Source: an uncultured Actinomycetes bacterium
GTDB taxonomy: Bacteria; Actinomycetota; Actinomycetes; Nanopelagicales; Nanopelagicaceae
Length of the DNA stretch: 64,000 nt
Direction of reading: 5' to 3'
Assembly (NCBI GenBank): GCA_903838295.1
Contig: CAILXX010000004.1
Span: 124,001-188,000 of the forward strand
The notes beneath the pieces are model-generated. The model was not told the origin of the DNA and made no database searches. It was given only the letters and a program-made list of their open reading frames with translations. How positions within the stretch are numbered: the first letter of the stretch is position 1; every line of letters begins with the position of its first letter. The translations under genes were made by a program, and so were the position numbers. Shown here in pieces: positions 1 through 64,000 of this stretch.

Positions 1-392
1 CCAGCGCATTGATGACCGGGAAAAGTGACTTCGCTTGGGCTGGAGAATTATCACCGATCTCTAAATTCCAACTTAATTTAGCGGGAACATCAGCCAGTTT
101 CATATTTGTGGGAGCAAATATTGATCTTCGTGCGCAATGGCACGGAGCAAGCGGCAAGAGCCAGCAAGCCACAATAGTCGGCCAAGGTAGCGCGGTCTGG
201 GCTCCAAGGGGGCCGATTTATGGCCTTCTCCTTACTCCGATCAATAAAGTGCCGGTATATGGGGGAGCAGTTGTCACAAATTCTGCTGGCGGGCTGAATT
301 CACTTCCGTTGCTGGCCAACCAAATCATTTCTGGTTCCCAATTGCCAATTGCCGATGTGCGAACTCTGACACATAGCACCACCGGCAATTAG
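1..392 (+). CDS. C-terminal fragment of a probable secreted protein (DUF5719-like)
   Basis: The reading frame is open to the left edge of the window, so only the last ~130 residues are visible. They are rich in Gly, Ala, Ser and Thr, contain alternating hydrophobic strands and no catalytic motif, which suits an extracytoplasmic beta-rich protein. In actinobacteria the gene just before the DUF3499 and manB genes is often a large secreted DUF5719 protein; the assignment rests on that position and not on a motif, so it is tentative. It ends 43 bases before the next start. Confidence 0.4.
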   Translation, partial: SALMTGKSDFAWAGELSPISKFQLNLAGTSASFIFVGANIDLRAQWHGASGKSQQATIVGQGSAVWAPRGPIYGLLLTPINKVPVYGGAVVTNSAGGLNSLPLLANQIISGSQLPIADVRTLTHSTTGN

Positions 393-422
393 GAAATCCA
401 CGGTTTCTTGTCGTAAAAGCGA

Positions 423-428
423 TAGCCT
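423..428 (+). promoter_or_regulatory. -10 element of a leaderless-type promoter (DUF3499 gene)
   Basis: TAGCCT lies 7 bases before the ATG at 436 with no Shine-Dalgarno sequence between, which fits the actinobacterial leaderless layout TANNNT-N6/7-ATG. Confidence 0.4.
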
Positions 429-435
429 CTCAATT

Positions 436-801
436 ATGCGCAGCCCCCAAAGATCTAGTCGCACGTGTTCGCGTGCCAGTTGTGGAATGCCCGCGAATAA
501 GACGCTGACCTACATTTACTCTGATTCCACTGCAGTACTGGGCCCGCTCGCAATGTATGCCGAACCCCATTCATATGATTTATGTGCTGCCCATAGTGAA
601 AAATTAACTGTGCCAAATGGTTGGACCGTGGTTAAGTCGGCACCAGATATGCAAGTTGGAGGCCCCAGTGATGATGACCTTATGGCGATCGCCGATGCTG
701 TGCGAGAAGTTGGTCAGCACCAACACGAACTAGCGCCGGAACCTAGCCCATCACCGGAGATTGGCCGCCGGGGTCACCTGCGGGGACTGCCCTCGAGCTA
801 A
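436..801 (+). CDS. DUF3499 family protein, putative zinc-ribbon protein
   Basis: A 121-residue protein of an actinobacteria-restricted family of unknown function. Visible family signature: CSRASC near residue 12-17, then TLTYIYSDSTAVLGPLA, then the YDLCAAHSEKL block. The three cysteines and the histidine could form a zinc site, which is an inference. The C-terminus has a short Pro/Ser-rich linker and ends RRGHLRGL, as family members commonly do. It sits directly before manB, the usual actinobacterial order. The ATG is preceded by a -10-like element rather than a ribosome binding site. Confidence 0.8.
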   Translation: MRSPQRSSRTCSRASCGMPANKTLTYIYSDSTAVLGPLAMYAEPHSYDLCAAHSEKLTVPNGWTVVKSAPDMQVGGPSDDDLMAIADAVREVGQHQHELAPEPSPSPEIGRRGHLRGLPSS

Positions 802-811
802 GTTCACTAAG

Positions 812-817
812 TAGGAT
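812..817 (+). promoter_or_regulatory. -10 element of leaderless promoter for manB
   Basis: TAGGAT followed by exactly 6 bases and then the manB ATG at 824; no Shine-Dalgarno sequence is present. Confidence 0.55.
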
Positions 818-823
818 AGTTAT

Positions 824-2191
824 ATGTTCACTCGTGAAGAACTTGACCGCGTCATTAAAGCGTATGACATCCGTGGTTTAGTGGAAGATCAGATAACGCC
901 AGAATTTACATTTGTTCTCGGAACTGCGGTCGCTCGTTTTCTTGCAGCCGAACGAGAGCCAGGCACGATTGTTATTGGCGAAGATATGCGTCCATCGTCG
1001 GACGAACTTGCTTCGGCCTTCGCTGATGGAGTGACATCTCAAGGCATGGATGCGATCAGAATTGGCTTGGCTTCCACGGATATGCTCTATTTCGCATCTG
1101 GCTCACTTAATCTGCCTGGGGCAATGTTTACTGCAAGTCATAACCCAGCGGCCTACAACGGAATTAAATTAGCCAAAAGTGGCGCTCGCCCGATCGGTGC
1201 AGAATCAGGCTTGCTTCGCATTAAAGAGTTCATGATTAATGGCGTACCTATGTCCATTGGTGGAATCGGCAAAATTACCGAACGAAATCTATTGAATGAT
1301 TACGTGGATTTCTTGCTAGGTATTTTTGGGAAGGATGAATTTTCTAGCGGTCGTAAGCTCAAAGTAGTTGTCGATGCGGGTAATGGAATGGCTGGGTATA
1401 CAGCGCCTGCAATCATGGATCGTTTAAATGTCGAACTCATTCCCATGTACTTTGAATTGGATGGTAATTTCCCGAATCACGAAGCCAATCCAATTGAGCC
1501 AAAGAATTTAGTTGATCTTGTGCAGCGAGTGAAGAAGGAGAAAGCAGATATTGGATTAGCTTTCGATGGAGATGCCGATCGATGTTTCTTGGTCAACGAG
1601 AAGGGAGAGCTGGTTAATCCTTCTGCGCTAACGGCATTGATAGCCATTCGTGAGTTAAAGCGTAAACCCGGTTCTACTATTATTTATAATTTGATATCTT
1701 CAAAGGCGGTCCCAGAGATAATTCTTGAAAATGGTGGCAAGCCACTTCGCTCAAGAGTTGGTCACTCGTACATCAAGAAGATGATGGCAGAAAGTAACGC
1801 GATCTTTGGTGGAGAACATTCTGGTCACTTTTATTTCAATGATTTTTGGAGAGCAGACTCCGGAGCACTTGCCGCTTTATTTGCAATCGCAGAATTGGCG
1901 CATACCCTTGTGCCGCTCTCTGAATTATTAGCTCCACTGAACCGATATTTTGCAAGTGGGGAAATCAACACTGTTGTCGATGATCCACTAGAAAGCGTTC
2001 GTTTTGTGAAGGCCTCTTTTGAGCAGGATTACGAGATCGATGAACTAGACGGGGTCACTGTGACCGCCCCAGATTGGTGGTTCAACGTCCGACCTTCAAA
2101 TACCGAGCCTCTACTGCGACTCAATGTCGAAGCGGACACTCCCGAACGGATGGCTCAGGTCAGGGACCAGGTGTTGGCGCTTTTCGGGTAA
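824..2191 (+). CDS. manB: phosphomannomutase/phosphoglucomutase
   Basis: A 455-residue alpha-D-phosphohexomutase, cytoplasmic, interconverting hexose 1- and 6-phosphates (mannose or glucose) for cell-wall and glycan precursors. The phosphoserine loop TASHNP is at residues 103-108 (Ser105), the metal-binding DGDAD at 248-252, the sugar-binding GGEHSGH near 334 and the C-terminal phosphate-binding RPSNTEP near 424. All four domains are complete and the length is normal. Substrate preference between mannose and glucose cannot be read from sequence. The gene is co-directional with ahcY, 48 bases downstream. Confidence 0.93.
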   Translation: MFTREELDRVIKAYDIRGLVEDQITPEFTFVLGTAVARFLAAEREPGTIVIGEDMRPSSDELASAFADGVTSQGMDAIRIGLASTDMLYFASGSLNLPGAMFTASHNPAAYNGIKLAKSGARPIGAESGLLRIKEFMINGVPMSIGGIGKITERNLLNDYVDFLLGIFGKDEFSSGRKLKVVVDAGNGMAGYTAPAIMDRLNVELIPMYFELDGNFPNHEANPIEPKNLVDLVQRVKKEKADIGLAFDGDADRCFLVNEKGELVNPSALTALIAIRELKRKPGSTIIYNLISSKAVPEIILENGGKPLRSRVGHSYIKKMMAESNAIFGGEHSGHFYFNDFWRADSGALAALFAIAELAHTLVPLSELLAPLNRYFASGEINTVVDDPLESVRFVKASFEQDYEIDELDGVTVTAPDWWFNVRPSNTEPLLRLNVEADTPERMAQVRDQVLALFG

Positions 2192-2232
2192 CCTTCAGAC
2201 CTGGCGAACTAATAGCCATTTCTCTCTGAAGG
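2192..2232 (+). promoter_or_regulatory. RNA stem covering the ahcY ribosome binding site
   Basis: CCTTCAGA (2192-2199) begins at the base after the manB stop and is perfectly complementary to TCTGAAGG (2225-2232). The 3' arm overlaps the ahcY Shine-Dalgarno AAGGAG (2229-2234). An inner stem TGGC/GCCA (2202-2205 with 2215-2218) with a 9-base loop can stack inside it. The fold would hide the ribosome binding site, so it may act in translational coupling with manB or as a small sensor. It does not match the S-adenosylhomocysteine riboswitch as I remember it. Confidence 0.45.
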
Positions 2233-2239
2233 AGCTCTT

Positions 2240-3529
2240 GTGTCAGTTGATACTTCCGTTGGTCACGATATTAAACATGATATAAAAAATGCCTCTTTGG
2301 CAGCAGAAGGCAAGAAGCGAATCGAATGGGCAGAACGCAACATGCCTGTGTTGGCTCAGATTAAAGCTCGCTTTGAGAAGGAACAGCCATTTACTGGTAT
2401 TCGCATTGCTGCATGTATGCACGTAACAACAGAGACTGCCAACTTAATGCGTGCGCTCAAGGCTGGTGGCGCCGAACTTGCTTTGTGTGCGTCGAATCCG
2501 CTCTCAACTCAAGATGACACTGCTGCAGCACTTGTCCTTGAATATGGAATCAATGTATTTGCTCACAATGGAGTTGATCGTGATGGTTACTATCGTCATC
2601 TCAATGCTGCACTTAACATCAAACCCCACCTAGTTTTTGACGATGGCTGCGATCTGGTTAATACACTTCATACAAGTCGTACCGAATTGATCGGTGACAT
2701 TATGGGCGGATGTGAAGAAACCACCACTGGTGTTATTCGTCTAAGCCAGATGTCCAAAGATGGCGCACTTAAATTCCCAATGATCGCGGTTAATGACACT
2801 GATACCAAGCACATGTTTGATAATCGCTTCGGTACAGGGCAGTCGACAATGGATGCAATATTTAGAGCTACCAATGGTTTGATCGCTGGGTCGACCGTTG
2901 TCGTATGTGGTTTTGGATATTGTGGCAAAGGCGTCGCTGAACGAGCACGTGGAATGGGCGCAAACGTTATTGTCACAGAAATTGATCCAACCAAAGCCCT
3001 TGATGCACTGATGCAGGGATACAGAGTTATGGATTCGCTGGAAGCCGCAAAACTCGGCGATTTCTTTATCACTGTAACGGGAAACCGCGATGTACTTCGC
3101 GAAGAGCACTTTGCGCTCATGAAGGATGGGGCGATATTTGCTAACTCAGGTCACTTCGATATCGAAATTGACGTTGCCTGGCTCGAGAAGAATGCCAAGA
3201 GCAAGAACAAGAAGATGCGCCACCAGACAGATGAGTATGTTCTTGCGGATGGCCGCCGCCTATTGCTCATTGCAGAAGGTCGCCTTGTGAATCTTGGGGC
3301 TGCAGAAGGCCATCCCGCCTCGGTCATGGATATGTCATTTTCAGACCAAGCCCTAACCGCTGAATGGTTGATAAAGGCAGCGGCAGGCTTAAGTGCTGGT
3401 CTGCACGATGTCCCAACTCACATTGATAAAGATGTGGCCAGGCTCAAGTTGGCAAGTATGGGAGTCACGATCGATACGTTGACCCCAGCTCAAGAGTTGT
3501 ACCTGAACTCTTGGGAGCACGGCAGCTAA
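2240..3529 (+). CDS. ahcY: adenosylhomocysteinase, thermophile/archaeal-like subtype
   Basis: Hydrolyses S-adenosylhomocysteine to adenosine and homocysteine, relieving inhibition of methyltransferases. It has 429 residues against about 460-490 for the common bacterial form. Residues 86-93 read NPLSTQDD, where classical enzymes have NIFSTQDH, and [18 protein letters not shown] is intact. The NAD fold GFGYCGKG is near residue 225. The C-terminus ends [10 protein letters not shown] and lacks the Lys...Tyr tail that contacts NAD in classical enzymes. These traits resemble the archaeal and Thermotoga subtype, some of which accept S-inosylhomocysteine. GTG start with AAGGAG 5 bases upstream; the stop overlaps the mtrA start by one base (TAATG). 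Confidence 0.92.
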
Positions 3530-4209
3530 TGACCCTCATCATGGTCGTCGATGACGACCAAGATTTGGCAGAGATGCTCGGCATTGTTTTAAACGGTTCG
3601 GGATTTGAAGTCGATCTCGTAAATTCCGGCGATCAGGTGATGGGTCTCTTTAATGCACACGAGCCAGATTTGATATTACTCGATGTTATGTTGCCCGGAT
3701 TAAGTGGAATAGAAGTTTGTAAAGAGATTCGCAGAAAATCTATGGTACCAATCGTCATGTTGACGGCGAAGGGTGATAGCCATGATGTGGTTCTAGGACT
3801 TGAAGCTGGTGCAGATGATTACATGGTCAAGCCATTTAATCCCTCCGAATTGGTTGCACGAATAAAAGTTCGTCTTCGTCGTGTTGGAATTGCATCTACC
3901 TCCTCGTTAAGAATTGGGCAGATCGAAATCGATCAAGTGGCGCATACGATTATTCGTAATGGCAAGGCGATTCCGCTTACTCGCCTTGAGTTTGATCTCC
4001 TTGTTGCCTTAGCAAAGGAGCCTGGCCGGGTATTTTCTCGCGACGCCCTGCTCAGTGAAGTCTGGGGCTATCAGCAAGCCGCAGATACTCGATTGGTCAA
4101 TGTGCATGTTCAGCGATTGCGCGCCAAGGTAGAAGAAGACCCTGATAACCCTAAAGTTGTAATGACGGTTCGCGGCGTAGGTTATAAGGCAGGAACGGGC
4201 CAGGAATGA
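3529..4209 (+). CDS. mtrA: OmpR-family response regulator MtrA
   Basis: A 226-residue DNA-binding response regulator. The receiver domain has the acidic cluster DDD at 8-10, phospho-acceptor Asp52 in LILLDVMLPG and the Lys in YMVKPF. The C-terminal winged helix contains the family pattern LTRLEFDLLVAL ... VNVHVQRLRAKVE. In actinobacteria MtrA controls cell division and wall metabolism genes. A longer frame is open to a TTG at 3511, but the ATG at 3529 overlaps the ahcY stop, gives the canonical MtrA N-terminus and suggests coupled translation. Its stop overlaps the mtrB start (ATGA). Confidence 0.92.
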   Translation: MTLIMVVDDDQDLAEMLGIVLNGSGFEVDLVNSGDQVMGLFNAHEPDLILLDVMLPGLSGIEVCKEIRRKSMVPIVMLTAKGDSHDVVLGLEAGADDYMVKPFNPSELVARIKVRLRRVGIASTSSLRIGQIEIDQVAHTIIRNGKAIPLTRLEFDLLVALAKEPGRVFSRDALLSEVWGYQQAADTRLVNVHVQRLRAKVEEDPDNPKVVMTVRGVGYKAGTGQE

Positions 4210-5780
4210 TTCGACTTGGCGCGAAATGGCGAAGCTCTATTCTATTTCGTGTTATTACGACAACCTTTTTATTATCCGTAATTTTGATCTCACTAGTCGG
4301 CAGCGTTCTTTTTATTCAGATATCCAATGGAATCATTCGAGAGAAGACCACCGGATCAGTCTCTGAAGCGCAATCCCTGATTGCTTATGCGCAAGGACAA
4401 GTGGACGCAACTTTGTACCTGCCATCTCTAAAACTACCGGTTGTCATTCAAAAAATAATTCATTCCAATGATTTAACTGTTGCAACGACACCTCGGGAAA
4501 TCGTGCTGATTGGCGCACCAGTCCCGCACGAAATAAATATGAAATTCAATGGCGCATCTAGTGGGGTACAAATCGCATCGATACCTCAATCCCTTCGGAC
4601 TAAAGTTCGTAAGACAGGATTAACTCAATGGGTTCGTAAGCCAATTACTTATGCAGATGGTCACAGCGTTGATGCAATAATCGTGGGGCAAAGTATCGAA
4701 ATTCCACCATCTTCTCCTTACGAACTGTATTACGTCTTCTTACTGACCGAACAACAGACGATCATTGATTTCATCGGTCAGCTGCTCTTGCTTGCGGCTT
4801 TCCTATTAGTGCTAGTGGTCGGAGCAATTTCTTGGTATGTGATCAGACAAGCAATAAGTCCGGTCCGAGATGCGGCTGAAATTGCTGAGCAATTGACGGC
4901 GGGTGATTTGGATCGTCGAATGAAAGTGAACGGCCAAGACGAAATGGCGCGGTTGGCAATTTCATTCAATGAGATGGCCGTTTCTATGCAACAACAGATA
5001 TCCCGGTTAGAGAATTTGTCGAGGTTGCAGCAACGATTTGTTTCCGACGTCTCCCACGAACTTCGGACGCCCCTGACGACGATCCGTATGGCCTCAGAAG
5101 TTATTGGAGATAGCAAGGAGAAGATGGAGCCCGCGGTTGCTAGAAGCGTAGAGCTCTTGCAATCTCAGATAGCTCGATTTGAAGCTTTACTTACCGACCT
5201 ACTCGAAGTAAGTCGATTTGATGCCGCTGCCTCAATTTTGGAGGTAAAGGAAGTTGATCTCAAGTCCTTGGTTCTCCTGGCGATCGATCAAATGCAAGTC
5301 TCCGATGCAGGACAAATTCGCATCGATTTTCCGGCTGAGCCAGTTTCTGCATCCGTAGATCCACGGCGAATCGAAAGAATTATGCGTAATTTGATCTCTA
5401 ACGCTATCGATCATAGCGAGGGAAAAACAATTGAAATCACAATCCGACAAAGCGAGAATGATCTGGCAATTTCGGTTCGTGACTATGGAATTGGGTTCTC
5501 AGAGAGAGAATCGCAACGCCTCTTTGATCGGTTTTGGCGTGCCGATCCATCACGCTCTCGGTTGAGAGGTGGTACTGGGCTTGGACTTTCTATTGCACTC
5601 GAAGATGTAAAACTTCACCAAGGAACCCTAAAGGCCTGGGGAGTTCCAGGTAAGGGTGCAAATTTTGTAGTCACAGTCCCCAAGCTGCCAGGCATTCCGT
5701 TAGAGGGCGAACCAATAAAAGTAAATCCCGCTGACGAACCATCCACAAGCTTCTTTGAATTTGATGAGGACGATATCTAA
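4206..5780 (+). CDS. mtrB: two-component sensor histidine kinase MtrB
   Basis: Membrane kinase partner of MtrA, 524 residues. TM1 is at about 11-38, an extracytoplasmic sensor domain of ~145 residues follows, TM2 is at 187-213, HAMP at 212-265, the dimerisation helix carries the phospho-acceptor His284 (SDVSHELRTPL), and the ATPase domain has the N box (NLISNAIDH), DYGIGFSE and GGTGLGLSIA. The lipoprotein gene lpqB, which usually follows mtrB and modulates it, is absent; comF follows directly. The C-terminal tail is acidic (EFDEDDI). Confidence 0.92.
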   Translation: MIRLGAKWRSSILFRVITTTFLLSVILISLVGSVLFIQISNGIIREKTTGSVSEAQSLIAYAQGQVDATLYLPSLKLPVVIQKIIHSNDLTVATTPREIVLIGAPVPHEINMKFNGASSGVQIASIPQSLRTKVRKTGLTQWVRKPITYADGHSVDAIIVGQSIEIPPSSPYELYYVFLLTEQQTIIDFIGQLLLLAAFLLVLVVGAISWYVIRQAISPVRDAAEIAEQLTAGDLDRRMKVNGQDEMARLAISFNEMAVSMQQQISRLENLSRLQQRFVSDVSHELRTPLTTIRMASEVIGDSKEKMEPAVARSVELLQSQIARFEALLTDLLEVSRFDAAASILEVKEVDLKSLVLLAIDQMQVSDAGQIRIDFPAEPVSASVDPRRIERIMRNLISNAIDHSEGKTIEITIRQSENDLAISVRDYGIGFSERESQRLFDRFWRADPSRSRLRGGTGLGLSIALEDVKLHQGTLKAWGVPGKGANFVVTVPKLPGIPLEGEPIKVNPADEPSTSFFEFDEDDI

Positions 5781-5799
5781 AATAGATAAGAGTTTGCGG

Positions 5800-6483
5800 A
5801 TGAAAATTAATTCCGTTATGCAACTTCTATTCCCGATCGATTGCCTGATTTGTGATTTTCCTGCTGTAGAAATATGCGAGCGATGCGCTTTTGCTTTGTT
5901 CCCAGTACCTAGTTTTAGAACCATTGATGAAATTCCACATTGGGCTGGGGCCTATTATGGTGATCATCTCGCCAAAATCATTCTGCTAGCGAAGGAAGAA
6001 AATAATCGAGCTGCCAGGAATATATTGGTGTCCAACCTTGTTGCTGCATTTATGCAGAGTGATGTTATTGGACCGCTTACATTTGTTCCCCTGCCGTCAC
6101 GAAAAGAGGCGAATCGACGCAGGGGATATTTGCATGCACAACTGATTGCTCAAGGCCTGAGTCTTGAGTTGAAGAAAGACTTCGGAATTTCTAGCAAAGT
6201 TTTGCAAATCCTGCGGGTGAACAGAAGGATTCAAGATCAAAGCAATCTAGGCAGGAACGAACGAATCATCAACCTAGATGGCGCATACGAATCTACGAAA
6301 CTGCCACGAGATGACCACGGACCACTTGTCCTTGTGGATGACCTGGTCACTACAGGTACAACGGTTCGAGAAGCCCTACGAGCCCTTCGTTATGCGGGTT
6401 TGCGCCCCGCGCTGGTCATTTCGGCAGGGGTTTCAGGACGAGGGACGGGTACCCCTCGATTACCCAATAAGATAGGCCAATAA
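5800..6483 (+). CDS. comF: ComF family phosphoribosyltransferase
   Basis: An amidophosphoribosyltransferase-like protein of the ComF/GntX family, linked in other bacteria to DNA uptake but of unproven reaction. The N-terminus has the zinc-ribbon pairs CLIC and CERC, and the PRPP-binding motif LVLVDDLVTTGTTV lies in the C-terminal half. The frame is open upstream with an ATG at 5764 inside the mtrB end; I chose the ATG at 5800 because it sits clear of mtrB and places the zinc ribbon at the usual distance. Start uncertain. The ribosome hibernation factor gene that often follows comF is missing. Confidence 0.8.
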   Translation: MKINSVMQLLFPIDCLICDFPAVEICERCAFALFPVPSFRTIDEIPHWAGAYYGDHLAKIILLAKEENNRAARNILVSNLVAAFMQSDVIGPLTFVPLPSRKEANRRRGYLHAQLIAQGLSLELKKDFGISSKVLQILRVNRRIQDQSNLGRNERIINLDGAYESTKLPRDDHGPLVLVDDLVTTGTTVREALRALRYAGLRPALVISAGVSGRGTGTPRLPNKIGQ

Positions 6484-6547
6484 GTTAGGCCGATAAGATA
6501 ATCCAAAAGACCAAAAGAAGTGCGCGAAAATTCCGAAATGAGGGTGT

Positions 6548-9232
6548 GTGGCCGTACTAGATAAAATTCTTCGTGCTGGTGAGGGTCGTGCGGTTCGCAA
6601 CCTCGAAAAACTTGCGACCGAAGTTAATAGCTGGGAAGCCAAGATCCTTCCTCTCAGTGATGAAGATCTTCGTGGGCAGACTCAAAAGTTCCGCGATCGT
6701 TTAGCAAAAGGTGAAGATCTAGACGATCTACTTCCCGAAGCATTCGCAACCGTCCGTGAAGCAGCGAAGCGAACCCTTGGGCAACGTCACTATGACGTGC
6801 AGCTGATGGGTGGAGCAGCACTTCATCTGGGCAATATTGCAGAGATGCGCACCGGTGAAGGTAAGACATTGGTTTCAACACTTCCTGCCTATTTGAATGC
6901 GCTTGCCGGCGAAGGTGTTCACGTCGTCACTACAAATGATTATTTGGCTGAACGCGATAGTGAATGGATGGGACGCGTACACCGATTCCTTGGCCTCAAA
7001 GTTGGAGTGATTCTTGCATCTATGACTCCAGCAGAACGTCGTGAAGCATACGCCGCTGATATTACTTACGGTACAAATAACGAATTTGGTTTTGATTATC
7101 TGCGCGACAACATGGCTTGGTCATTAGAAGATTGCGTACAACGAGTTCATAACTTTGCGATCGTTGATGAAGTCGACTCGATTTTGATCGACGAAGCCCG
7201 TACACCGCTCATCATCAGCGGACCCGCAGATAAGGCCACCAAGTGGTACGTAGAATTCGCGAATATCTCTGGTCAGCTCTCTCGGGATCTCCATTACGAA
7301 ATTGATGAGAAGAAGAAGACTGTTGCGATCTTAGAAGAAGGTGTGACAAAGGTCGAACAAATATTGGGAATCGAAAACTTATACGAATCCGTTAATACCC
7401 CGATGATCGGCTACCTCAACAATGCAGTTCGCGCAAAAGAGTTATTTAAGCGCGATAAGGATTATGTAGTGATGAGTGGCGAACTCTTAATCGTGGATGA
7501 GCACACTGGACGTATGCTTTCTGGCCGTCGTTACTCAGAAGGGCTCCATCAAGCGCTTGAAGCCAAAGAACGTATCGAGATTAAAGACGAGAACCAGACG
7601 TTGGCGACGATCACGCTCCAGAACTATTTCCGCCTCTACAAGAAACTGTCAGGTATGACCGGAACTGCCATGACGGAAGCATCAGAATTTATGCAGATTT
7701 ATAAGTTGGGTGTAATTCCGATTCCAACTAATAAGCCAACTGCCCGTACAGATTCCGCTGATTTAATCTACAAAACGGAGGCAGCAAAATTTAAGGCTGT
7801 TGCTGATGATATTGCGGTACGTCATAAGGCTGGACAACCAGTTCTTGTTGGTACCGTTTCGGTTGAAAAATCTGAAGAGCTTTCACAAATTTTGACGCGT
7901 CAAGGAATCAAGCACGAAGTTCTCAACGCCAAGCAACACGAACGTGAAGCGGCTGTGATCGCACGGGCTGGTTCGATCGGGGCGGTTACCGTTGCTACCA
8001 ACATGGCTGGTCGCGGTACCGACATAATGCTTGGCGGTAATCCAGAATTTATGGCTGATTTAGAACTTCAACGTCGCGGATTAAATCCGGCTGATAATCC
8101 AGAAGAGTACGAAGCTGCTTGGCCCGCTGAACTAGCAAAGCAGAAGGCGGCGGTTGCGCTAGAACACGATACCGTCGTTGCCTCTGGTGGACTTTATGTT
8201 TTAGGCACCGAACGTCACGAATCACGTCGTATTGATAATCAGCTACGTGGTAGATCTGGTCGTCAAGGTGATCCAGGAGAATCGCGTTTCTATTTATCAT
8301 TGCAGGACGACCTCATGCGTCGATTCAATTCGGGGCTGGTCGAGCGCTTCTTAGGAGCAGCTGGAATTGCAGACGAAATTCCAATTGAATCAAAGATGGT
8401 CTCAAATGCGATTCGATCCGCGCAGACCCAGGTAGAAGCCCTCAACTTTGAGATGCGTAAAAATGTTCTCAAGTATGACGATGTCATGAATCGACAACGC
8501 GAAGTTATTTACTCAGAGCGCCGCGAAGTTCTAGAAGGTGCTGACATTAGCCAGCAAGTACAGACCTTTATGGATGACACCCTTCATGCATATGTTTCTG
8601 GAGCAACGAGTGAGGGTTATCCTGAAAACTGGGATCTGGAGACATTGTTTGTGGCTCTTAATGGGCTTTACCCCACTTCGATCTCGCCTGAATCATTAGA
8701 AAAAGAGGTTGGCGGCAAGGAAAATCTAGATGCTGATTTCGTCATGGACAAGGTCCTTGCCGATGCGCACTCACAATATTCTGCTCGCGAAGAGAGCCTT
8801 ACCGACGTTGTCATGCGCGAACTAGAGCGCAAGGTTTTGCTATCGGTTCTTGATAGAAAATGGCGCGAACATTTATACGAAATGGATTACCTGCAAGAGG
8901 GAATTGGACTTCGTGCAATGGCCCAACGTGATCCGCTTGTTGAATATCAACGCGAAGGTTATGACCTCTTTGCCGCAATGATGGATGCGATCAAAGAAGA
9001 ACTAGTTGGACTCCTTTTCCATGTTGAGGTCAATTTAGAAGAGGCTAACGGCGGTGTACCCGTTATTGCGACTCCTGGACTTGAGGCACCCGAATCTGCG
9101 GATACCAATCAACTTCGTTATACGGCAGCTGATGTTGACGGTGAAGTGGTTCAGAGCGGCGGAACTCCAAAGAACGCACCTTGCCCATGTGGTTCTGGCC
9201 GTAAGTACAAGCGCTGTCATGGCGCTGCGTAA
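6548..9232 (+). CDS. secA: preprotein translocase ATPase SecA
   Basis: Essential motor that drives unfolded preproteins through SecYEG. 894 residues, complete: Walker A MRTGEGKT at 100-107, DEAD-type box [14 protein letters not shown] near 206, the substrate-binding region, the second RecA fold with [17 protein letters not shown], and the helical wing/scaffold. It ends with the SEC-C zinc motif [13 protein letters not shown] (879-891), which binds SecB or ribosomes in other bacteria. GTG start at 6548. Convergent with ppc, only 16 bases apart. Confidence 0.97.
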
Positions 9233-9248
9233 CAAATAGTACGTTCGT

Positions 9249-11891
9249 TCAGCCCGTATTTCGAAGTCCTGCTGCGACTCCATTAATAGTCAGTAGTAGA
9301 GCTCGACGTATATTGCCGTCTTCATCACCGCTACGAACTCGTTCAAGGAGTGAGATCTGCAGTAGGTGAAGCGGCGCTAAATAAGCATCTCTGATGGCCA
9401 ATGTACGAGCCAAAATCGGCTGATCACCCAAGATCTCGCTCTTCTTCGTGAGTAGCGTGATCTCTAGCTTGGTTAATTCAAATTCTGCTTCAATCGTTTC
9501 GAGGAAATGATGCAAACTAGGATCAACCAATCGGTGCACATATTTACGCGCCATTCCAAGATCTGTCTTGGCAAGGGTCATCTCGACATTGGAAATGAAT
9601 GTCCGGAAGAAATGCCAATCTTTAAGCATCGTTGCTAACACAGCTTCCTGACCAGATTCGCGAGCGGCTTTCAAGCCTGAACCAACCCCAAACCACCCGG
9701 GCACAACTTGGCGTGATTGCGTCCAGCCAAAGACCCAAGGAATCGCGCGCAGACTTCCTAATCCACTGGATGCATCTGGGCGGCGCGAAGGACGTGATCC
9801 AAGAAAGAGGTTTCCTAATTGTTCGACTGGGGTGGAGGCGTAGAAATACGATGGCAGGTCAGGATGATCAACTAATGATCGATAACATTGAAATGAGCTT
9901 TCACTTACAAGGTCCATGCATGAAGTCCAGCGAGCAAGATCAGCGGGCGATTGTCGCGGGGCACGATTGAGCACGGTTGCTTCCAAAGCGGCGGCTAAGG
10001 AAAGTTCGACATTTTCGCGTGCCAATGCCGGCAACGAATATTTATCAGAAATAACTTCACCTTGTTCGGTCATCTTGACCTGACCATCGATCGAACCCCA
10101 AGGTAGAGCAATTAGCGCGTCATACGTTGGCCCACCACCACGTCCAACCGAGCCACCACGTCCATGGAACAAGCGAAGCTTCACTCCATGCTTGATAGCT
10201 ATGTCGCGGAGCTTGCGTTGTGCTTTGTGGATTTCCCATTGTGAAGTTGCTATGCCGGCATCTTTATTTGAATCAGAATATCCCAACATTACTTCTTGAA
10301 CATCGCCGCGACTCGTTACTAATTTACGATATGAAGTATCGCTGAGAAGTGAATCTAAAATCGTATCTGCAGCGCGTAGTTCTGCCACGGTTTCTAGCAG
10401 TGGCGCAAACCCAACCTTGGATTTTCCATCCTTCACCAGTCCGACCATAGCGGCAATTTCTACAGCAGCCAGGACATCTTTATGTGATTTGGTCATAGAG
10501 ATGATGTAAGTTTCGATAACTTCGGGGCCAAACTTATTAATCAGATCATCAATTGCTTTAAATGTATCAATGGTCTTCTGTGCCGCATCGTCAATATTCG
10601 CAGGGCTCTTAGGGTTTTTGGCTAGTTGTGCCAAGGCATGATGGTGCGCATCAGAATGTTCACGAATATCCATAGTGGCATGTGTAATTCCAAAACTTGC
10701 GACGGCTCTGATAACTCTTTCAAGCAAGCCGGTCGCGATTAACTCGCCTTTGTGGGCCAAGAGTGAATCCCGCATGATTGTTAAATCTGCCAGTAGCTCT
10801 GCGGTATTTTCATAATCTCTACCTGCATTGTGTGGAGCTCCAGCTGCATGACGCCTTTGGGTCAGAATCAAACGGTGCCGAATTGCGGTGGCTTTTAGGC
10901 GGTAAGGTTCTTCGATATTTAGGCGCCGAAAGCGAGCTTCGATTTCGGGAAGCGCTTGAAGGTCACGCGCAACTGATTCTTGCAATTGTGGTGTTGCACC
11001 AGCAACTCTGGTCGAAACAGAGAGAGCCTGGCGAAGCGGATCTAAAGCGGCGAGCATCGCCCTGATGAAATGCCCGATTTGCAAGGTGATAGCGCTGCGA
11101 GTGACATCTGCTGTGATATTTGGATTGCCATCGCGGTCGCCCCCGATCCACGTACCAAAGCTAAGCGGCCTAGCCGTCGGTTCGATAGTGACGCCAAGAC
11201 GCTTCAACTCTCGTGCAAAATCGTCCAAGACTTCTGGCACCGTCATCGCAAATAGATCATCTAAATAATAGAGCGCGTTGGTGGCTTCATCGAGTGGTTC
11301 TGGTCTGCCTAATCGCAGTTCATCAGTCTGCCAGAGCAAATCAACAGTCTCCGCTAGTCGACGTTCACGTGCTGGGCCCTTTTTATCGTCGAGCAGGTCT
11401 GCAATTGTTCCCAATTTACTTAGTACTGATCTGCGAGCAGCTTCTGTCGGGTGCGCAGTAAACACCGGACGGACCGAAAATTCATCCATCCAGCCTTGTA
11501 ATTCTTCGCGAGTGAATTCATTATGAGTTTTTTGTACTTCTTCGATGTGATTGACTGCACGACTTATCCAAGAGCCATCGCTTTCACGTTGCTCACTAAG
11601 CACGCGAGCACGGTGGACCTGTTCCGCGACATTTGCAAGATGAAAGTAGGTGCTAAAAGCCCGCACTAATTGAACACTGTCATCTACTGAAAGATCAGAA
11701 AGTATCTCTTCGCCAGCTCCTTCACGGACGGCTTTTCGCACCGATTCGACGAGGGCAAGAAGTTCTGGTCCCTCTTGGCGAACAAGGGTTTCTCCCAAGA
11801 GTTCCCCGAGCTTACGTACATCACTGCGAAGATCTTGATCATCTCGAGCAATTGATGCACGGGAGTTGATTTCAGCGCCTGGGTTCGTCAC
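9249..11891 (-). CDS. ppc: phosphoenolpyruvate carboxylase
   Basis: Anaplerotic enzyme fixing bicarbonate on PEP to form oxaloacetate. 880 residues, complete. Catalytic blocks: VFTAHPTEAARRS (His near residue 140), GGDRDGNPNIT, MLGYSDSNKDAGI, and the glycine-rich FHGRGGSVGRGGGP loop. It ends in the conserved NGVAAGLRNTG C-terminus. The start is a GTG preceded by GGAGGTG about 14 bases upstream, longer than usual. It is divergent from mfd with 98 bases between. Confidence 0.95.
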   Translation of the reverse strand: MTNPGAEINSRASIARDDQDLRSDVRKLGELLGETLVRQEGPELLALVESVRKAVREGAGEEILSDLSVDDSVQLVRAFSTYFHLANVAEQVHRARVLSEQRESDGSWISRAVNHIEEVQKTHNEFTREELQGWMDEFSVRPVFTAHPTEAARRSVLSKLGTIADLLDDKKGPARERRLAETVDLLWQTDELRLGRPEPLDEATNALYYLDDLFAMTVPEVLDDFARELKRLGVTIEPTARPLSFGTWIGGDRDGNPNITADVTRSAITLQIGHFIRAMLAALDPLRQALSVSTRVAGATPQLQESVARDLQALPEIEARFRRLNIEEPYRLKATAIRHRLILTQRRHAAGAPHNAGRDYENTAELLADLTIMRDSLLAHKGELIATGLLERVIRAVASFGITHATMDIREHSDAHHHALAQLAKNPKSPANIDDAAQKTIDTFKAIDDLINKFGPEVIETYIISMTKSHKDVLAAVEIAAMVGLVKDGKSKVGFAPLLETVAELRAADTILDSLLSDTSYRKLVTSRGDVQEVMLGYSDSNKDAGIATSQWEIHKAQRKLRDIAIKHGVKLRLFHGRGGSVGRGGGPTYDALIALPWGSIDGQVKMTEQGEVISDKYSLPALARENVELSLAAALEATVLNRAPRQSPADLARWTSCMDLVSESSFQCYRSLVDHPDLPSYFYASTPVEQLGNLFLGSRPSRRPDASSGLGSLRAIPWVFGWTQSRQVVPGWFGVGSGLKAARESGQEAVLATMLKDWHFFRTFISNVEMTLAKTDLGMARKYVHRLVDPSLHHFLETIEAEFELTKLEITLLTKKSEILGDQPILARTLAIRDAYLAPLHLLQISLLERVRSGDEDGNIRRALLLTINGVAAGLRNTG

Positions 11892-11939
11892 GGGTGAATC
11901 ATTCCACCTCCAGGAGGGTTAGAATTGCAATTAATACGA

Positions 11940-11964
11940 CCCCCATTCCTTCTGGAATCGGGGG
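11940..11964. other. GC-rich hairpin between divergent ppc and mfd
   Basis: CCCCCATTCC and GGAATCGGGGG pair with a single unpaired C and a 4-base loop. No T-run follows on either strand, so it is not a classical terminator; it lies in the leader of either mfd or ppc. Function unknown. Confidence 0.5.
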
Positions 11965-11989
11965 CATTTAGCGTTGTGCTGGGGGGCTC

Positions 11990-14900
11990 ATGAGTGCATT
12001 GATAAAAGCATTTGCCCAGGTCGACCATGGCGCTGAAAATATGGCGGTCCCCAACTCTGCTGTGGGATTTTTGCTGGCTCAGAGGTCGCTCAATCAACCA
12101 CTTTTAGTCGTGACCGCGTCTTCGCGTCGTGCCAGTGAGATTATGGACGAACTAGAGACGTACTTGGGTAAAAACTGTGCGGTGGGGCTACCACCATGGG
12201 AAACACTGCCGCACGAAAAGTTGAGCCCAAAGAGTGACACTGTTGCGGCTCGTATAAAAGTTATTGCAGAATTAAATGAAGCGAAGATTGTCATTGCCTC
12301 AGTCCGGGCGCTGATTCAACCAATCGCGCCAATAGAAATCCCATTTCTCTCGCTCGAAATTGATTTAGAAGTACCCATGGAATTTTTGCTTTCTCATTTG
12401 GCACTCCTGGGATACAACCGCACAGATTTAGTCGAACGTCGCGGCGATTTTGCGGTACGTGGTGGAATCGTGGATATTTTCCTGCCCGATCAGGATCATC
12501 CGATCCGAGTAGATTTTTTTGGTGATCAAATCGAGGAGCTGGCTTGGTTTACCGTCGCCGACCAACGCACTTTTGAACCAGTAGTAGGCGGCATAACTAT
12601 CTATCCATGCCGCGAAATTTTATTGACAGATCAAGTAAAGAAGCGTGCTCGCTATTTAGCGGCAGAATTTCCGCAACTCACAGAGATGGTAAGCAAGTTA
12701 GCCGAAGGAATTTATGTTGATGGAATGGAATCACTCCAAGGCATGCTCCGTGAAGACCTTAATTCCCTCGTAGATTTGTTGCCTAGCAATTTTGAAATAG
12801 TTTTAATTGATCAGGCACGAATTAAATCTCGAGCACTAGATCTTGTCGAAACCAATAAAGAATTTCTTGAAGCTTCTTGGTCAAATGCTGCAATGGGCGG
12901 TAATGCCCCACAGACCTTAACTACTGAATTAAGTGGTGGCGGTTACTTTAATTTGGAAGAACTTCACGTAAAGGCAAATCGGTGGAGTTCTATCGACCCC
13001 TACGCAAGTGATGTAGAGGCGTTAGAAAACGGGCAGGAGTTCGACCTCCTGCCCGAATATCGTGGCAACACAGACCGGTTAACTACTGACCTGAAGAAAT
13101 GGTTAGCAGATGGTTACCTGTTGATCTTTACTGCTGCTGGACCCGGAATTGTTGAACGGTATGCAAAGTTGTTTCAAGAGGCTGGACTACCGGTGCGGTT
13201 GTTGAAAAGCGTGAGTTCTGGACTTACTCGCGATGCGGTTTATGTCTTACCAAGTCCCATAGAGCACGGTTTTGGCTTGCATGCACAGAAGAGCTTGCTC
13301 CTCACGGAGAAAGATGTCTCAGGCATCCGCAGTTCTAATAAAGATCAAGCCCGGATGCCATCTAGACGGAAAAAAGCCATCGACCCGCTTGAGTTAAAAC
13401 CGGGCGATTATGTTGTTCACGAACAACATGGAGTAGGGCGATACATCGAATTAGTGGCCCGCACAGTCAATAATATTTCACGTGAATATTTAGTGATCGA
13501 ATATGCATCCTCAAAACGTGGCCAACCTGCTGATCGACTCTTCGTCCCTACGGATACATTGGAACAAGTGACCAGGTATGTAGGCGGTGAAGCGCCCGCG
13601 GTAAATCGGATCGGTGGAGCTGATTGGCAGAACGCAAAGAAGCGTGCACGTAAAGCGGTCAAGCAAATTGCTGCTGAATTAATCCAGCTCTATGCAGCAC
13701 GCATGAGCGCCCCCGGGTACGCATTTTCGGCAGACACTCCATGGCAGCGGGAATTGGAGGCGGCTTTTCCTTATGTAGAAACCATTGATCAGCAATCGAC
13801 GATTGAAGAAGTGAAACGGGATATGGAACGTTCTCATCCGATGGACAGAATTGTGTGTGGGGATGTGGGTTATGGAAAGACAGAGATTGCAATTCGTGCA
13901 GCCTTTAAGGCAGTTCAAGATGCAAAACAGGTTGCTATTTTGGTCCCCACGACTTTGCTAGTGCAGCAACATTTTAAAACTTTTACCGAACGCTACGCTG
14001 GTTTTCCGCTGCGCTTGGCAGGGCTCTCTCGATTCAACACAGCTAAAGAGTCTAAGGAGATATTAGATGGGCTTGCCTCTGGATCAATCGACGTCGTTAT
14101 CGGTACCCATCGGTTGCTCTCCAAAGATGTCACATTTAGAGATTTAGGTTTAGTTATTGTCGATGAAGAACAACGCTTTGGAGTCGAACATAAAGAGGAG
14201 TTGAAGAAAGCCCGCACAAATATCGATGTTCTTTCGATGTCTGCTACACCGATCCCTCGTACCCTAGAAATGGCTATTACCGGAATCCGAGAAATGTCGA
14301 ACATAACTACCCCGCCAGAGGAGCGCCATCCGGTACTCACATATGTGGGGCCATATGATGAAAAGCAGGTTACTGCGGCCATTCATCGCGAGTTATTACG
14401 TGATGGTCAGATTTTCTTTATTCATAACCGTGTCGATAGTATTGATGGTGTTGTTGTTCGTCTCAAAGAACTCGTGCCAGAAGCTCGAATTCGTATTGCT
14501 CATGGCCAGATGGGTGAGCGCGAACTCGAAGAAGTAATCCTTGGCTTTTGGGAACGTGATTTCGATATCTTGGTCTGCACCACAATTATCGAAAGTGGAA
14601 TTGATATTCCAAACGCCAACACTTTAATTGTGGATCGGGCTGATGCATTTGGCCTTTCACAGTTGCATCAATTGCGTGGTCGGGTTGGTCGGGGACGTGA
14701 ACGTGCTTACTCGTACTTCTTATATTCTCCCGACAAACCATTATCGGAAGTCGCCCATGATCGATTGACGACAATTGCAATAAATACGGAGCTCGGATCT
14801 GGAATGCAGGTCGCACTCAAAGATCTAGAGATCAGGGGTGCAGGTAACCTTTTGGGTGGTGAACAATCTGGGCATATCGCCGAAGTCGGTTTTGATCTAT

Positions 14901-15418
14901 ACATGCGCATGGTCGGTGAAGCGGTTGAAGATTTCAAAACTGGTTATGTTGATGCCAACCCGCGCCTAAAAGAGTGCAAGGTCGAACTCCCCATTACTGC
15001 TCATCTACCGGTCGAATACGTCCCGTCAGAACGGCTGCGTCTCGACTTGTATCGCCGGTTGGCAGATTGTTCTGACGATCTAGCCCTTGATGGAATAGTC
15101 GAAGAATTGGTCGATCGCTTTGGCGCTCTGCCAGAACCTGCTCAAAACCTGATTGATATTGCTCGCCTACGAGTTCTTGCTAAGAGCAAGAATTTGACCG
15201 AAGTAGTCCTGCAAGGAAAATTTCTCAAGGTTGGACCTATTACCTTGCCTGAATCCGCCGAGCTGAGAATCACTCGAATCTATCCTGGATCACTGATCAA
15301 ATCTGCGACTAAGAGCGTGCTTGTGGCTCGCGCACAAGCTCCAAATTGGCTTGAAAATGGTTCTATGGGAGATACTTCGGTTCTGTCTTGGGCTATAGAA
15401 GTCCTGCACAACCTCTAA
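11990..15418 (+). CDS. mfd: transcription-repair coupling factor
   Basis: Removes RNA polymerase stalled at lesions and recruits UvrA. 1142 residues with the family order: UvrB-like N-terminal modules (~1-360), the RNA polymerase interacting domain starting near 466 (KPGDYVVHEQHGVGRY), the RecG-like helicase with Walker A GDVGYGKT near 624 and DEEQ at about 725, LRGRVGRG in motif VI, and the C-terminal TRCF domain. The ATG at 11990 has no good Shine-Dalgarno. A perfect 10-bp inverted repeat lies within the coding region at 13030-13055. The SurA-like gene starts 11 bases after the stop. Confidence 0.96.
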   Translation: MSALIKAFAQVDHGAENMAVPNSAVGFLLAQRSLNQPLLVVTASSRRASEIMDELETYLGKNCAVGLPPWETLPHEKLSPKSDTVAARIKVIAELNEAKIVIASVRALIQPIAPIEIPFLSLEIDLEVPMEFLLSHLALLGYNRTDLVERRGDFAVRGGIVDIFLPDQDHPIRVDFFGDQIEELAWFTVADQRTFEPVVGGITIYPCREILLTDQVKKRARYLAAEFPQLTEMVSKLAEGIYVDGMESLQGMLREDLNSLVDLLPSNFEIVLIDQARIKSRALDLVETNKEFLEASWSNAAMGGNAPQTLTTELSGGGYFNLEELHVKANRWSSIDPYASDVEALENGQEFDLLPEYRGNTDRLTTDLKKWLADGYLLIFTAAGPGIVERYAKLFQEAGLPVRLLKSVSSGLTRDAVYVLPSPIEHGFGLHAQKSLLLTEKDVSGIRSSNKDQARMPSRRKKAIDPLELKPGDYVVHEQHGVGRYIELVARTVNNISREYLVIEYASSKRGQPADRLFVPTDTLEQVTRYVGGEAPAVNRIGGADWQNAKKRARKAVKQIAAELIQLYAARMSAPGYAFSADTPWQRELEAAFPYVETIDQQSTIEEVKRDMERSHPMDRIVCGDVGYGKTEIAIRAAFKAVQDAKQVAILVPTTLLVQQHFKTFTERYAGFPLRLAGLSRFNTAKESKEILDGLASGSIDVVIGTHRLLSKDVTFRDLGLVIVDEEQRFGVEHKEELKKARTNIDVLSMSATPIPRTLEMAITGIREMSNITTPPEERHPVLTYVGPYDEKQVTAAIHRELLRDGQIFFIHNRVDSIDGVVVRLKELVPEARIRIAHGQMGERELEEVILGFWERDFDILVCTTIIESGIDIPNANTLIVDRADAFGLSQLHQLRGRVGRGRERAYSYFLYSPDKPLSEVAHDRLTTIAINTELGSGMQVALKDLEIRGAGNLLGGEQSGHIAEVGFDLYMRMVGEAVEDFKTGYVDANPRLKECKVELPITAHLPVEYVPSERLRLDLYRRLADCSDDLALDGIVEELVDRFGALPEPAQNLIDIARLRVLAKSKNLTEVVLQGKFLKVGPITLPESAELRITRIYPGSLIKSATKSVLVARAQAPNWLENGSMGDTSVLSWAIEVLHNL

Positions 15419-15429
15419 AGGGAGATCGC

Positions 15430-16038
15430 GTGAAGAAGATTATTGCTGCCATCGTAGGCGTTGTCGTATTAGCTGGAGCAGGGATTGGTCTCTGGATCGT
15501 ATTAGAGACAGCCAGCCCAGTCGCAACAGTTGGCAAAGAGAAGGTCTCTGCCACCGATGTTAATAACAGCATAAAAGAGATTTTGGCCGAACGTAAAGGT
15601 GTTGCAACAACTGGAATGCAACTTGCAAAAGGTAACGACCTAACCATGTCGGAAGTTAATTTCCATCTAATTTCGTACTTGCTTGCGGACACTGCAAGTG
15701 CAAATGGCATCAGTGTTTCAGCAGCAGATGTCGCTGCTCGGCGTGCAAATATCGTCACCCAAGTAGGTGGCGAAGCAAAACTCCCACAGGCCTTGGTTGC
15801 TGCAAATATTGCTCAAAAAGATTTCCCACTTTATTTGAAAACATTACTTTTTGATGAGGGACTTGCAAAGCAAGTTATGAAGCAAGGAGTTGCTCAAGCA
15901 AATGCCGGTCAAGCAATTCAAGCTTTGGTCACAGCAGAGGCAAAGAAAGTTGGAATAACTGTTAATTCTAAATACGGGAAGTGGGATCCTGCCCAAGCTG
16001 CAGTCGTGGCAAATACTGCAGCCCCTGCCTCTAAGTAA
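15430..16038 (+). CDS. SurA N-terminal-like exported protein, copy 1
   Basis: A 202-residue protein with an N-terminal hydrophobic segment (residues 4-24) after two lysines, so exported or membrane anchored. The rest resembles the SurA/peptidylprolyl isomerase N-terminal chaperone domain (VATVGKEKVSATDVNNSIKEILAERKGV, later ADVAARRANIVTQVGGE and NIAQKDFPLYLKTLLFDEGL). No PPIase domain is visible. A gene of this type between mfd and mazG is typical of actinobacteria. The start is the GTG at 15430 with AGGGAGA upstream; the frame is open further into mfd but that is not needed. A close paralogue lies at 22670-23311. Confidence 0.75.
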   Translation: MKKIIAAIVGVVVLAGAGIGLWIVLETASPVATVGKEKVSATDVNNSIKEILAERKGVATTGMQLAKGNDLTMSEVNFHLISYLLADTASANGISVSAADVAARRANIVTQVGGEAKLPQALVAANIAQKDFPLYLKTLLFDEGLAKQVMKQGVAQANAGQAIQALVTAEAKKVGITVNSKYGKWDPAQAAVVANTAAPASK

Positions 16039-16057
16039 TTTATAGTTTGGTAACTTC

Positions 16058-18021
<1,964 letters not shown>

Positions 18022-18039
18022 CCGCTAGTACGAGAAAAT

Positions 18040-18429
18040 ATGTTCAAGAGTATTTCCGGGCGGAGCTTAGCCTTCGCCACGGTGCTCTTAGTTCTCGCAA
18101 TTACTTTGGCACCTCCGACGCAACGCTATTTTGCTCAAAGCGCACAAATAAATTCTTATAAGGTTCAGATTGATAGTGCGAATCAAACTCTCAAAGCTGC
18201 CCAACAAGAATTATTGCAATGGAACGACCCTAAATACGTGGCATCACAAGCGAGAGTGAGATTGCATTATATTTTTCCAGGAGAGCGTCAATATGTTGTG
18301 GCCGGTGCAGCAACAACTACATCAATGCAATCAACACCTGCGGCCCCAGTTGCAAATCAGATTCCGGCCGGCCTACCTTGGTATCAAGAAGTTATTGCAT
18401 CCATCACTAGTACAAATGTGACGCCATGA
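18040..18429 (+). CDS. ftsB: FtsB/DivIC-type septum formation protein
   Basis: A 129-residue bitopic membrane protein. TM helix about residues 9-26, then a short coiled coil (QIDSANQTLKAAQQELLQW) and the family motif WNDPKYVASQARVRLHYIFPGERQYVV. It joins FtsL and FtsQ at the division site. The C-terminal tail is Ala/Thr/Pro-rich. Its position right after eno is the usual actinobacterial order. It overlaps the next gene by four bases. Confidence 0.88.
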   Translation: MFKSISGRSLAFATVLLVLAITLAPPTQRYFAQSAQINSYKVQIDSANQTLKAAQQELLQWNDPKYVASQARVRLHYIFPGERQYVVAGAATTTSMQSTPAAPVANQIPAGLPWYQEVIASITSTNVTP

Positions 18430-18917
18430 CAGATAAAGCCACACTCGCTGACCTTGAGGCAATCCATAATCAACTGGGACGCATTCCGCGCGATGTTCAT
18501 GCAATCGCACATCGCTGCCCCTGTGGCAAACCTGATGTCGTGCAAACTCCACCAAGATTATCTGACGGAACACCCTTCCCTACTTTTTATTACGCCACTT
18601 GCCCACGCCTAACCGGCGCAATATCTACGCTAGAAAGTTCTGGAATGATGGCGCAGATGCAGGATCGGCTTGCTATTGATCACGAACTTGCGGGTGAATA
18701 CCGTGCTGCTCATGATGATTATCTTGCCGCTCGAGCCGCGTTGGGTATCGACGTTCCAGAAGTAGCCGGGATTAGTGCTGGCGGAATGCCGGATCGGGTG
18801 AAGTGTCTGCATTCACTAATTGCACATTCGTTGGGGGCTGGACTAGGAGTTAATCCACTAGGGGATGAGGCACTTGCGGCTCTTCCAGATTGGTGGAAGG
18901 TAAATCCATGCGAGTAG
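18426..18917 (+). CDS. DUF501 family protein
   Basis: A 163-residue cytoplasmic protein of unknown function, conserved in actinobacteria between ftsB and ppx. Visible family features: LGRIPRDVHAIAHRCPCGKPDVVQTPPRL, a CPC plus later Cys (YATCPRL) that might bind metal, and the C-terminal GGMPDRVKCLHSLIAHSLG. ATGA overlap with ftsB suggests coupled translation; its end overlaps the next start by ten bases. Confidence 0.9.
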   Translation: MTDKATLADLEAIHNQLGRIPRDVHAIAHRCPCGKPDVVQTPPRLSDGTPFPTFYYATCPRLTGAISTLESSGMMAQMQDRLAIDHELAGEYRAAHDDYLAARAALGIDVPEVAGISAGGMPDRVKCLHSLIAHSLGAGLGVNPLGDEALAALPDWWKVNPCE

Positions 18918-19822
18918 CAGCGATCGACTGTGGCACGAATTCGCTCCGGCTTTTAATCGCAGATATTGATGGTAATTCTTTTCGGGAAGTTCATCGCGAT
19001 ATGCAAGTTGTCCGGTTGGGACAAGGTGTTGATCAAAACAAGGCATTTGCACCAGAGGCAATCGAACGTACATTAGCGATGACTCAGCAATACGCTTCAG
19101 TAATTCGAAGCAAAGGAGTAGAAAGACTCCGCTTCTGCGCAACAAGTGCGACCAGAGATGCCACAAACCGTGACCTCTTTATCGATGGGGTCCAAAAAAT
19201 TCTTGGTATAAAGCCAGAAGTTATTCCTGGGACCGAAGAAGCTGCTCTCTCGTTTATGGGCGCTACAAAAGAATTGGGGCAAGAGTTATCTCCGTTCTTA
19301 GTAGTTGATATCGGCGGGGGATCTACAGAATTTGTTTTGGGTGGAAGTGATGTTCAATCCGCAAAGTCGGTCAATATTGGCTGTGTGCGGATGTCCGAAC
19401 GACATTTGACTAGCCAGCCTCCGACACCCGCGCAAATTGCGGCAGCGACCATCGATATTGATGCAGCAATTATGGATGCGGGAATGACTGTACCTTTTAA
19501 AGATGCTCAAACATTGATTGCGGTCGCAGGCACAGCTACAACAGTTGCAGCAGCAGCACTTGAATTAGAAAGTTATGATCGTTATGCGATTCATCTTTCT
19601 AGAATTCCAGCGGAAAAAGTCCATGCAGTGGCCTCAATGTTTGCTGCAATGAGTCGCGAAGAGATCGCCGCGCTGGGGTACATGCACCCGGGTCGTGTAG
19701 ATGTAATTACTTCGGGCTCGCTTGTTCTCTCACGCGTGATGCATTTGACTGGTGCCACAGAATTTGTCGCCTCGGAATCAGATATCCTCGATGGAATAGC
19801 TTGGAACTTGGCGCGTGTTTAA
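18908..19822 (+). CDS. ppx: Ppx/GppA family exopolyphosphatase
   Basis: A 304-residue protein of the ASKHA fold that removes phosphate from polyphosphate or pppGpp. Phosphate-binding loops: AAIDCGTNSLRLLIADI at the start and VVDIGGGSTEFVLG near 143. The catalytic Glu of GTEEAALSFMGA is near 123. It lacks the C-terminal HD domain of the E. coli enzyme, as short actinobacterial forms do. The ATG at 18908 is preferred over a GTG at 18890 because it gives the canonical MRVAAIDCGTNS. Confidence 0.9.
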   Translation: MRVAAIDCGTNSLRLLIADIDGNSFREVHRDMQVVRLGQGVDQNKAFAPEAIERTLAMTQQYASVIRSKGVERLRFCATSATRDATNRDLFIDGVQKILGIKPEVIPGTEEAALSFMGATKELGQELSPFLVVDIGGGSTEFVLGGSDVQSAKSVNIGCVRMSERHLTSQPPTPAQIAAATIDIDAAIMDAGMTVPFKDAQTLIAVAGTATTVAAAALELESYDRYAIHLSRIPAEKVHAVASMFAAMSREEIAALGYMHPGRVDVITSGSLVLSRVMHLTGATEFVASESDILDGIAWNLARV

Positions 19823-20507
19823 GTCCATAGCGGCTCTTGATAAAGCGATCACTAGTTGTACCCTCTGCCCGCGTTTAGTTGAATGGCGTGAAGATGTCGC
19901 TTTAACAAAGCGGAAAGCGTATGCCGACCATACTTACTGGGGTAAACCAGTCACTGGCTTCGGGGATCCCAAGGCAGAGATCATCATTGTGGGGCTTGCT
20001 CCCGGAGCCCATGGCGCGAACCGGACAGGACGAATATTTACCGGGGATAGTTCTGGCGACTTCCTATTCTCCTCTTTACACCGATCTGGGCTAGCAAAAT
20101 TTCCGTTCAGTGAATCGCGTAGAGATGGACAAGAGCTGTATCGCACCAGGATTCTCTGCGCAGTCAGATGCGCACCACCCGATAACAAACCCAGCACCGA
20201 AGAGAAGGCGGCTTGTGCCCCGTTTATGGCCAATGAGATAGAACTCTTAATGCCAACGGCGAAGGTATTTATAGCTCTGGGTAACTTTGCCTGGACTGGT
20301 CTCTTCTCGCAATTACATAATATGGAGTTCGACATCCCAACACCACGTCCAAAATTCGGTCATGGAGTCTCGCTCACAATATCGTCGAATGAGGGAAAAA
20401 AAATTAAGATTATTGGGAGTTACCATCCCAGCCAGCAAAATACTTTTACGAAAAAGTTAACTCCATCGATGTTGGATGGCATCTTCAAGATGGCGAACAA
20501 GTCCTAA
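19815..20507 (+). CDS. udgB: family 5 uracil-DNA glycosylase (UdgB)
   Basis: Excises uracil, and in related enzymes hypoxanthine, from DNA. 230 residues. Motif A reads GLAPGAHGANRTGRIFTGD (60-78); Gly-Leu-Ala-Pro-Gly without a catalytic Asp or Asn is the family 5 hallmark. The C-terminal motif SYHPSQQNT has His204. Cysteines 15, 18, 119 and 134 can form the 4Fe-4S cluster. The GTG start overlaps the ppx stop. The 3' end overlaps the convergent yczE-like gene by 51 bases. Confidence 0.88.
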   Translation: MFKSIAALDKAITSCTLCPRLVEWREDVALTKRKAYADHTYWGKPVTGFGDPKAEIIIVGLAPGAHGANRTGRIFTGDSSGDFLFSSLHRSGLAKFPFSESRRDGQELYRTRILCAVRCAPPDNKPSTEEKAACAPFMANEIELLMPTAKVFIALGNFAWTGLFSQLHNMEFDIPTPRPKFGHGVSLTISSNEGKKIKIIGSYHPSQQNTFTKKLTPSMLDGIFKMANKS

Positions 20508-21137
20508 CGAGATTGCAACAGAATTACCGATAAGAAGTGCGAATAAAAGAGTACCGATGCCAACACGACCACCGCATGCCCAACCTATACTGAAAACAAT
20601 TGATTCGATGGCCAAGCGGACTCGACCGACACGTATTCCAGTGACTCGGTGAATTCCTGTCATTAATCCATCACGAGGTCCTGGCCCTAGGCCGCAGGTA
20701 ATGTAAAACGCTGAAGCAAGACCAATGAATGCAATGCCAACAAAGACATATAAAAATCGTATCCACATGGTGTGATGTTGAATCGGAAAGAAATCTGTGC
20801 CAATTTGCAACGTGAAAGCGATGACGACGATATTTGCGATTGTTCCAAAACCAGGGCGTTGCTTTAGTGGAATCCAGCCAAGTAGCACCAAGGTGCTTAT
20901 CAATAAAGTAGACCAACCCAAGGAGAGAGGCGTGTGCTTTGAAATTCCCTGAGAAAGAACAGACCATGGCGCATTCCCCAAAGTGGATTGAATCAATAGC
21001 GCCTCGCCAAATCCAAAGAATGAAAGGCCAATTATTAATATAAGAAATCTGGGCAGCGAAAGTGACCATTGACTTGTGGCGGTCCACGAAGTTTTCGGAA
21101 TAGTCTTGTGTGGACGTAAAAGTGTCTTGAGATTCAC
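20457..21137 (-). CDS. YczE/YyaS/YitT-like integral membrane protein
   Basis: A 226-residue protein with about five or six TM helices. The family signature includes FGFGEALLIQSTLGNAPWSVLSQGIS near residue 42 and YITCGLGPGPRDGLMTGIHRVTG near 145. Function is not established; B. subtilis YczE was connected to surfactin/secondary metabolite production. Its start overlaps the stop of the upstream aminotransferase (ATGA), so the two are probably one transcript. The last 51 bases overlap the udgB coding region on the other strand. Confidence 0.75.
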   Translation of the reverse strand: MNLKTLLRPHKTIPKTSWTATSQWSLSLPRFLILIIGLSFFGFGEALLIQSTLGNAPWSVLSQGISKHTPLSLGWSTLLISTLVLLGWIPLKQRPGFGTIANIVVIAFTLQIGTDFFPIQHHTMWIRFLYVFVGIAFIGLASAFYITCGLGPGPRDGLMTGIHRVTGIRVGRVRLAIESIVFSIGWACGGRVGIGTLLFALLIGNSVAISLGLVRHLEDAIQHRWS

Positions 21138-22495
21138 TCAGAGGCTACCAATTCTTTGCACATCGCCCAGAAAGCTCCGGTATGTGCGTCAATATCAGCT
21201 TCGGTTGTGTCTGGTGAAACCAGGGCCATATTATGGAAAGGCGTAATGAGAAATCCATCGTTGAGCATACGCAGGTGAATGTATTGTTCAAGTTCAAAGT
21301 CGCCCGCATCAGATGCTTCCTTGCCGGTCTTTGGTGCAGTAGCTTGAAATAAATATTCACCTCGTGCGCCAAGTCGAGAGCAATACCAAGGAAGCTCGAA
21401 TTCCTTGATTGCCGCGTCCACGCCATCACACCAACGCTGGCCTAGAGTGACCATTTTTGCGAATGCAGAATCGGTTAAAACTTCTGTCAGAGTTGCTCGC
21501 ATTGCAGCGAGGCTTAAAGCATTGCCAGCAAGTGTGCTTCCGATTCCACCGGTATCGATGAGTTCGCGCTCGACCTTCTCTTTGATGCGCTGGGCGATCT
21601 CCTTCTGCATCCCGAATGTTCCCGTAGGAATTCCACCAGCAATCGCCTTGCCGATTGTTAAGAAATCTGGCTTAAGCCCAAGGAGCGCGGTCATTCCACC
21701 AGGACCGACTGAAATCGTGTGGGTTTCGTCAATGATTAATAGGGTGCCATATTTCTTTGCAAGCACGGTAACAGCTTCTAGATAACCTGTCTCAGGAAGG
21801 ACTATCCCGATATTAGTCATCGCGGGTTCCATCAAGATTGCCGCCACATCGCCATGTGCAAGCGCTGCTTCCATTCCAGCCAGGTCGTTGAATTCAACGA
21901 CGCGAGTTGTCTGATCTAAGTCCACAGGTGCTCCAAGATTTCCTTGGCGTTTAACCGTTTTTCCTGATGAATCTAAAGTCGCAAAAGTTTCATCAACGCT
22001 TCCGTGATAGCACTTGTCAATAACAACAATTTTTGATCGACCAGTGATCAATCGGGAGTAGCGAATCACATGCCGATTGGCATCAGTGGCCGTCACAGTG
22101 AACTGCCACAGGGGCAATCCAAATCTGCGGGCTAGTTCTGAAGAGACGATTACTGCGTCCTCTGTCGGCAACATTGCCGTGATGCCCCGTTTCATCTGAG
22201 CAGTGATTGCTTGCACCGTGGGGGCAGGTGAATGGCCCGTCATTGATCCAGTATCACCAAGGCAAAGATCTATATATTCAAGCCCATCGATATCTGTAAA
22301 TCGAGCACCTTGCGCAGTGTCAACAAAGATTGGGTAGGCACCAGGCCATTTGGCCATCCATGACATTGGGACGCCACCTGGCATTACCTCTTGAGCTTTT
22401 TTAAAGAGTAATCCACTTTTTGGATGCAATGCGAGAAAACGATCTTCTTCGGTGGCTATTAATTTTTTTAGGCGCTCTCTATTGATAATCGACAT
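21134..22495 (-). CDS. class III PLP aminotransferase of unknown substrate
   Basis: A fold-type I enzyme of about 453 residues, related to glutamate-1-semialdehyde aminomutase. LGDTGSMTGHSPAP, the metal/cofactor segment IIDETHTISVGPGG (Asp for the pyridine N) and LTIGKAIAGGIPTGTFGM with the Schiff-base Lys are visible. It lacks a haem-biosynthesis context, so a role as omega-aminotransferase or beta-amino acid mutase is more likely than HemL. The frame opens 17 codons upstream, but the ATG at 22495 follows TACAAT by 7 bases, a leaderless promoter, and begins MSIINRERLKKLI. Confidence 0.8.
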   Translation of the reverse strand: MSIINRERLKKLIATEEDRFLALHPKSGLLFKKAQEVMPGGVPMSWMAKWPGAYPIFVDTAQGARFTDIDGLEYIDLCLGDTGSMTGHSPAPTVQAITAQMKRGITAMLPTEDAVIVSSELARRFGLPLWQFTVTATDANRHVIRYSRLITGRSKIVVIDKCYHGSVDETFATLDSSGKTVKRQGNLGAPVDLDQTTRVVEFNDLAGMEAALAHGDVAAILMEPAMTNIGIVLPETGYLEAVTVLAKKYGTLLIIDETHTISVGPGGMTALLGLKPDFLTIGKAIAGGIPTGTFGMQKEIAQRIKEKVERELIDTGGIGSTLAGNALSLAAMRATLTEVLTDSAFAKMVTLGQRWCDGVDAAIKEFELPWYCSRLGARGEYLFQATAPKTGKEASDAGDFELEQYIHLRMLNDGFLITPFHNMALVSPDTTEADIDAHTGAFWAMCKELVASE

Positions 22496-22501
22496 AGTGC
22501 A

Positions 22502-22508
22502 GATTGTA
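22502..22508 (-). promoter_or_regulatory. -10 element for the aminotransferase operon
   Basis: On the minus strand TACAAT is followed by 7 bases and the ATG at 22495. This supports the shorter start. Confidence 0.45.
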
Positions 22509-22617
22509 AGGGCTAACCTAACTTTGATGAGCGTGGAACCTTTCACCTGGCTGGGCCCAAGATTCGCGAGAGAAAAAAAGGAAATTGATAGGCAGAGGTG
22601 GAGACTCCATCAAGTAG

Positions 22618-22657
22618 CCTCGGTTACGCTTGTGTCAAAATCCTGCCCAACCTATAA
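22618..22657 (+). pseudogene. relic of the mfd 3' end
   Basis: Just before the second SurA-like gene, the bases align with the last ~40 of mfd: TCCTGCCCAACCTATAAAGG here against TCCTGCACAACCTCTAAAGG at 15402-15421, and TCGGTT further upstream in both. Read in the mfd frame it gives ILPNL-stop against VLHNL-stop. The spacing from this dead stop to the GTG is 12 bases versus 11 at the original site. It marks the left boundary of the duplicated segment. Confidence 0.7.
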
Positions 22658-22669
22658 AGGGGATATTCA

Positions 22670-23311
22670 GTGAAAAAGATTTTGGCTGCCTTCGTTGGCG
22701 TTGTAGTTCTAGCCGCCGCGGGTTTGAGCCTATGGCACTTCCTAGGCACATCCAGTCCGGTCGCAACAATTGGGACTGACAAGGTTACTGTCTCAGATGT
22801 CAACGACAGCGTAAATGAAATCCTGGCTGAACGTAAAGGGGTTTCGACAACTGGCATGCAGCTTGCCACTGGTGCAGATCTAACTTTGGCAGAAGTTAAT
22901 TTCCATGTGATCGCATATTTGCTCGCGGATACAGCATCTGAAAATCTTGTTAATGTTACGCAAGCAGAGATTGCTTCCCGGCGTGCAAATATTGTTACTC
23001 AAGTTGGTGGCGAATCTAAATTATCAAAAGCCTTGGTCGCTGCAAATATCGCCCAGAAAGATTTTCCGCTGTACCTGCACACAATACTTTTTGAAGAAGG
23101 CCTTAACGCACTGGTAATAAAAGAGGGTGTTAATCAAGTAAATGCGACTCCTGCTGTCCAAGCACTAATTGTGGCAGAGGCCAAAAAAGTTGGAATAGTT
23201 GTCAATCCAAAGTTTGGAAAATGGGACGAGACACAAGTCGGGGTTGTGAGAAGTACCAGTTCTGTCATGACTTCTCCAGGTCCTACTCCAGCACCATCAG
23301 TCTCCAAGTAA
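22670..23311 (+). CDS. SurA N-terminal-like exported protein, copy 2
   Basis: A 213-residue paralogue of the product at 15430-16038, aligned over its whole length with long identical stretches (EILAERKGV, TTGMQLA, RRANIVTQVGGE, ALVAANIAQKDFPLYL). N-terminal signal/anchor at residues 4-24. It differs by a Ser/Thr/Pro-rich C-terminal extension. GTG start with AAAGGGGA upstream. The stretch before it is a relic of mfd, so it arose by copying the mfd-SurA junction rather than by vertical inheritance at this site. The intact frame and many synonymous changes suggest it is still functional. Confidence 0.75.
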   Translation: MKKILAAFVGVVVLAAAGLSLWHFLGTSSPVATIGTDKVTVSDVNDSVNEILAERKGVSTTGMQLATGADLTLAEVNFHVIAYLLADTASENLVNVTQAEIASRRANIVTQVGGESKLSKALVAANIAQKDFPLYLHTILFEEGLNALVIKEGVNQVNATPAVQALIVAEAKKVGIVVNPKFGKWDETQVGVVRSTSSVMTSPGPTPAPSVSK

Positions 23312-23379
23312 CACGGAAGATTAAGAAACAAGAACCGTTACCCCCGATCATTTCCCGCTAAGGAAACTTTGGAGGCTCA

Positions 23380-23475
23380 GTGTGGGGCTCCGGTGTTGAA
23401 AAGGTATTCTTCCTATTTATCTCATTATGTGGTTTATTAGGCCTGTTGAACTTCCATAACCTAAGGGGAACATAA
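23380..23475 (+). CDS. possible 31-residue hydrophobic small protein or leader peptide
   Basis: GTG start with GGAGG (23371-23375) 4 bases upstream. The predicted peptide has a charged N-terminus, then a strongly hydrophobic core FFLFISLCGLLGLLNF, then HNLRGT. It ends 5 bases before the bglA ATG. Size and spacing suit a single-span membrane peptide or a leader that couples translation to bglA. No homologue recognised; the coding status is unproven. Confidence 0.4.
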   Translation: MWGSGVEKVFFLFISLCGLLGLLNFHNLRGT

Positions 23476-23480
23476 AGATC

Positions 23481-24884
23481 ATGGCTAAATTTCCAGTTGA
23501 TTTTCGTTGGGGTGCGGCGACTGCTGCATATCAAGTTGAAGGTGCCGCATACGAAGATGGTCGCGGGTTATCAATTTGGGATACATTTTGTAAAGTTCCA
23601 GGTAATGTACATTTAAATGACAGTGGCGACGTTGCTTGTGATCACTATCATCGATTTCTAGATGATATCGCTATGATGAAAAAGCTTGGACTGAAAAGTT
23701 ATCGATTCTCATTCTCTTGGACACGCATGTTTCCGAACGGTGATGGTGTTCGCGAAGAACGCGGGTTTGCATTCTACGACAAGTTAATTAATGCCTTGCT
23801 TGAAGCAGGAATTATTCCACTTGCAACCTTGTATCACTGGGATTTACCTCAGACGCTTCAGGATAAAGGTGGATGGGTAAACCGCGATACCGTTGACGCT
23901 TTTGGAAAATATGCTACAGCGATTGCTGAACATTTCGGTGATCGTGTTAAAGATTTCTCACCCATCAACGAACCGTGGGTAGTCGCATGGTTGGGCTATG
24001 GAATTGGTATTCATGCACCTGGTCACAAGAGTCGTCAAGAAGCATTTGCTGCGGCTCATCACACAGTTATTGCGCATGCGGTAGCCACGAATGCCATGCG
24101 GGCAGTGCGTAGCGATCTTAAGATTGGTCCAGTTCTTAACCAAGGCAACTATGTGCCCGATGATGCAACAGATCCAGTCTTAGCTCATGCAGCAGATATG
24201 TTCGACGCTTATCACAACCGATTCTGGATCGATGCCTTCTTCCATGGAACATATCCAGAGATCCTTATGAAAGAATTCTCCGCCGACCTAAACGCGGTAA
24301 TCAAGCCTGGAGATATGCAATTAGCGCAGGTAAAGAATGATTTTATCGGAATCAATTTCTACAATGACACGCGCATAGGGTTACCTATCGCCAATTCTTC
24401 AATCGATCCTGATTCGCGCGAATTAGAAACCGCTGGCGTTTTTCTGCCTGGGCTCCTTGGTTTAGATGTAGATACCGAACCTCATGGCGAACTAACAGAA
24501 ATGGGTTGGCCGCTTACTCCAGATGGAATCCGTAACTTGTTAGTTCGTTGGAAGACAGAGCTGGGTAATCGTTGCCCAGATTTATACATTACGGAAAATG
24601 GTTGTGCCTACGGAAACGAGCCTGGCCCAGATGGCGCAGTGCACGACGATAAGCGGATTGAGTATCTGAAGAATCATATTGGTGCTGTTGGTCGAGCAAT
24701 TGCCGAAGGTGCACCAGTCAAGGGTTATTACCAATGGTCGCTCATGGACAATTTTGAGTGGGCGCTGGGATATGCAAAGCGTTTTGGTATCGTGCATGTG
24801 GATTATCAAACTCAAAAGCGTACTCCGAAGGATTCGGCTCACTGGTATTCCAATGTCATAAAGACAAATGGAATTGAACTATAA
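23481..24884 (+). CDS. bglA: GH1 beta-glucosidase
   Basis: Retaining glycosidase of family 1, 467 residues, complete, no signal peptide, so cytoplasmic hydrolysis of imported beta-linked disaccharides such as cellobiose. Acid/base Glu164 in INEPW and nucleophile Glu372 in ITENG are present, along with the N-terminal FRWGAATAAYQVEGA and the aglycone-side WSLMDNFEWA. Upstream AAGGGGAA could serve as ribosome binding site. Followed with no gap by an epimerase gene (TAA then GTG). Confidence 0.93.
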   Translation: MAKFPVDFRWGAATAAYQVEGAAYEDGRGLSIWDTFCKVPGNVHLNDSGDVACDHYHRFLDDIAMMKKLGLKSYRFSFSWTRMFPNGDGVREERGFAFYDKLINALLEAGIIPLATLYHWDLPQTLQDKGGWVNRDTVDAFGKYATAIAEHFGDRVKDFSPINEPWVVAWLGYGIGIHAPGHKSRQEAFAAAHHTVIAHAVATNAMRAVRSDLKIGPVLNQGNYVPDDATDPVLAHAADMFDAYHNRFWIDAFFHGTYPEILMKEFSADLNAVIKPGDMQLAQVKNDFIGINFYNDTRIGLPIANSSIDPDSRELETAGVFLPGLLGLDVDTEPHGELTEMGWPLTPDGIRNLLVRWKTELGNRCPDLYITENGCAYGNEPGPDGAVHDDKRIEYLKNHIGAVGRAIAEGAPVKGYYQWSLMDNFEWALGYAKRFGIVHVDYQTQKRTPKDSAHWYSNVIKTNGIEL

Positions 24885-25898
24885 GTGAAGGTCTTATTCC
24901 TTGGCGGCACGGGGACGATTTCGACTTCCTGTGTCGCGGAAGCTATCGAGCAAGGCCTTGATGTTTATGTTTTAAATCGAGGACAGTCTAAACGTAGGCC
25001 TATCGCTGCTGGAGCGAAGGTTATTTTGGGGGATGCCTATAGCGACGAGGATTTACTTAACGCCATTTCTGCTCATGGAATCGAAGTAGTAGCTGATTTT
25101 CTCTGTTTTGATGGGCAGGCCGCAAAGAGAATGGTCCGGTTGCTCGCGGGCAAAGTGAAGCAATATGTGTTTATTGGTACCGCCTCCTCATATCAAAAAC
25201 CAATTCACAAGCATCCGATTACAGAATCAAGCCCGCTCTCGCCCACCGGCCTTTCGCATTATTCTCAACTAAAGATTGATGCAGAAGGAGTATTTAACAG
25301 CGCCTATGTGAATGATCAATTTCCGGTTACAACGGTCAGACCGTCACATACATATGACGATGCGAGACCACCCTTAATTGGAGATTGGACAAATTGGGAC
25401 CGAGTACTAAAAGGTAAGCCGGTATTTATTTCAGGTGATGGCACGAATCTTTGGACTGTGACACATGCCGAAGACTTCGCAGTCGGATTTGTTGGGCTCT
25501 TAGGTAATTGGCCGGCCATCGGTGAAGATTTTCATATTACTTCTCAAGAATCCCCAACATGGGAGGAGATATACGCAAATATTGGTATGGCTACCGGAGT
25601 GACACCAAAAGTATTAAAACTTACTGGAGAGCAAATAAAGAAGGTAATGCCTGACTGGTTCTGGGCTGATCAAATTCTCGGCGACCTTAGCCACACTGCC
25701 ATTTTTGACAATACCAAGATCAAGAAGTTTGTTCCCAGATTTAATCCCAAGATTACCTGGGTCGAAGGTGCTCGTAGATTGCACTCCTGGCATCAAAAGA
25801 ATCATTCGCAATTAGTGATTGACGCCGAAGTTAGCGCTATTTTTGATCGTATTTCTGATGCACATTCGAGAATCGCGCAGAGCCTGGAGAGCTTCTAA
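24885..25898 (+). CDS. NAD-dependent epimerase/dehydratase family protein
   Basis: A 337-residue extended SDR. The nucleotide-binding loop is GGTGTIS at residues 7-13 and VFIGTASSYQKP follows strand 4; the active-site Tyr-x3-Lys is represented by YSQLK near residue 126-130. The pattern resembles the CSP41/isoflavone reductase-like branch rather than GalE. GTG start abutting the bglA stop implies co-transcription and perhaps sugar metabolism, but the substrate is unknown. Confidence 0.75.
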   Translation: MKVLFLGGTGTISTSCVAEAIEQGLDVYVLNRGQSKRRPIAAGAKVILGDAYSDEDLLNAISAHGIEVVADFLCFDGQAAKRMVRLLAGKVKQYVFIGTASSYQKPIHKHPITESSPLSPTGLSHYSQLKIDAEGVFNSAYVNDQFPVTTVRPSHTYDDARPPLIGDWTNWDRVLKGKPVFISGDGTNLWTVTHAEDFAVGFVGLLGNWPAIGEDFHITSQESPTWEEIYANIGMATGVTPKVLKLTGEQIKKVMPDWFWADQILGDLSHTAIFDNTKIKKFVPRFNPKITWVEGARRLHSWHQKNHSQLVIDAEVSAIFDRISDAHSRIAQSLESF

Positions 25899-25914
25899 TC
25901 AATTAACTGCGTGT

Positions 25915-25920
25915 TAGGTT
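25915..25920 (+). promoter_or_regulatory. -10 element of leaderless promoter for the acyltransferase
   Basis: TAGGTT, then exactly 6 bases, then the ATG at 25927; no ribosome binding site. Confidence 0.5.
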
Positions 25921-25926
25921 TCCGCT

Positions 25927-27132
25927 ATGGAAAAAGTGAGTAGTCGTGTAAATGGTGCTGATGGCTTTCGAGCCATCGCCTGCCTTCTGGTTATGTATCA
26001 CCATGCAATCCAAAGAATGAGCATTGCTTTGGCACCACGTTGGGTGCAGTGGCTTTTTTATGTTGGATGGCGCGGTGAAGTCGGTGTAAGCATCTTCTTC
26101 GTCTTATCTGGCTGCTTGCTCTCAGTTCCTTTTTGGAACCACTTTGTTAATGGGGGCCCCAAGCCCAAGTTGGTGAATTATGCCCGCAATCGTATCGCCA
26201 GAGTTGTTCCAGGCACTTGGCTGGCAATGATTGTGACAACTTACGTGGGCTACCGAGTTATTCATTATCCGATCAACTGGGCTCGATTCTTCTCTGGCAT
26301 GAGTTTTATATACGCATTCCACTACAAGACATTTTTCCCAAGCGAGTTCGATGGGCCTCTGTGGACCGTCGGATTAGAGGCTTTTTGTTATGTAGTTCTG
26401 CCATTTATTCTCTTTTCTATCTTCAAATTTGGAAAGTCAACCCGAGGTGCTGCGATTGGACTCTTCCTCTGGATCGTATTTCTCCAAGCGCTTCAACCTT
26501 TCATTATTTCTCATTTCATGACGGGCTTGGACGGAAAGGGATGGCAATATGGAATGACAGGGGGTGCGAAACTGTGGATGCCATATTGGAATCCCATCTC
26601 CTTCTTGAGCCAATTCCTCATTGGCTCTGGTGCTGCTCTACTTATTTGCGTTGAGCGGAAGCACCATTATCTGAAGAGTTGGCATTGGGACGCTATCTGC
26701 TTCGTAACAGGAATTGGTGCTTTTATTCTCATTTGCGAGCGTGAAATACCAGGTACCCCGGACGCGTTCACAAAGCAGGCCTACCTGACGCCGTTCTATC
26801 CGACCTTGATTGCGATTTCACTTGCTGCAGCCGCATCGGGCGGATATCTGTACAAAATTTTGGATAACAGATTCTTTAAACATGTGGCACAAATATCATT
26901 TGGGTTGTACCTATGGCATTGGTTCATCATCACGATGATGCAGGCAACTATTACTAAGGACTTCACAGTCAATGGGGTAGATGACTTATATCGCTGGCTC
27001 GGGCTAACAGTGTTCGCATATAGCTTGGCATGGGGTGTAGCAATTCTGAGTTGGCGCTACATGGAAAAGCCAATTTTGAATTTTAACCGATCACGAATTC
27101 AGCAGAAATCTCAAATCATGAAGGTCAGTTAG
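25927..27132 (+). CDS. acyltransferase family 3 (OafA/YrhL-like) membrane protein
   Basis: A 401-residue integral membrane O-acyltransferase that transfers acyl groups to surface glycans. The family start motif is ADGFRAIACLLVMYHHA (catalytic His pair near 25-26), with R/GW..EVGVSIFFVLSGCLLSVPF next and about ten TM helices. The acceptor is unknown. Its stop overlaps the stop of the convergent permease by four bases. Confidence 0.85.
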   Translation: MEKVSSRVNGADGFRAIACLLVMYHHAIQRMSIALAPRWVQWLFYVGWRGEVGVSIFFVLSGCLLSVPFWNHFVNGGPKPKLVNYARNRIARVVPGTWLAMIVTTYVGYRVIHYPINWARFFSGMSFIYAFHYKTFFPSEFDGPLWTVGLEAFCYVVLPFILFSIFKFGKSTRGAAIGLFLWIVFLQALQPFIISHFMTGLDGKGWQYGMTGGAKLWMPYWNPISFLSQFLIGSGAALLICVERKHHYLKSWHWDAICFVTGIGAFILICEREIPGTPDAFTKQAYLTPFYPTLIAISLAAAASGGYLYKILDNRFFKHVAQISFGLYLWHWFIITMMQATITKDFTVNGVDDLYRWLGLTVFAYSLAWGVAILSWRYMEKPILNFNRSRIQQKSQIMKVS

Positions 27133-27965
27133 CGATATTGACCATCCGTTAAACCCTTCTGCCAACTCTTCTGGACGACGAAGAATGCAAGAATTTCTGG
27201 CAGCATCGCAATGAAGATTCCTACGACTTCAAAATGTCCGCCGAATGAGTTGCTCAAACCAACGGTCACTGGATACAAGTGGACGTCAGACAACATTACT
27301 TGAGGTAAAAAATAGGTGTTTGAATTTGCGATGAAGGCGATGAGAAAAACTGTCCCAAGCATCGGTTTTAATATTGGCAGCGCAATAAGCCGATAAATTT
27401 GCAGTTCGCTAGCTTGGTCCAATCGTGCCGCCTGAATCAACTCATCGTTGATATTTCGGTCCGAGTAGTACTTGATTAAGAAGAGCCCAAGTGGACTAGG
27501 TAAGGTAGGTAATATAACCGACCAGATAGTTCCGACTATATGAATCTTTGCAAAAAGCAAAAATATCGGGATTACCAAAGCGTTTGCAGGGACCATAACC
27601 ATTCCCAAGGTAATGGCGCTCAAAGTTGAGGCACCTCTACCGATGAGCTTGGACAAGGCATACCCACCTAGACCTGAAACAATAACCACTCCCAAAGCTC
27701 CGCTACCTGCATAAAGAATAGAATTTGCGAGCCATCTTAGATAGATGTGGTTATTAGCTTGAAATAATGTTTGGATATTTTGGATGAGATGAAAAGAATG
27801 CCCAAACCAGAGCGCCGGTGTCGAAGTGAAATCTTCCGGGCTCTTGGTTGCTGACAATACAATCCACAAAATCGGGAAGCCAAAATATATGGTTCCGATT
27901 ATGAAGAGTCCACTTGCCCATATCCGCGCGTTACGAGATATAGATATTCTTTGCAAATGATCCAT
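27129..27965 (-). CDS. orphan sugar ABC permease (MalG type)
   Basis: A 278-residue inner membrane permease with six predicted TM helices. The EAA loop reads DELIQAARLDQASELQIYRLIALPILKP. It is a clear paralogue of the permease at 31521-32429 (shared LGMVMVPANALVIPIFLLFAKIH). No partner permease, binding protein or ATPase lies beside it, so it may be a remnant or may pair with subunits elsewhere. The ATG at 27965 is chosen over a GTG at 27971 because TAAGTT lies 6 bases before it. Divergent from lacI by 37 bases. Confidence 0.75.
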   Translation of the reverse strand: MDHLQRISISRNARIWASGLFIIGTIYFGFPILWIVLSATKSPEDFTSTPALWFGHSFHLIQNIQTLFQANNHIYLRWLANSILYAGSGALGVVIVSGLGGYALSKLIGRGASTLSAITLGMVMVPANALVIPIFLLFAKIHIVGTIWSVILPTLPSPLGLFLIKYYSDRNINDELIQAARLDQASELQIYRLIALPILKPMLGTVFLIAFIANSNTYFLPQVMLSDVHLYPVTVGLSNSFGGHFEVVGIFIAMLPEILAFFVVQKSWQKGLTDGQYR

Positions 27966-27971
27966 GTCCAC

Positions 27972-27977
27972 AACTTA
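27972..27977 (-). promoter_or_regulatory. -10 element of leaderless promoter for the orphan permease
   Basis: On the minus strand TAAGTT is followed by 6 bases and the ATG at 27965. It sits 13 bases from the divergent -10 of the regulator. Confidence 0.45.
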
Positions 27978-27990
27978 CTGGCAAAAGGTA

Positions 27991-27996
27991 TAGGTT
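27991..27996 (+). promoter_or_regulatory. -10 element of leaderless promoter for the LacI-family regulator
   Basis: TAGGTT followed by 6 bases and the ATG at 28003. Confidence 0.5.
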
Positions 27997-28002
27997 TCTG
28001 TC

Positions 28003-29025
28003 ATGGTGAAACGGCAATCTAAGTCACTTTTTGATGTAGCAGCAAAAGCTGGGGTATCTCACCAAACGGTCTCTCGGGTGCTTAACAATCACAAAAATGT
28101 CAGTGCGAAGACCCGTGAGAGCGTAGAAAAAGCCCTCAACGAGCTCAATTATCGGCCTAATTCTGCTGCGAGAGCCTTGGTTACTGGAGTGACCTCAACA
28201 ATTGGGGTTTTATGTTTCGATACCACCTTCTATGGACCGGCATCGATGCTGCACGGTGTGCAAGTGGCGGCCTTAGAAAATTCTTATGACGTTAAATTTT
28301 ACGGCGTCCAGGAAAGCATTTTTGAGAATTTGATTGATGGAATCAAGAATCTAACTTCAAACGGTATCGATGGTTTAATCATTATGGTTCCCCAACTCGA
28401 TGAGAAGATATTGAAGTCGAAGTTTCTTGCTGGAATTCCCTTGGTAATAGTGGGTGGTAGCGGATCCGTTAATGCAAGCAGCGTTGCAATTGATCAGTAT
28501 TTGGGTGCACGCCTTGCGACCAAGCATCTAATAGAACTCGGGCACAAGAATATTTCACATCTCTACGGCCCCCTCAATTGGTCGGATGCAAAGCACCGAA
28601 ATGAGGGGTGGCTGGCAGAAATGAAGAATAACAATTTGTCGGTCACCTCCATTGCGGCTGGTGACTGGACGGCAAAATCCGGATATCTAGCTGGGTTGAA
28701 GTTGCTGACTCATCAGAAGGTTACGGCGGTCTTTGCAGCAAACGACGCCATGGCGTTGGGGCTCTACCAGGCTGCAGAAGAGCTCGGGTTGAAAGTACCG
28801 GCTGACATAAGCATCGTTGGTTTCGATAATTCTCCCGAATCAGAGTATTTTCGGCCCGCATTAACTACGGTCAACCAAGATTTCTCGGCGACAGGTCAGC
28901 AAGGTTTAGAACTTCTCATTCAACGAATAAACGGAGAGTCCCTTGCTCGGCAACATCGCATGATCTCCCCTGAACTTTTGGTGCGTGGGAGCACGGCGCC
29001 AAGAAGTGCCAAGAAAAGGGGCTAA
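28003..29025 (+). CDS. LacI-family transcriptional regulator of the arabinose locus
   Basis: A 340-residue repressor. The N-terminal helix-turn-helix reads SLFDVAAKAGVSHQTVSRVLNNHKNVS (8-34) with the hinge helix RPNSAARALVTG; the rest is a periplasmic-binding-protein-like sugar sensor. The minor-groove Leu/Ala hinge is conserved (AARAL), consistent with a central CG in the operator. It stands before the arabinose uptake and catabolic genes and 120 bases from a perfect palindrome, so it most likely represses them and responds to arabinose or an arabinoside. The effector is inferred. Confidence 0.88.
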   Translation: MVKRQSKSLFDVAAKAGVSHQTVSRVLNNHKNVSAKTRESVEKALNELNYRPNSAARALVTGVTSTIGVLCFDTTFYGPASMLHGVQVAALENSYDVKFYGVQESIFENLIDGIKNLTSNGIDGLIIMVPQLDEKILKSKFLAGIPLVIVGGSGSVNASSVAIDQYLGARLATKHLIELGHKNISHLYGPLNWSDAKHRNEGWLAEMKNNNLSVTSIAAGDWTAKSGYLAGLKLLTHQKVTAVFAANDAMALGLYQAAEELGLKVPADISIVGFDNSPESEYFRPALTTVNQDFSATGQQGLELLIQRINGESLARQHRMISPELLVRGSTAPRSAKKRG

Positions 29026-29044
29026 TTTAGATTTATAACGTTCT

Positions 29045-29064
29045 GGTAACAATCAATTGCAACC
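29045..29064. promoter_or_regulatory. imperfect inverted repeat, possible second operator
   Basis: GGTAACAAT and ATTGCAACC form an inverted repeat matching at seven of nine positions, 100 bases before the perfect palindrome. Half-site sequence ATTG is shared with the main operator. Weak evidence. Confidence 0.25.
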
Positions 29065-29114
29065 GCTTGACTCTGGCGGCTGGAGTTATAGATTGTGCCT
29101 AATCGAAATGCACC

Positions 29115-29138
29115 AGCGCTCTTAGCGCTTGTTTTTTT
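29115..29138 (+). terminator. short hairpin plus T-run after lacI / before the binding-protein gene
   Basis: AGCGCT-CTT-AGCGCT forms a 6-bp stem with a 3-base loop, followed by TG and seven Ts. It resembles a small intrinsic terminator that would end lacI transcription, leaving the downstream operon to its own operator-controlled promoter. Confidence 0.5.
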
Positions 29139-29144
29139 GGGAAT

Positions 29145-29164
29145 AATTGTTAACGTTAACAATT
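29145..29164. promoter_or_regulatory. perfect 20-bp palindromic LacI-type operator
   Basis: AATTGTTAACGTTAACAATT is a perfect palindrome with the central CG that LacI-family hinge helices prefer. It lies 33 bases before the ABC binding-protein ATG, overlapping or just after an AATAAT that could be a -10 element. The obvious ligand is the regulator encoded at 28003-29025. Confidence 0.75.
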
Positions 29165-29196
29165 GTAGTCTCATCAACAATAACTGAAGGGAAAAA

Positions 29197-30540
29197 ATGA
29201 AGATACGGTCTGCAGGAGAAGCGTCGCGTAAGCGCGTCGTTGTCGCATCCTTATCAGCAGTGCTGATGCTTGGTACAACTTTGGTTGCAGCCACAGCGTC
29301 ACACGCTGCCACAGTCACTCACGTCAAGCTTTGGAGCTGGTATCCAAACCAAGCTGACGTAGTTAAAGTATTCAACGCCACCCACAAGGATATTCAGATT
29401 GACTGGACCAATGCTGGTGCAGGTGGAGCTGAATATACAAAGCTCAAGGCTTGCATTAAGGCTGGGTCAGGTTGCCCAGATGTAGCAATGATCGAATTCC
29501 AAGAGCTACCTACCTTTGCAATTTTGAAGCCTTTTGTTGATATGGGCAAGTATGGCGCCAACAACACTGGTGGAAAATATGCTGGTTGGGCTTGGGGTCA
29601 ATCAACTTCAGGAACAAAGGTAAATGCAATTCCTATCGATGGCGGTCCAATGGGATTGATGTATCGCAAGGATCTCTTTACACAGGCAAACTTGCCTGTT
29701 CCAACAACTTGGGCACAGTACGAAACTGATGCGGCTGCAATTCATGCAGCTGATCCAACTCAGTACATTGCAACATTTGGAAATGACTCAGGTTGGGCTC
29801 ATGGACTTATGTGGCAAGGTGGCTGCGTACCTTATAAGTACAACGCTGCAGCATCGCTCACAAAAGTTTCAATCCATTTGAATACTGCTGCTTGCAAGAA
29901 TGTCATCAATTTCTGGGGCGGACTTGTTGACAAGGGTCTCGTTGACACGAAGCCTTTCTTCAGCACAGATGCCGGAACTGACTTTGACTCAGGTAAGTAT
30001 TGGACATGGGAAGCCGCTGGTTGGTCTCCTGGTTACATGGCTGGCTTGATCAAGACCTCATTGGGTAACTGGGCACTTGCTCCAAGTCCTCAATACACAG
30101 CTGGTACAGATATCCAATCCGACTGGGGTGGATCGACGTTCACAGTTATCAACCAAACAAAGGTTCCTGCTGCAGCTTCATTTGTAGCTATCAATACATA
30201 TCCAGCCAAAGATACATTGGCTTCGGGAACTGCATGGGATATCGGTCTTAATAAGGCATTCCTGTATCCACTTCCTTCCAATATCTCTGGTAACAAGAAG
30301 TGGCTAACACAGACTTATCCGATCTTTGGAACTCAACAAACAAATCAGATCCTCCTTCACGCTTCAAAGACGGCAGATCTGAACTACCAATGGACTCCTT
30401 TCCAGGATTTCATTTTCCAAACGATGCATGATGAGTTTGCGCTCGCGCTATCTAAGAAAGAGGCTTGGTCTGCAACGCTTGATAACATTCAAGCCAAGTC
30501 TGTTGCTTATGCAAAAGCTCAAGGCTTTAGCGTTAGCTAG
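29197..30540 (+). CDS. sugar ABC transporter substrate-binding protein (arabinoside uptake)
   Basis: A 447-residue exported solute-binding protein of the carbohydrate type 1 family. A long basic N-region (to Lys12/Arg13) precedes a hydrophobic core at about 14-32 and an Ala-x-Ala cleavage site near SHAATVTH; there is no lipobox Cys at the expected spot. The mature part begins KLWSWYPNQADVVKVFNATHKDIQIDW, typical of sugar binders. Ribosome binding site GAAGGGA. Under the palindromic operator; followed by a stable stem-loop and two permease genes. Ligand inferred as arabinose oligomers from the GH51 gene downstream. Confidence 0.85.
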   Translation: MKIRSAGEASRKRVVVASLSAVLMLGTTLVAATASHAATVTHVKLWSWYPNQADVVKVFNATHKDIQIDWTNAGAGGAEYTKLKACIKAGSGCPDVAMIEFQELPTFAILKPFVDMGKYGANNTGGKYAGWAWGQSTSGTKVNAIPIDGGPMGLMYRKDLFTQANLPVPTTWAQYETDAAAIHAADPTQYIATFGNDSGWAHGLMWQGGCVPYKYNAAASLTKVSIHLNTAACKNVINFWGGLVDKGLVDTKPFFSTDAGTDFDSGKYWTWEAAGWSPGYMAGLIKTSLGNWALAPSPQYTAGTDIQSDWGGSTFTVINQTKVPAAASFVAINTYPAKDTLASGTAWDIGLNKAFLYPLPSNISGNKKWLTQTYPIFGTQQTNQILLHASKTADLNYQWTPFQDFIFQTMHDEFALALSKKEAWSATLDNIQAKSVAYAKAQGFSVS

Positions 30541-30556
30541 TAACTACATCTAGTAG

Positions 30557-30593
30557 ATGAGTACCTCGCCATTTATAGAGGCGAGGTACTCAT
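30557..30593 (+). other. 14-bp intercistronic stem-loop
   Basis: ATGAGTACCTCGCC and GGCGAGGTACTCAT are perfectly complementary around a 9-base loop, 17 bases after the binding-protein stop. No T-run follows, so it more likely protects the upstream mRNA or partially terminates, giving more binding protein than permease, as known for other sugar ABC operons. Confidence 0.7.
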
Positions 30594-30645
30594 TCAAGAA
30601 AAATCAACAATTTTCGAGCGTTAAAAACCGATAAGGAAAATTTTT

Positions 30646-31524
30646 ATGAAGCTAAAGACCAAGCAAGCTGTAGTTGGCTGGACCTTCATAATCCCGTTTT
30701 TGATCGTAGTTCTTTGCATGCTCTTTATCCCACTTGCCTACGCCTATTATTTGAGTAGCCACCAAAACACATTGGTGGGAGGCAACAAGTTTGTCTGGTT
30801 CTCTAATTATAAAACTGTATTCACCGATCCACTCTTTTTGGAGGGATTGAAGCGAGTCGCTCTCTTTGGATTAATCCAGATACCTTTGATGCTCGGAATT
30901 GCACTTTTAGCTGCACTTGTTTTAGATACGGTAAATAGCAAAATGGCTAAAGTATTTCGCTTAGTAGCTTTCCTGCCTTATGCGGTACCTGCTGTTGTTG
31001 GTGCATTAATGTGGGGATTCCTAGATAGCAATACTTTTGGACCCTTTGGAAAAATACTCTTGCACTTGGGATTTAAATCCGTTGATCTCTTTGCGCCATC
31101 AGCATTTATTTACACAATTGGCAATATCGTGACTTGGGCTTGGACCGGCTATAACATGATTGTTATATATTCCGCTCTCCGTGGTTTGCCCCGAGATGCC
31201 TATGAATCTGCCCTCATCGATGGCGCCTCGCAGGTACAAATTGCTCGCTATATAAAGATTCCTGCCATCAAAAATGCACTTATCCTTACCTTCATTTTCT
31301 GCGTGATAGGAACTATGCAGATTTATACCGAACCGTCGATTCTCTCGAGATACACGCAAGCGGTAAGTTTGGGCTATACGCCAAACATCTATGCCTATAG
31401 CTTGGCATTCTCGCAATCACAATTTAACTATTCAGCAGCCGTTTCATTTGCCCTTGCTCTTGTTGTCTTTATTGCCTCGTACGGATTTTTCGCGTTTAAC
31501 CGGAGAAGAGAGTCACAGTCATGA
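30646..31524 (+). CDS. sugar ABC permease, MalF type
   Basis: A 292-residue membrane protein with six TM helices beginning at about residues 9-31. The EAA loop is DAYESALIDGASQVQIARYIKIPAIKNAL, with the conserved Gly. It forms the heterodimeric channel with the next gene product. Start ATG with AAGGAAAA upstream; its stop overlaps the next start by four bases (ATGA). Confidence 0.88.
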   Translation: MKLKTKQAVVGWTFIIPFLIVVLCMLFIPLAYAYYLSSHQNTLVGGNKFVWFSNYKTVFTDPLFLEGLKRVALFGLIQIPLMLGIALLAALVLDTVNSKMAKVFRLVAFLPYAVPAVVGALMWGFLDSNTFGPFGKILLHLGFKSVDLFAPSAFIYTIGNIVTWAWTGYNMIVIYSALRGLPRDAYESALIDGASQVQIARYIKIPAIKNALILTFIFCVIGTMQIYTEPSILSRYTQAVSLGYTPNIYAYSLAFSQSQFNYSAAVSFALALVVFIASYGFFAFNRRRESQS

Positions 31525-32429
31525 CACTACTTGAAACCAACGAAAATCAGAGCAAGATTCAGGGCAATCGCCGTAAATCGGGCTACCTAAATCCGAAAAG
31601 TAAATTCGCCGATGTCGTTATGTTCTTTGGTGTGATCTATTTTATGATTCCACTTATCTGGATTGTTGTGGCATCGACAAAGACGAAAAATGATCTATTT
31701 CAGACTTTTTCTCTTGGCTTCGGTCATTCGAATTCATTCTTCAGCAATATTGCCGCGACGTTTAGGCAAGATAACGGAGCCTTTGGTCACTGGTTATTTA
31801 ATACGCTTTTCTATGCTGTAACCGCTGCATTTCTTTCCACTGTGACAGCAACAATGGCTGGTTATTCACTGGCGCATTTCAAATATCGAGGATCTCGTCT
31901 TGTTGAATCTTTGATCTTGGGAATGGTTATGGTCCCGGGTACCGCCCTAGTAATGCCTCTTTATCTGCTATTTGCCAAGATTCACCTGGTCAACACAATT
32001 TGGTCCGTAATATTGCCCTCCGTTCTAAATCCATTTGGAGCGTTTTTGATGCGTGTTTACATTACGAACAGCGTCCCGGAGGAGATGTTGCAAGCGGCGC
32101 GTATCGATCGTGCTAGCGAATTCAAGATTTTTTTCAGAATCGTTCTGCCAATTCTGAAGCCTGCCCTCTTGACAGTATTCCTGTTCTCGCTCGTTGCAAG
32201 TTGGAATAACTACTTCCTGCCGTTGGTGATGTTGAGTTCCGAGAAACTTTATCCACTCGCAGTTGGGTTAAATACCTGGTTTGGGCAAGCTAGTCAATAT
32301 ACGGCCGACCAGACACTTTATAATTGCGTCATCGATGGAGCACTGATTGCCATCGTCCCTCTTATTATTTCATTTATCTTCTTGCAAAAGTACTGGCGAG
32401 GTGGCTTAACTGCAGGAGCGGTTAAGTAG
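31521..32429 (+). CDS. sugar ABC permease, MalG type
   Basis: A 302-residue permease with six TM helices after a ~25-residue cytoplasmic N-terminus. The EAA loop is EEMLQAARIDRASEFKIFFRIVLPILKP. It pairs with the MalF-type product encoded immediately upstream. No ATPase gene occurs in the cluster, so an MsiK/MsmK-like ATPase shared between sugar transporters is likely supplied from another locus (inference). Confidence 0.88.
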   Translation: MTLLETNENQSKIQGNRRKSGYLNPKSKFADVVMFFGVIYFMIPLIWIVVASTKTKNDLFQTFSLGFGHSNSFFSNIAATFRQDNGAFGHWLFNTLFYAVTAAFLSTVTATMAGYSLAHFKYRGSRLVESLILGMVMVPGTALVMPLYLLFAKIHLVNTIWSVILPSVLNPFGAFLMRVYITNSVPEEMLQAARIDRASEFKIFFRIVLPILKPALLTVFLFSLVASWNNYFLPLVMLSSEKLYPLAVGLNTWFGQASQYTADQTLYNCVIDGALIAIVPLIISFIFLQKYWRGGLTAGAVK

Positions 32430-32480
32430 TTCACTCAATCGACTAACTAGATTTCATTCAACTACACAAGGGGAAAAACC

Positions 32481-33989
32481 ATGGGAAAAGCCAACATATA
32501 CGTCAATCGTCATTTTTCAATTTCAGATATTGACAAGAGAGTGTATGGCTCATTTACCGAGCATATGGGACGTTGCATTTACGAAGGGATTTACGAGCCC
32601 GATTCTGAGTTCGCGGATGAGGATGGATTTCGTAAGGATGTTATCGAACTCGTGAAAGAACTCGGGGTCACGATGGTTCGTTATCCAGGCGGTAACTTCC
32701 TCTCTGGCTACGACTGGAAAGATGGTATCGGAGCAAAGGAAGAGCGTCCAACTCGTCTTGATCTTGCATGGCATTCCCTAGAAAGCAATCAGTTCGGCAT
32801 GGATGATTTTATGAAGTGGTCGAAGAAGGCTGATGTTGAGCCGATGATGGCGATGAACTTGGGTTCAGCCGGGTTGCGTGGGGCGCTTGATTTATTGGAG
32901 TACACAAATATAGATGCTGATTCAAAGTGGGCTCAGGAGCGTGTAGCAAATGGCCACAAGGATCCATATGCTGTTCAGGTTTGGTGTCTCGGTAATGAGA
33001 TGGATGGACCTTGGCAATTAGGGCACAAGAACGCATTGGATTATTCAAAATTAGCTGGTGATGTTGCACGAGGCATGCGTCAAATGGATCGAAACTTGGA
33101 ACTCGTCGTCTGTGGTAGTTCTAATCGCAATATGCCAACCTTTGGGCATTGGGAAGAAGAAGTTCTCGAAAATACATATGATCTGGTCGATCATATCTCG
33201 CTGCACACCTATTACGAGTCATATGGAAATAACCAAGAGTTCCTCCTATGTTCAACCGATCTCGATTACTTCATTAATGAAGTGTGTAATATCGCAGATG
33301 CCGTCAAGGCGAAGTTGCGTAGTGACAAGACAATTACTTTGTCGCTTGATGAGTGGAATGTCTGGGAAATTTCCAAGTATCACGCTCAGGAGTTCGAAAA
33401 ATGGGAATTAGCTCCACGTGTCATTGAGGATGAGTACAACGTTGCCGACTCTGTTGTGGTCGGAAACCTACTTATTAGCATTTTACGTCGCAGTGATCGC
33501 GTCAAGATGGCGTGCCTTGCCCAACTGGTTAACGTAATTGCACCGATTCGAGCAGAGGTGGGACATCCTGCCTGGCGCCAAACTACCTTCTACCCATTCT
33601 CTTACACCGCGAAGTATGGACGTGGTAAGACCTTGGTCACGCGCATCGAGTCGGATGACATAACAACAGAACGTTATGGAAAGGCTAAATTGGTGGATGC
33701 GATCACCACATATGACGCAGAGAGTAAGACTGCCTCAATTTTCGTGGTAAATCGTTCTCTCACCGAATCTCAAGAGCTATCAGTAGTTTTGGATGGATTT
33801 ACAGGAATAGGTTTATTGGATCAAGCTTCAATTGGAAACTCCAATCTCTCGTTGACAAATAATCTCGAGAATCCAAATCGAATCACTCCAGATATGACTA
33901 AGAGTGCAAAGATAGATGGCAATGTTGTGAGTGCGAATTTGCCACCTGCCTCTTGGCAGGTCATCCACTTATCTGTAAGCGAAGGATAA
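32481..33989 (+). CDS. abfA: GH51 alpha-L-arabinofuranosidase
   Basis: Releases L-arabinose from arabinan or arabinoxylan oligosaccharides. 502 residues, complete: N-terminal DKRVYGSFTEHMGRCIYEGIYEP, acid/base Glu173 in WCLGNEMDGPWQ, nucleophile Glu291 in LSLDEWNVW, and a C-terminal beta-sandwich. No signal peptide, so it acts on imported oligosaccharides. Ribosome binding site AAGGGGAAA. It lies between the transporter and araBDA in one direction. Confidence 0.93.
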   Translation: MGKANIYVNRHFSISDIDKRVYGSFTEHMGRCIYEGIYEPDSEFADEDGFRKDVIELVKELGVTMVRYPGGNFLSGYDWKDGIGAKEERPTRLDLAWHSLESNQFGMDDFMKWSKKADVEPMMAMNLGSAGLRGALDLLEYTNIDADSKWAQERVANGHKDPYAVQVWCLGNEMDGPWQLGHKNALDYSKLAGDVARGMRQMDRNLELVVCGSSNRNMPTFGHWEEEVLENTYDLVDHISLHTYYESYGNNQEFLLCSTDLDYFINEVCNIADAVKAKLRSDKTITLSLDEWNVWEISKYHAQEFEKWELAPRVIEDEYNVADSVVVGNLLISILRRSDRVKMACLAQLVNVIAPIRAEVGHPAWRQTTFYPFSYTAKYGRGKTLVTRIESDDITTERYGKAKLVDAITTYDAESKTASIFVVNRSLTESQELSVVLDGFTGIGLLDQASIGNSNLSLTNNLENPNRITPDMTKSAKIDGNVVSANLPPASWQVIHLSVSEG

Positions 33990-34023
33990 ATTCGTGAGTA
34001 CAGTCAGGATTGGTTGAGTCTTT

Positions 34024-35700
34024 ATGTCCAGCGCTGAGAAATATGTAGTTGGAGTCGACTACGGTACTTTATCTGGGCGCGCACTTTTGGTTCGGGTATC
34101 TGATGGTAAAGAAATGTGCACCAGCGTCTTCGAGTACCCACACGCAGTCCTGGAAGAGAGGCTTCCCGACAGTCAGAGGCGTCTACCGGCTGACTGGGCG
34201 CTGCAGGTTCCTCAAGATTACGTTGATGTATTAAAAAATACTGTTCCCGATGTCTTAAAGCGCAGCGGTGTAAACGTTGCAGATGTCATTGGTATCACGA
34301 CCGATTTCACCGCATGCACGGTTCTGCCAATCCTCAAAGACGGAACACCGATCTGCGAACTTCCTGGATTCGCTGACCGACCACATGCTTATGTAAAACT
34401 GTGGAAGCATCATTCTGCGCAACCACATGCTGATCGAATCAATGATTTAGCCCATGATCGTAATGAAAAATGGATTGCCAAGTATGGTGGAAAGATTTCT
34501 TCTGAATGGGAATTCGCCAAAGCACTACAACTTCTTGAAGAGGATCCAGAGATTTACCTGAAGATGGACCATTGGATTGAAGCTGCAGATTGGATCATCT
34601 GGCAACTGACTGGTAAGTACACAAAAAATATTTGCACAGCTGGTTACAAGGCCATCTACCAAGATGGTGACTATCCATCGAAGGATTTCTTAGCCGCGCT
34701 AAACCCTGGTTTCGCCAATTTTGTTGAAGAGAAAGTTCGTCATCCACTCTCACAGCTGGGGGATCTGGCCGGATCACTAACCGCAGAAGCGGCTTCATGG
34801 ACTGGGCTTAATGCCGGGATTGCCGTCGCCGTCGGAAACGTGGATGCTCACGTAACTTCTGCAGCTGCCAATGCCACCCATCCGGGACAGATGGTTGCGA
34901 TCATGGGTACCTCTACATGTCACGTAATGGTCTCTGATCAGCTGGCAGAAGTCCCCGGCATGTGCGGAGTTGTCATGGGCGGAATTGTTCCTGGACAGCT
35001 TGGATACGAAGCTGGGCAAAGTGGCGTTGGAGATATCTTTGGGTGGTTTGCCAATAATTTTGTTAATGAAGAGTATGCGAAGGCTGCTCGATCTGCCGGA
35101 CAAGATCTTCATACATATCTTTCGGAGCTTGCTTCACGCAATCCTGTTGGTTCACACGGACTCGTGGCGTTGGACTGGGAGAGCGGAAATCGTTCGACCT
35201 TGGTCGATCACCATCTATCTGGATTAATTGTCGGAATGACTCTAGCTACTCGCCCGGAAGATATTTACCAGGCGATTGTCGAATCAACCGCTTTTGGTGC
35301 ACGTAAGATTGTCGAAACTTTTGATAATAGCAATGTCCCGGTTAAAGATTTTATTGCTGCTGGTGGTCTGATCAAGAATGCATTCGTTATGCAAATTTAT
35401 GCGGATGTACTTAATCGCCCCATCCATGTAATTTCTTCGGATCAAGGTCCGGCACTTGGGTCCGCAATTCACGCCGCTGTTGCGGCGGGTGCATACAAGA
35501 ATATTCAAGACGCGGCAGAGAAAATGGGCGGAATGGTTCGGGATGCATACGTTCCACGTCCAGAAAATGCCAAGGTCTATCAAGAGTTGTATGCCCATTA
35601 CCTGACGCTGGATAAAACTTTTGGCAAAGGCGAAATGATGCATGCCTTGCGCGACCTGCGAAATAAGAGCGTTGCTACCGGAAGTTCTCATGTCAAGTAG
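34024..35700 (+). CDS. araB: L-ribulokinase
   Basis: FGGY-family kinase phosphorylating L-ribulose at C5. 558 residues, the usual AraB length. N-terminal VVGVDYGTLSGRALLVRVSDG, ribulokinase motif GITTDFTACTVLPIL, MGTSTCHVMVSD and the C-terminal FGGY-type AAGGLIKNAFVMQIYADVLNRP. The last eleven bases overlap the start of araD, suggesting coupled translation. Confidence 0.95.
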   Translation: MSSAEKYVVGVDYGTLSGRALLVRVSDGKEMCTSVFEYPHAVLEERLPDSQRRLPADWALQVPQDYVDVLKNTVPDVLKRSGVNVADVIGITTDFTACTVLPILKDGTPICELPGFADRPHAYVKLWKHHSAQPHADRINDLAHDRNEKWIAKYGGKISSEWEFAKALQLLEEDPEIYLKMDHWIEAADWIIWQLTGKYTKNICTAGYKAIYQDGDYPSKDFLAALNPGFANFVEEKVRHPLSQLGDLAGSLTAEAASWTGLNAGIAVAVGNVDAHVTSAAANATHPGQMVAIMGTSTCHVMVSDQLAEVPGMCGVVMGGIVPGQLGYEAGQSGVGDIFGWFANNFVNEEYAKAARSAGQDLHTYLSELASRNPVGSHGLVALDWESGNRSTLVDHHLSGLIVGMTLATRPEDIYQAIVESTAFGARKIVETFDNSNVPVKDFIAAGGLIKNAFVMQIYADVLNRPIHVISSDQGPALGSAIHAAVAAGAYKNIQDAAEKMGGMVRDAYVPRPENAKVYQELYAHYLTLDKTFGKGEMMHALRDLRNKSVATGSSHVK

Positions 35701-36355
35701 TGCTGCCATTCGCAAAGTTGTTTCTGATCTCAATAAGGACTTACAGCGATACGGTTTAGTTGCCTGGACGGCTGGAAATGTCTCACAACGTTTGGCAGAT
35801 GGCAAGAGTTTTGTGATTAAACCCAGCGGTGTTAAGTATGACGATTTAACTCCAGATCAGATGGTTATTTGTGACCTTGACGGAAAGGTGTTAGAAGGTA
35901 CTTTGTCACCATCGAGTGATACCGCGGCACACGCATATATTTATAGGCATATGGATTGGGTCAATGGCGTAGTTCATACGCATTCCAATTATGCCAGCGC
36001 CTGGGCAACGGCCCAAAAGCCTATTCCGTGTGCCCTAACCGCTATGGGGGATGAATTTGGAGGAGATATTCCACTAGGCCCATTTGCGCTGATTGGCAAC
36101 GACGACATTGGCAAGGGAGTCGTAGAGACTCTAAAGTCCAGTAATTCTCGGGCAGTTTTGATGATAAATCACGGTGTGTTCACAATTGGTGAGAGCGGGA
36201 TCGCTGCAGTAAAGACCGCAGTCATGTGCGAAGATGTTGCAAAGACGATGTATATCGCGGCAGCGCTTGGTCCCATTAAGCGCTTGGAAGATTCTGATAT
36301 CAATCAACTATTTGCACGTTATCAAAACGTGTATGGACAACCAAAGGATAAATAA
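35690..36355 (+). CDS. araD: L-ribulose-5-phosphate 4-epimerase
   Basis: Class II aldolase/epimerase, 221 residues, yielding D-xylulose 5-phosphate for the pentose phosphate pathway. Motifs: [12 protein letters not shown] (phosphate site), [16 protein letters not shown], zinc His pair in [13 protein letters not shown] and the third in LMINHGVF. The frame is open to 35642 but the ATG at 35690, with GGAAG upstream, gives the standard N-terminus. Confidence 0.93.
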
Positions 36356-36356
36356 G

Positions 36357-37865
36357 ATGGCACTCGAACTACGTAAAGATGCAGAAATTTGGTTTCTCAC
36401 TGGAAGTCAGAACCTCTATGGCGAAGAGACGTTAAAACAAGTTGCTATACAGTCCAAAGAAGTTGCTGACTTATTAGCAGCTAATCCATTGATTCCGATC
36501 AAGATTGTTTGGAAGCCAGTCCTGTTGACCGCTGAGGCGATTCGCAAGGCGTGTTTAGATGCATCAAGTGCTGACAATTGTCTTGGAGTCATTACTTGGA
36601 TGCATACTTTTTCTCCCGCCAAGATGTGGATTGCTGGTCTCACCGCACTGCAGAAGCCTCTGCTTCACTTCCACACCCAGGCCAATTCTGCATTGCCTTG
36701 GGAATCCTTGGATATGGATTTTATGAATCTCAATCAAGCCGCACATGGCGACCGCGAATATGGTCACATTGTCACTCGCATAAATGTTCCACGTAAGGTC
36801 GTTGTCGGGCATGCCTCTGATGCTCATGCAGTCGGCCGCATTGCCGATTGGGTCCATGCAACCATCGGCTGGTACACAGCCCAGAATTTAAAGATGGCTC
36901 GCTTTGGCGACAATATGCGTTATGTAGCAGTGACTGATGGCGATAAAACTAGCGCCCAGATGCGTTTTGGCATGTCCATAGAGTCATTTGGTGTCAATGC
37001 GCTGATCGCAGCTGTCGAAGCTGCAACAGCGAAGGAAATCGATGCGCTGATTACCGAATACGAATCTGAATTCGATATCGCGCCAGAACTTCGTAAAGGC
37101 GCAGAACGCCATGAATCACTTCGCTACGCCGCTTCGATTGAAGTTGGATTGAACAATTTCCTAACTGCGGGTGGGTTCTCTGCTTTCACGACTAACTTTG
37201 AAGATTTAGGAACGCTTCGCCAACTGCCTGGATTAGCGGTTCAGCGATTGATGGCCAAGGGATATGGTTTTGGTGGCGAAGGTGACTGGAAGACTTCTGC
37301 GCTGCTTCGTATTATTAAGAGCATGGCAGTTGGTCGCCAAGGTGGTACATCTTTCATGGAAGATTACACGTATCATTTTGGACCAGGTGAACCAAAGATT
37401 CTTGGCGCGCATATGTTGGAAGTATGTCCCACCATTACCTCTAAAAAAGCAAAGGTAGAGATCCATCCATTAGGAATTGGTGGGAAGGAAGATCCAGTTC
37501 GTTTGGTATTCACCGCTTCACCAGCAGCTGGCCGAGTGATTGCATTGATGGATATGGGAGATCGATTCCGAATGGTTTCAAATGAAATTGAAATCGTTGA
37601 ACCAGATGCGCCACTTCCAAATTTGCCGGTGGCTTGTGCGGTCTGGAAACCACAACCTTCTCTAGCGACATCTGCAGAGTCATGGATTTATGCTGGTGGC
37701 TCTCACCATTCAGTTCTGACCACCGCAGTATCGTCCGAGACGCTCTCGGACTTTGCGAAAATATCTGGTGTAGAACTCTTGGTAATTGACAATGAGACCA
37801 CAGTCTCTAATTTTCAGCGCGAAATCCGTTGGAATAACGCCTCTTTTTCAACGTACTCACGCTAA
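36357..37865 (+). CDS. araA: L-arabinose isomerase
   Basis: Converts L-arabinose to L-ribulose. 502 residues. Characteristic N-terminus [34 protein letters not shown] near 84, catalytic Glu in [16 protein letters not shown] and FMEDYTYHF near 340, metal-binding His in that block and in EVHPLGIGG-like [16 protein letters not shown]. An upstream in-frame ATG exists within araD, but the ATG at 36357, one base after the araD stop, matches the family start. Confidence 0.95.
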
Positions 37866-37874
37866 TTCGCTTAG

Positions 37875-38759
37875 ATGATTAGTATTTCTGATTCAGGTTA
37901 TGCTGCCGAAATCTCGGAAATCGGCGGCGCACTTCACAAGCTGCGCTTTCAGGGCCGTGATTTAGTCGAACCATTTAACCCTGATCTGCCACCGGTATAT
38001 GCCGGAGATTTGTTAGCGCCGTGGCCAAATCGAATAGCCGGGGGTAAGTATTCCTTTGAAGGCACTGATTATCAGTTGCCCATCAACGAGATCGCTCGTA
38101 ACAATTCGCTTCATGGATTGATTGCCGGCCTGACTTGGACAGTCACTTCTAAATCAGAATCATCGGTGACTCTATCGACGATCTTGCACGCTGCTACGTA
38201 TTACCCATTCGAGCAGGCATATGTGGTTACTTATAGCCTTTCCGAATCTGGGCTCACTTGGACGTTAGCTGTTGAAAATATTGGTTCTACGCCAGCTCCG
38301 TATGGAGCATCGATACACCCTTATTTGATCGCCTCACCTGGTGGTTCTGTTAATGATTGGTCCTTAACGATGCCGGCACGTGAATACATGCAGGTTGATG
38401 CGGATCGCTTACTGCCTATAGCGGTCAGGGCCTGTTCGATAGAAAATTTTGAATTTGATAAAGAGCGTGTGATCAATGATATTTTTATCGATCACGCTTT
38501 TAAAGTAGATATTAATAATCCAATACATAAGATCGAAGTACGGGCGGCAAATAGAGAAGGTGTCTGGATGGGTTTTGACTCCGAATCACACTGGATCCAG
38601 ATTCATACCGCCGACCGAGACGGGGGAGCGACAAGTCGAAAATGTTTAGCCGTTGAACCAATGACTTGTCCACCAGATGCATTTAATTCCGGCATTGATT
38701 TGATCGTTCTCAAACCCGGTCAAAAACACCAGTTGAGTTGGTTTATTGGAGCTCTTTAA
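37875..38759 (+). CDS. aldose 1-epimerase-like mutarotase
   Basis: A 294-residue galactose mutarotase-like beta-sandwich. Catalytic and binding residues visible: LAPWPNRIAGGKYSFEG (Arg), NSLHGLI with its His, ASIHPYLIAS with the second His, and DxxFxD-type DHAF near 215, with the terminal Glu in LAVEPMTCPPDAF. It interconverts alpha and beta anomers of a released sugar, here most probably L-arabinose. Nine bases after araA. Confidence 0.85.
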   Translation: MISISDSGYAAEISEIGGALHKLRFQGRDLVEPFNPDLPPVYAGDLLAPWPNRIAGGKYSFEGTDYQLPINEIARNNSLHGLIAGLTWTVTSKSESSVTLSTILHAATYYPFEQAYVVTYSLSESGLTWTLAVENIGSTPAPYGASIHPYLIASPGGSVNDWSLTMPAREYMQVDADRLLPIAVRACSIENFEFDKERVINDIFIDHAFKVDINNPIHKIEVRAANREGVWMGFDSESHWIQIHTADRDGGATSRKCLAVEPMTCPPDAFNSGIDLIVLKPGQKHQLSWFIGAL

Positions 38760-38795
38760 CTTTCACCAAACACAGAAAAGGAATAGGTTAACCCA

Positions 38796-39770
38796 ATGAT
38801 GAAAACACGCAGACTCGGTCCATGGGAAGTCTCTTCAATTGGCTTGGGTTGTATGCCAATGTCTGGATTTCCGCCAACGGCCTTTGACATCGTTAAAAAT
38901 CGCGATCGTGCAATAGCGACAATCCATGCTGCCCTTGATCTTGGAATCACACTTCTAGATACCGCTGATATTTATGCCCCATCCTGGAACACCATGGGTC
39001 ACAATGAAGTACTAGTAGCAGAAGGATTGCGGAGTTGGAAAGGAACGCCGGAGCAAAAAGCAAAGGTAGTTATTGCGACCAAAGGTGGAATTACTCGTGA
39101 ACCCGGTGATGATTGGTTTGGCAAAGGTGGGCGCAGCGCCGATGTGAATTATTTGATGCGTGCCGTTGAAGCATCAGCTGGACGCTTGGGTGTCCAAAAA
39201 ATACAGCTGTGGCAGCACCATCGCTTGAATCACGACATGCCTTACGAACAACAGATCGAGAATGTAATGATGCTTCGCCAACACGGATATGTCGAGCACA
39301 TTGGTGTCAGCAATCTTAATTCTGATCAACTCAAGGTTGCGCTTAAAGTAGGTGGCTCTGTTAAAGAGGGCGGAATCATCTCTGTTCAAAATGAATTTAG
39401 TCCACGATATCGTCATGGCCAAGATGTGGTCGATCTGTGCGAAGCCAACGGCCTCGCGTTCTTCCCTTGGTCAAACCTAGGCGGTGTCGGTTCTGGTGCA
39501 AATCTAGAGAATGGTTCCTTTGGTAAATTCAACGAGATCGGTGCACGTAAGGGCGCGTCGCCTTATGCAGTCACCATTGCTTGGCACCTTAAGCGATCTT
39601 CTGCTGCAATTCCTATCCCTGGTGCTAGTCGCCCAGAGTCGATCACGGATACCGCTACAGGTGTCGCGCTAGAACTCACAGATGCAGAGTTCGAAGAGTT
39701 AAATGCTTCATTGCCAGCAAATGCACCACTGCACGACGAGTTGGTCACACAACCACCACTAATGAAGTAG
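38796..39770 (+). CDS. aldo/keto reductase
   Basis: A 324-residue NADPH-type (beta/alpha)8 oxidoreductase. Catalytic tetrad: Asp and Tyr in LLDTADIYAP (near 49-55), Lys in VVIATKGGI and His in LWQHHRLN. C-terminal cofactor site IPIPGASRPESITD. It follows the arabinose genes by 36 bases with AAGGAAT upstream and may reduce a sugar or sugar-derived aldehyde; the substrate is unknown. Confidence 0.85.
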   Translation: MMKTRRLGPWEVSSIGLGCMPMSGFPPTAFDIVKNRDRAIATIHAALDLGITLLDTADIYAPSWNTMGHNEVLVAEGLRSWKGTPEQKAKVVIATKGGITREPGDDWFGKGGRSADVNYLMRAVEASAGRLGVQKIQLWQHHRLNHDMPYEQQIENVMMLRQHGYVEHIGVSNLNSDQLKVALKVGGSVKEGGIISVQNEFSPRYRHGQDVVDLCEANGLAFFPWSNLGGVGSGANLENGSFGKFNEIGARKGASPYAVTIAWHLKRSSAAIPIPGASRPESITDTATGVALELTDAEFEELNASLPANAPLHDELVTQPPLMK

Positions 39771-39772
39771 TT

Positions 39773-40786
39773 CTAGAGAGTGGGATCAACCAGAATTTTT
39801 GTGCCCACACCTGCCCCTACAGGTGTGTGGCCAGATAAAACAGATCCAGCCTCATAAAGAGAGACGGTGCCCGCGATAAGAATATGCGGGTCAATTTCGC
39901 CAGAACTAAACATACGTATTGCACCTGGAAGCCCTGGTGAAGCTGACAAGATGCCAATAGCGGTCAGATCGCGGAAAACAAGGGTGCGACTGTCGATATA
40001 GCTAGGCGTACTAGATATTCCAATATAAACAATCTTGCCCCCATAAGCAGCTGCGTTCATTGCTAGTGACGGGACGACGTCACCATTGCTTGCATCCACT
40101 ACTGCATCGAATCCATTTTCTACTTCTATGGGTTCGGTGCCAGCATGAGTCACTCCAATTTTTCTTGCGAGTTCCATCGTGGTTGGATCCTGCCCTACCA
40201 TGTGTACTTCGGCGCCCATCGCCATCGAAAATTGCGCACTTAATAAACCAATGGTTCCAGTTCCATAAATCAAAATCTTCTTTCCTGGCGCCGCCTCGGC
40301 TGCTCTGGCCACACGATCTGCGTTTCCACCAGGTTCAATCAGCGCGCCAATCACATCATCGATTGAATCAGGAATTTCAAAGAGCGCCCATTCTGGTACT
40401 GAAAGCTGTTCAGCTAGTGCACCGTGCCACCCGTTGCGAATTCCAATTTCGTAGCGACCTGGACACAAGTGTTGCGCACGATTAAGGCAGACCCAACATT
40501 TCTGGCATCCCAACATGGTGTCACCAGTTACTCGCTTACCTAACCATTTCTTATCGACACCATCGCCGACTTTGGTCACCACACCACACCATTCGTGGCC
40601 AATACGCAGCGGATATTGCGCCTGCCCGTTATGAAGGTAGGACATCGTTCCATCAAAGAGCTCTACATCGGTTCCGCATATGCCTGCACGAGTGACCTTG
40701 ACGACAACTTCTCCAGCTAGTGGTTGTGGTTCTTCGACGTCGGCAACGACAGATTTACCAGGTGCAGTGATCACAAATGCTTTCAC
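39773..40786 (-). CDS. zinc-dependent sugar/polyol dehydrogenase (MDR family)
   Basis: A 337-residue medium-chain dehydrogenase. Catalytic zinc ligands in GICGTDVELFDG and RIGHEWCG; structural zinc cysteines GCQKCWVCLNRAQHLC; Rossmann motif YGTGTIGLLSA near 170. Similar to threonine, sorbitol and glucose dehydrogenases. GTG start with AGAGG about 9 bases upstream. Convergent with the AKR gene with two bases between and divergent from the SMP-30 gene, so an oxidative sugar route is suggested but not proven. Confidence 0.8.
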   Translation of the reverse strand: MKAFVITAPGKSVVADVEEPQPLAGEVVVKVTRAGICGTDVELFDGTMSYLHNGQAQYPLRIGHEWCGVVTKVGDGVDKKWLGKRVTGDTMLGCQKCWVCLNRAQHLCPGRYEIGIRNGWHGALAEQLSVPEWALFEIPDSIDDVIGALIEPGGNADRVARAAEAAPGKKILIYGTGTIGLLSAQFSMAMGAEVHMVGQDPTTMELARKIGVTHAGTEPIEVENGFDAVVDASNGDVVPSLAMNAAAYGGKIVYIGISSTPSYIDSRTLVFRDLTAIGILSASPGLPGAIRMFSSGEIDPHILIAGTVSLYEAGSVLSGHTPVGAGVGTKILVDPTL

Positions 40787-40878
40787 TTATAAGTACCTCT
40801 TCTAACCCATCATTTAAGCACGATTCCCAATGTGAATAATTGATAATAACCCACTCGGCAGGTTCTTGACAGGTCTCT

Positions 40879-40884
40879 TATAGT
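40879..40884 (+). promoter_or_regulatory. -10 element of leaderless promoter for the SMP-30 gene
   Basis: TATAGT, 6 bases, then ATG at 40891. A TTGACA at 40866-40871 is only 7 bases away and cannot be its -35. Confidence 0.5.
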
Positions 40885-40890
40885 GATCTC

Positions 40891-41769
40891 ATGCAACCAG
40901 AAATATGGGATTCAAGGCGCGCATTACACGGTGAAGGTCCGGTCGCGACGGGTCCTGGGAATAACAAGGTCCTCTGGGTAGACATCATGGGGCAAGCAAT
41001 TCTCTGGCGCGATTTTGTTACAGGAGAATTTGGCTCATGGGATATCGGCGAAGATGTCTCTTTCGTTGTACCTCGAAAATCCGGCGGGATGATTATTGGT
41101 AATGCAACAGGGCCGGTAGTACTGCACGAAAATGGCGAACGCGAAGCCTTGCCGACACGGTTTGATGCAGATGGATTTAAGGACCCAATGCCAATTAGGT
41201 GGAACGATGCGAAGGTAGCTCCCAATGGAGACCTTTGGCTGGGAACTATGGCTTATGGTGGCGCCCACAAAGTAGGCGGCCTATATCGACTAACAAATGA
41301 TTCAAAGAGTTTGACCCGAGTTCTCTCAGATGTCCAGATAAGTAATGGATTGGACTGGAGCACGGATGCTAAGAGTTTCTATTTTATCGACACTCCAACG
41401 CTTGGGATTGATGCCTTTGATTATGCAGGTGGATCAATTTCCAATCGCCGGACGGTGTGGACTATCGAAGCGGATAAGGAAGAATATCCAGATGGGATGA
41501 CCATGGATAGCGAAGGCGGATTCTGGGTTGCGATGTGGAATGGCGCTTGCGTTCGCAGGATTGACTCAAATTTCAATGTGACTGAAGTAATTACATTTCC
41601 AAATAAATTTATTACAAGCTGTGCCTTTGCTGGTGCAGATCTCAAGACTTTGATTATCACCACTTCTCAAGGGGATAATGGCCTAAAGGATGATCACCCG
41701 CAGGCTGGAATGACTTATGCTCTACAACCTGGCGTCACCGGACGCGCCTCGGTGCCGTTCGGCATTTAA
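40891..41769 (+). CDS. SMP-30/gluconolactonase-like sugar lactonase
   Basis: A 292-residue six-bladed beta-propeller. Metal ligands appear in LHGEGPVATGPGNNKVLWVDI (Glu), PIRWNDAKVAPNGDLWLGTM (Asn/Asp), QISNGLDWSTDAKSFYFIDT (Asn) and EYPDGMTMDSEGGFWVAMWNG (Asp), the four classic sites. It hydrolyses aldonolactones, which would be the products of the neighbouring dehydrogenase. Precedes an SDR gene by 34 bases. Confidence 0.87.
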   Translation: MQPEIWDSRRALHGEGPVATGPGNNKVLWVDIMGQAILWRDFVTGEFGSWDIGEDVSFVVPRKSGGMIIGNATGPVVLHENGEREALPTRFDADGFKDPMPIRWNDAKVAPNGDLWLGTMAYGGAHKVGGLYRLTNDSKSLTRVLSDVQISNGLDWSTDAKSFYFIDTPTLGIDAFDYAGGSISNRRTVWTIEADKEEYPDGMTMDSEGGFWVAMWNGACVRRIDSNFNVTEVITFPNKFITSCAFAGADLKTLIITTSQGDNGLKDDHPQAGMTYALQPGVTGRASVPFGI

Positions 41770-41803
41770 GTACTTTTTATCAGGTAGATAAGGAATATAT
41801 AAC

Positions 41804-42553
41804 GTGACTAAGTCGTATGCCGTTGTAACAGGGGCTAGCAGTGGAATCGGCGCAGCTACGGCTGTGGCATTGGCTAATAATGGCTTCACCGTGATTGCCG
41901 CCGCACGTCGATTGGATCGACTTGAAGAGTTGGCAAAGAATCACGCAAATATTGAGCCGTATTTTCTGGATGTCACCGATGAAAAATCAGTCAGTGATTT
42001 TGTTTCTCAAGTGGCAGGTAAGAATATAAGTGTTCTCATTAATAATGCAGGTGGGGCCTTTGACTCACAATCAGTAGAAAATGCTGATGTCGAAGTATGG
42101 CGAAAGAGTTATGACGTCAACGTACTTGGAACCGTCAGAATGGTTCGCGCACTTTTGCCAGCGCTTAAAGTGAGCGGCAATGGCACCGTTGTATTAATTT
42201 CATCTACAGCCGGCTACGCGGCGTATGAATATGGTGGCAGCTATGTTGCGGCAAAGAGCGCGGAAGTATCGCTGGCACGGACCATGCGCCTAGAGCTTAA
42301 TGGTTTACCAATCAGGATTATTGAAATTGCTCCTGGCATGGTTAAGACTGATGAATTTGCGAAGGTTCGATTTGGCGGTGACATAGAAAAAGCAGAAGCA
42401 GTTTATAAGGGTGTAGCCGAGCCATTGGTTGCAGAGGACGTTGCAGAAGCAGTTCGTTGGACTGTCATGTTGCCCGGCCATGTAAACATTGATTCACTTG
42501 TGATTCGTCCAGTTGCTCAAGCTGCCAACCACAAAGTACACAGAGTTTTGTAA
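41804..42553 (+). CDS. short-chain dehydrogenase/reductase
   Basis: A 249-residue classical SDR. TGASSGIG near residue 8-15, NNAGGAFDS, catalytic Ser in VLISSTAGYAAYEYGG and the Tyr-x3-Lys as YVAAK. Start GTG with AAGGA upstream. The C-terminus ends VHRVL. Likely co-transcribed with the lactonase gene; substrate unknown. The last residues are 10 bases from the end of the convergent ABC ATPase gene. Confidence 0.85.
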   Translation: MTKSYAVVTGASSGIGAATAVALANNGFTVIAAARRLDRLEELAKNHANIEPYFLDVTDEKSVSDFVSQVAGKNISVLINNAGGAFDSQSVENADVEVWRKSYDVNVLGTVRMVRALLPALKVSGNGTVVLISSTAGYAAYEYGGSYVAAKSAEVSLARTMRLELNGLPIRIIEIAPGMVKTDEFAKVRFGGDIEKAEAVYKGVAEPLVAEDVAEAVRWTVMLPGHVNIDSLVIRPVAQAANHKVHRVL

Positions 42554-42563
42554 GCAAAAATTA

Positions 42564-43331
42564 CTAAATAACTTTGGAGAGAAAACTCTTTGTTCGCTCG
42601 TGCTGAGGGTTGTTTAAAACATCTGATGGTTTTCCGGACTCAACGACCACTCCGTTATCCATAAAAATAACCGAGTCCGCAACTTCTTTAGCAAATCCCA
42701 TTTCGTGGGTAACCACAAGCATCGTCATTCCTGATTGCGCCAGACCCTTCATTACATCCAAAACTTCGCCAACCAGTTCGGGGTCTAATGCAGAAGTTGG
42801 TTCGTCAAAGAGCATCAATTTTGGCTTCATTGCCAATGCGCGAGCGATGGCTACGCGCTGCTGTTGCCCGCCAGAAAGATGGGCAGGGTAATGATTTGCC
42901 TTCTCTGAAAGGCCAACTCGGTCCAGAAGGGCCATGCCCTCTTTGGTTGCAGTGTCTTTATCAATAGATTGAACTCGAATCATTCCCGAGGTCACGTTAT
43001 CCAGAGCTGTCATATGTGGGAATAAATTGAATCTCTGGAAGACCATTCCGATTCCACTTCGTTGCTTTGCTGCTTCCGAAGGCTTAAGTTCGTATAACTT
43101 GCCGTTGTGCTCGCGGTAGCCAATGATCGCACCGTCCACACTCAAGCGACCCGAGTCGATTTTCTCTAAGTGGTTGATACATCGCAAGAATGTAGATTTT
43201 CCAGAACCCGATGGACCAATCAGACACAGTACTTCACCCTTATTAACTTCCAGGTTGATTCCTTTTAGGACCTCATTTGAACCAAAAGATTTATGGATTT
43301 CGACTGCGCTGACCATTGGGCTGTTAGTCAT
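42564..43331 (-). CDS. polar amino acid ABC transporter ATPase
   Basis: A 255-residue GlnQ-type ATPase. Walker [10 protein letters not shown] at 38-46, Q loop, signature [15 protein letters not shown] near 147, Walker [15 protein letters not shown] near 170 and switch His in VTHEMGF. Energises the permease encoded just upstream on the same strand; the start overlaps that gene's stop by four bases. Confidence 0.93.
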
Positions 43332-44206
43332 GATTGAACCCCAGATAGTGGACTATGTCCACGGGCAAAGCGTTTTTCAACAAAATATTGAACGAACATC
43401 AAGATGGTTGTGAAGAATAAATACCACGTGCAAGCAACCATCAGTAATGGAATCGGATTATAGATTTCGTCTGAAATATTACGGGTGCGTGCATAAAGGT
43501 CTGTTACTAGCGGAACCGCCGTCACCAGCGAGGTAGTCTTCAACATTGAAATAATTTCATTACCCGTAGGGGGGATAATGATTCGCATCGCTTGGGGGAT
43601 GACTATAAATCTCATCGTCGTCCACCAACTCATGCCGAGCGACTCTGCAGCCTCTTCTTGGCCGGTGTCGACCGATAGAAGGCCGGCACGCACGATCTCG
43701 GCCATATAAGCAGCTTCGTTGAGAGAAAGTCCAATAATCGCGAGCCAGTAAAGGGATGCGGTCTGGCTAATGGGAAAGTGGACGCCAAGATAAAAATGGC
43801 CGAAATGGATGTCTGGAATTCCAATAAAGAAAGAATGGTAGATAGTGGAGAGAAGTCCCCAGAACACCAGTTGCACATAAACCGGGGTACCCCGGAAGAT
43901 CCAGATAAATACCCAAGAGACATTGCGAAATACGGGGTTAGGGGAGCGGCGCATAACAGCCAGCACGATTCCTAAAAGAATGGCAAGGAACATCGAAATA
44001 ATAGTGAGCGAGAGCGTGACTCCTGCAGCTTTAAATACGCGGGCTTCAAAGATGTATTTTCGAAAGGATTTCCAGTCATAAGCGCTGCGATGGAATGCAT
44101 CCAGCAGGAAAGCCGCTGCAAGCACCACAAAATACAGTGCCGCTGCCCACCGGAATGGATGGCGCAGCGGCACTGCCTTAATTGAGGTTTTAGCTGGTTG
44201 CGCCAT
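43328..44206 (-). CDS. polar amino acid ABC transporter permease
   Basis: HisM/GlnP-type permease of about 292 residues with several TM helices. The EAA loop is [36 protein letters not shown]. The frame extends eight codons upstream but the ATG at 44206 gives MAQPAKTS and still overlaps the binding-protein stop by 17 bases. A single permease gene implies a homodimer. Confidence 0.9.
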
Positions 44207-45041
44207 TAATCGTGAAGGACTTAATAGCACCTGGAGTTACGCCTGCTTTAGCAAGGACCTTTCCGTAAATTCCATTTTTGTAAATGTCTTGAAGTGCCAG
44301 TGAGATTGCCTTGACCAAAGTCGAACCCTTGGCTGTTGCAATTCCATATGGCGCATTTCCGTAGATAGCACCAGCAAGCTGAAGCTTTCCGCCGCTATGT
44401 GCAACGGCATCCTCAGTGATTGGTGAATCAGCGGTAAGAGCTTGTGCGCGACCAAGTGAAACTGAGTTATTTACTAGGTGTTGGTCATCGAAGGAGAGAA
44501 CGGTGATTGGCTTCTTCCCTGCTTTTACACAGTCAGCAGATTTAGCCTTTACATCATCAACTTCTGTGGTGCCGGTCTGAACTCCGACAGTAAGACCACA
44601 AGCATTATTTGGGTCAACGGCCTTCTTGCCTGCCGCCGATGCCCATTGAATTCCAGCGACAAAGTAATTAGCAAAATCTACTTGTGCTTCGCGCACCTTG
44701 GTATCAGTGAAGGAAGAGACGCCGACGTCATACTTTCCACCCTTGATCGCAGGGATGATTGTGTCAAAGTTAGCGCTGACATAGTTTGCCTTAACTCCAA
44801 GATCGGCAGCGATCGCATTGAAAAGATTGATCTCCCATCCGATTGCCTTGCCATTCTTATCTAATGATTCATTCGGAGCATAAGTTGTATCGACACCCAC
44901 CGTGAGAACTCCGGACTTTTTAACACTTGCAGGGATCTGCGCAGCAGCAGCTGATCCAACTGCAAACGATGGAGTCTGAGCGAAGGTGAGTGCAACGGCC
45001 ATAATGCTTGCCGCTAAAGCAATTTTCTTGGTGGACTTCAT
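44190..45041 (-). CDS. amino acid ABC transporter substrate-binding protein
   Basis: A 283-residue exported family 3 solute-binding protein. N-terminal signal MKSTKKIALAASIMAVALTF with cleavage near SFAVGSA; mature part has GVLTVGVDTTYAPNESLDKNGKAIGWEINLFNAIAADLG, then GLTVGVQTGTT and GNAPYGIA, the amino-acid binding pattern. Ribosome binding site GGAG before the ATG. First gene of the three-gene operon, divergent from kynureninase by 178 bases; I recognised no riboswitch in that leader. Confidence 0.9.
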   Translation of the reverse strand: MKSTKKIALAASIMAVALTFAQTPSFAVGSAAAAQIPASVKKSGVLTVGVDTTYAPNESLDKNGKAIGWEINLFNAIAADLGVKANYVSANFDTIIPAIKGGKYDVGVSSFTDTKVREAQVDFANYFVAGIQWASAAGKKAVDPNNACGLTVGVQTGTTEVDDVKAKSADCVKAGKKPITVLSFDDQHLVNNSVSLGRAQALTADSPITEDAVAHSGGKLQLAGAIYGNAPYGIATAKGSTLVKAISLALQDIYKNGIYGKVLAKAGVTPGAIKSFTINGATS

Positions 45042-45207
45042 ATATTTATCTCCTAGGCCTAACGTGACGAGGACGATCTATAGGTTTACTTGCGCACCAT
45101 CCTGAAAGGTACGGACTGCATCTTACTCGCGTGCTTCTCATTTGTAAGCCCACCTCCGCCATCAGATGGGCAAACCCATGGGAGTGCCGAGCCTGGACAG
45201 TCAGTAT

Positions 45208-45213
45208 TAGAGT
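45208..45213 (+). promoter_or_regulatory. -10 element of leaderless promoter for kynU
   Basis: TAGAGT, 6 bases, ATG at 45220; no Shine-Dalgarno sequence. Confidence 0.5.
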
Positions 45214-45219
45214 GCTCGG

Positions 45220-46491
45220 ATGAATGTTACCGATCTCCAGTTTGCCCAAGATCTGGATGGTAAGGATCCACTAGCTAAATTTCGAGAGCTTTTCATTAAT
45301 GAAGATCCAGATTTGTGCTATTTAGATGGGAATTCATTGGGTCGACTTCCTATCCGCACTGTGGAAGTTGTCAATGATTTCTTGCAGGAGTGGGGTTCAA
45401 AGGTCGTTAATGGTTGGGCCGACTGGATTGATGAGGCCGAAACAACGGGTGATTTAATTGGTCGAGCCGCATTGGGGGCAGCGGCGGGGCAAGTCTTAGC
45501 TTGTGACACTACATCCGTTAATTTCTATCAATTAGCTGGCGCCGCGCTTGCTGCAAGACCTGGGCGAAAAACAATTATTACCGACAAGGCTAACTTCCCG
45601 ACAGATCGGTACATATTGCAAGGCTTTGCAAAGAGGCATAATTTAAAGTTGATCGAAATTGATAACGAATCACCTAACACCGCCAATCACGAACGCATTA
45701 CGCCGGAACTTCTTGAGCGGTACATGTCTGAAGATGTTGCATTTGTGACCTTTGAAGTCATTCAATATCGTTCTGGCGCTCGCAATGACATCAAGGCAAT
45801 TACTGACTTTGCTCGGGGCTATGGCGCCCTGACGATTTGGGATGCCAGTCATGCAGTCGGTGCAATTAATCTCAATCTTGATAAATATGGTGCAGACTTG
45901 GTAGTGGGTTGCACTTATAAGTACGGGAATTCTGGCCCAGGTGCGCCAGCATGGCTTTATGTTTCCCATCGGATTCAAAAGGAGTTGCGAGTACCGATCC
46001 AAGGCTGGTTCGCTCAACGAGATCAATTTGCTATGGGCGAAGTGTTTGAGAAGAACGACGGGATGCGTGGATTTCAAATCGCTAGCCCATCCATACTTGG
46101 CTTGCGGTGTATAAACACTGCCTTTGAAATGATCGAAAAGGCCAGCATTGACGAAATCGAAAGAAAATGTGTAATCGGGACTGAGATGATGATTGGTTTA
46201 TACGACGCCTGGCTAAAAGACCTTGGATTTGTTCTTAACACTTCTAGGAATCCCGAGGAGCGCGGTGGGCACATATCCCTGATACACCCAGAAGCTAAGC
46301 GAATTTCTATTGCTTTACGCCTATTTGCTAACGTAATCCCGGATTACCGTGAGCCCAATTCGATTCGGGTAGCTATTTCCCCCCTCCCAACTAGCTATGT
46401 TGAAATCTGGAATGGTTTTGCCAGATTGCGTGACCTGACCGCTACTCGGCAGTATGAAAAAATATCAACGACGAACGTGAAAGTTACATGA
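45220..46491 (+). CDS. kynU: kynureninase
   Basis: PLP enzyme cleaving kynurenine to anthranilate and alanine in tryptophan breakdown. 423 residues. Family blocks: YLDGNSLGRLP near 34, NGWADWIDEAE, WDASHAVGAINLNLDKYGADLVVGCTYKYGNSGPGAPAWLYV with Schiff-base Lys234, and the C-terminal ERGGHISLIHPEA. Other kyn genes (tryptophan dioxygenase, formamidase) are not in the window. The divergent amino-acid transporter could bring in kynurenine or another amino acid; that link is inferred from position only. Confidence 0.92.
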   Translation: MNVTDLQFAQDLDGKDPLAKFRELFINEDPDLCYLDGNSLGRLPIRTVEVVNDFLQEWGSKVVNGWADWIDEAETTGDLIGRAALGAAAGQVLACDTTSVNFYQLAGAALAARPGRKTIITDKANFPTDRYILQGFAKRHNLKLIEIDNESPNTANHERITPELLERYMSEDVAFVTFEVIQYRSGARNDIKAITDFARGYGALTIWDASHAVGAINLNLDKYGADLVVGCTYKYGNSGPGAPAWLYVSHRIQKELRVPIQGWFAQRDQFAMGEVFEKNDGMRGFQIASPSILGLRCINTAFEMIEKASIDEIERKCVIGTEMMIGLYDAWLKDLGFVLNTSRNPEERGGHISLIHPEAKRISIALRLFANVIPDYREPNSIRVAISPLPTSYVEIWNGFARLRDLTATRQYEKISTTNVKVT

Positions 46492-46559
46492 GTGACTTCG
46501 ATCCAATCTTAAAATGGATGTCGGCGAGGCGATTCTTTAAATCTCCCATTACCCAGTGA
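46488..46559 (+). CDS. possible 23-residue ORF coupled to kynU
   Basis: ATGA overlap with the kynU stop, then 23 codons giving a short peptide with a W-M-S-A-R-R-F-F centre and a stop at 46557-46559. It could be a coupled small protein or the eroded N-terminus of a former downstream gene. No homologue recognised. Confidence 0.25.
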   Translation: MSDFDPILKWMSARRFFKSPITQ

Positions 46560-46565
46560 TACCAT
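46560..46565 (+). promoter_or_regulatory. -10 element before the 125-residue membrane protein gene
   Basis: TACCAT followed by 7 bases and the ATG at 46573. Confidence 0.35.
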
Positions 46566-46572
46566 TTTCGTT

Positions 46573-46950
46573 ATGACAGAAAAAGAATTAATCCGTACTT
46601 GGAACGAGCTACGCGCGGCCAGGGTTAAATCACAACTCGCCCCGACACTTTTCTTGGCAGTAATTCTCGCTCTTGGCGCGACTGGCCATTTAGATAAGTC
46701 AACGCCAACAGGGCTGCGCTTATTTGCAATGGGGCTTGTTCTCACAAGTGGAATTTTTTCTGCAATCTCCATCTTGGGAGCTAATCGCGATGCCCAATGG
46801 GTCATAGATGCGCTTAAAGAGTTAAAAGGACTTTCTATTCTCGGCGAAAATTTGAAGAAATCAGGTTCGAGCATTTTTGCTGCAAACATTGCTTACATAG
46901 TGCTACCACTCTTCAATCTTGTTGTACTTTGGATCTACCTTTATCGCTAG
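46573..46950 (+). CDS. uncharacterised small membrane protein
   Basis: A 125-residue protein with a charged N-terminal helix (1-22), two hydrophobic segments near 24-38 and 48-68, a soluble stretch with LKELKGLSILGENLKKSG, and a C-terminal hydrophobic helix (99-122). No family recognised. It lies upstream of and co-directional with actinorhodopsin, 384 bases from it, with another small ORF between. Confidence 0.6.
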   Translation: MTEKELIRTWNELRAARVKSQLAPTLFLAVILALGATGHLDKSTPTGLRLFAMGLVLTSGIFSAISILGANRDAQWVIDALKELKGLSILGENLKKSGSSIFAANIAYIVLPLFNLVVLWIYLYR

Positions 46951-46953
46951 CCA

Positions 46954-47124
46954 ATGCTAGGCGGAATAAATAATCTCTTGTTCTTAAAGGGATTCGCAGG
47001 ATTTTTAGTATTTCCTGTTTTCATCTTTATTTTGCGATGGGCTTTCCCCACTAAAAAGGATAAAGCGGGCCAAGCCCGGAGAAAAGCGCTGAAGAAATCC
47101 TTGCGTGGAGTGAGAAGAAAATAG
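46954..47124 (+). CDS. 56-residue membrane protein with a strongly basic tail
   Basis: ATG three bases after the previous stop. The predicted peptide has one TM helix (about residues 9-29, rich in Phe, Leu, Ile, Val), then RWAFPTKKDK and a tail with many Lys/Arg (positions 34-56) and almost no acidic residues. Such a shape suits a membrane-tethered nucleic-acid or lipid-contacting peptide. It has no clear ribosome binding site, so translation would depend on coupling with the preceding gene. Confidence 0.45.
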   Translation: MLGGINNLLFLKGFAGFLVFPVFIFILRWAFPTKKDKAGQARRKALKKSLRGVRRK

Positions 47125-47184
47125 GGTAAAACCGGGTGAAATTAACGATAACGGGCGAAAAAAAGGCTGGTTTTTTTGAAATTT

Positions 47185-47216
47185 TCCTGAGTTTCGCCTC
47201 GCGAAATCCTGAGTTT
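47185..47216 (+). repeat. 10-bp direct repeat with 22-bp pitch upstream of actinorhodopsin
   Basis: TCCTGAGTTT occurs at 47185-47194 and again at 47207-47216. Between them lies a small inverted repeat TTTCGC-CTC-GCGAAA (47192-47206). A 22-bp pitch puts both copies on one face of the helix, as for a protein binding cooperatively or as a dimer. It is 119 bases before the actinorhodopsin start. Confidence 0.5.
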
Positions 47217-47279
47217 TAGTTGAGAATTATCTAGTTCAGAATGGCAAAGAACGGGGAATCCTCGCCTAGGTCTTTGCTC

Positions 47280-47351
47280 ATGAGCCCGGTCGCAACACTG
47301 CGGTTGGACCTTAAACTCACGGAGGCATTACTAAATGCTACAACTCTCTAA
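47280..47351 (+). CDS. possible 23-codon uORF overlapping the actinorhodopsin start
   Basis: ATG at 47280 opens a frame of 23 codons ending at TAA 47349-47351, so it spans the CGGAGG ribosome binding site and the start codon of actinorhodopsin (47335). If translated it would compete with, or feed ribosomes to, the main gene. It could equally be chance. Confidence 0.25.
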   Translation: MSPVATLRLDLKLTEALLNATTL

Positions 47352-48108
47352 TAACCAATGGAGTTCGCTTTATAACGTATTCTCCTTTGGGCTAATCTCG
47401 ATGCTAGCTTGCACCGTATACACATTGGTTGCGCAATCACGCGTCCTTCCTAAGTATCGCGCAGCGCTTGTTATGTCATCGATGGTTACATTTATTGCGG
47501 GATATCACTATTTCCGTATTTTCAACTCATTCAATGATTCTTCAATGAAGAATGCAGTTCAAATCGGAACCTCACAAGGCTCTTTCAATGAGGCTTATCG
47601 TTATGTTGACTGGATCCTTACAGTCCCACTTCTCCTTGTAGAAGTTATTGCAGTTCTTGGTCTTGCCAAGGCAGCTTCTCAGTCATTGATCTATCGCCTG
47701 GTGCCAGCATCAGCAGCGATGATCATCTTGGGCTACCCAGGTGAAATTTCATCAAACAATGGAACAAAGGTTATCTTCGGTATCCTTTCAACGATCCCAT
47801 TCCTTTACATCCTCTATGTGTTGTTCGTAGAGCTCACAAAGTCATTGGATCGTCAGCCAGAAGGTGTTGCAGCAACAGTAAGCCGTTTGCGCTTGCTCTT
47901 AATCGCAACATGGGGCGTCTACCCAATCTCTTACTTGATCCCAATCTTGGTAAAGAATCCATCAATGAGTCAGATGGCAAACCTCTTTACTGATCGTCAG
48001 ATTGGTTACACAGTTGCAGACGTACTAGCTAAGTGCGTATTCGGTCTAACAATCTACAAGATTGCAAAGATGAAGTCTGTTGCTGAAGGCATGAAGGATG
48101 ATCATTAA
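47335..48108 (+). CDS. actinorhodopsin, light-driven proton pump
   Basis: A 257-residue seven-helix type 1 rhodopsin. Schiff-base Lys233 in VADVLAKCVFGL; proton acceptor Asp92 with Thr96 and donor Glu103 in RYVDWILTVPLLLVE (the D-T-E triad of outward proton pumps); His58 near the acceptor. Leu100 occupies the spectral tuning site and predicts green absorption. Gly149 in IFGILSTIPF is where proteorhodopsin has a bulky Phe, the small-residue window that lets carotenoid antennae bind in xanthorhodopsin. Start ATG with CGGAGG 9-10 bases upstream; codon choice is more uniform than in neighbours, suggesting high expression. A strong terminator follows. Confidence 0.96.
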   Translation: MLQLSNNQWSSLYNVFSFGLISMLACTVYTLVAQSRVLPKYRAALVMSSMVTFIAGYHYFRIFNSFNDSSMKNAVQIGTSQGSFNEAYRYVDWILTVPLLLVEVIAVLGLAKAASQSLIYRLVPASAAMIILGYPGEISSNNGTKVIFGILSTIPFLYILYVLFVELTKSLDRQPEGVAATVSRLRLLLIATWGVYPISYLIPILVKNPSMSQMANLFTDRQIGYTVADVLAKCVFGLTIYKIAKMKSVAEGMKDDH

Positions 48109-48143
48109 TTAGTTAAAACTAATTAAATCTCTTGATAAGTCTG

Positions 48144-48184
48144 ATAAGAGAGGCGCCAGTTATTGGTGCCTCTCTTATTTTTTT
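48144..48184 (+). terminator. strong intrinsic terminator of actinorhodopsin
   Basis: A 15-bp stem (48144-48158 with 48164-48178, one G-T wobble) with a 5-base loop, followed directly by TTTTTTT. It isolates the actinorhodopsin transcript from the next gene. Confidence 0.9.
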
Positions 48185-48199
48185 CAATCAAGAATAAGT

Positions 48200-48205
48200 T
48201 AGGAT
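48200..48205 (+). promoter_or_regulatory. -10 element of leaderless promoter for the 78-residue protein
   Basis: TAGGAT, 6 bases, ATG at 48212, identical in layout to the manB and speB-like promoters. Confidence 0.5.
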
Positions 48206-48211
48206 GAAGAG

Positions 48212-48448
48212 ATGACAAACTTACGATTTGGTGGATATTTACTTATCGCCCTGGGCTTTATAAATATGCGCTACCAAACTGGGCACCATAACGTGGTTGC
48301 GCATAGCCTCAGTATTGTGGTGCCGGGCGCACTTCTTCTCCTAGCTACTTTTCTTAAACCAACGCAGAAGTACTTGGAGTCAAGAAATAATAAAATGATA
48401 GTAGGGATTATTGTTCTCTTACTCGTTGGATATTCCTTTATTAATTAA
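48212..48448 (+). CDS. uncharacterised 78-residue membrane protein in the retinal cluster
   Basis: Three short hydrophobic segments (about 6-18, 31-46, 62-76) separated by NMRYQTGHHNVVAH and KPTQKYLESRNNK. No family recognised. It lies between actinorhodopsin and the lycopene cyclase genes and ends two bases before the convergent crtYd, in an otherwise fully dedicated rhodopsin/retinal region, so a role in rhodopsin or carotenoid function is a reasonable guess only. Confidence 0.6.
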   Translation: MTNLRFGGYLLIALGFINMRYQTGHHNVVAHSLSIVVPGALLLLATFLKPTQKYLESRNNKMIVGIIVLLLVGYSFIN

Positions 48449-48450
48449 AT

Positions 48451-48753
48451 TCACTTACGGTTCATGCGTTTTCCGATATAGACCCACATCGACATAGTCG
48501 CCAAAATTAATGAGAAACCAAAAAGAATATCCTCAATCGGTGCACCGGCCAGCCTTCGCCCAATAATGGTGTTTGGGTTGTACATCACGATGTAACGAGA
48601 AGTCAGCCACCAATTTGTAATGAGTTGCATCGGAAAAATAATTGCATAAGAAGTCCAGAATATAGATTTGGTTAACAGCTGGGTGCGGACAATAAATAGG
48701 TCAAAAAAAACTGCAAACAACATGGATGTGACAGCGATATTGCTATAGCTCAT
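48451..48753 (-). CDS. crtYd: lycopene cyclase subunit CrtYd
   Basis: A 100-residue, three-helix membrane protein. The signature NPNTIIGRRLAGAPIEDILFGFSLIL near residue 59-84 is that of the second half of the heterodimeric carotenoid cyclase; in actinobacteria and archaea the CarR/CrtYc-CrtYd type forms beta-rings on lycopene. Overlaps crtYc by 11 bases, so the two are translated together. Confidence 0.85.
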   Translation of the reverse strand: MSYSNIAVTSMLFAVFFDLFIVRTQLLTKSIFWTSYAIIFPMQLITNWWLTSRYIVMYNPNTIIGRRLAGAPIEDILFGFSLILATMSMWVYIGKRMNRK

Positions 48754-49075
48754 CGCCCACCGGCCAGTGTTTCTTGACTTGCCTTACACCTTCAAGGGTC
48801 ATGACGGCTGCGATCGGAACAATTATAAAGAATAGATATTCTTCAAGTGGAATATGAAATGGACCAACTACTCCCAGCATTTGGTGTTCATCGAATTGCC
48901 AATGTCTGTGAGAAATCGCGTAGGCATCCCAACTAAGAAATACAAGTGCAACGGGGAGAATTGAAAGGGCTAGCCTTTTAATGCGTCTAAGCACTCCAAC
49001 TTTGAGCGCAATCTCTAACCAGAATGAACCCACAACGGTAAATGCCAACATCGCGATATAGCCCCACTTGTTCAC
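48743..49075 (-). CDS. crtYc: lycopene cyclase subunit CrtYc
   Basis: A 110-residue, three-helix membrane protein, first half of the split cyclase. Conserved SWDAYAISHRHWQFD (45-63) and IPLEEYLFFIIVP (76-88) are diagnostic. Together with CrtYd it would turn lycopene into beta-carotene, the substrate of Blh encoded divergently 44 bases away. GTG start. Genes making lycopene (crtE, crtB, crtI) are not in the window. Confidence 0.87.
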   Translation of the reverse strand: MNKWGYIAMLAFTVVGSFWLEIALKVGVLRRIKRLALSILPVALVFLSWDAYAISHRHWQFDEHQMLGVVGPFHIPLEEYLFFIIVPIAAVMTLEGVRQVKKHWPVGDEL

Positions 49076-49107
49076 GGGTTCATTCTTCCATTATTCGCCT
49101 GGTTGTC

Positions 49108-49113
49108 TAGAAT
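49108..49113 (+). promoter_or_regulatory. -10 element of leaderless promoter for blh
   Basis: TAGAAT, 6 bases, ATG at 49120. Confidence 0.5.
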
Positions 49114-49119
49114 TGAATC

Positions 49120-50085
49120 ATGAGTTTGGTGGCGAAACGGTTATTTTCAGGAGTTCGGTTATTTTCAAATTATGCCATCCTCTTTGCTGTTGTTTCTAGC
49201 ATCCTTTTTCGCACGATTATTGGTAGCAATAATCTGACTTGGCAGGTCGTCCTATCTGTCTTTGCGCTTATGGTAGGGATACCGCACGGCGCGGTCGATC
49301 ATCTGATTACGATCCCGCGTGGCAGTCGTGGCAGGTTCATGACATTTATTGCGGGTTATGTTGCTATCGCTGTAATTGTGGTTCTAGCGATATTAAAATG
49401 GAATGTCATTGGATTTGAAGTCGTTGTGTGGATGAGCGCTGTGCACTTTGGGTTTGGTGATGCGGCCTTCATTGCTGAAAATGATCATTTATGTGGGAGC
49501 AAATCGTCACCATTCATGCTCAAAGCCATTTATGCCCTGCCTGCAGGAACTTTGCCAGTGGTAATCCCATTAGTTCAACAGAAGAGTTCTAGCGCCTTAA
49601 ATCGGGTAAATCCAAAGTTGGTTAATTGGGCTGGACACTATGCGCAAGATTTAAAAGGAGCAGTTGCTGGCTTGGCGATATTTGCAATAGTTGTGCTGAC
49701 AATAAATAGGAAGTTTAAGAATGTGACAGACCTTCTGTTACTTGCTGCGCTTGCTTTTTTTACACCACCACTTGTTGCATTCTCATTTTATTTTGGGTGC
49801 TGGCATGCTACCCGACATACGGCTCGGCTAACTTCGCTCCTGCCAAAATCACAAGCAGCATTAGCAGCGGGGGATATAAGGCGATCCTTACTATCGGCTG
49901 TTAATCCTGGCTTACCGGCACTTGGCGGGACTGTTCTTGTTGCAATATTTTTAGCGCTCTTTGATCATCATGGTCTAACTTCTTCACTCTTCTGGTCGCT
50001 TTTGGTAGTTGTGTGGGCGCTTACCGTTCCGCATATGATCGCGACATCAACATTGGATAGTAAAGCTTTATTTACCAAGGAATAA
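49120..50085 (+). CDS. blh: beta-carotene 15,15'-dioxygenase Blh (retinal synthase)
   Basis: Brp/Blh-family membrane iron enzyme cleaving beta-carotene into two retinals, the chromophore of actinorhodopsin. 321 residues. Iron-ligand histidines: GIPHGAVDHL (near 52-61), SAVHFGFGD (106-114), FYFGCWHATRHTARL (near 223-237) and VPHMIATS near 306. About eight TM helices. The 3' end overlaps the convergent SDR gene by 14 bases. Confidence 0.92.
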   Translation: MSLVAKRLFSGVRLFSNYAILFAVVSSILFRTIIGSNNLTWQVVLSVFALMVGIPHGAVDHLITIPRGSRGRFMTFIAGYVAIAVIVVLAILKWNVIGFEVVVWMSAVHFGFGDAAFIAENDHLCGSKSSPFMLKAIYALPAGTLPVVIPLVQQKSSSALNRVNPKLVNWAGHYAQDLKGAVAGLAIFAIVVLTINRKFKNVTDLLLLAALAFFTPPLVAFSFYFGCWHATRHTARLTSLLPKSQAALAAGDIRRSLLSAVNPGLPALGGTVLVAIFLALFDHHGLTSSLFWSLLVVVWALTVPHMIATSTLDSKALFTKE

Positions 50086-50773
50086 TATTGCGGTCTTCCC
50101 ACAGAACACCCGTGTGGTCTGTCGCAGGTTCAAAGTTCCGGCTTGCCAACCAAATTGCTGTTTCTGCGCCTTCTTCAACGCTCCTCGGAGCATCTGGACC
50201 ACCCATATCGGTGCGTGTGTGGTTAGGGCAGACCGCATCAATCAAGATTCCGCGGGATCCTAATCCAGTTTCGTGTGCAAAATTTCTTACAAGGGCGTTC
50301 ACGCCGGCTTTTGAGATTCGATATGGTGCCAAACCACCAGCGTTGCCGGGTCCTGACATTCTGCCCAGGCATGCGGAATACACGATAATGCGACCGCTTC
50401 GCCTTTCAACCATTCCTGGCCCAAGGATATTGAGAGAAAGAAAAACTGAATCTAAATTGATGCTAAGGACTCGTCGCCACTCTTCGATACTTGTCCGCAT
50501 CGTCTTTGACATCTTTTCACTCATAACTCCGTGAGCAAGAATTAAGGTGTCAGGGACTCCAAATTCTGCAATCGCTTCTTCCAAAACCATTTTTGAATTC
50601 TGTAGGTCAAGAAAATCTATAACCTTAAAATTTGCCCCAATATCAGCTGCGGCAATTTCTAGTTTTGTACGGTCTGTCGCAAAAAGAAGAACTTCTGCGC
50701 CAGATCTCCGTAGCGCCTTGGCGGTCTCTAGCCCCAAGCCACGTGATCCACCGGTTACGAATGCAAGAGTCAT
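50072..50773 (-). CDS. short-chain dehydrogenase/reductase
   Basis: A 233-residue SDR. GGSRGLGLETAKAL at 8-21, ILAHGVM in place of NNAG, catalytic Ser in IVYSACLGRMSG and the Tyr-x3-Lys as YRISK. Its nucleotide-binding start is typical; the AHGV variant of the NAG motif occurs in several subgroups. Leaderless: TAAAGT lies 6 bases before the ATG. Proximity to the retinal genes raises the possibility of a retinal or carotenoid reductase, but nothing in the sequence requires that. Confidence 0.8.
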   Translation of the reverse strand: MTLAFVTGGSRGLGLETAKALRRSGAEVLLFATDRTKLEIAAADIGANFKVIDFLDLQNSKMVLEEAIAEFGVPDTLILAHGVMSEKMSKTMRTSIEEWRRVLSINLDSVFLSLNILGPGMVERRSGRIIVYSACLGRMSGPGNAGGLAPYRISKAGVNALVRNFAHETGLGSRGILIDAVCPNHTRTDMGGPDAPRSVEEGAETAIWLASRNFEPATDHTGVLWEDRNIIPW

Positions 50774-50779
50774 ACATGT

Positions 50780-50785
50780 ACTTTA
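50780..50785 (-). promoter_or_regulatory. -10 element of leaderless promoter for the SDR gene
   Basis: On the minus strand TAAAGT, 6 bases, ATG at 50773. Confidence 0.45.
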
Positions 50786-50852
50786 CTTTTGCACTGGTTT
50801 AGCTGCCATTTGATGCCTAGTAGACTCTGGCATCACGTTTTATCAATATAGC

Positions 50853-50928
50853 GCCCCGATAGCCCAATGGCAGAGGCAGAGGACTTAAAATCCTCCCAGT
50901 GTGGGTTCGACCCCCACTCGGGGCACCA
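50853..50928 (+). tRNA. tRNA with anticodon UAA (Leu) but a short class I variable loop
   Basis: Full cloverleaf: acceptor GCCCCGA/TCGGGGC, D stem GCC/GGC with GG in the loop, anticodon stem GAGGA/TCCTC with loop CTTAAAA (anticodon TAA at 50886-50888), variable loop CCAGT of only 5 bases, T arm GTGGG-TTCGACC-CCCAC, discriminator A and an encoded CCA (50926-50928). Bacterial tRNA-Leu is normally class II with a long variable arm, so the identity is unusual although A73 and the anticodon point to leucine (UUA codons). Confidence 0.85.
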
Positions 50929-50933
50929 GTCCG

Positions 50934-50954
50934 CGCTATCGCCAGCCGGTAGCG
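50934..50954 (+). other. hairpin after the tRNA
   Basis: CGCTATCG and CGGTAGCG pair over 8 bp (one wobble) with a 5-base loop; no T-run follows. It may help 3' processing or weak termination of the tRNA transcript before the speB-like promoter at 50958. Confidence 0.4.
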
Positions 50955-50957
50955 AGA

Positions 50958-50963
50958 TAGGAT
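50958..50963 (+). promoter_or_regulatory. -10 element of leaderless promoter for the ureohydrolase gene
   Basis: TAGGAT, 6 bases, ATG at 50970. Confidence 0.5.
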
Positions 50964-50969
50964 TTGTAA

Positions 50970-51935
50970 ATGGGCGATATCAATAAACCGAGAGTGACCA
51001 ACGGCAAGATTGTCGGTCAAATCGATGCTACTAAAGTCCCGCGATATAGCGGACTCACAACTTTCGCCCAGTTACCAGAACTTCACGAAGTATCTGATGT
51101 TGATGTGGCCATCGTTGGCATCCCCTTTGATAGCGGTGTTTCATATCGCCCTGGTGCCCGCTTTGGACCGAGCCATGTCCGCGAGTCAGCACGTTTGTTG
51201 CGCCCTTACAATCCTGCCGGAGATGTTTCACCATTCTCGCAACAACAAGTTGCAGATGCGGGTGACTTTCCCGCTAATCCCTTTGATATTGAAGAAGCAA
51301 TCGCCAGCATTCACAAGAGTTATGACCAACTTGCAGAGCGAGCAAAACGCATAGTGACCATCGGTGGTGATCACACGATCACTCTTCCGATCTTGCGTTC
51401 GCTCCGAGCTAAGCATGGGCCAATCAGCGTCGTTCACTTTGATGCCCACCTTGACACTTGGGATTCATACTTTGGCGCCGATTACACCCACGGCACCACA
51501 TTTAGGCGTGCCAGCGAAGAAGGATTGCTCGATCCCGAAGGCTGCATGCATATCGGTATTCGTGGCTCACTCTATGCTGCAAAAGATTTAACAGATGATA
51601 AATCTCTGGGATTCCAGATCTTTACTAGCATCGAGTTCCAGGATCTTGGCGCAAGTGAAGCAATTAAGAAGATGCACGCCCGCGTCGGCCAACGCCCTGT
51701 TTATATCAGCATTGATATCGATGTTCTAGACCCGGCCCATGCACCAGGCACTGGCACGCCAGAAGCAGGTGGACTTACAAGCCGGGAACTCCTTTCGGTA
51801 CTCCGTGCTACCGCGAGCATGAATGTCATCGGCGCAGATGTCGTGGAAGTAGCCCCGGCTTACGATCATGCTCAAATAACTGGTGTCGCGGCCTCTCACG
51901 TCATTTATGAACTTATCAGCGCCTTCGCAAAATAA
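50970..51935 (+). CDS. speB: agmatinase-like ureohydrolase
   Basis: A 321-residue binuclear manganese enzyme of the arginase/agmatinase family, releasing urea from a guanidino compound. Metal ligands in GGDHT (near 130), DAHLDTWD (155-162) and [19 protein letters not shown] (248-266). The [20 protein letters not shown] block matches agmatinase and guanidinobutyrase. Exact substrate (agmatine, guanidinobutyrate or others) cannot be decided. The 225 bases after it hold no gene that I can see. Confidence 0.88.
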
Positions 51936-52148
51936 AAGGTAGCGATTTAGCCCCCAAAGTTCCTTGTTCTCGAAAGTTAAATGAGTCAATCGCCTTAAAA
52001 TTTACACCAATGGAATCGACACCTTCAAAGGCGAAAGACTAAACCATGGCTTAGAACCACGGCGATCAAGCGGGGCACGATAGCTTAAAACGAGAATTCA
52101 CTTTGCGCTCATCGTTTGCTTTTGCTTTGAACTTCACCCCTTAGCAAG

Positions 52149-52154
52149 TACTCT
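52149..52154 (+). promoter_or_regulatory. -10 element of leaderless promoter for the C-N hydrolase
   Basis: TACTCT, 6 bases, ATG at 52161. Supports the first of two possible start codons. Confidence 0.45.
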
Positions 52155-52160
52155 TTCTTA

Positions 52161-53075
52161 ATGCTGAAAGTAATGACTGCGATTGACACAAAATATAATT
52201 CACCAGCTCAAGTTGCGCTTCCAACGCGGGGAAACCTGCGGATAGCTTTGATTCAAGAAGCGTGGGAAGGCAGCCTTGAGAATCAGAAAAGTGCATACTT
52301 GTCAGCGATCGAGCAGGTAAAACCATTTTCTCCTGACTTAATAGTTTTGCAGGAGTTATCGCTCTACCCTTATGCATGTACTCAGCCAGATGCGCAGGAA
52401 CGATTTATAGCGGAGAAGATTGATGGTCTGAGTTATAGATTTGCTTCCGAACTCGCCATAGCGAGTAATGCATGCATTGCCATTTCATTATTTGAAGATA
52501 CTGACGATGGAAAATTTAACTGCGCAATAACAGTTAATCCTGATGGTGAAATTATTCTTAAAACTCGAAAAACCCACATACCTGTAACGGCTGGATATTA
52601 TGAAGATAAATACTTTGATCCAGGCAACAGCAAAGTGTCAAATGTCTTGGTTGCGGGAGCGTTAGTTGGAACCCCAACGTGTTGGGATCAGTGGTTTCCA
52701 GAATTAGCCCGTGCATATGGGCTTCTCAATACAGATTTGGTCTGCTACCCAACGGCCATTGGTACCGAGCCTGATCATCCCGATTTTGATACCCAACCGC
52801 TGTGGAAAGAGATGATGGTCGCACATGGGATCGCCAATGGCATGTTTGTAGCCGCGGTAAATCGGATTGGTACAGAGGATGGAATCACTTTTTACGGTTC
52901 GTCTTTTATCAGCGACCCCTATGGCCGCACAATCCTGCAGGCCCCACGGGATGAATCCGCAATTCTGGTTGCCGATCTACACCTTGACTATAAAAAAGAT
53001 TGGCTAGACCTCTTCCCCTTCTATTCAACTCGCCGGCCAGAAATGTACAGTTCGCTAACCAACAAAGGAGATTAA
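52161..53075 (+). CDS. carbon-nitrogen hydrolase, N-carbamoylputrescine amidase-like
   Basis: Nitrilase-superfamily enzyme of 304 residues. Catalytic triad: Glu in VLQELSLYPY, Lys in KTRKTHIPVTAGYYEDKYFDPG and Cys in GTPTCWDQWFPELARAYG. The stretch CYPTAIGTEPDHPDF ... HGIANGMFVAAVNRIGTEDGITFYGSSF closely follows the AguB pattern. It would hydrolyse a carbamoylated amine to ammonia, CO2 and amine. An agmatine deiminase is not here, so the true substrate may differ. Followed 6 bases later by the amidohydrolase gene. Confidence 0.82.
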   Translation: MLKVMTAIDTKYNSPAQVALPTRGNLRIALIQEAWEGSLENQKSAYLSAIEQVKPFSPDLIVLQELSLYPYACTQPDAQERFIAEKIDGLSYRFASELAIASNACIAISLFEDTDDGKFNCAITVNPDGEIILKTRKTHIPVTAGYYEDKYFDPGNSKVSNVLVAGALVGTPTCWDQWFPELARAYGLLNTDLVCYPTAIGTEPDHPDFDTQPLWKEMMVAHGIANGMFVAAVNRIGTEDGITFYGSSFISDPYGRTILQAPRDESAILVADLHLDYKKDWLDLFPFYSTRRPEMYSSLTNKGD

Positions 53076-53081
53076 CGGCAA

Positions 53082-54692
53082 ATGGGATCAACTCTTTTTA
53101 CTAATGGACTGGTCTGGCCCGGCACTTCAGGGGCTGCATTTCACGAGGCGCTAGCCATCGAAGGTTCGAAGATCATCGCAGTTGGTAATGACGCGCTTAG
53201 TATGAAATGTGACCGAGTTGTTGACTTAAAAGGGGCATTTGTTTCCCCGCCTTTTGCAGATGGACATGCTCATCCACTCTTTGGCGGTCGCCAGTTCTTT
53301 GGTCCACAAATAACTGGTTTAGAAACTATTGAAGAAATTTTGGCAGAAATCAAGAGGTTCGCCGATGCGAACCCGGACCAAGAATGGATCATTGGCGGCA
53401 CATACGATCCAGCTATTGATCCCGATGGATTTTTCGATGCAAAGCTTCTGGATTCTGTTGTTGCAGATCGTCCGGTTGTTTTAAATGCGATGGACTATCA
53501 CACCATTTGGGTGAACACAGAAGCAATGCGTCGAACAGGTGTAGATACTTTCACCGGTGAATTAGAGATCGGAACCGTTGTTCGTCGGCCAGATGGAACA
53601 GCTATGGGCACTCTGCGCGAATGGGATGCGGTTAATTTAATTATGAGCAAGGCGCCATTGCCATCAAAAGCTCGTGAGATCAAGGCGTTGGAATATGCGA
53701 GCAAGCGATATGCAGCCGATGGAGTCACGTGGTGGTTAGATGCCTGGGTTGATCGTGGAATGGCTGAAGCGTATTTAGCTGCCGAAGAAGCTGGAGTTCT
53801 ATTGCAAGGTGTAAATCTGGCTTTTCGTGCAGATCCACGCTCATGGCAAGAGGATCTCCCTTACTTTTTAGAGCGTCGTAAAGACATTGAAAGTGCACCA
53901 AAAAATAGGAACTTAACTGCCAAGACTGTGAAGTTTTTTGCCGATGGCGTCATCGAAGGTGGTACGGCGGCGCTTTTGGAGCCCTATTCGAATGACCCAT
54001 GTTCACACGGAATGCCGGTTTGGCAGTGGCCAGAAATGACTAAAGCCGTAGTGGCGATGGACAAGGCCGGTTTCCAAGTGCATATTCATGCGATCGGTGA
54101 TGCAGGGATTAGAGCAGCTTTAGATGCGCTGGAAACTGCTATCAAAACCAACCCCGCATGGGATCGTCGTCCAACAATTGTTCACGTTCAATTGCTAGAT
54201 TCTGTTGATCTACCTCGTTTTACCGAACTTGGAATTATCGCGAATTTTGGACCACTTTGGACACGACAAGATCCAATGCAAGCCATCTCTAGTGCTCCAC
54301 GGATTGGTCCAGAACGCGCCGATCGGCAATATTTAATGCGCTCTCTGCTTGATAATAAAACACGCGTCGCCTTTGGTAGCGATTGGCCTGTCACAAGCGA
54401 GATCCCATTAGAGGGGATTGCAGTGCCTGTTCATCGCCAAACTCCCGATAGAAAGCCGGAAGGTGGATGGATGCCTCATGAAGCAATTACTATCCAAGAA
54501 GCATTTCAGGCATATACACATGAAGTCGCTTATCAGGCATTTGAAGATTCTTCATGGGGAACTTTGGCGCCAGGATTCAATGCGGATTTTATAATTCTCG
54601 ATACAAATCCATTTGAAATTGATCCGCACGATGTTCCAAAAATTAATGTATTAAATACCTATCGAAACGGAGAAGCCATTTACTCGCGATGA
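53082..54692 (+). CDS. amidohydrolase family 3 (YtcJ-like)
   Basis: A 536-residue metal-dependent amidohydrolase. DGHAHPLFGG (near 60) supplies the first metal His pair, KFFADGVIEGGTAALLEPY the middle block, HIHAIGDAGIRAALDAL and GSDWP (near 434) the later ligands; the C-terminal beta domain ends with LAPGFNADFIILD. It probably hydrolyses a cyclic or N-acyl amide. Ribosome binding site AAAGGAG. Its final codons form the 5' arm of a terminator stem. Confidence 0.82.
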   Translation: MGSTLFTNGLVWPGTSGAAFHEALAIEGSKIIAVGNDALSMKCDRVVDLKGAFVSPPFADGHAHPLFGGRQFFGPQITGLETIEEILAEIKRFADANPDQEWIIGGTYDPAIDPDGFFDAKLLDSVVADRPVVLNAMDYHTIWVNTEAMRRTGVDTFTGELEIGTVVRRPDGTAMGTLREWDAVNLIMSKAPLPSKAREIKALEYASKRYAADGVTWWLDAWVDRGMAEAYLAAEEAGVLLQGVNLAFRADPRSWQEDLPYFLERRKDIESAPKNRNLTAKTVKFFADGVIEGGTAALLEPYSNDPCSHGMPVWQWPEMTKAVVAMDKAGFQVHIHAIGDAGIRAALDALETAIKTNPAWDRRPTIVHVQLLDSVDLPRFTELGIIANFGPLWTRQDPMQAISSAPRIGPERADRQYLMRSLLDNKTRVAFGSDWPVTSEIPLEGIAVPVHRQTPDRKPEGGWMPHEAITIQEAFQAYTHEVAYQAFEDSSWGTLAPGFNADFIILDTNPFEIDPHDVPKINVLNTYRNGEAIYSR

Positions 54693-54715
54693 GTAAATGG
54701 CTTCTCTTAGTTTTT
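54670..54715 (+). terminator. intrinsic terminator overlapping the amidohydrolase stop codon
   Basis: A perfect 16-bp stem, GAGAAGCCATTTACTC (54670-54685) with its complement at 54691-54706, a 5-base loop, then TTAGTTTTT. The 5' arm lies within the last codons and the TGA stop (54690-54692) spans the loop and the 3' arm. Confidence 0.9.
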
Positions 54716-54721
54716 AATTGC

Positions 54722-56152
54722 TTAGTGCGAAGTTAGATTTCCTTCATCAGCGGCCATCTTTGCTTCCTTGCCTAAGTCGATTCCGCGAGCAAGAATCAAA
54801 TAAACTATTGCACTTACTGGAAGTCCGACAAAGAGTGAATAATCAACACCCGATAGGCTTTTTGCGATTGGGCCTACATAAGGTGTCGTTACAAAGAATG
54901 GAATCATTGTTATAAAACCGACGATATAAGCGGTATTACCGCGCCATCCCCATCGGCCATAAATTCCATCCTTCTTGAAAATTTCACCTATGACATAAAC
55001 GCCTTTACGCACCAAGAAGTAGTCAACCAAGTTAACGGCTGTCCATGGTGTGAAGAGGTAGGCCAAGAAGACCAGTGCATTTCCATAGAAAGTATTGAAA
55101 CGAGCTTCGCCCACGAATTGAGCGATACCCCATACAGAGACACCCATAACAAAGAGCGCAATTACACGCAGCTTTTTAGTTGGTTTAATCTTCTTAAATG
55201 AATCCAGCATTGAAATCAGTGTCAATGAGCCACCATATGCATTTACTGACATAACAATCAGTAAGCCAAGCAACAAAAGAATCAGAAGTATTGTTCCAAA
55301 TCCTTTGAAGATTGAATCACCAACGGACTTAAATGCTGCAACCGGAGTTAATTTTCCATCCGGTCCAGATGCAAGTGCACCAAGTGCAAAGACCCAAACA
55401 CCCGACAGTCCACTTGCAAGATACGTTACCCAGAAGGTTGAGCGAACCCCAACTTTACCTGGCAGATAACGTGAGTAATCAGAAACATATGGCGCCCAAC
55501 CAAGTTGGAAACCAGCAATGATCACGAAGGCGGTCATAAATGGAGCCAATTTAAATGTCCCAAGGTCCCAAGCACCGGCTGGGAAGTGGCCACGAACTAT
55601 GACACCGATGGTCATTACAGCAAGGGCAACAATAGATGGCCAGAAAAGTACCTTGTTCACAAAGTGGATTTGGCTATATCCATAAATTGCGATAACGGTT
55701 GCGATGGCGGCGGCAATAAAGAATCCAGCTTGTGCTGGCACCTTAAATACTTCATGCATCGCAGATCCGGACAAGATTGCATCTGAGGTGTTATAGGCAA
55801 CATAGTTAGCGAGTGCAAAAACCCAAACAGTTAGCGCCGCGCCGATATAACCAAATTGAGCGCGAGATTGAACTAATTGTGGAAGTCCTAACTGAGGACC
55901 CTGCGCTGAGTGAAAGGCCATAAAGAAGGTACCAAACAAAGAACCTAGGACCACCGCGATGATTGTCCAGATTAAGTTACATCCGAGCGAAAGGGCAACA
56001 ACACCTGTCGCCATAGCCGTTAAGTTAACGTTGCCAACGAACCAAACGTTTCCTAAGTCACGAGCCTTACCAAAACGTTCTGAGTGGGGTACCCAGTCAA
56101 CACTTCGAGTTTCTACATCAGAAGGTGCGAGTGCTTTCTCTGTCGAACTCAT
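54722..56152 (-). CDS. NCS1-family nucleobase/allantoin-type permease
   Basis: A 476-residue membrane transporter with about twelve TM helices. Family hallmarks: DLGNVWFVGNVNLTAMATGVVALSLG near the start and GFQLGWAPYVSDYSRYLP near residue 190; other members carry uracil, cytosine, hydantoins or allantoin with H+ or Na+. The frame opens 37 codons upstream, but the ATG at 56152 has AAAAGGAG just before it and matches family starts. Convergent with the amidohydrolase, so import plus hydrolysis of a nitrogenous ring is plausible. Confidence 0.87.
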   Translation of the reverse strand: MSSTEKALAPSDVETRSVDWVPHSERFGKARDLGNVWFVGNVNLTAMATGVVALSLGCNLIWTIIAVVLGSLFGTFFMAFHSAQGPQLGLPQLVQSRAQFGYIGAALTVWVFALANYVAYNTSDAILSGSAMHEVFKVPAQAGFFIAAAIATVIAIYGYSQIHFVNKVLFWPSIVALAVMTIGVIVRGHFPAGAWDLGTFKLAPFMTAFVIIAGFQLGWAPYVSDYSRYLPGKVGVRSTFWVTYLASGLSGVWVFALGALASGPDGKLTPVAAFKSVGDSIFKGFGTILLILLLLGLLIVMSVNAYGGSLTLISMLDSFKKIKPTKKLRVIALFVMGVSVWGIAQFVGEARFNTFYGNALVFLAYLFTPWTAVNLVDYFLVRKGVYVIGEIFKKDGIYGRWGWRGNTAYIVGFITMIPFFVTTPYVGPIAKSLSGVDYSLFVGLPVSAIVYLILARGIDLGKEAKMAADEGNLTSH

Positions 56153-56255
56153 AAATGCTCCTTTTCGCTTCGGAATCTCCGAAGTATGCGTAAAAGGGTA
56201 AAGGGAATCGTCACAAAAATCACTCATACCGAGGAGTTTTTTAGAAGTTTTTAGG

Positions 56256-58796
56256 TCAGACATCCTTTTCTTGTGCGCGCAAGGCCCGCGCTAGGTGATC
56301 GCGATTTTCACTGAGATACCGAACCAGCGCAGCAGGTGCATCCTTGTGAGCAGATAGCCAATTCTCCGTTTTCTTAAGCACCTCATCAGTAATGACGTAA
56401 TGAGGATACATCTCCTCAACTATCGAACCAGCGATCTCAAAGCTATGTTCTTCCCATGTTGATAGCAAGCTATCAAAATAAGGATCAACAAATTCTGCAA
56501 GTAGTTCACGCTGCGAGGCGAGCTGGAATCCCGCAATTTTTGATTGACGGACCTGGGTACCGGTTTCTACTTCGTAGATATCAGCCCACGCCTTCTTCTT
56601 CGCAGTGATTGTTGGTAACGCTGCTAAGCCGCGCTGGAAAGCGGCATTTCCCGGGATCGTATTATCTGTATCAAGCAGTTTTTTGAGATCAGATTCCCCA
56701 AAGGTACCTTTCTCGGATAATGCAATTCCTAATGCCCAAAGTAGATCGCTATCAAGAGTTAGTCCTTTGAGTGAACCATTGAAGATTTCGAGAAGATTCT
56801 TGACTTGGTCTGCAGTAGTGGCGAGTGATGCAAAAATTCTGGTTAGCTGCAACTGCTTATCACTGCCATCCTTTTCTTTGACTAGCATTGCATAAATTAT
56901 TTGAGCAGCTCTCTCTTTAAGAAGCTGACGATGAGCGGGTGATGCGTACGATTCGATTGTAAGCGAGATTTTTTGACCAGCGCCCGTGATAGAACTGATG
57001 TGCTTTTCATCAACTAAACCAGCAAGTGCGATATCAACCCAATCAGTTGTCGAAATTTCGGCGTCGCGAGTCATATCCCAGACTGCGGACCAACAGATTG
57101 CGCGCGCAAGTGAATCGTCGACCCAGCCAAGATGAGAACGTAGTGTCTGAAGTGAACGCGGATCAAGTCGCCATTTTCCGTAAGAGAGATCTAGATCATT
57201 GATTAGTACAAGATCTGCGACAGGTTGCCCAGTAAGGGCTGGAATATCGGTAGATGCACCAGCAATATCAGCAGGGATAGATGTGCGACGAACTAAATGA
57301 TCACCGCTGACATCGAAGAGACCTATTGAAAGACTATGGGGACGTACTTCGGTTGATCCAGCTGGAATAGCAGGTGCTTCTTGCAAGATCCTAAAAGATG
57401 CATATTTTTCGCCAGCGGCATCCAGAGTTATTTCTGGACGCAACGTGTTTACACCCGCAGTACGGAGCCAGGTATCAATCCATGGCTTTAGATCCCGACC
57501 ACTGGATTCAGTGAGAGCTGAAAGCAAGTCATCTAAAGTTGTATTTCCCCATGCATGTTTCTTGAAATAGTTTCTAAGCCCCGCCAAGAATGCTTCCCGG
57601 CCGCAGTAATGAAATAGCTGAGATAGAACTGATGCTCCCTTTGCATAGGAAATTCCATCAAAGTTAGCGGCCGCGGTCTCAATATCAGACATATCGGTAA
57701 TGATTGGATGAGTGGTGCTTAGTTGATCTTGTTCGTAAGCCCAATTCTTTGAGTCAATGTTGAAACCTGTCCATGACTCTTTGAATCGAGTGCACTCAGA
57801 TAGAGCCAGAGTGGATGCCCATTCCGCAAAGGATTCATTGAGCCAAAGGTCATTCCACCACTTCATGGTGACTAAATTCCCGAACCACATGTGTGCCATC
57901 TCATGCAAGATTACATGGGCACGTCGTTCGAACATGCGGTCTGTTACCTTGGAACGAAATACGAGTAATTCTTCTAAGAAAGTTACGCAGCCAGAATTTT
58001 CCATGGCGCCCCAGTTGTAGTCCACAACCGCGATCTGGTCATATTTTTCAAAAGGATATTCGATGCCAAAAACCTCTTCAAAGTAAGCAAAACCCTGTTT
58101 TGTAACCAGGAAAACATCTTCCGGGTCCATGAATTCGGCCAGCGATTTACGAGCATACATGCCTAGTGGAACGAATTTTTTACCACGGTATTCATCATGA
58201 ACATGTGCATATGGCCCGGCGACCATGGCGGTTATATATGTCGAAATTCTGGGAGTATCTGCAAATTCCACGACCTTCTTATCGCCAGCAATGGTGCTTG
58301 CGAATACTGGACTATTGGAAATGACTTCCCAATGTGCCGGCGCTGTGACACTAAGAGAGTAGATCGCTTTGAGGTCTGGCTGATCAAAACATGGATACAT
58401 CTTCCTAATGTGCGCTGTTTCGCCCATTGAATATAGGTAAACCTCGTCATCAACCGGATCGATAGATAGCTGTAGGCCTTCACCAACTTTTGAGTACGGC
58501 ATTTCTGCTTCGATGGACAATTCATTCTCAGATGCAAGCCCATCGATAAAGAGGCTTTCTCCATCAAATTTGGACGGGTCGATAGAGATACCGTTAAGTT
58601 CTGCTTTGATGATGCGATTAGCGACGACATCGATAAAAGTAGAATAACCAGGTGTTGCGCAAGAAAAAGTCACCAAGCTGCGGGCAATGAAGTGATCGCG
58701 CCCAGTCGTGACATCCAGATGCACGAGATATTTATCAATCGAAAGATGAGTGGAACGCTCGGTCGCCTCGGCGCGGGTAAGATTTACTCCAGACAT
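56256..58796 (-). CDS. pepN: aminopeptidase N
   Basis: M1 zinc metallopeptidase of 846 residues removing N-terminal residues from peptides. GAMEN at 263-267, zinc motif HEMAH at 298-302 with the third ligand Glu321 (LNESFAEW), and the C-terminal ERAP1-like helical domain. No signal peptide, so cytoplasmic peptide recycling. GAGGAAA upstream of the ATG serves as ribosome binding site. The stop is 103 bases before the NCS1 permease start on the same strand. Confidence 0.95.
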   Translation of the reverse strand: MSGVNLTRAEATERSTHLSIDKYLVHLDVTTGRDHFIARSLVTFSCATPGYSTFIDVVANRIIKAELNGISIDPSKFDGESLFIDGLASENELSIEAEMPYSKVGEGLQLSIDPVDDEVYLYSMGETAHIRKMYPCFDQPDLKAIYSLSVTAPAHWEVISNSPVFASTIAGDKKVVEFADTPRISTYITAMVAGPYAHVHDEYRGKKFVPLGMYARKSLAEFMDPEDVFLVTKQGFAYFEEVFGIEYPFEKYDQIAVVDYNWGAMENSGCVTFLEELLVFRSKVTDRMFERRAHVILHEMAHMWFGNLVTMKWWNDLWLNESFAEWASTLALSECTRFKESWTGFNIDSKNWAYEQDQLSTTHPIITDMSDIETAAANFDGISYAKGASVLSQLFHYCGREAFLAGLRNYFKKHAWGNTTLDDLLSALTESSGRDLKPWIDTWLRTAGVNTLRPEITLDAAGEKYASFRILQEAPAIPAGSTEVRPHSLSIGLFDVSGDHLVRRTSIPADIAGASTDIPALTGQPVADLVLINDLDLSYGKWRLDPRSLQTLRSHLGWVDDSLARAICWSAVWDMTRDAEISTTDWVDIALAGLVDEKHISSITGAGQKISLTIESYASPAHRQLLKERAAQIIYAMLVKEKDGSDKQLQLTRIFASLATTADQVKNLLEIFNGSLKGLTLDSDLLWALGIALSEKGTFGESDLKKLLDTDNTIPGNAAFQRGLAALPTITAKKKAWADIYEVETGTQVRQSKIAGFQLASQRELLAEFVDPYFDSLLSTWEEHSFEIAGSIVEEMYPHYVITDEVLKKTENWLSAHKDAPAALVRYLSENRDHLARALRAQEKDV

Positions 58797-58991
58797 GGAA
58801 TTTCCTCACTTGTAGGGAAATAACCTATCGCGACTTCTCATTATTAGCGCATTTGCAATTGAAGCAGATATAAGCCTTTATCAGCAACGAATATTAATTG
58901 CATATAGTGAGATTGTGGTGGCCTAAGTGCCAAAAATTACCCCTATTGCCATGAGCTTTGAGCAATTTTACTGAAAGGGACCATTGTTGGA

Positions 58992-60500
58992 GTGGACCTG
59001 ACAGGACAATTTGTCGGTCTCATGCCAGAGTTAGGTATGCAAAGAAAGCTGCTTATCACAGGCGGATCTGGTTATGTGGGTGGCCGCCTAATTGAAGAAT
59101 TGCTACACAAAGATGTCTCTATTCGAGTCATGGTTCGTGATGCACGAAAGATTACTGGGCAGCGATGGTTTAGTCAGGTCGAAGTGGTAGAAGCCAGTGC
59201 CGAAAATCCTTTGCAATTAGATAAGGCGCTTAATGGGATTGATACCGCCTTTTATCTGATTCACTCGATCAATACTGGTACTAATTTTGATGAAACTGAA
59301 GCGCGGATCGCAAAAAATTTTGCAGATGCTTCTGAACGTCAAGGCGTCAAGCAGATTGTTTATCTTGGTGGAATTGCAAACGATAAGCAAATTAGTAAGC
59401 ATTTAAAATCAAGAGCTCAGACGGGCATATCACTTGCCTCCACGACCGTGCCTGTTATGGAAATTCGTGCCGGAATCATTATTGGATCAGGTTCGGCAAG
59501 TTTTGAAATGTTGCGTCACTTAACACACCGATTACCGATAATGACAACTCCAAAATGGGTTTTGAATAGGACTCAACCAATCGCGATCCGTGATGTGCTC
59601 TGGTATCTGGTGAATTCTGCTGAGATCAAGGAACCAGTGAGTGGAATTTTTGATATCGGTGGACCAGAAATTCTGACATACGAAGAGATGATGCAGACAT
59701 TTGCAAAGATTTCTGGACTACGCAGACGATGGATCGTAAAAATCCCAGTACTGACTCCTGCACTATCTTCACTCTGGATTGGTCTGGTCACGCCGGTCCC
59801 GACTTCGATTGCAAAACCGTTGGTTAACTCCTTGATAAGTGAAGTTGTTGCAGATCCAAAACATTCCATCGATGCGATTATTCCCAAGCCCACGGAAGGT
59901 TTAATTCCACTTGCAACGGCAATTGAATTGGCACTTTCTAAGATCTCTGCAAACGATGTCATCACCCGCTGGTCTGACGCCAATGCGCTGACTGCTCCAT
60001 GGGCAAAAGCTCAAAGTGATCCGGCATGGGCTGGCGAAAAGACATATCTGGATCATCGTGAGAGAGTGACAGAACTTCCCGCTGCACAAGTATGGGCGGC
60101 GATTGAAAAGATTGGCGGAGATCAGGGCTGGTACGGCGCTGGATTTCTCTGGTATCTACGGGGCCTCTTAGATCGAGTGCTTGGCGGAGTTGGTTTACGG
60201 CGAGGACGTCGCGACCCGGTTCATCTACGGGTTGGCGATTCGCTAGACTTTTGGCGCGTTGAAGAAATTATTCCTGAGAAAAAATTACGACTTTATGCAG
60301 AGATGATTTTGCCTGGTAAAGCATGGCTGCAATTTGAGGTATCAGAAAAAGGCGGGAAAACGACGGTGGTTCAAGAAGCATCGTTTTCACCCCGTGGATT
60401 AGGTGGCCAGCTCTATTGGGGTCTTGTCGCACCATTTCACTCGTTAATTTTTCCAACTATGTTGCGGAACCTTGTTAAAGCGGCTTCGAAAGTTCAATAG
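58992..60500 (+). CDS. NAD(P)-binding oxidoreductase fused to a DUF2867 domain
   Basis: A protein of about 500 residues. The N-terminal NmrA/YbjT-like Rossmann domain begins QRKLLITGGSGYVGGRLIEELL and carries DTAFYLIHSINTGTNFDETE, then a C-terminal region (~355-500) with RDPVHLRVGDSLDFWRVEEIIPEKKLRLYAEMILPGKAWLQFEV typical of DUF2867. Substrate unknown. Start uncertain: GTG at 58992 has AAAGGGA 11 bases upstream, and in-frame ATGs lie at 59022 and 59037. The 195 bases before it show no gene. Confidence 0.75.
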   Translation: MDLTGQFVGLMPELGMQRKLLITGGSGYVGGRLIEELLHKDVSIRVMVRDARKITGQRWFSQVEVVEASAENPLQLDKALNGIDTAFYLIHSINTGTNFDETEARIAKNFADASERQGVKQIVYLGGIANDKQISKHLKSRAQTGISLASTTVPVMEIRAGIIIGSGSASFEMLRHLTHRLPIMTTPKWVLNRTQPIAIRDVLWYLVNSAEIKEPVSGIFDIGGPEILTYEEMMQTFAKISGLRRRWIVKIPVLTPALSSLWIGLVTPVPTSIAKPLVNSLISEVVADPKHSIDAIIPKPTEGLIPLATAIELALSKISANDVITRWSDANALTAPWAKAQSDPAWAGEKTYLDHRERVTELPAAQVWAAIEKIGGDQGWYGAGFLWYLRGLLDRVLGGVGLRRGRRDPVHLRVGDSLDFWRVEEIIPEKKLRLYAEMILPGKAWLQFEVSEKGGKTTVVQEASFSPRGLGGQLYWGLVAPFHSLIFPTMLRNLVKAASKVQ

Positions 60501-60529
60501 CCCCGTTAGCAGGCGCCGTAAAAAGTCGG

Positions 60530-62626
<2,097 letters not shown>

Positions 62627-62634
62627 TCAGTAGC

Positions 62635-62673
62635 TCAAAAACCCCTGACTAAGATTTAGTCAGGGGTTTTTGA
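62635..62673. terminator. bidirectional intrinsic terminator between katG and the MFS gene
   Basis: An 18-bp perfect stem with loop GAT: AAAAACCCCTGACTAA pairs with TTAGTCAGGGGTTTTT. The A-tract/T-tract on each side gives a T-run on both strands, so it can end both convergent transcripts. Confidence 0.93.
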
Positions 62674-62691
62674 TTGCAATTTTGAACCTTT

Positions 62692-64000
62692 TTAACCGAT
62701 TGCCTCGCCAGCCGCTTCCTTCATTGCTTGAGCATGTTGAGCGCCAGTCTTAAGTGGCGTCGCTTTGAGTGCCAACGCAACCAAGAACCCAATTGCAGTT
62801 ACTGGAGCAGCCGCATAGAAAATAACATGGAATGATTGCACGTAAGAATGGATCACAGTTGCCTGTAATTCTGGCGTGAACGCCTTCATCACAGCAGGAT
62901 TGTTCTTAAGTTGTGCGAATGCTTGAGGAGTTGCACCCGCTAGCGCTGCCGGATTAGTAGCAGCAAGATGTTTTACTCCACTTCCAATATAGGCGGTTAA
63001 CTTACTCGCATAGATTGATCCGAAAATCGCTACCCCAAGAGTTCCACCAATGGAGCGCCAGAAAGTATTGAGCGCTGTTCCGACACCCATATCTTTAACA
63101 TCCAGGGAGTTTTGCAAGGCGATGACCAAGTTCTGCAAGCAGAACCCAAGACCCATCCCTAGCATCGCTGCGAAGATTACGATGTGCCAATAAGGTGTGG
63201 TTTCACTCAGCGTGACCATCAAGAGTAGGGCAGCTGTCATCAAGACCATTCCAATTACTGGGAACATCTTATATTTGCCGTGCTTGGTGATCCACTTACC
63301 AGAGAAGATCGACATCGAAACGATTCCGAACATCAAGGGAAGAAGTTTTAGACCAGAAAGTGTTGCGGAATTGTGCTTAACCAATTGGAAGTACAAAGGC
63401 AACATAACTATGGCACCAAACATTGCGGCTCCCACAAGGAAACCGAGAAGAGAGGTGATGTTAAATGTGTGATTTTTGAATAGTCTTAACGGCAGAATTG
63501 GTTCTGTCGCTTTTGCCTGATTCCAAATAAAAATAGCGAACAAGAGCAGTCCTGCTCCGATCCAGATGAGCGTCTTAGTGGTTAACCAACCATTTTCAGG
63601 CGCATAAACCGAAATTCCCATGAGCAAAGCCGAGACTGCAACGATGAGCAGAAATGCGCCCAAGTAATCAATCTTGTGTTCGCGGCGTACTTTTGGAATA
63701 TGTAGGACAGCAGAGGTGATTACCAATGCAATGATTCCAAGCGGAAGGTTTAAGTAGAAGATCCAACGCCATCCAGTGATTCCCAAGACCTTGTTGTGAT
63801 CAGAGAAGAATCCGCCGAGAAGTGGCCCAGCAACAGTTGCAAGTCCCCATACAGCGCCAAAATAACCTTGGTAACGACCGCGCTCACGTGGCGAAACAAC
63901 ATCCCCGATAATTACGAATGTCAGCGACATCAAGCCGCCGGCACCTAAACCTTGAAGTGCACGGAATGCAATTAGCTGTGTCATATTGTGCGCAATACCC
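62692..64000 (-). CDS. MFS drug-efflux-type transporter, DHA2 family (N-terminus outside window)
   Basis: The frame is open to the right edge of the window, so the first ~70-80 residues are missing. The visible part has about eleven TM helices, begins inside MTQLIAFRALQGLGAGGLMSLTFVIIGDVVSPRERGRYQGYFGAVWGLATVAGPLLGG (motif A/B and motif C, GxxxGPxxGG), and is most like the 14-TM DHA2 H+-antiporters. Typical substrates are toxic organic cations; the real one is unknown. Confidence 0.85.
   Translation of the reverse strand, partial: GIAHNMTQLIAFRALQGLGAGGLMSLTFVIIGDVVSPRERGRYQGYFGAVWGLATVAGPLLGGFFSDHNKVLGITGWRWIFYLNLPLGIIALVITSAVLHIPKVRREHKIDYLGAFLLIVAVSALLMGISVYAPENGWLTTKTLIWIGAGLLLFAIFIWNQAKATEPILPLRLFKNHTFNITSLLGFLVGAAMFGAIVMLPLYFQLVKHNSATLSGLKLLPLMFGIVSMSIFSGKWITKHGKYKMFPVIGMVLMTAALLLMVTLSETTPYWHIVIFAAMLGMGLGFCLQNLVIALQNSLDVKDMGVGTALNTFWRSIGGTLGVAIFGSIYASKLTAYIGSGVKHLAATNPAALAGATPQAFAQLKNNPAVMKAFTPELQATVIHSYVQSFHVIFYAAAPVTAIGFLVALALKATPLKTGAQHAQAMKEAAGEAIG

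Follow-up and report, generated by a model that had tools for sequence, protein, structure and literature searches.

Cytosolic leucine tRNAs are described in reviews as carrying a long variable arm (PMC9976931). In the 64-kb window, the whole stretch of DNA analyzed here, a gene with the leucine anticodon UAA has a variable loop of only 5 nt. The first-pass annotation took it for a structurally odd leucine isoacceptor, additional to a normal class II gene elsewhere in the genome and possibly with a non-translational role. The question raised by this locus is whether the gene is such an extra, an artifact, or a tRNA for another amino acid, or whether it is the tRNA by which the cell reads UUA.

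RESULTS

A leucine-like tRNA gene with a class I body

ARAGORN made a single tRNA call in the window, tRNA-Leu(taa) on the forward strand, and the Rfam model RF00005 matched it over its full length (58.9 bits, E 3.5e-10). These programs, together with a direct reading of the letters, confirmed the UAA anticodon, the encoded CCA, and the 5-base variable loop (Table 1). The acceptor stem pairs GCCCCGA with TCGGGGC, the discriminator base is A73, and U33 is present. A variable loop of this length lies in the class I range of 4 to 5 nt, short of the arm of at least 10 nt that defines class II, and to that extent "structurally odd" was an apt description. The cloverleaf had also been called perfect; the full tRNA model is indeed matched, but the D stem consists of only three pairs and a C13.A22 mismatch. 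The fold is more stable than those of dinucleotide shuffles (z -3.0), and the single-sequence minimum misdraws the D arm. An Allo-tRNA, which has an 8/4 or 9/3 cloverleaf, was excluded by the 7+5 acceptor and T stems. Identical copies of the tRNA are present in two closed genomes, over 74 nt in IMCC26103 and 76 nt in G121, and assembly error is thereby excluded.

Table 1. Features of the tRNA-Leu(UAA) locus (window coordinates)
Feature	Position	Strand	Basis or remark
tRNA-Leu(UAA), class I architecture	50853..50928	+	ARAGORN, RF00005; genome's only tRNA-Leu(UAA)
D arm GCCC-AAUGGCAG-AGGC, leucine-type	50862..50877	+	
Anticodon UAA in loop CUUAAAA, with A36-A37-A38	50886..50888	+	
Variable loop CCAGU, 5 nt; A15-U48 is the Levitt pair	50896..50900	+	
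Encoded CCA of tRNA-Leu(UAA)	50926-50928	+	Read directly
TAGACT, -10-like box within AGTAGA(C/T)	50821..50826	+	Alignment of six loci
Uracil-DNA-glycosylase-like gene	19815-20507		

The D arm combines leucine-type features (A14, A15, G18G19, A20a, G21, and a 13.22 mismatch) with a C12-G23 pair, specific to class I, and C13.A22. The other class I tRNAs of this genome usually have four paired D-stem positions and A21; this one has C13.A22 and G21. The mismatch is in itself a leucine-tRNA trait, and the molecule as a whole is best described, from its sequence, as a class I framework fitted with a leucine-type D arm. Upstream of the gene, GTAGA is invariant in six aligned loci whose flanking sequence differs. 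The AGTAGA(C/T) motif with its TAGACT is probably the -10 box of the tRNA; a consensus promoter scan did not report TAGACT on the + strand.

The only tRNA-Leu(UAA) of the genome

The assembly that hosts the window comprises 1.46 Mb and is 99.3% complete. Rfam returned 45 tRNA matches, one of them weak, and ARAGORN analysis of all the fetched sequences left 44 distinct tRNAs. Exactly one of these is a tRNA-Leu(UAA), the window gene, and none is a class II tRNA-Leu(UAA). The tRNA-Leu(CAA) of the same genome is also class I, with the variable loop ACAGU, and the class II leucine tRNAs are those with anticodons CAG, GAG, and UAG only, which read CUN. As a guard against gaps in the host assembly, three single-contig genomes, G032, G121, and IMCC26103 (G348), were examined. 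Each has a class I Leu(UAA) and a class I Leu(CAA); the tRNA matches of at least 79 nt are Leu(UAG), Leu(GAG), Ser, and Tyr only, with no class II tRNA-Leu(UAA) among them.

The first-pass annotation had expected a class II tRNA-Leu(UAA) elsewhere and proposed a genome-wide search for it. That search, run with Rfam and ARAGORN, yielded none, either in the inventory of 44 or in the three closed relatives. With no second tRNA-Leu(UAA) in the genome, the window tRNA is the sole reader of UUA and not an additional gene. The annotation was right that UUA is common here: of the 1939 leucine codons in the window open reading frames, 310 are UUA and 408 are UUG, so that UUR accounts for 718 (37%). With a common codon to read, nothing points to a non-translational role. 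The class I architecture is unexpected for a leucine tRNA (PMC9976931, PMC4033280), and this spoke for an odd supplementary isoacceptor, possibly non-translational, but against the single gene and the 310 UUA codons we consider that reading very improbable.

UUA and UUG fall on leucine positions

Most other tRNAs have a class I body, and several of them share A73, features that would also suit a tRNA carrying another amino acid, either because UUA or all UUR codons had been reassigned or because another synthetase charged it. We examined codon meaning in one protein family, leucyl-tRNA synthetase (LeuRS), against six homologues from other genera, all actinobacterial, which encode most of the tested positions as CUN, read by canonical class II tRNAs. 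The UUA codons of this genome's LeuRS faced leucine in 87 of 102 aligned homologue cells, 75 of them CUN-encoded; UUG codons did so in 79 of 126 cells, and the CUN control in 138 of 204. UUA and UUG thus occupy leucine positions about as often as CUN, or oftener, which rules out reassignment of UUR, and by this alignment the window tRNA decodes leucine codons. A different amino acid is further opposed by the leucine-type D arm and by a sister-species pair elsewhere in the phylum that has a class II tRNA-Leu(UAA) at the same locus (see below); we give it hardly any credence. We take the window gene to be a working, structurally unusual leucine tRNA; it is neither an artifact nor an extra gene.

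Leucine identity elements and the synthetase

For E. coli LeuRS, A15-U48, G18G19, and A20a are essential and A73 is also relied on, the long arm is dispensable, and a truncated tRNA-Leu with no arm stays active (PMC9976931). The window tRNA carries the whole set known from E. coli (A73, A14, A15-U48, G18G19, and A20a). When the 44 tRNAs of the genome were parsed, the combination of A15-U48, N20-A20a-G21, a 13.A22 mismatch, and A73 occurred in the five leucine tRNAs only. Across 200 distinct tRNA-Leu(UUR) sequences compared, A73 was present in all 200 and A15-U48 in 197, with G15-C48 in two others. The genome encodes one complete LeuRS of the ordinary bacterial type, whose nearest solved structure is that of T. 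thermophilus, and a second or unusual LeuRS is thereby ruled out. Since the elements that LeuRS recognizes are the discriminator base and bases of the elbow, and not the arm, this enzyme would still accept the short tRNA, and we infer that it charges the window tRNA-Leu(UAA). In some families of the class, LeuRS open frames run to 971 to 1069 residues (G039, G044, G048, G054, and G055); these long frames are split at model position ~142, which suggests an insertion there.

Distribution of class I leucine tRNAs

Of 60 relatives searched by blastn, 46 have a relative of the window tRNA. When 84,980 species genomes were scanned, at least 117 stretches matched, and nearly all of these were confirmed by ARAGORN as class I tRNA-Leu(UAA or CAA). 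Those among the matches listed include Mycobacterium, Nocardia, Rhodococcus, Corynebacterium, Bifidobacterium, Streptomyces (CAA), and Microbacterium, as well as metagenome-assembled genomes labelled Planctomycetota, Rokubacteriota, Deltaproteobacteria, Acidobacteria, and Christensenellaceae. In a survey of the class, 73 of 128 near-complete genomes gave a UAA match and 55 did not. The variable loop measured 5 to 6 nt in 61 of the 73, 7 to 9 nt in 3, and at least 13 nt in 9, frequencies that are approximate because the survey patterns miss unusual T arms. Each genome had one form of the UAA tRNA only, class I or class II; an additional 39-base match in G108 was discarded since its sequence is not that of a tRNA-Leu. 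The surmise that the gene may be conserved in actinobacteria thus holds, and the comparison of orthologues that had been proposed along with it finds class I tRNA-Leu(UUR) widespread in Actinomycetota.

Both classes occur within at least six families (f14, f38, f40, f47, f49, and f78) and within two genera (g116 and g123). If these groups are natural, the class state has changed at least six times, a count based on family and genus labels. The CAA isoacceptor switches independently of UAA: in G149 and G167 the UAA tRNA is class I and the CAA tRNA class II, and in G085 and G096 the reverse is found. Class I leucine tRNAs for CUN (CAG, GAG, and UAG) were also seen at L132, L138, L150, and L362, in tRNA arrays, a phage, and an Acidobacteria contig; the short form is therefore not confined to UUR.

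Class switch at one locus and the coupled D stem

The sister-species pair mentioned above belongs to genus g123. Its class II gene (L274) and class I gene (L275) adjoin the same neighbor, whose open reading frames are 84% identical. The acceptor and T arms of the two tRNAs are identical, and the differences comprise the long arm, G9 versus A9, G12-C23 versus C12-G23, G13 versus C13, and a few bases in the D loop and in the anticodon stem, with hardly any further change. The class I and class II tRNAs of g116 follow the same pattern; no shared neighbor genes were found at those two loci. In family f47, too, the acceptor and T arms stay lineage-specific across the switch.

The D-stem difference is general. 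Among the 200 distinct tRNA-Leu(UUR), every one of the 162 class I sequences has C-G at 12-23, and 34 of the 35 class II sequences have G-C there; at 13.22 class I always has C.A, and most class II sequences have G.A. Part of this set was collected by a pattern that fixes G18, G19, A20a, G21, and A22 and leaves positions 9, 12, 13, 23, 48, and 73 free; at loci found without any D-arm pattern, all 42 class I tRNAs have C-G at 12-23 and 34 of the 35 class II tRNAs have G-C. Three tRNA-Leu(UAA) genes have variable loops of 7, 8, and 9 nt (L239, L240, and L310) on a class I D-stem core; they are possibly intermediates or regrown arms. We infer that the D-stem change reflects repacking of the core once the arm is gone, although part of it could stem from a single class I source, by descent or by recombination, instead of from independent adaptation.

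These comparisons lead us to a reading that we hold with high confidence: the window gene would be a working elongator tRNA-Leu, charged by LeuRS, that reads UUA and is descended from a class II tRNA. On the ribosome it would serve UUA and probably also UUG by wobble, with leucine attached by the cell's single ordinary LeuRS. Its ancestor would be a class II tRNA-Leu(UAA) that lost the long variable arm at its own locus, a loss that would require repacking of the core by a change of 12-23 from G-C to C-G, accompanied by C13.A22 in place of G13.A22 and, in most cases, A9 in place of G9. This switch has recurred in Actinomycetota; its route may be point mutation or recombination with class I tRNA genes, for example phage-borne ones. 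With less assurance, though we lean toward it, the same picture may extend to bacteria more widely: tRNA-Leu(UUR) would toggle recurrently between class II and class I, with coupled repacking of the D stem and an unchanged LeuRS, and many lineages would live with the short form.

Mobile elements and the tRNA-Leu(UAA) locus

In relatives, tRNA-Leu(UAA) lies behind mazG, eno, a Ppx/GppA gene, and a uracil-DNA-glycosylase-like gene (Ppx/GppA assigned by Pfam, the others named from sequence). In the window this block occupies 16058-20507, and about 30 kb of other DNA precedes the tRNA. The roughly 30 kb that follow 20507 are absent from the relatives' locus, and more unshared DNA lies downstream of the tRNA (window 20508-62691 overall), up to a gene at 62692-63984 that is common to L279 and L361. 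The variable region contains, immediately upstream of the tRNA, a rhodopsin gene (PF01036, 47335-48108) and a beta-carotene 15,15'-dioxygenase-like gene (PF15461, 49120-50085). In G155 (L359), a full tRNA (6840-6913) is accompanied, about 8 kb away, by a 49-nt 3' fragment (14770-14818); G002 (L360) has two full tRNA-Leu(UAA) copies (629-704 and 16666-16741), 16 kb apart. Integration at the 3' end of a tRNA typically leaves such a 3' fragment, and the duplications are of the kind that integrases produce. These arrangements mark the tRNA-Leu(UAA) locus as a hotspot for genomic islands in this family. An agmatinase neighbor was looked for in viral contigs and gave no match.

Such a hotspot is one of several observations consistent with another origin of the short form, by repeated replacement of, or partial recombination with, an old class I lineage maintained on phages and mobile elements. 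Phages that infect Acinetobacter, Pseudomonas, Prochlorococcus, Myxococcus, and Rhodococcus, as well as tRNA arrays (L118, L138, and L132), contain class I tRNA-Leu(UAA) built on the same core, and the core motif is nearly identical across phyla. Replacement of the whole gene is a poor fit in families f49 and f47, where the acceptor and T arms remain lineage-specific through the switch; partial gene conversion at the locus is possible. We regard this origin as a serious possibility but not as the probable one, and favor loss of the arm in place.

Comparison with known leucine tRNAs

The window tRNA shares with class II tRNA-Leu(UAA), such as E. coli leuZ, the anticodon, A73, A14, A15-U48, G18G19, A20a, and the 13.22 mismatch, but its variable loop has 5 nt against about 13 to 17, and it has C12-G23 and C13.A22 in place of G12-C23 and G13.A22. 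On a Rokubacteria contig, a class I tRNA-Leu follows tRNA-Gly(GCC) and tRNA-Cys(GCA), which we take to be the gene order of E. coli glyW-cysT-leuZ. The short tRNA-Leu(UAA) borne by phages, for example Pseudomonas phage ZC03 and Prochlorococcus phage P-SSM7, is likewise class I, with the core CCCAA/UCCAA...GGCAGAG and up to 86% identity over positions 8-66. The phage genes differ in their acceptor stems and are accessory, whereas the window tRNA is the sole chromosomal reader. Mammalian mitochondrial tRNA-Leu(UUR), recognized through A73 and A14 (PMC9976931), is also a UUR reader with no long variable arm; the window tRNA is, in contrast, stable, fully paired, and encoded on a bacterial chromosome, and homology beyond that of leucine tRNAs is not implied. 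Also in Actinomycetota, a mycobacterial tRNA cluster contains a tRNA-Leu(TAG) with a short variable loop (PMC6582537), but that tRNA reads CUA and is an extra copy beside a normal class II gene.

DISCUSSION

Published expectations still rest on the long arm. The V arm is counted among the major determinants for LeuRS in a 2026 paper (PMC13206607), and the variable region that one tRNA-seq tool assumes for bacterial tRNA-Leu is 13 to 22 nt long (PMC6297222). In M. tuberculosis, a long variable loop was noted "especially" in tRNA-Leu-2, 3, and 5 (PMC11541572), which implies that other leucine tRNAs of that species lack it, a point left uncommented there. In the open-access literature we found no paper that treats class I tRNA-Leu as a general feature of bacterial chromosomes, and the repeated class switch and its D-stem coupling appear to be undescribed in the open literature. 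Phage records already annotate their short genes as tRNA-Leu, so the novelty lies in recognizing the pattern and not in discovering the genes.

The long-arm rule fails for UUA and UUG in much of Actinomycetota, and Mycobacterium, Corynebacterium, and Bifidobacterium also carry short leucine tRNAs. Filters that presuppose a long arm, in annotation or in tRNA-seq, would misjudge them. Related class I and class II pairs at one locus constitute a natural experiment on the role of the arm in LeuRS recognition, rejection by SerRS, and tertiary folding. If the class toggle is real, it would overturn the class II rule for bacterial leucine tRNAs, and small-genome actinobacteria would read all of their UUR codons with the short form.
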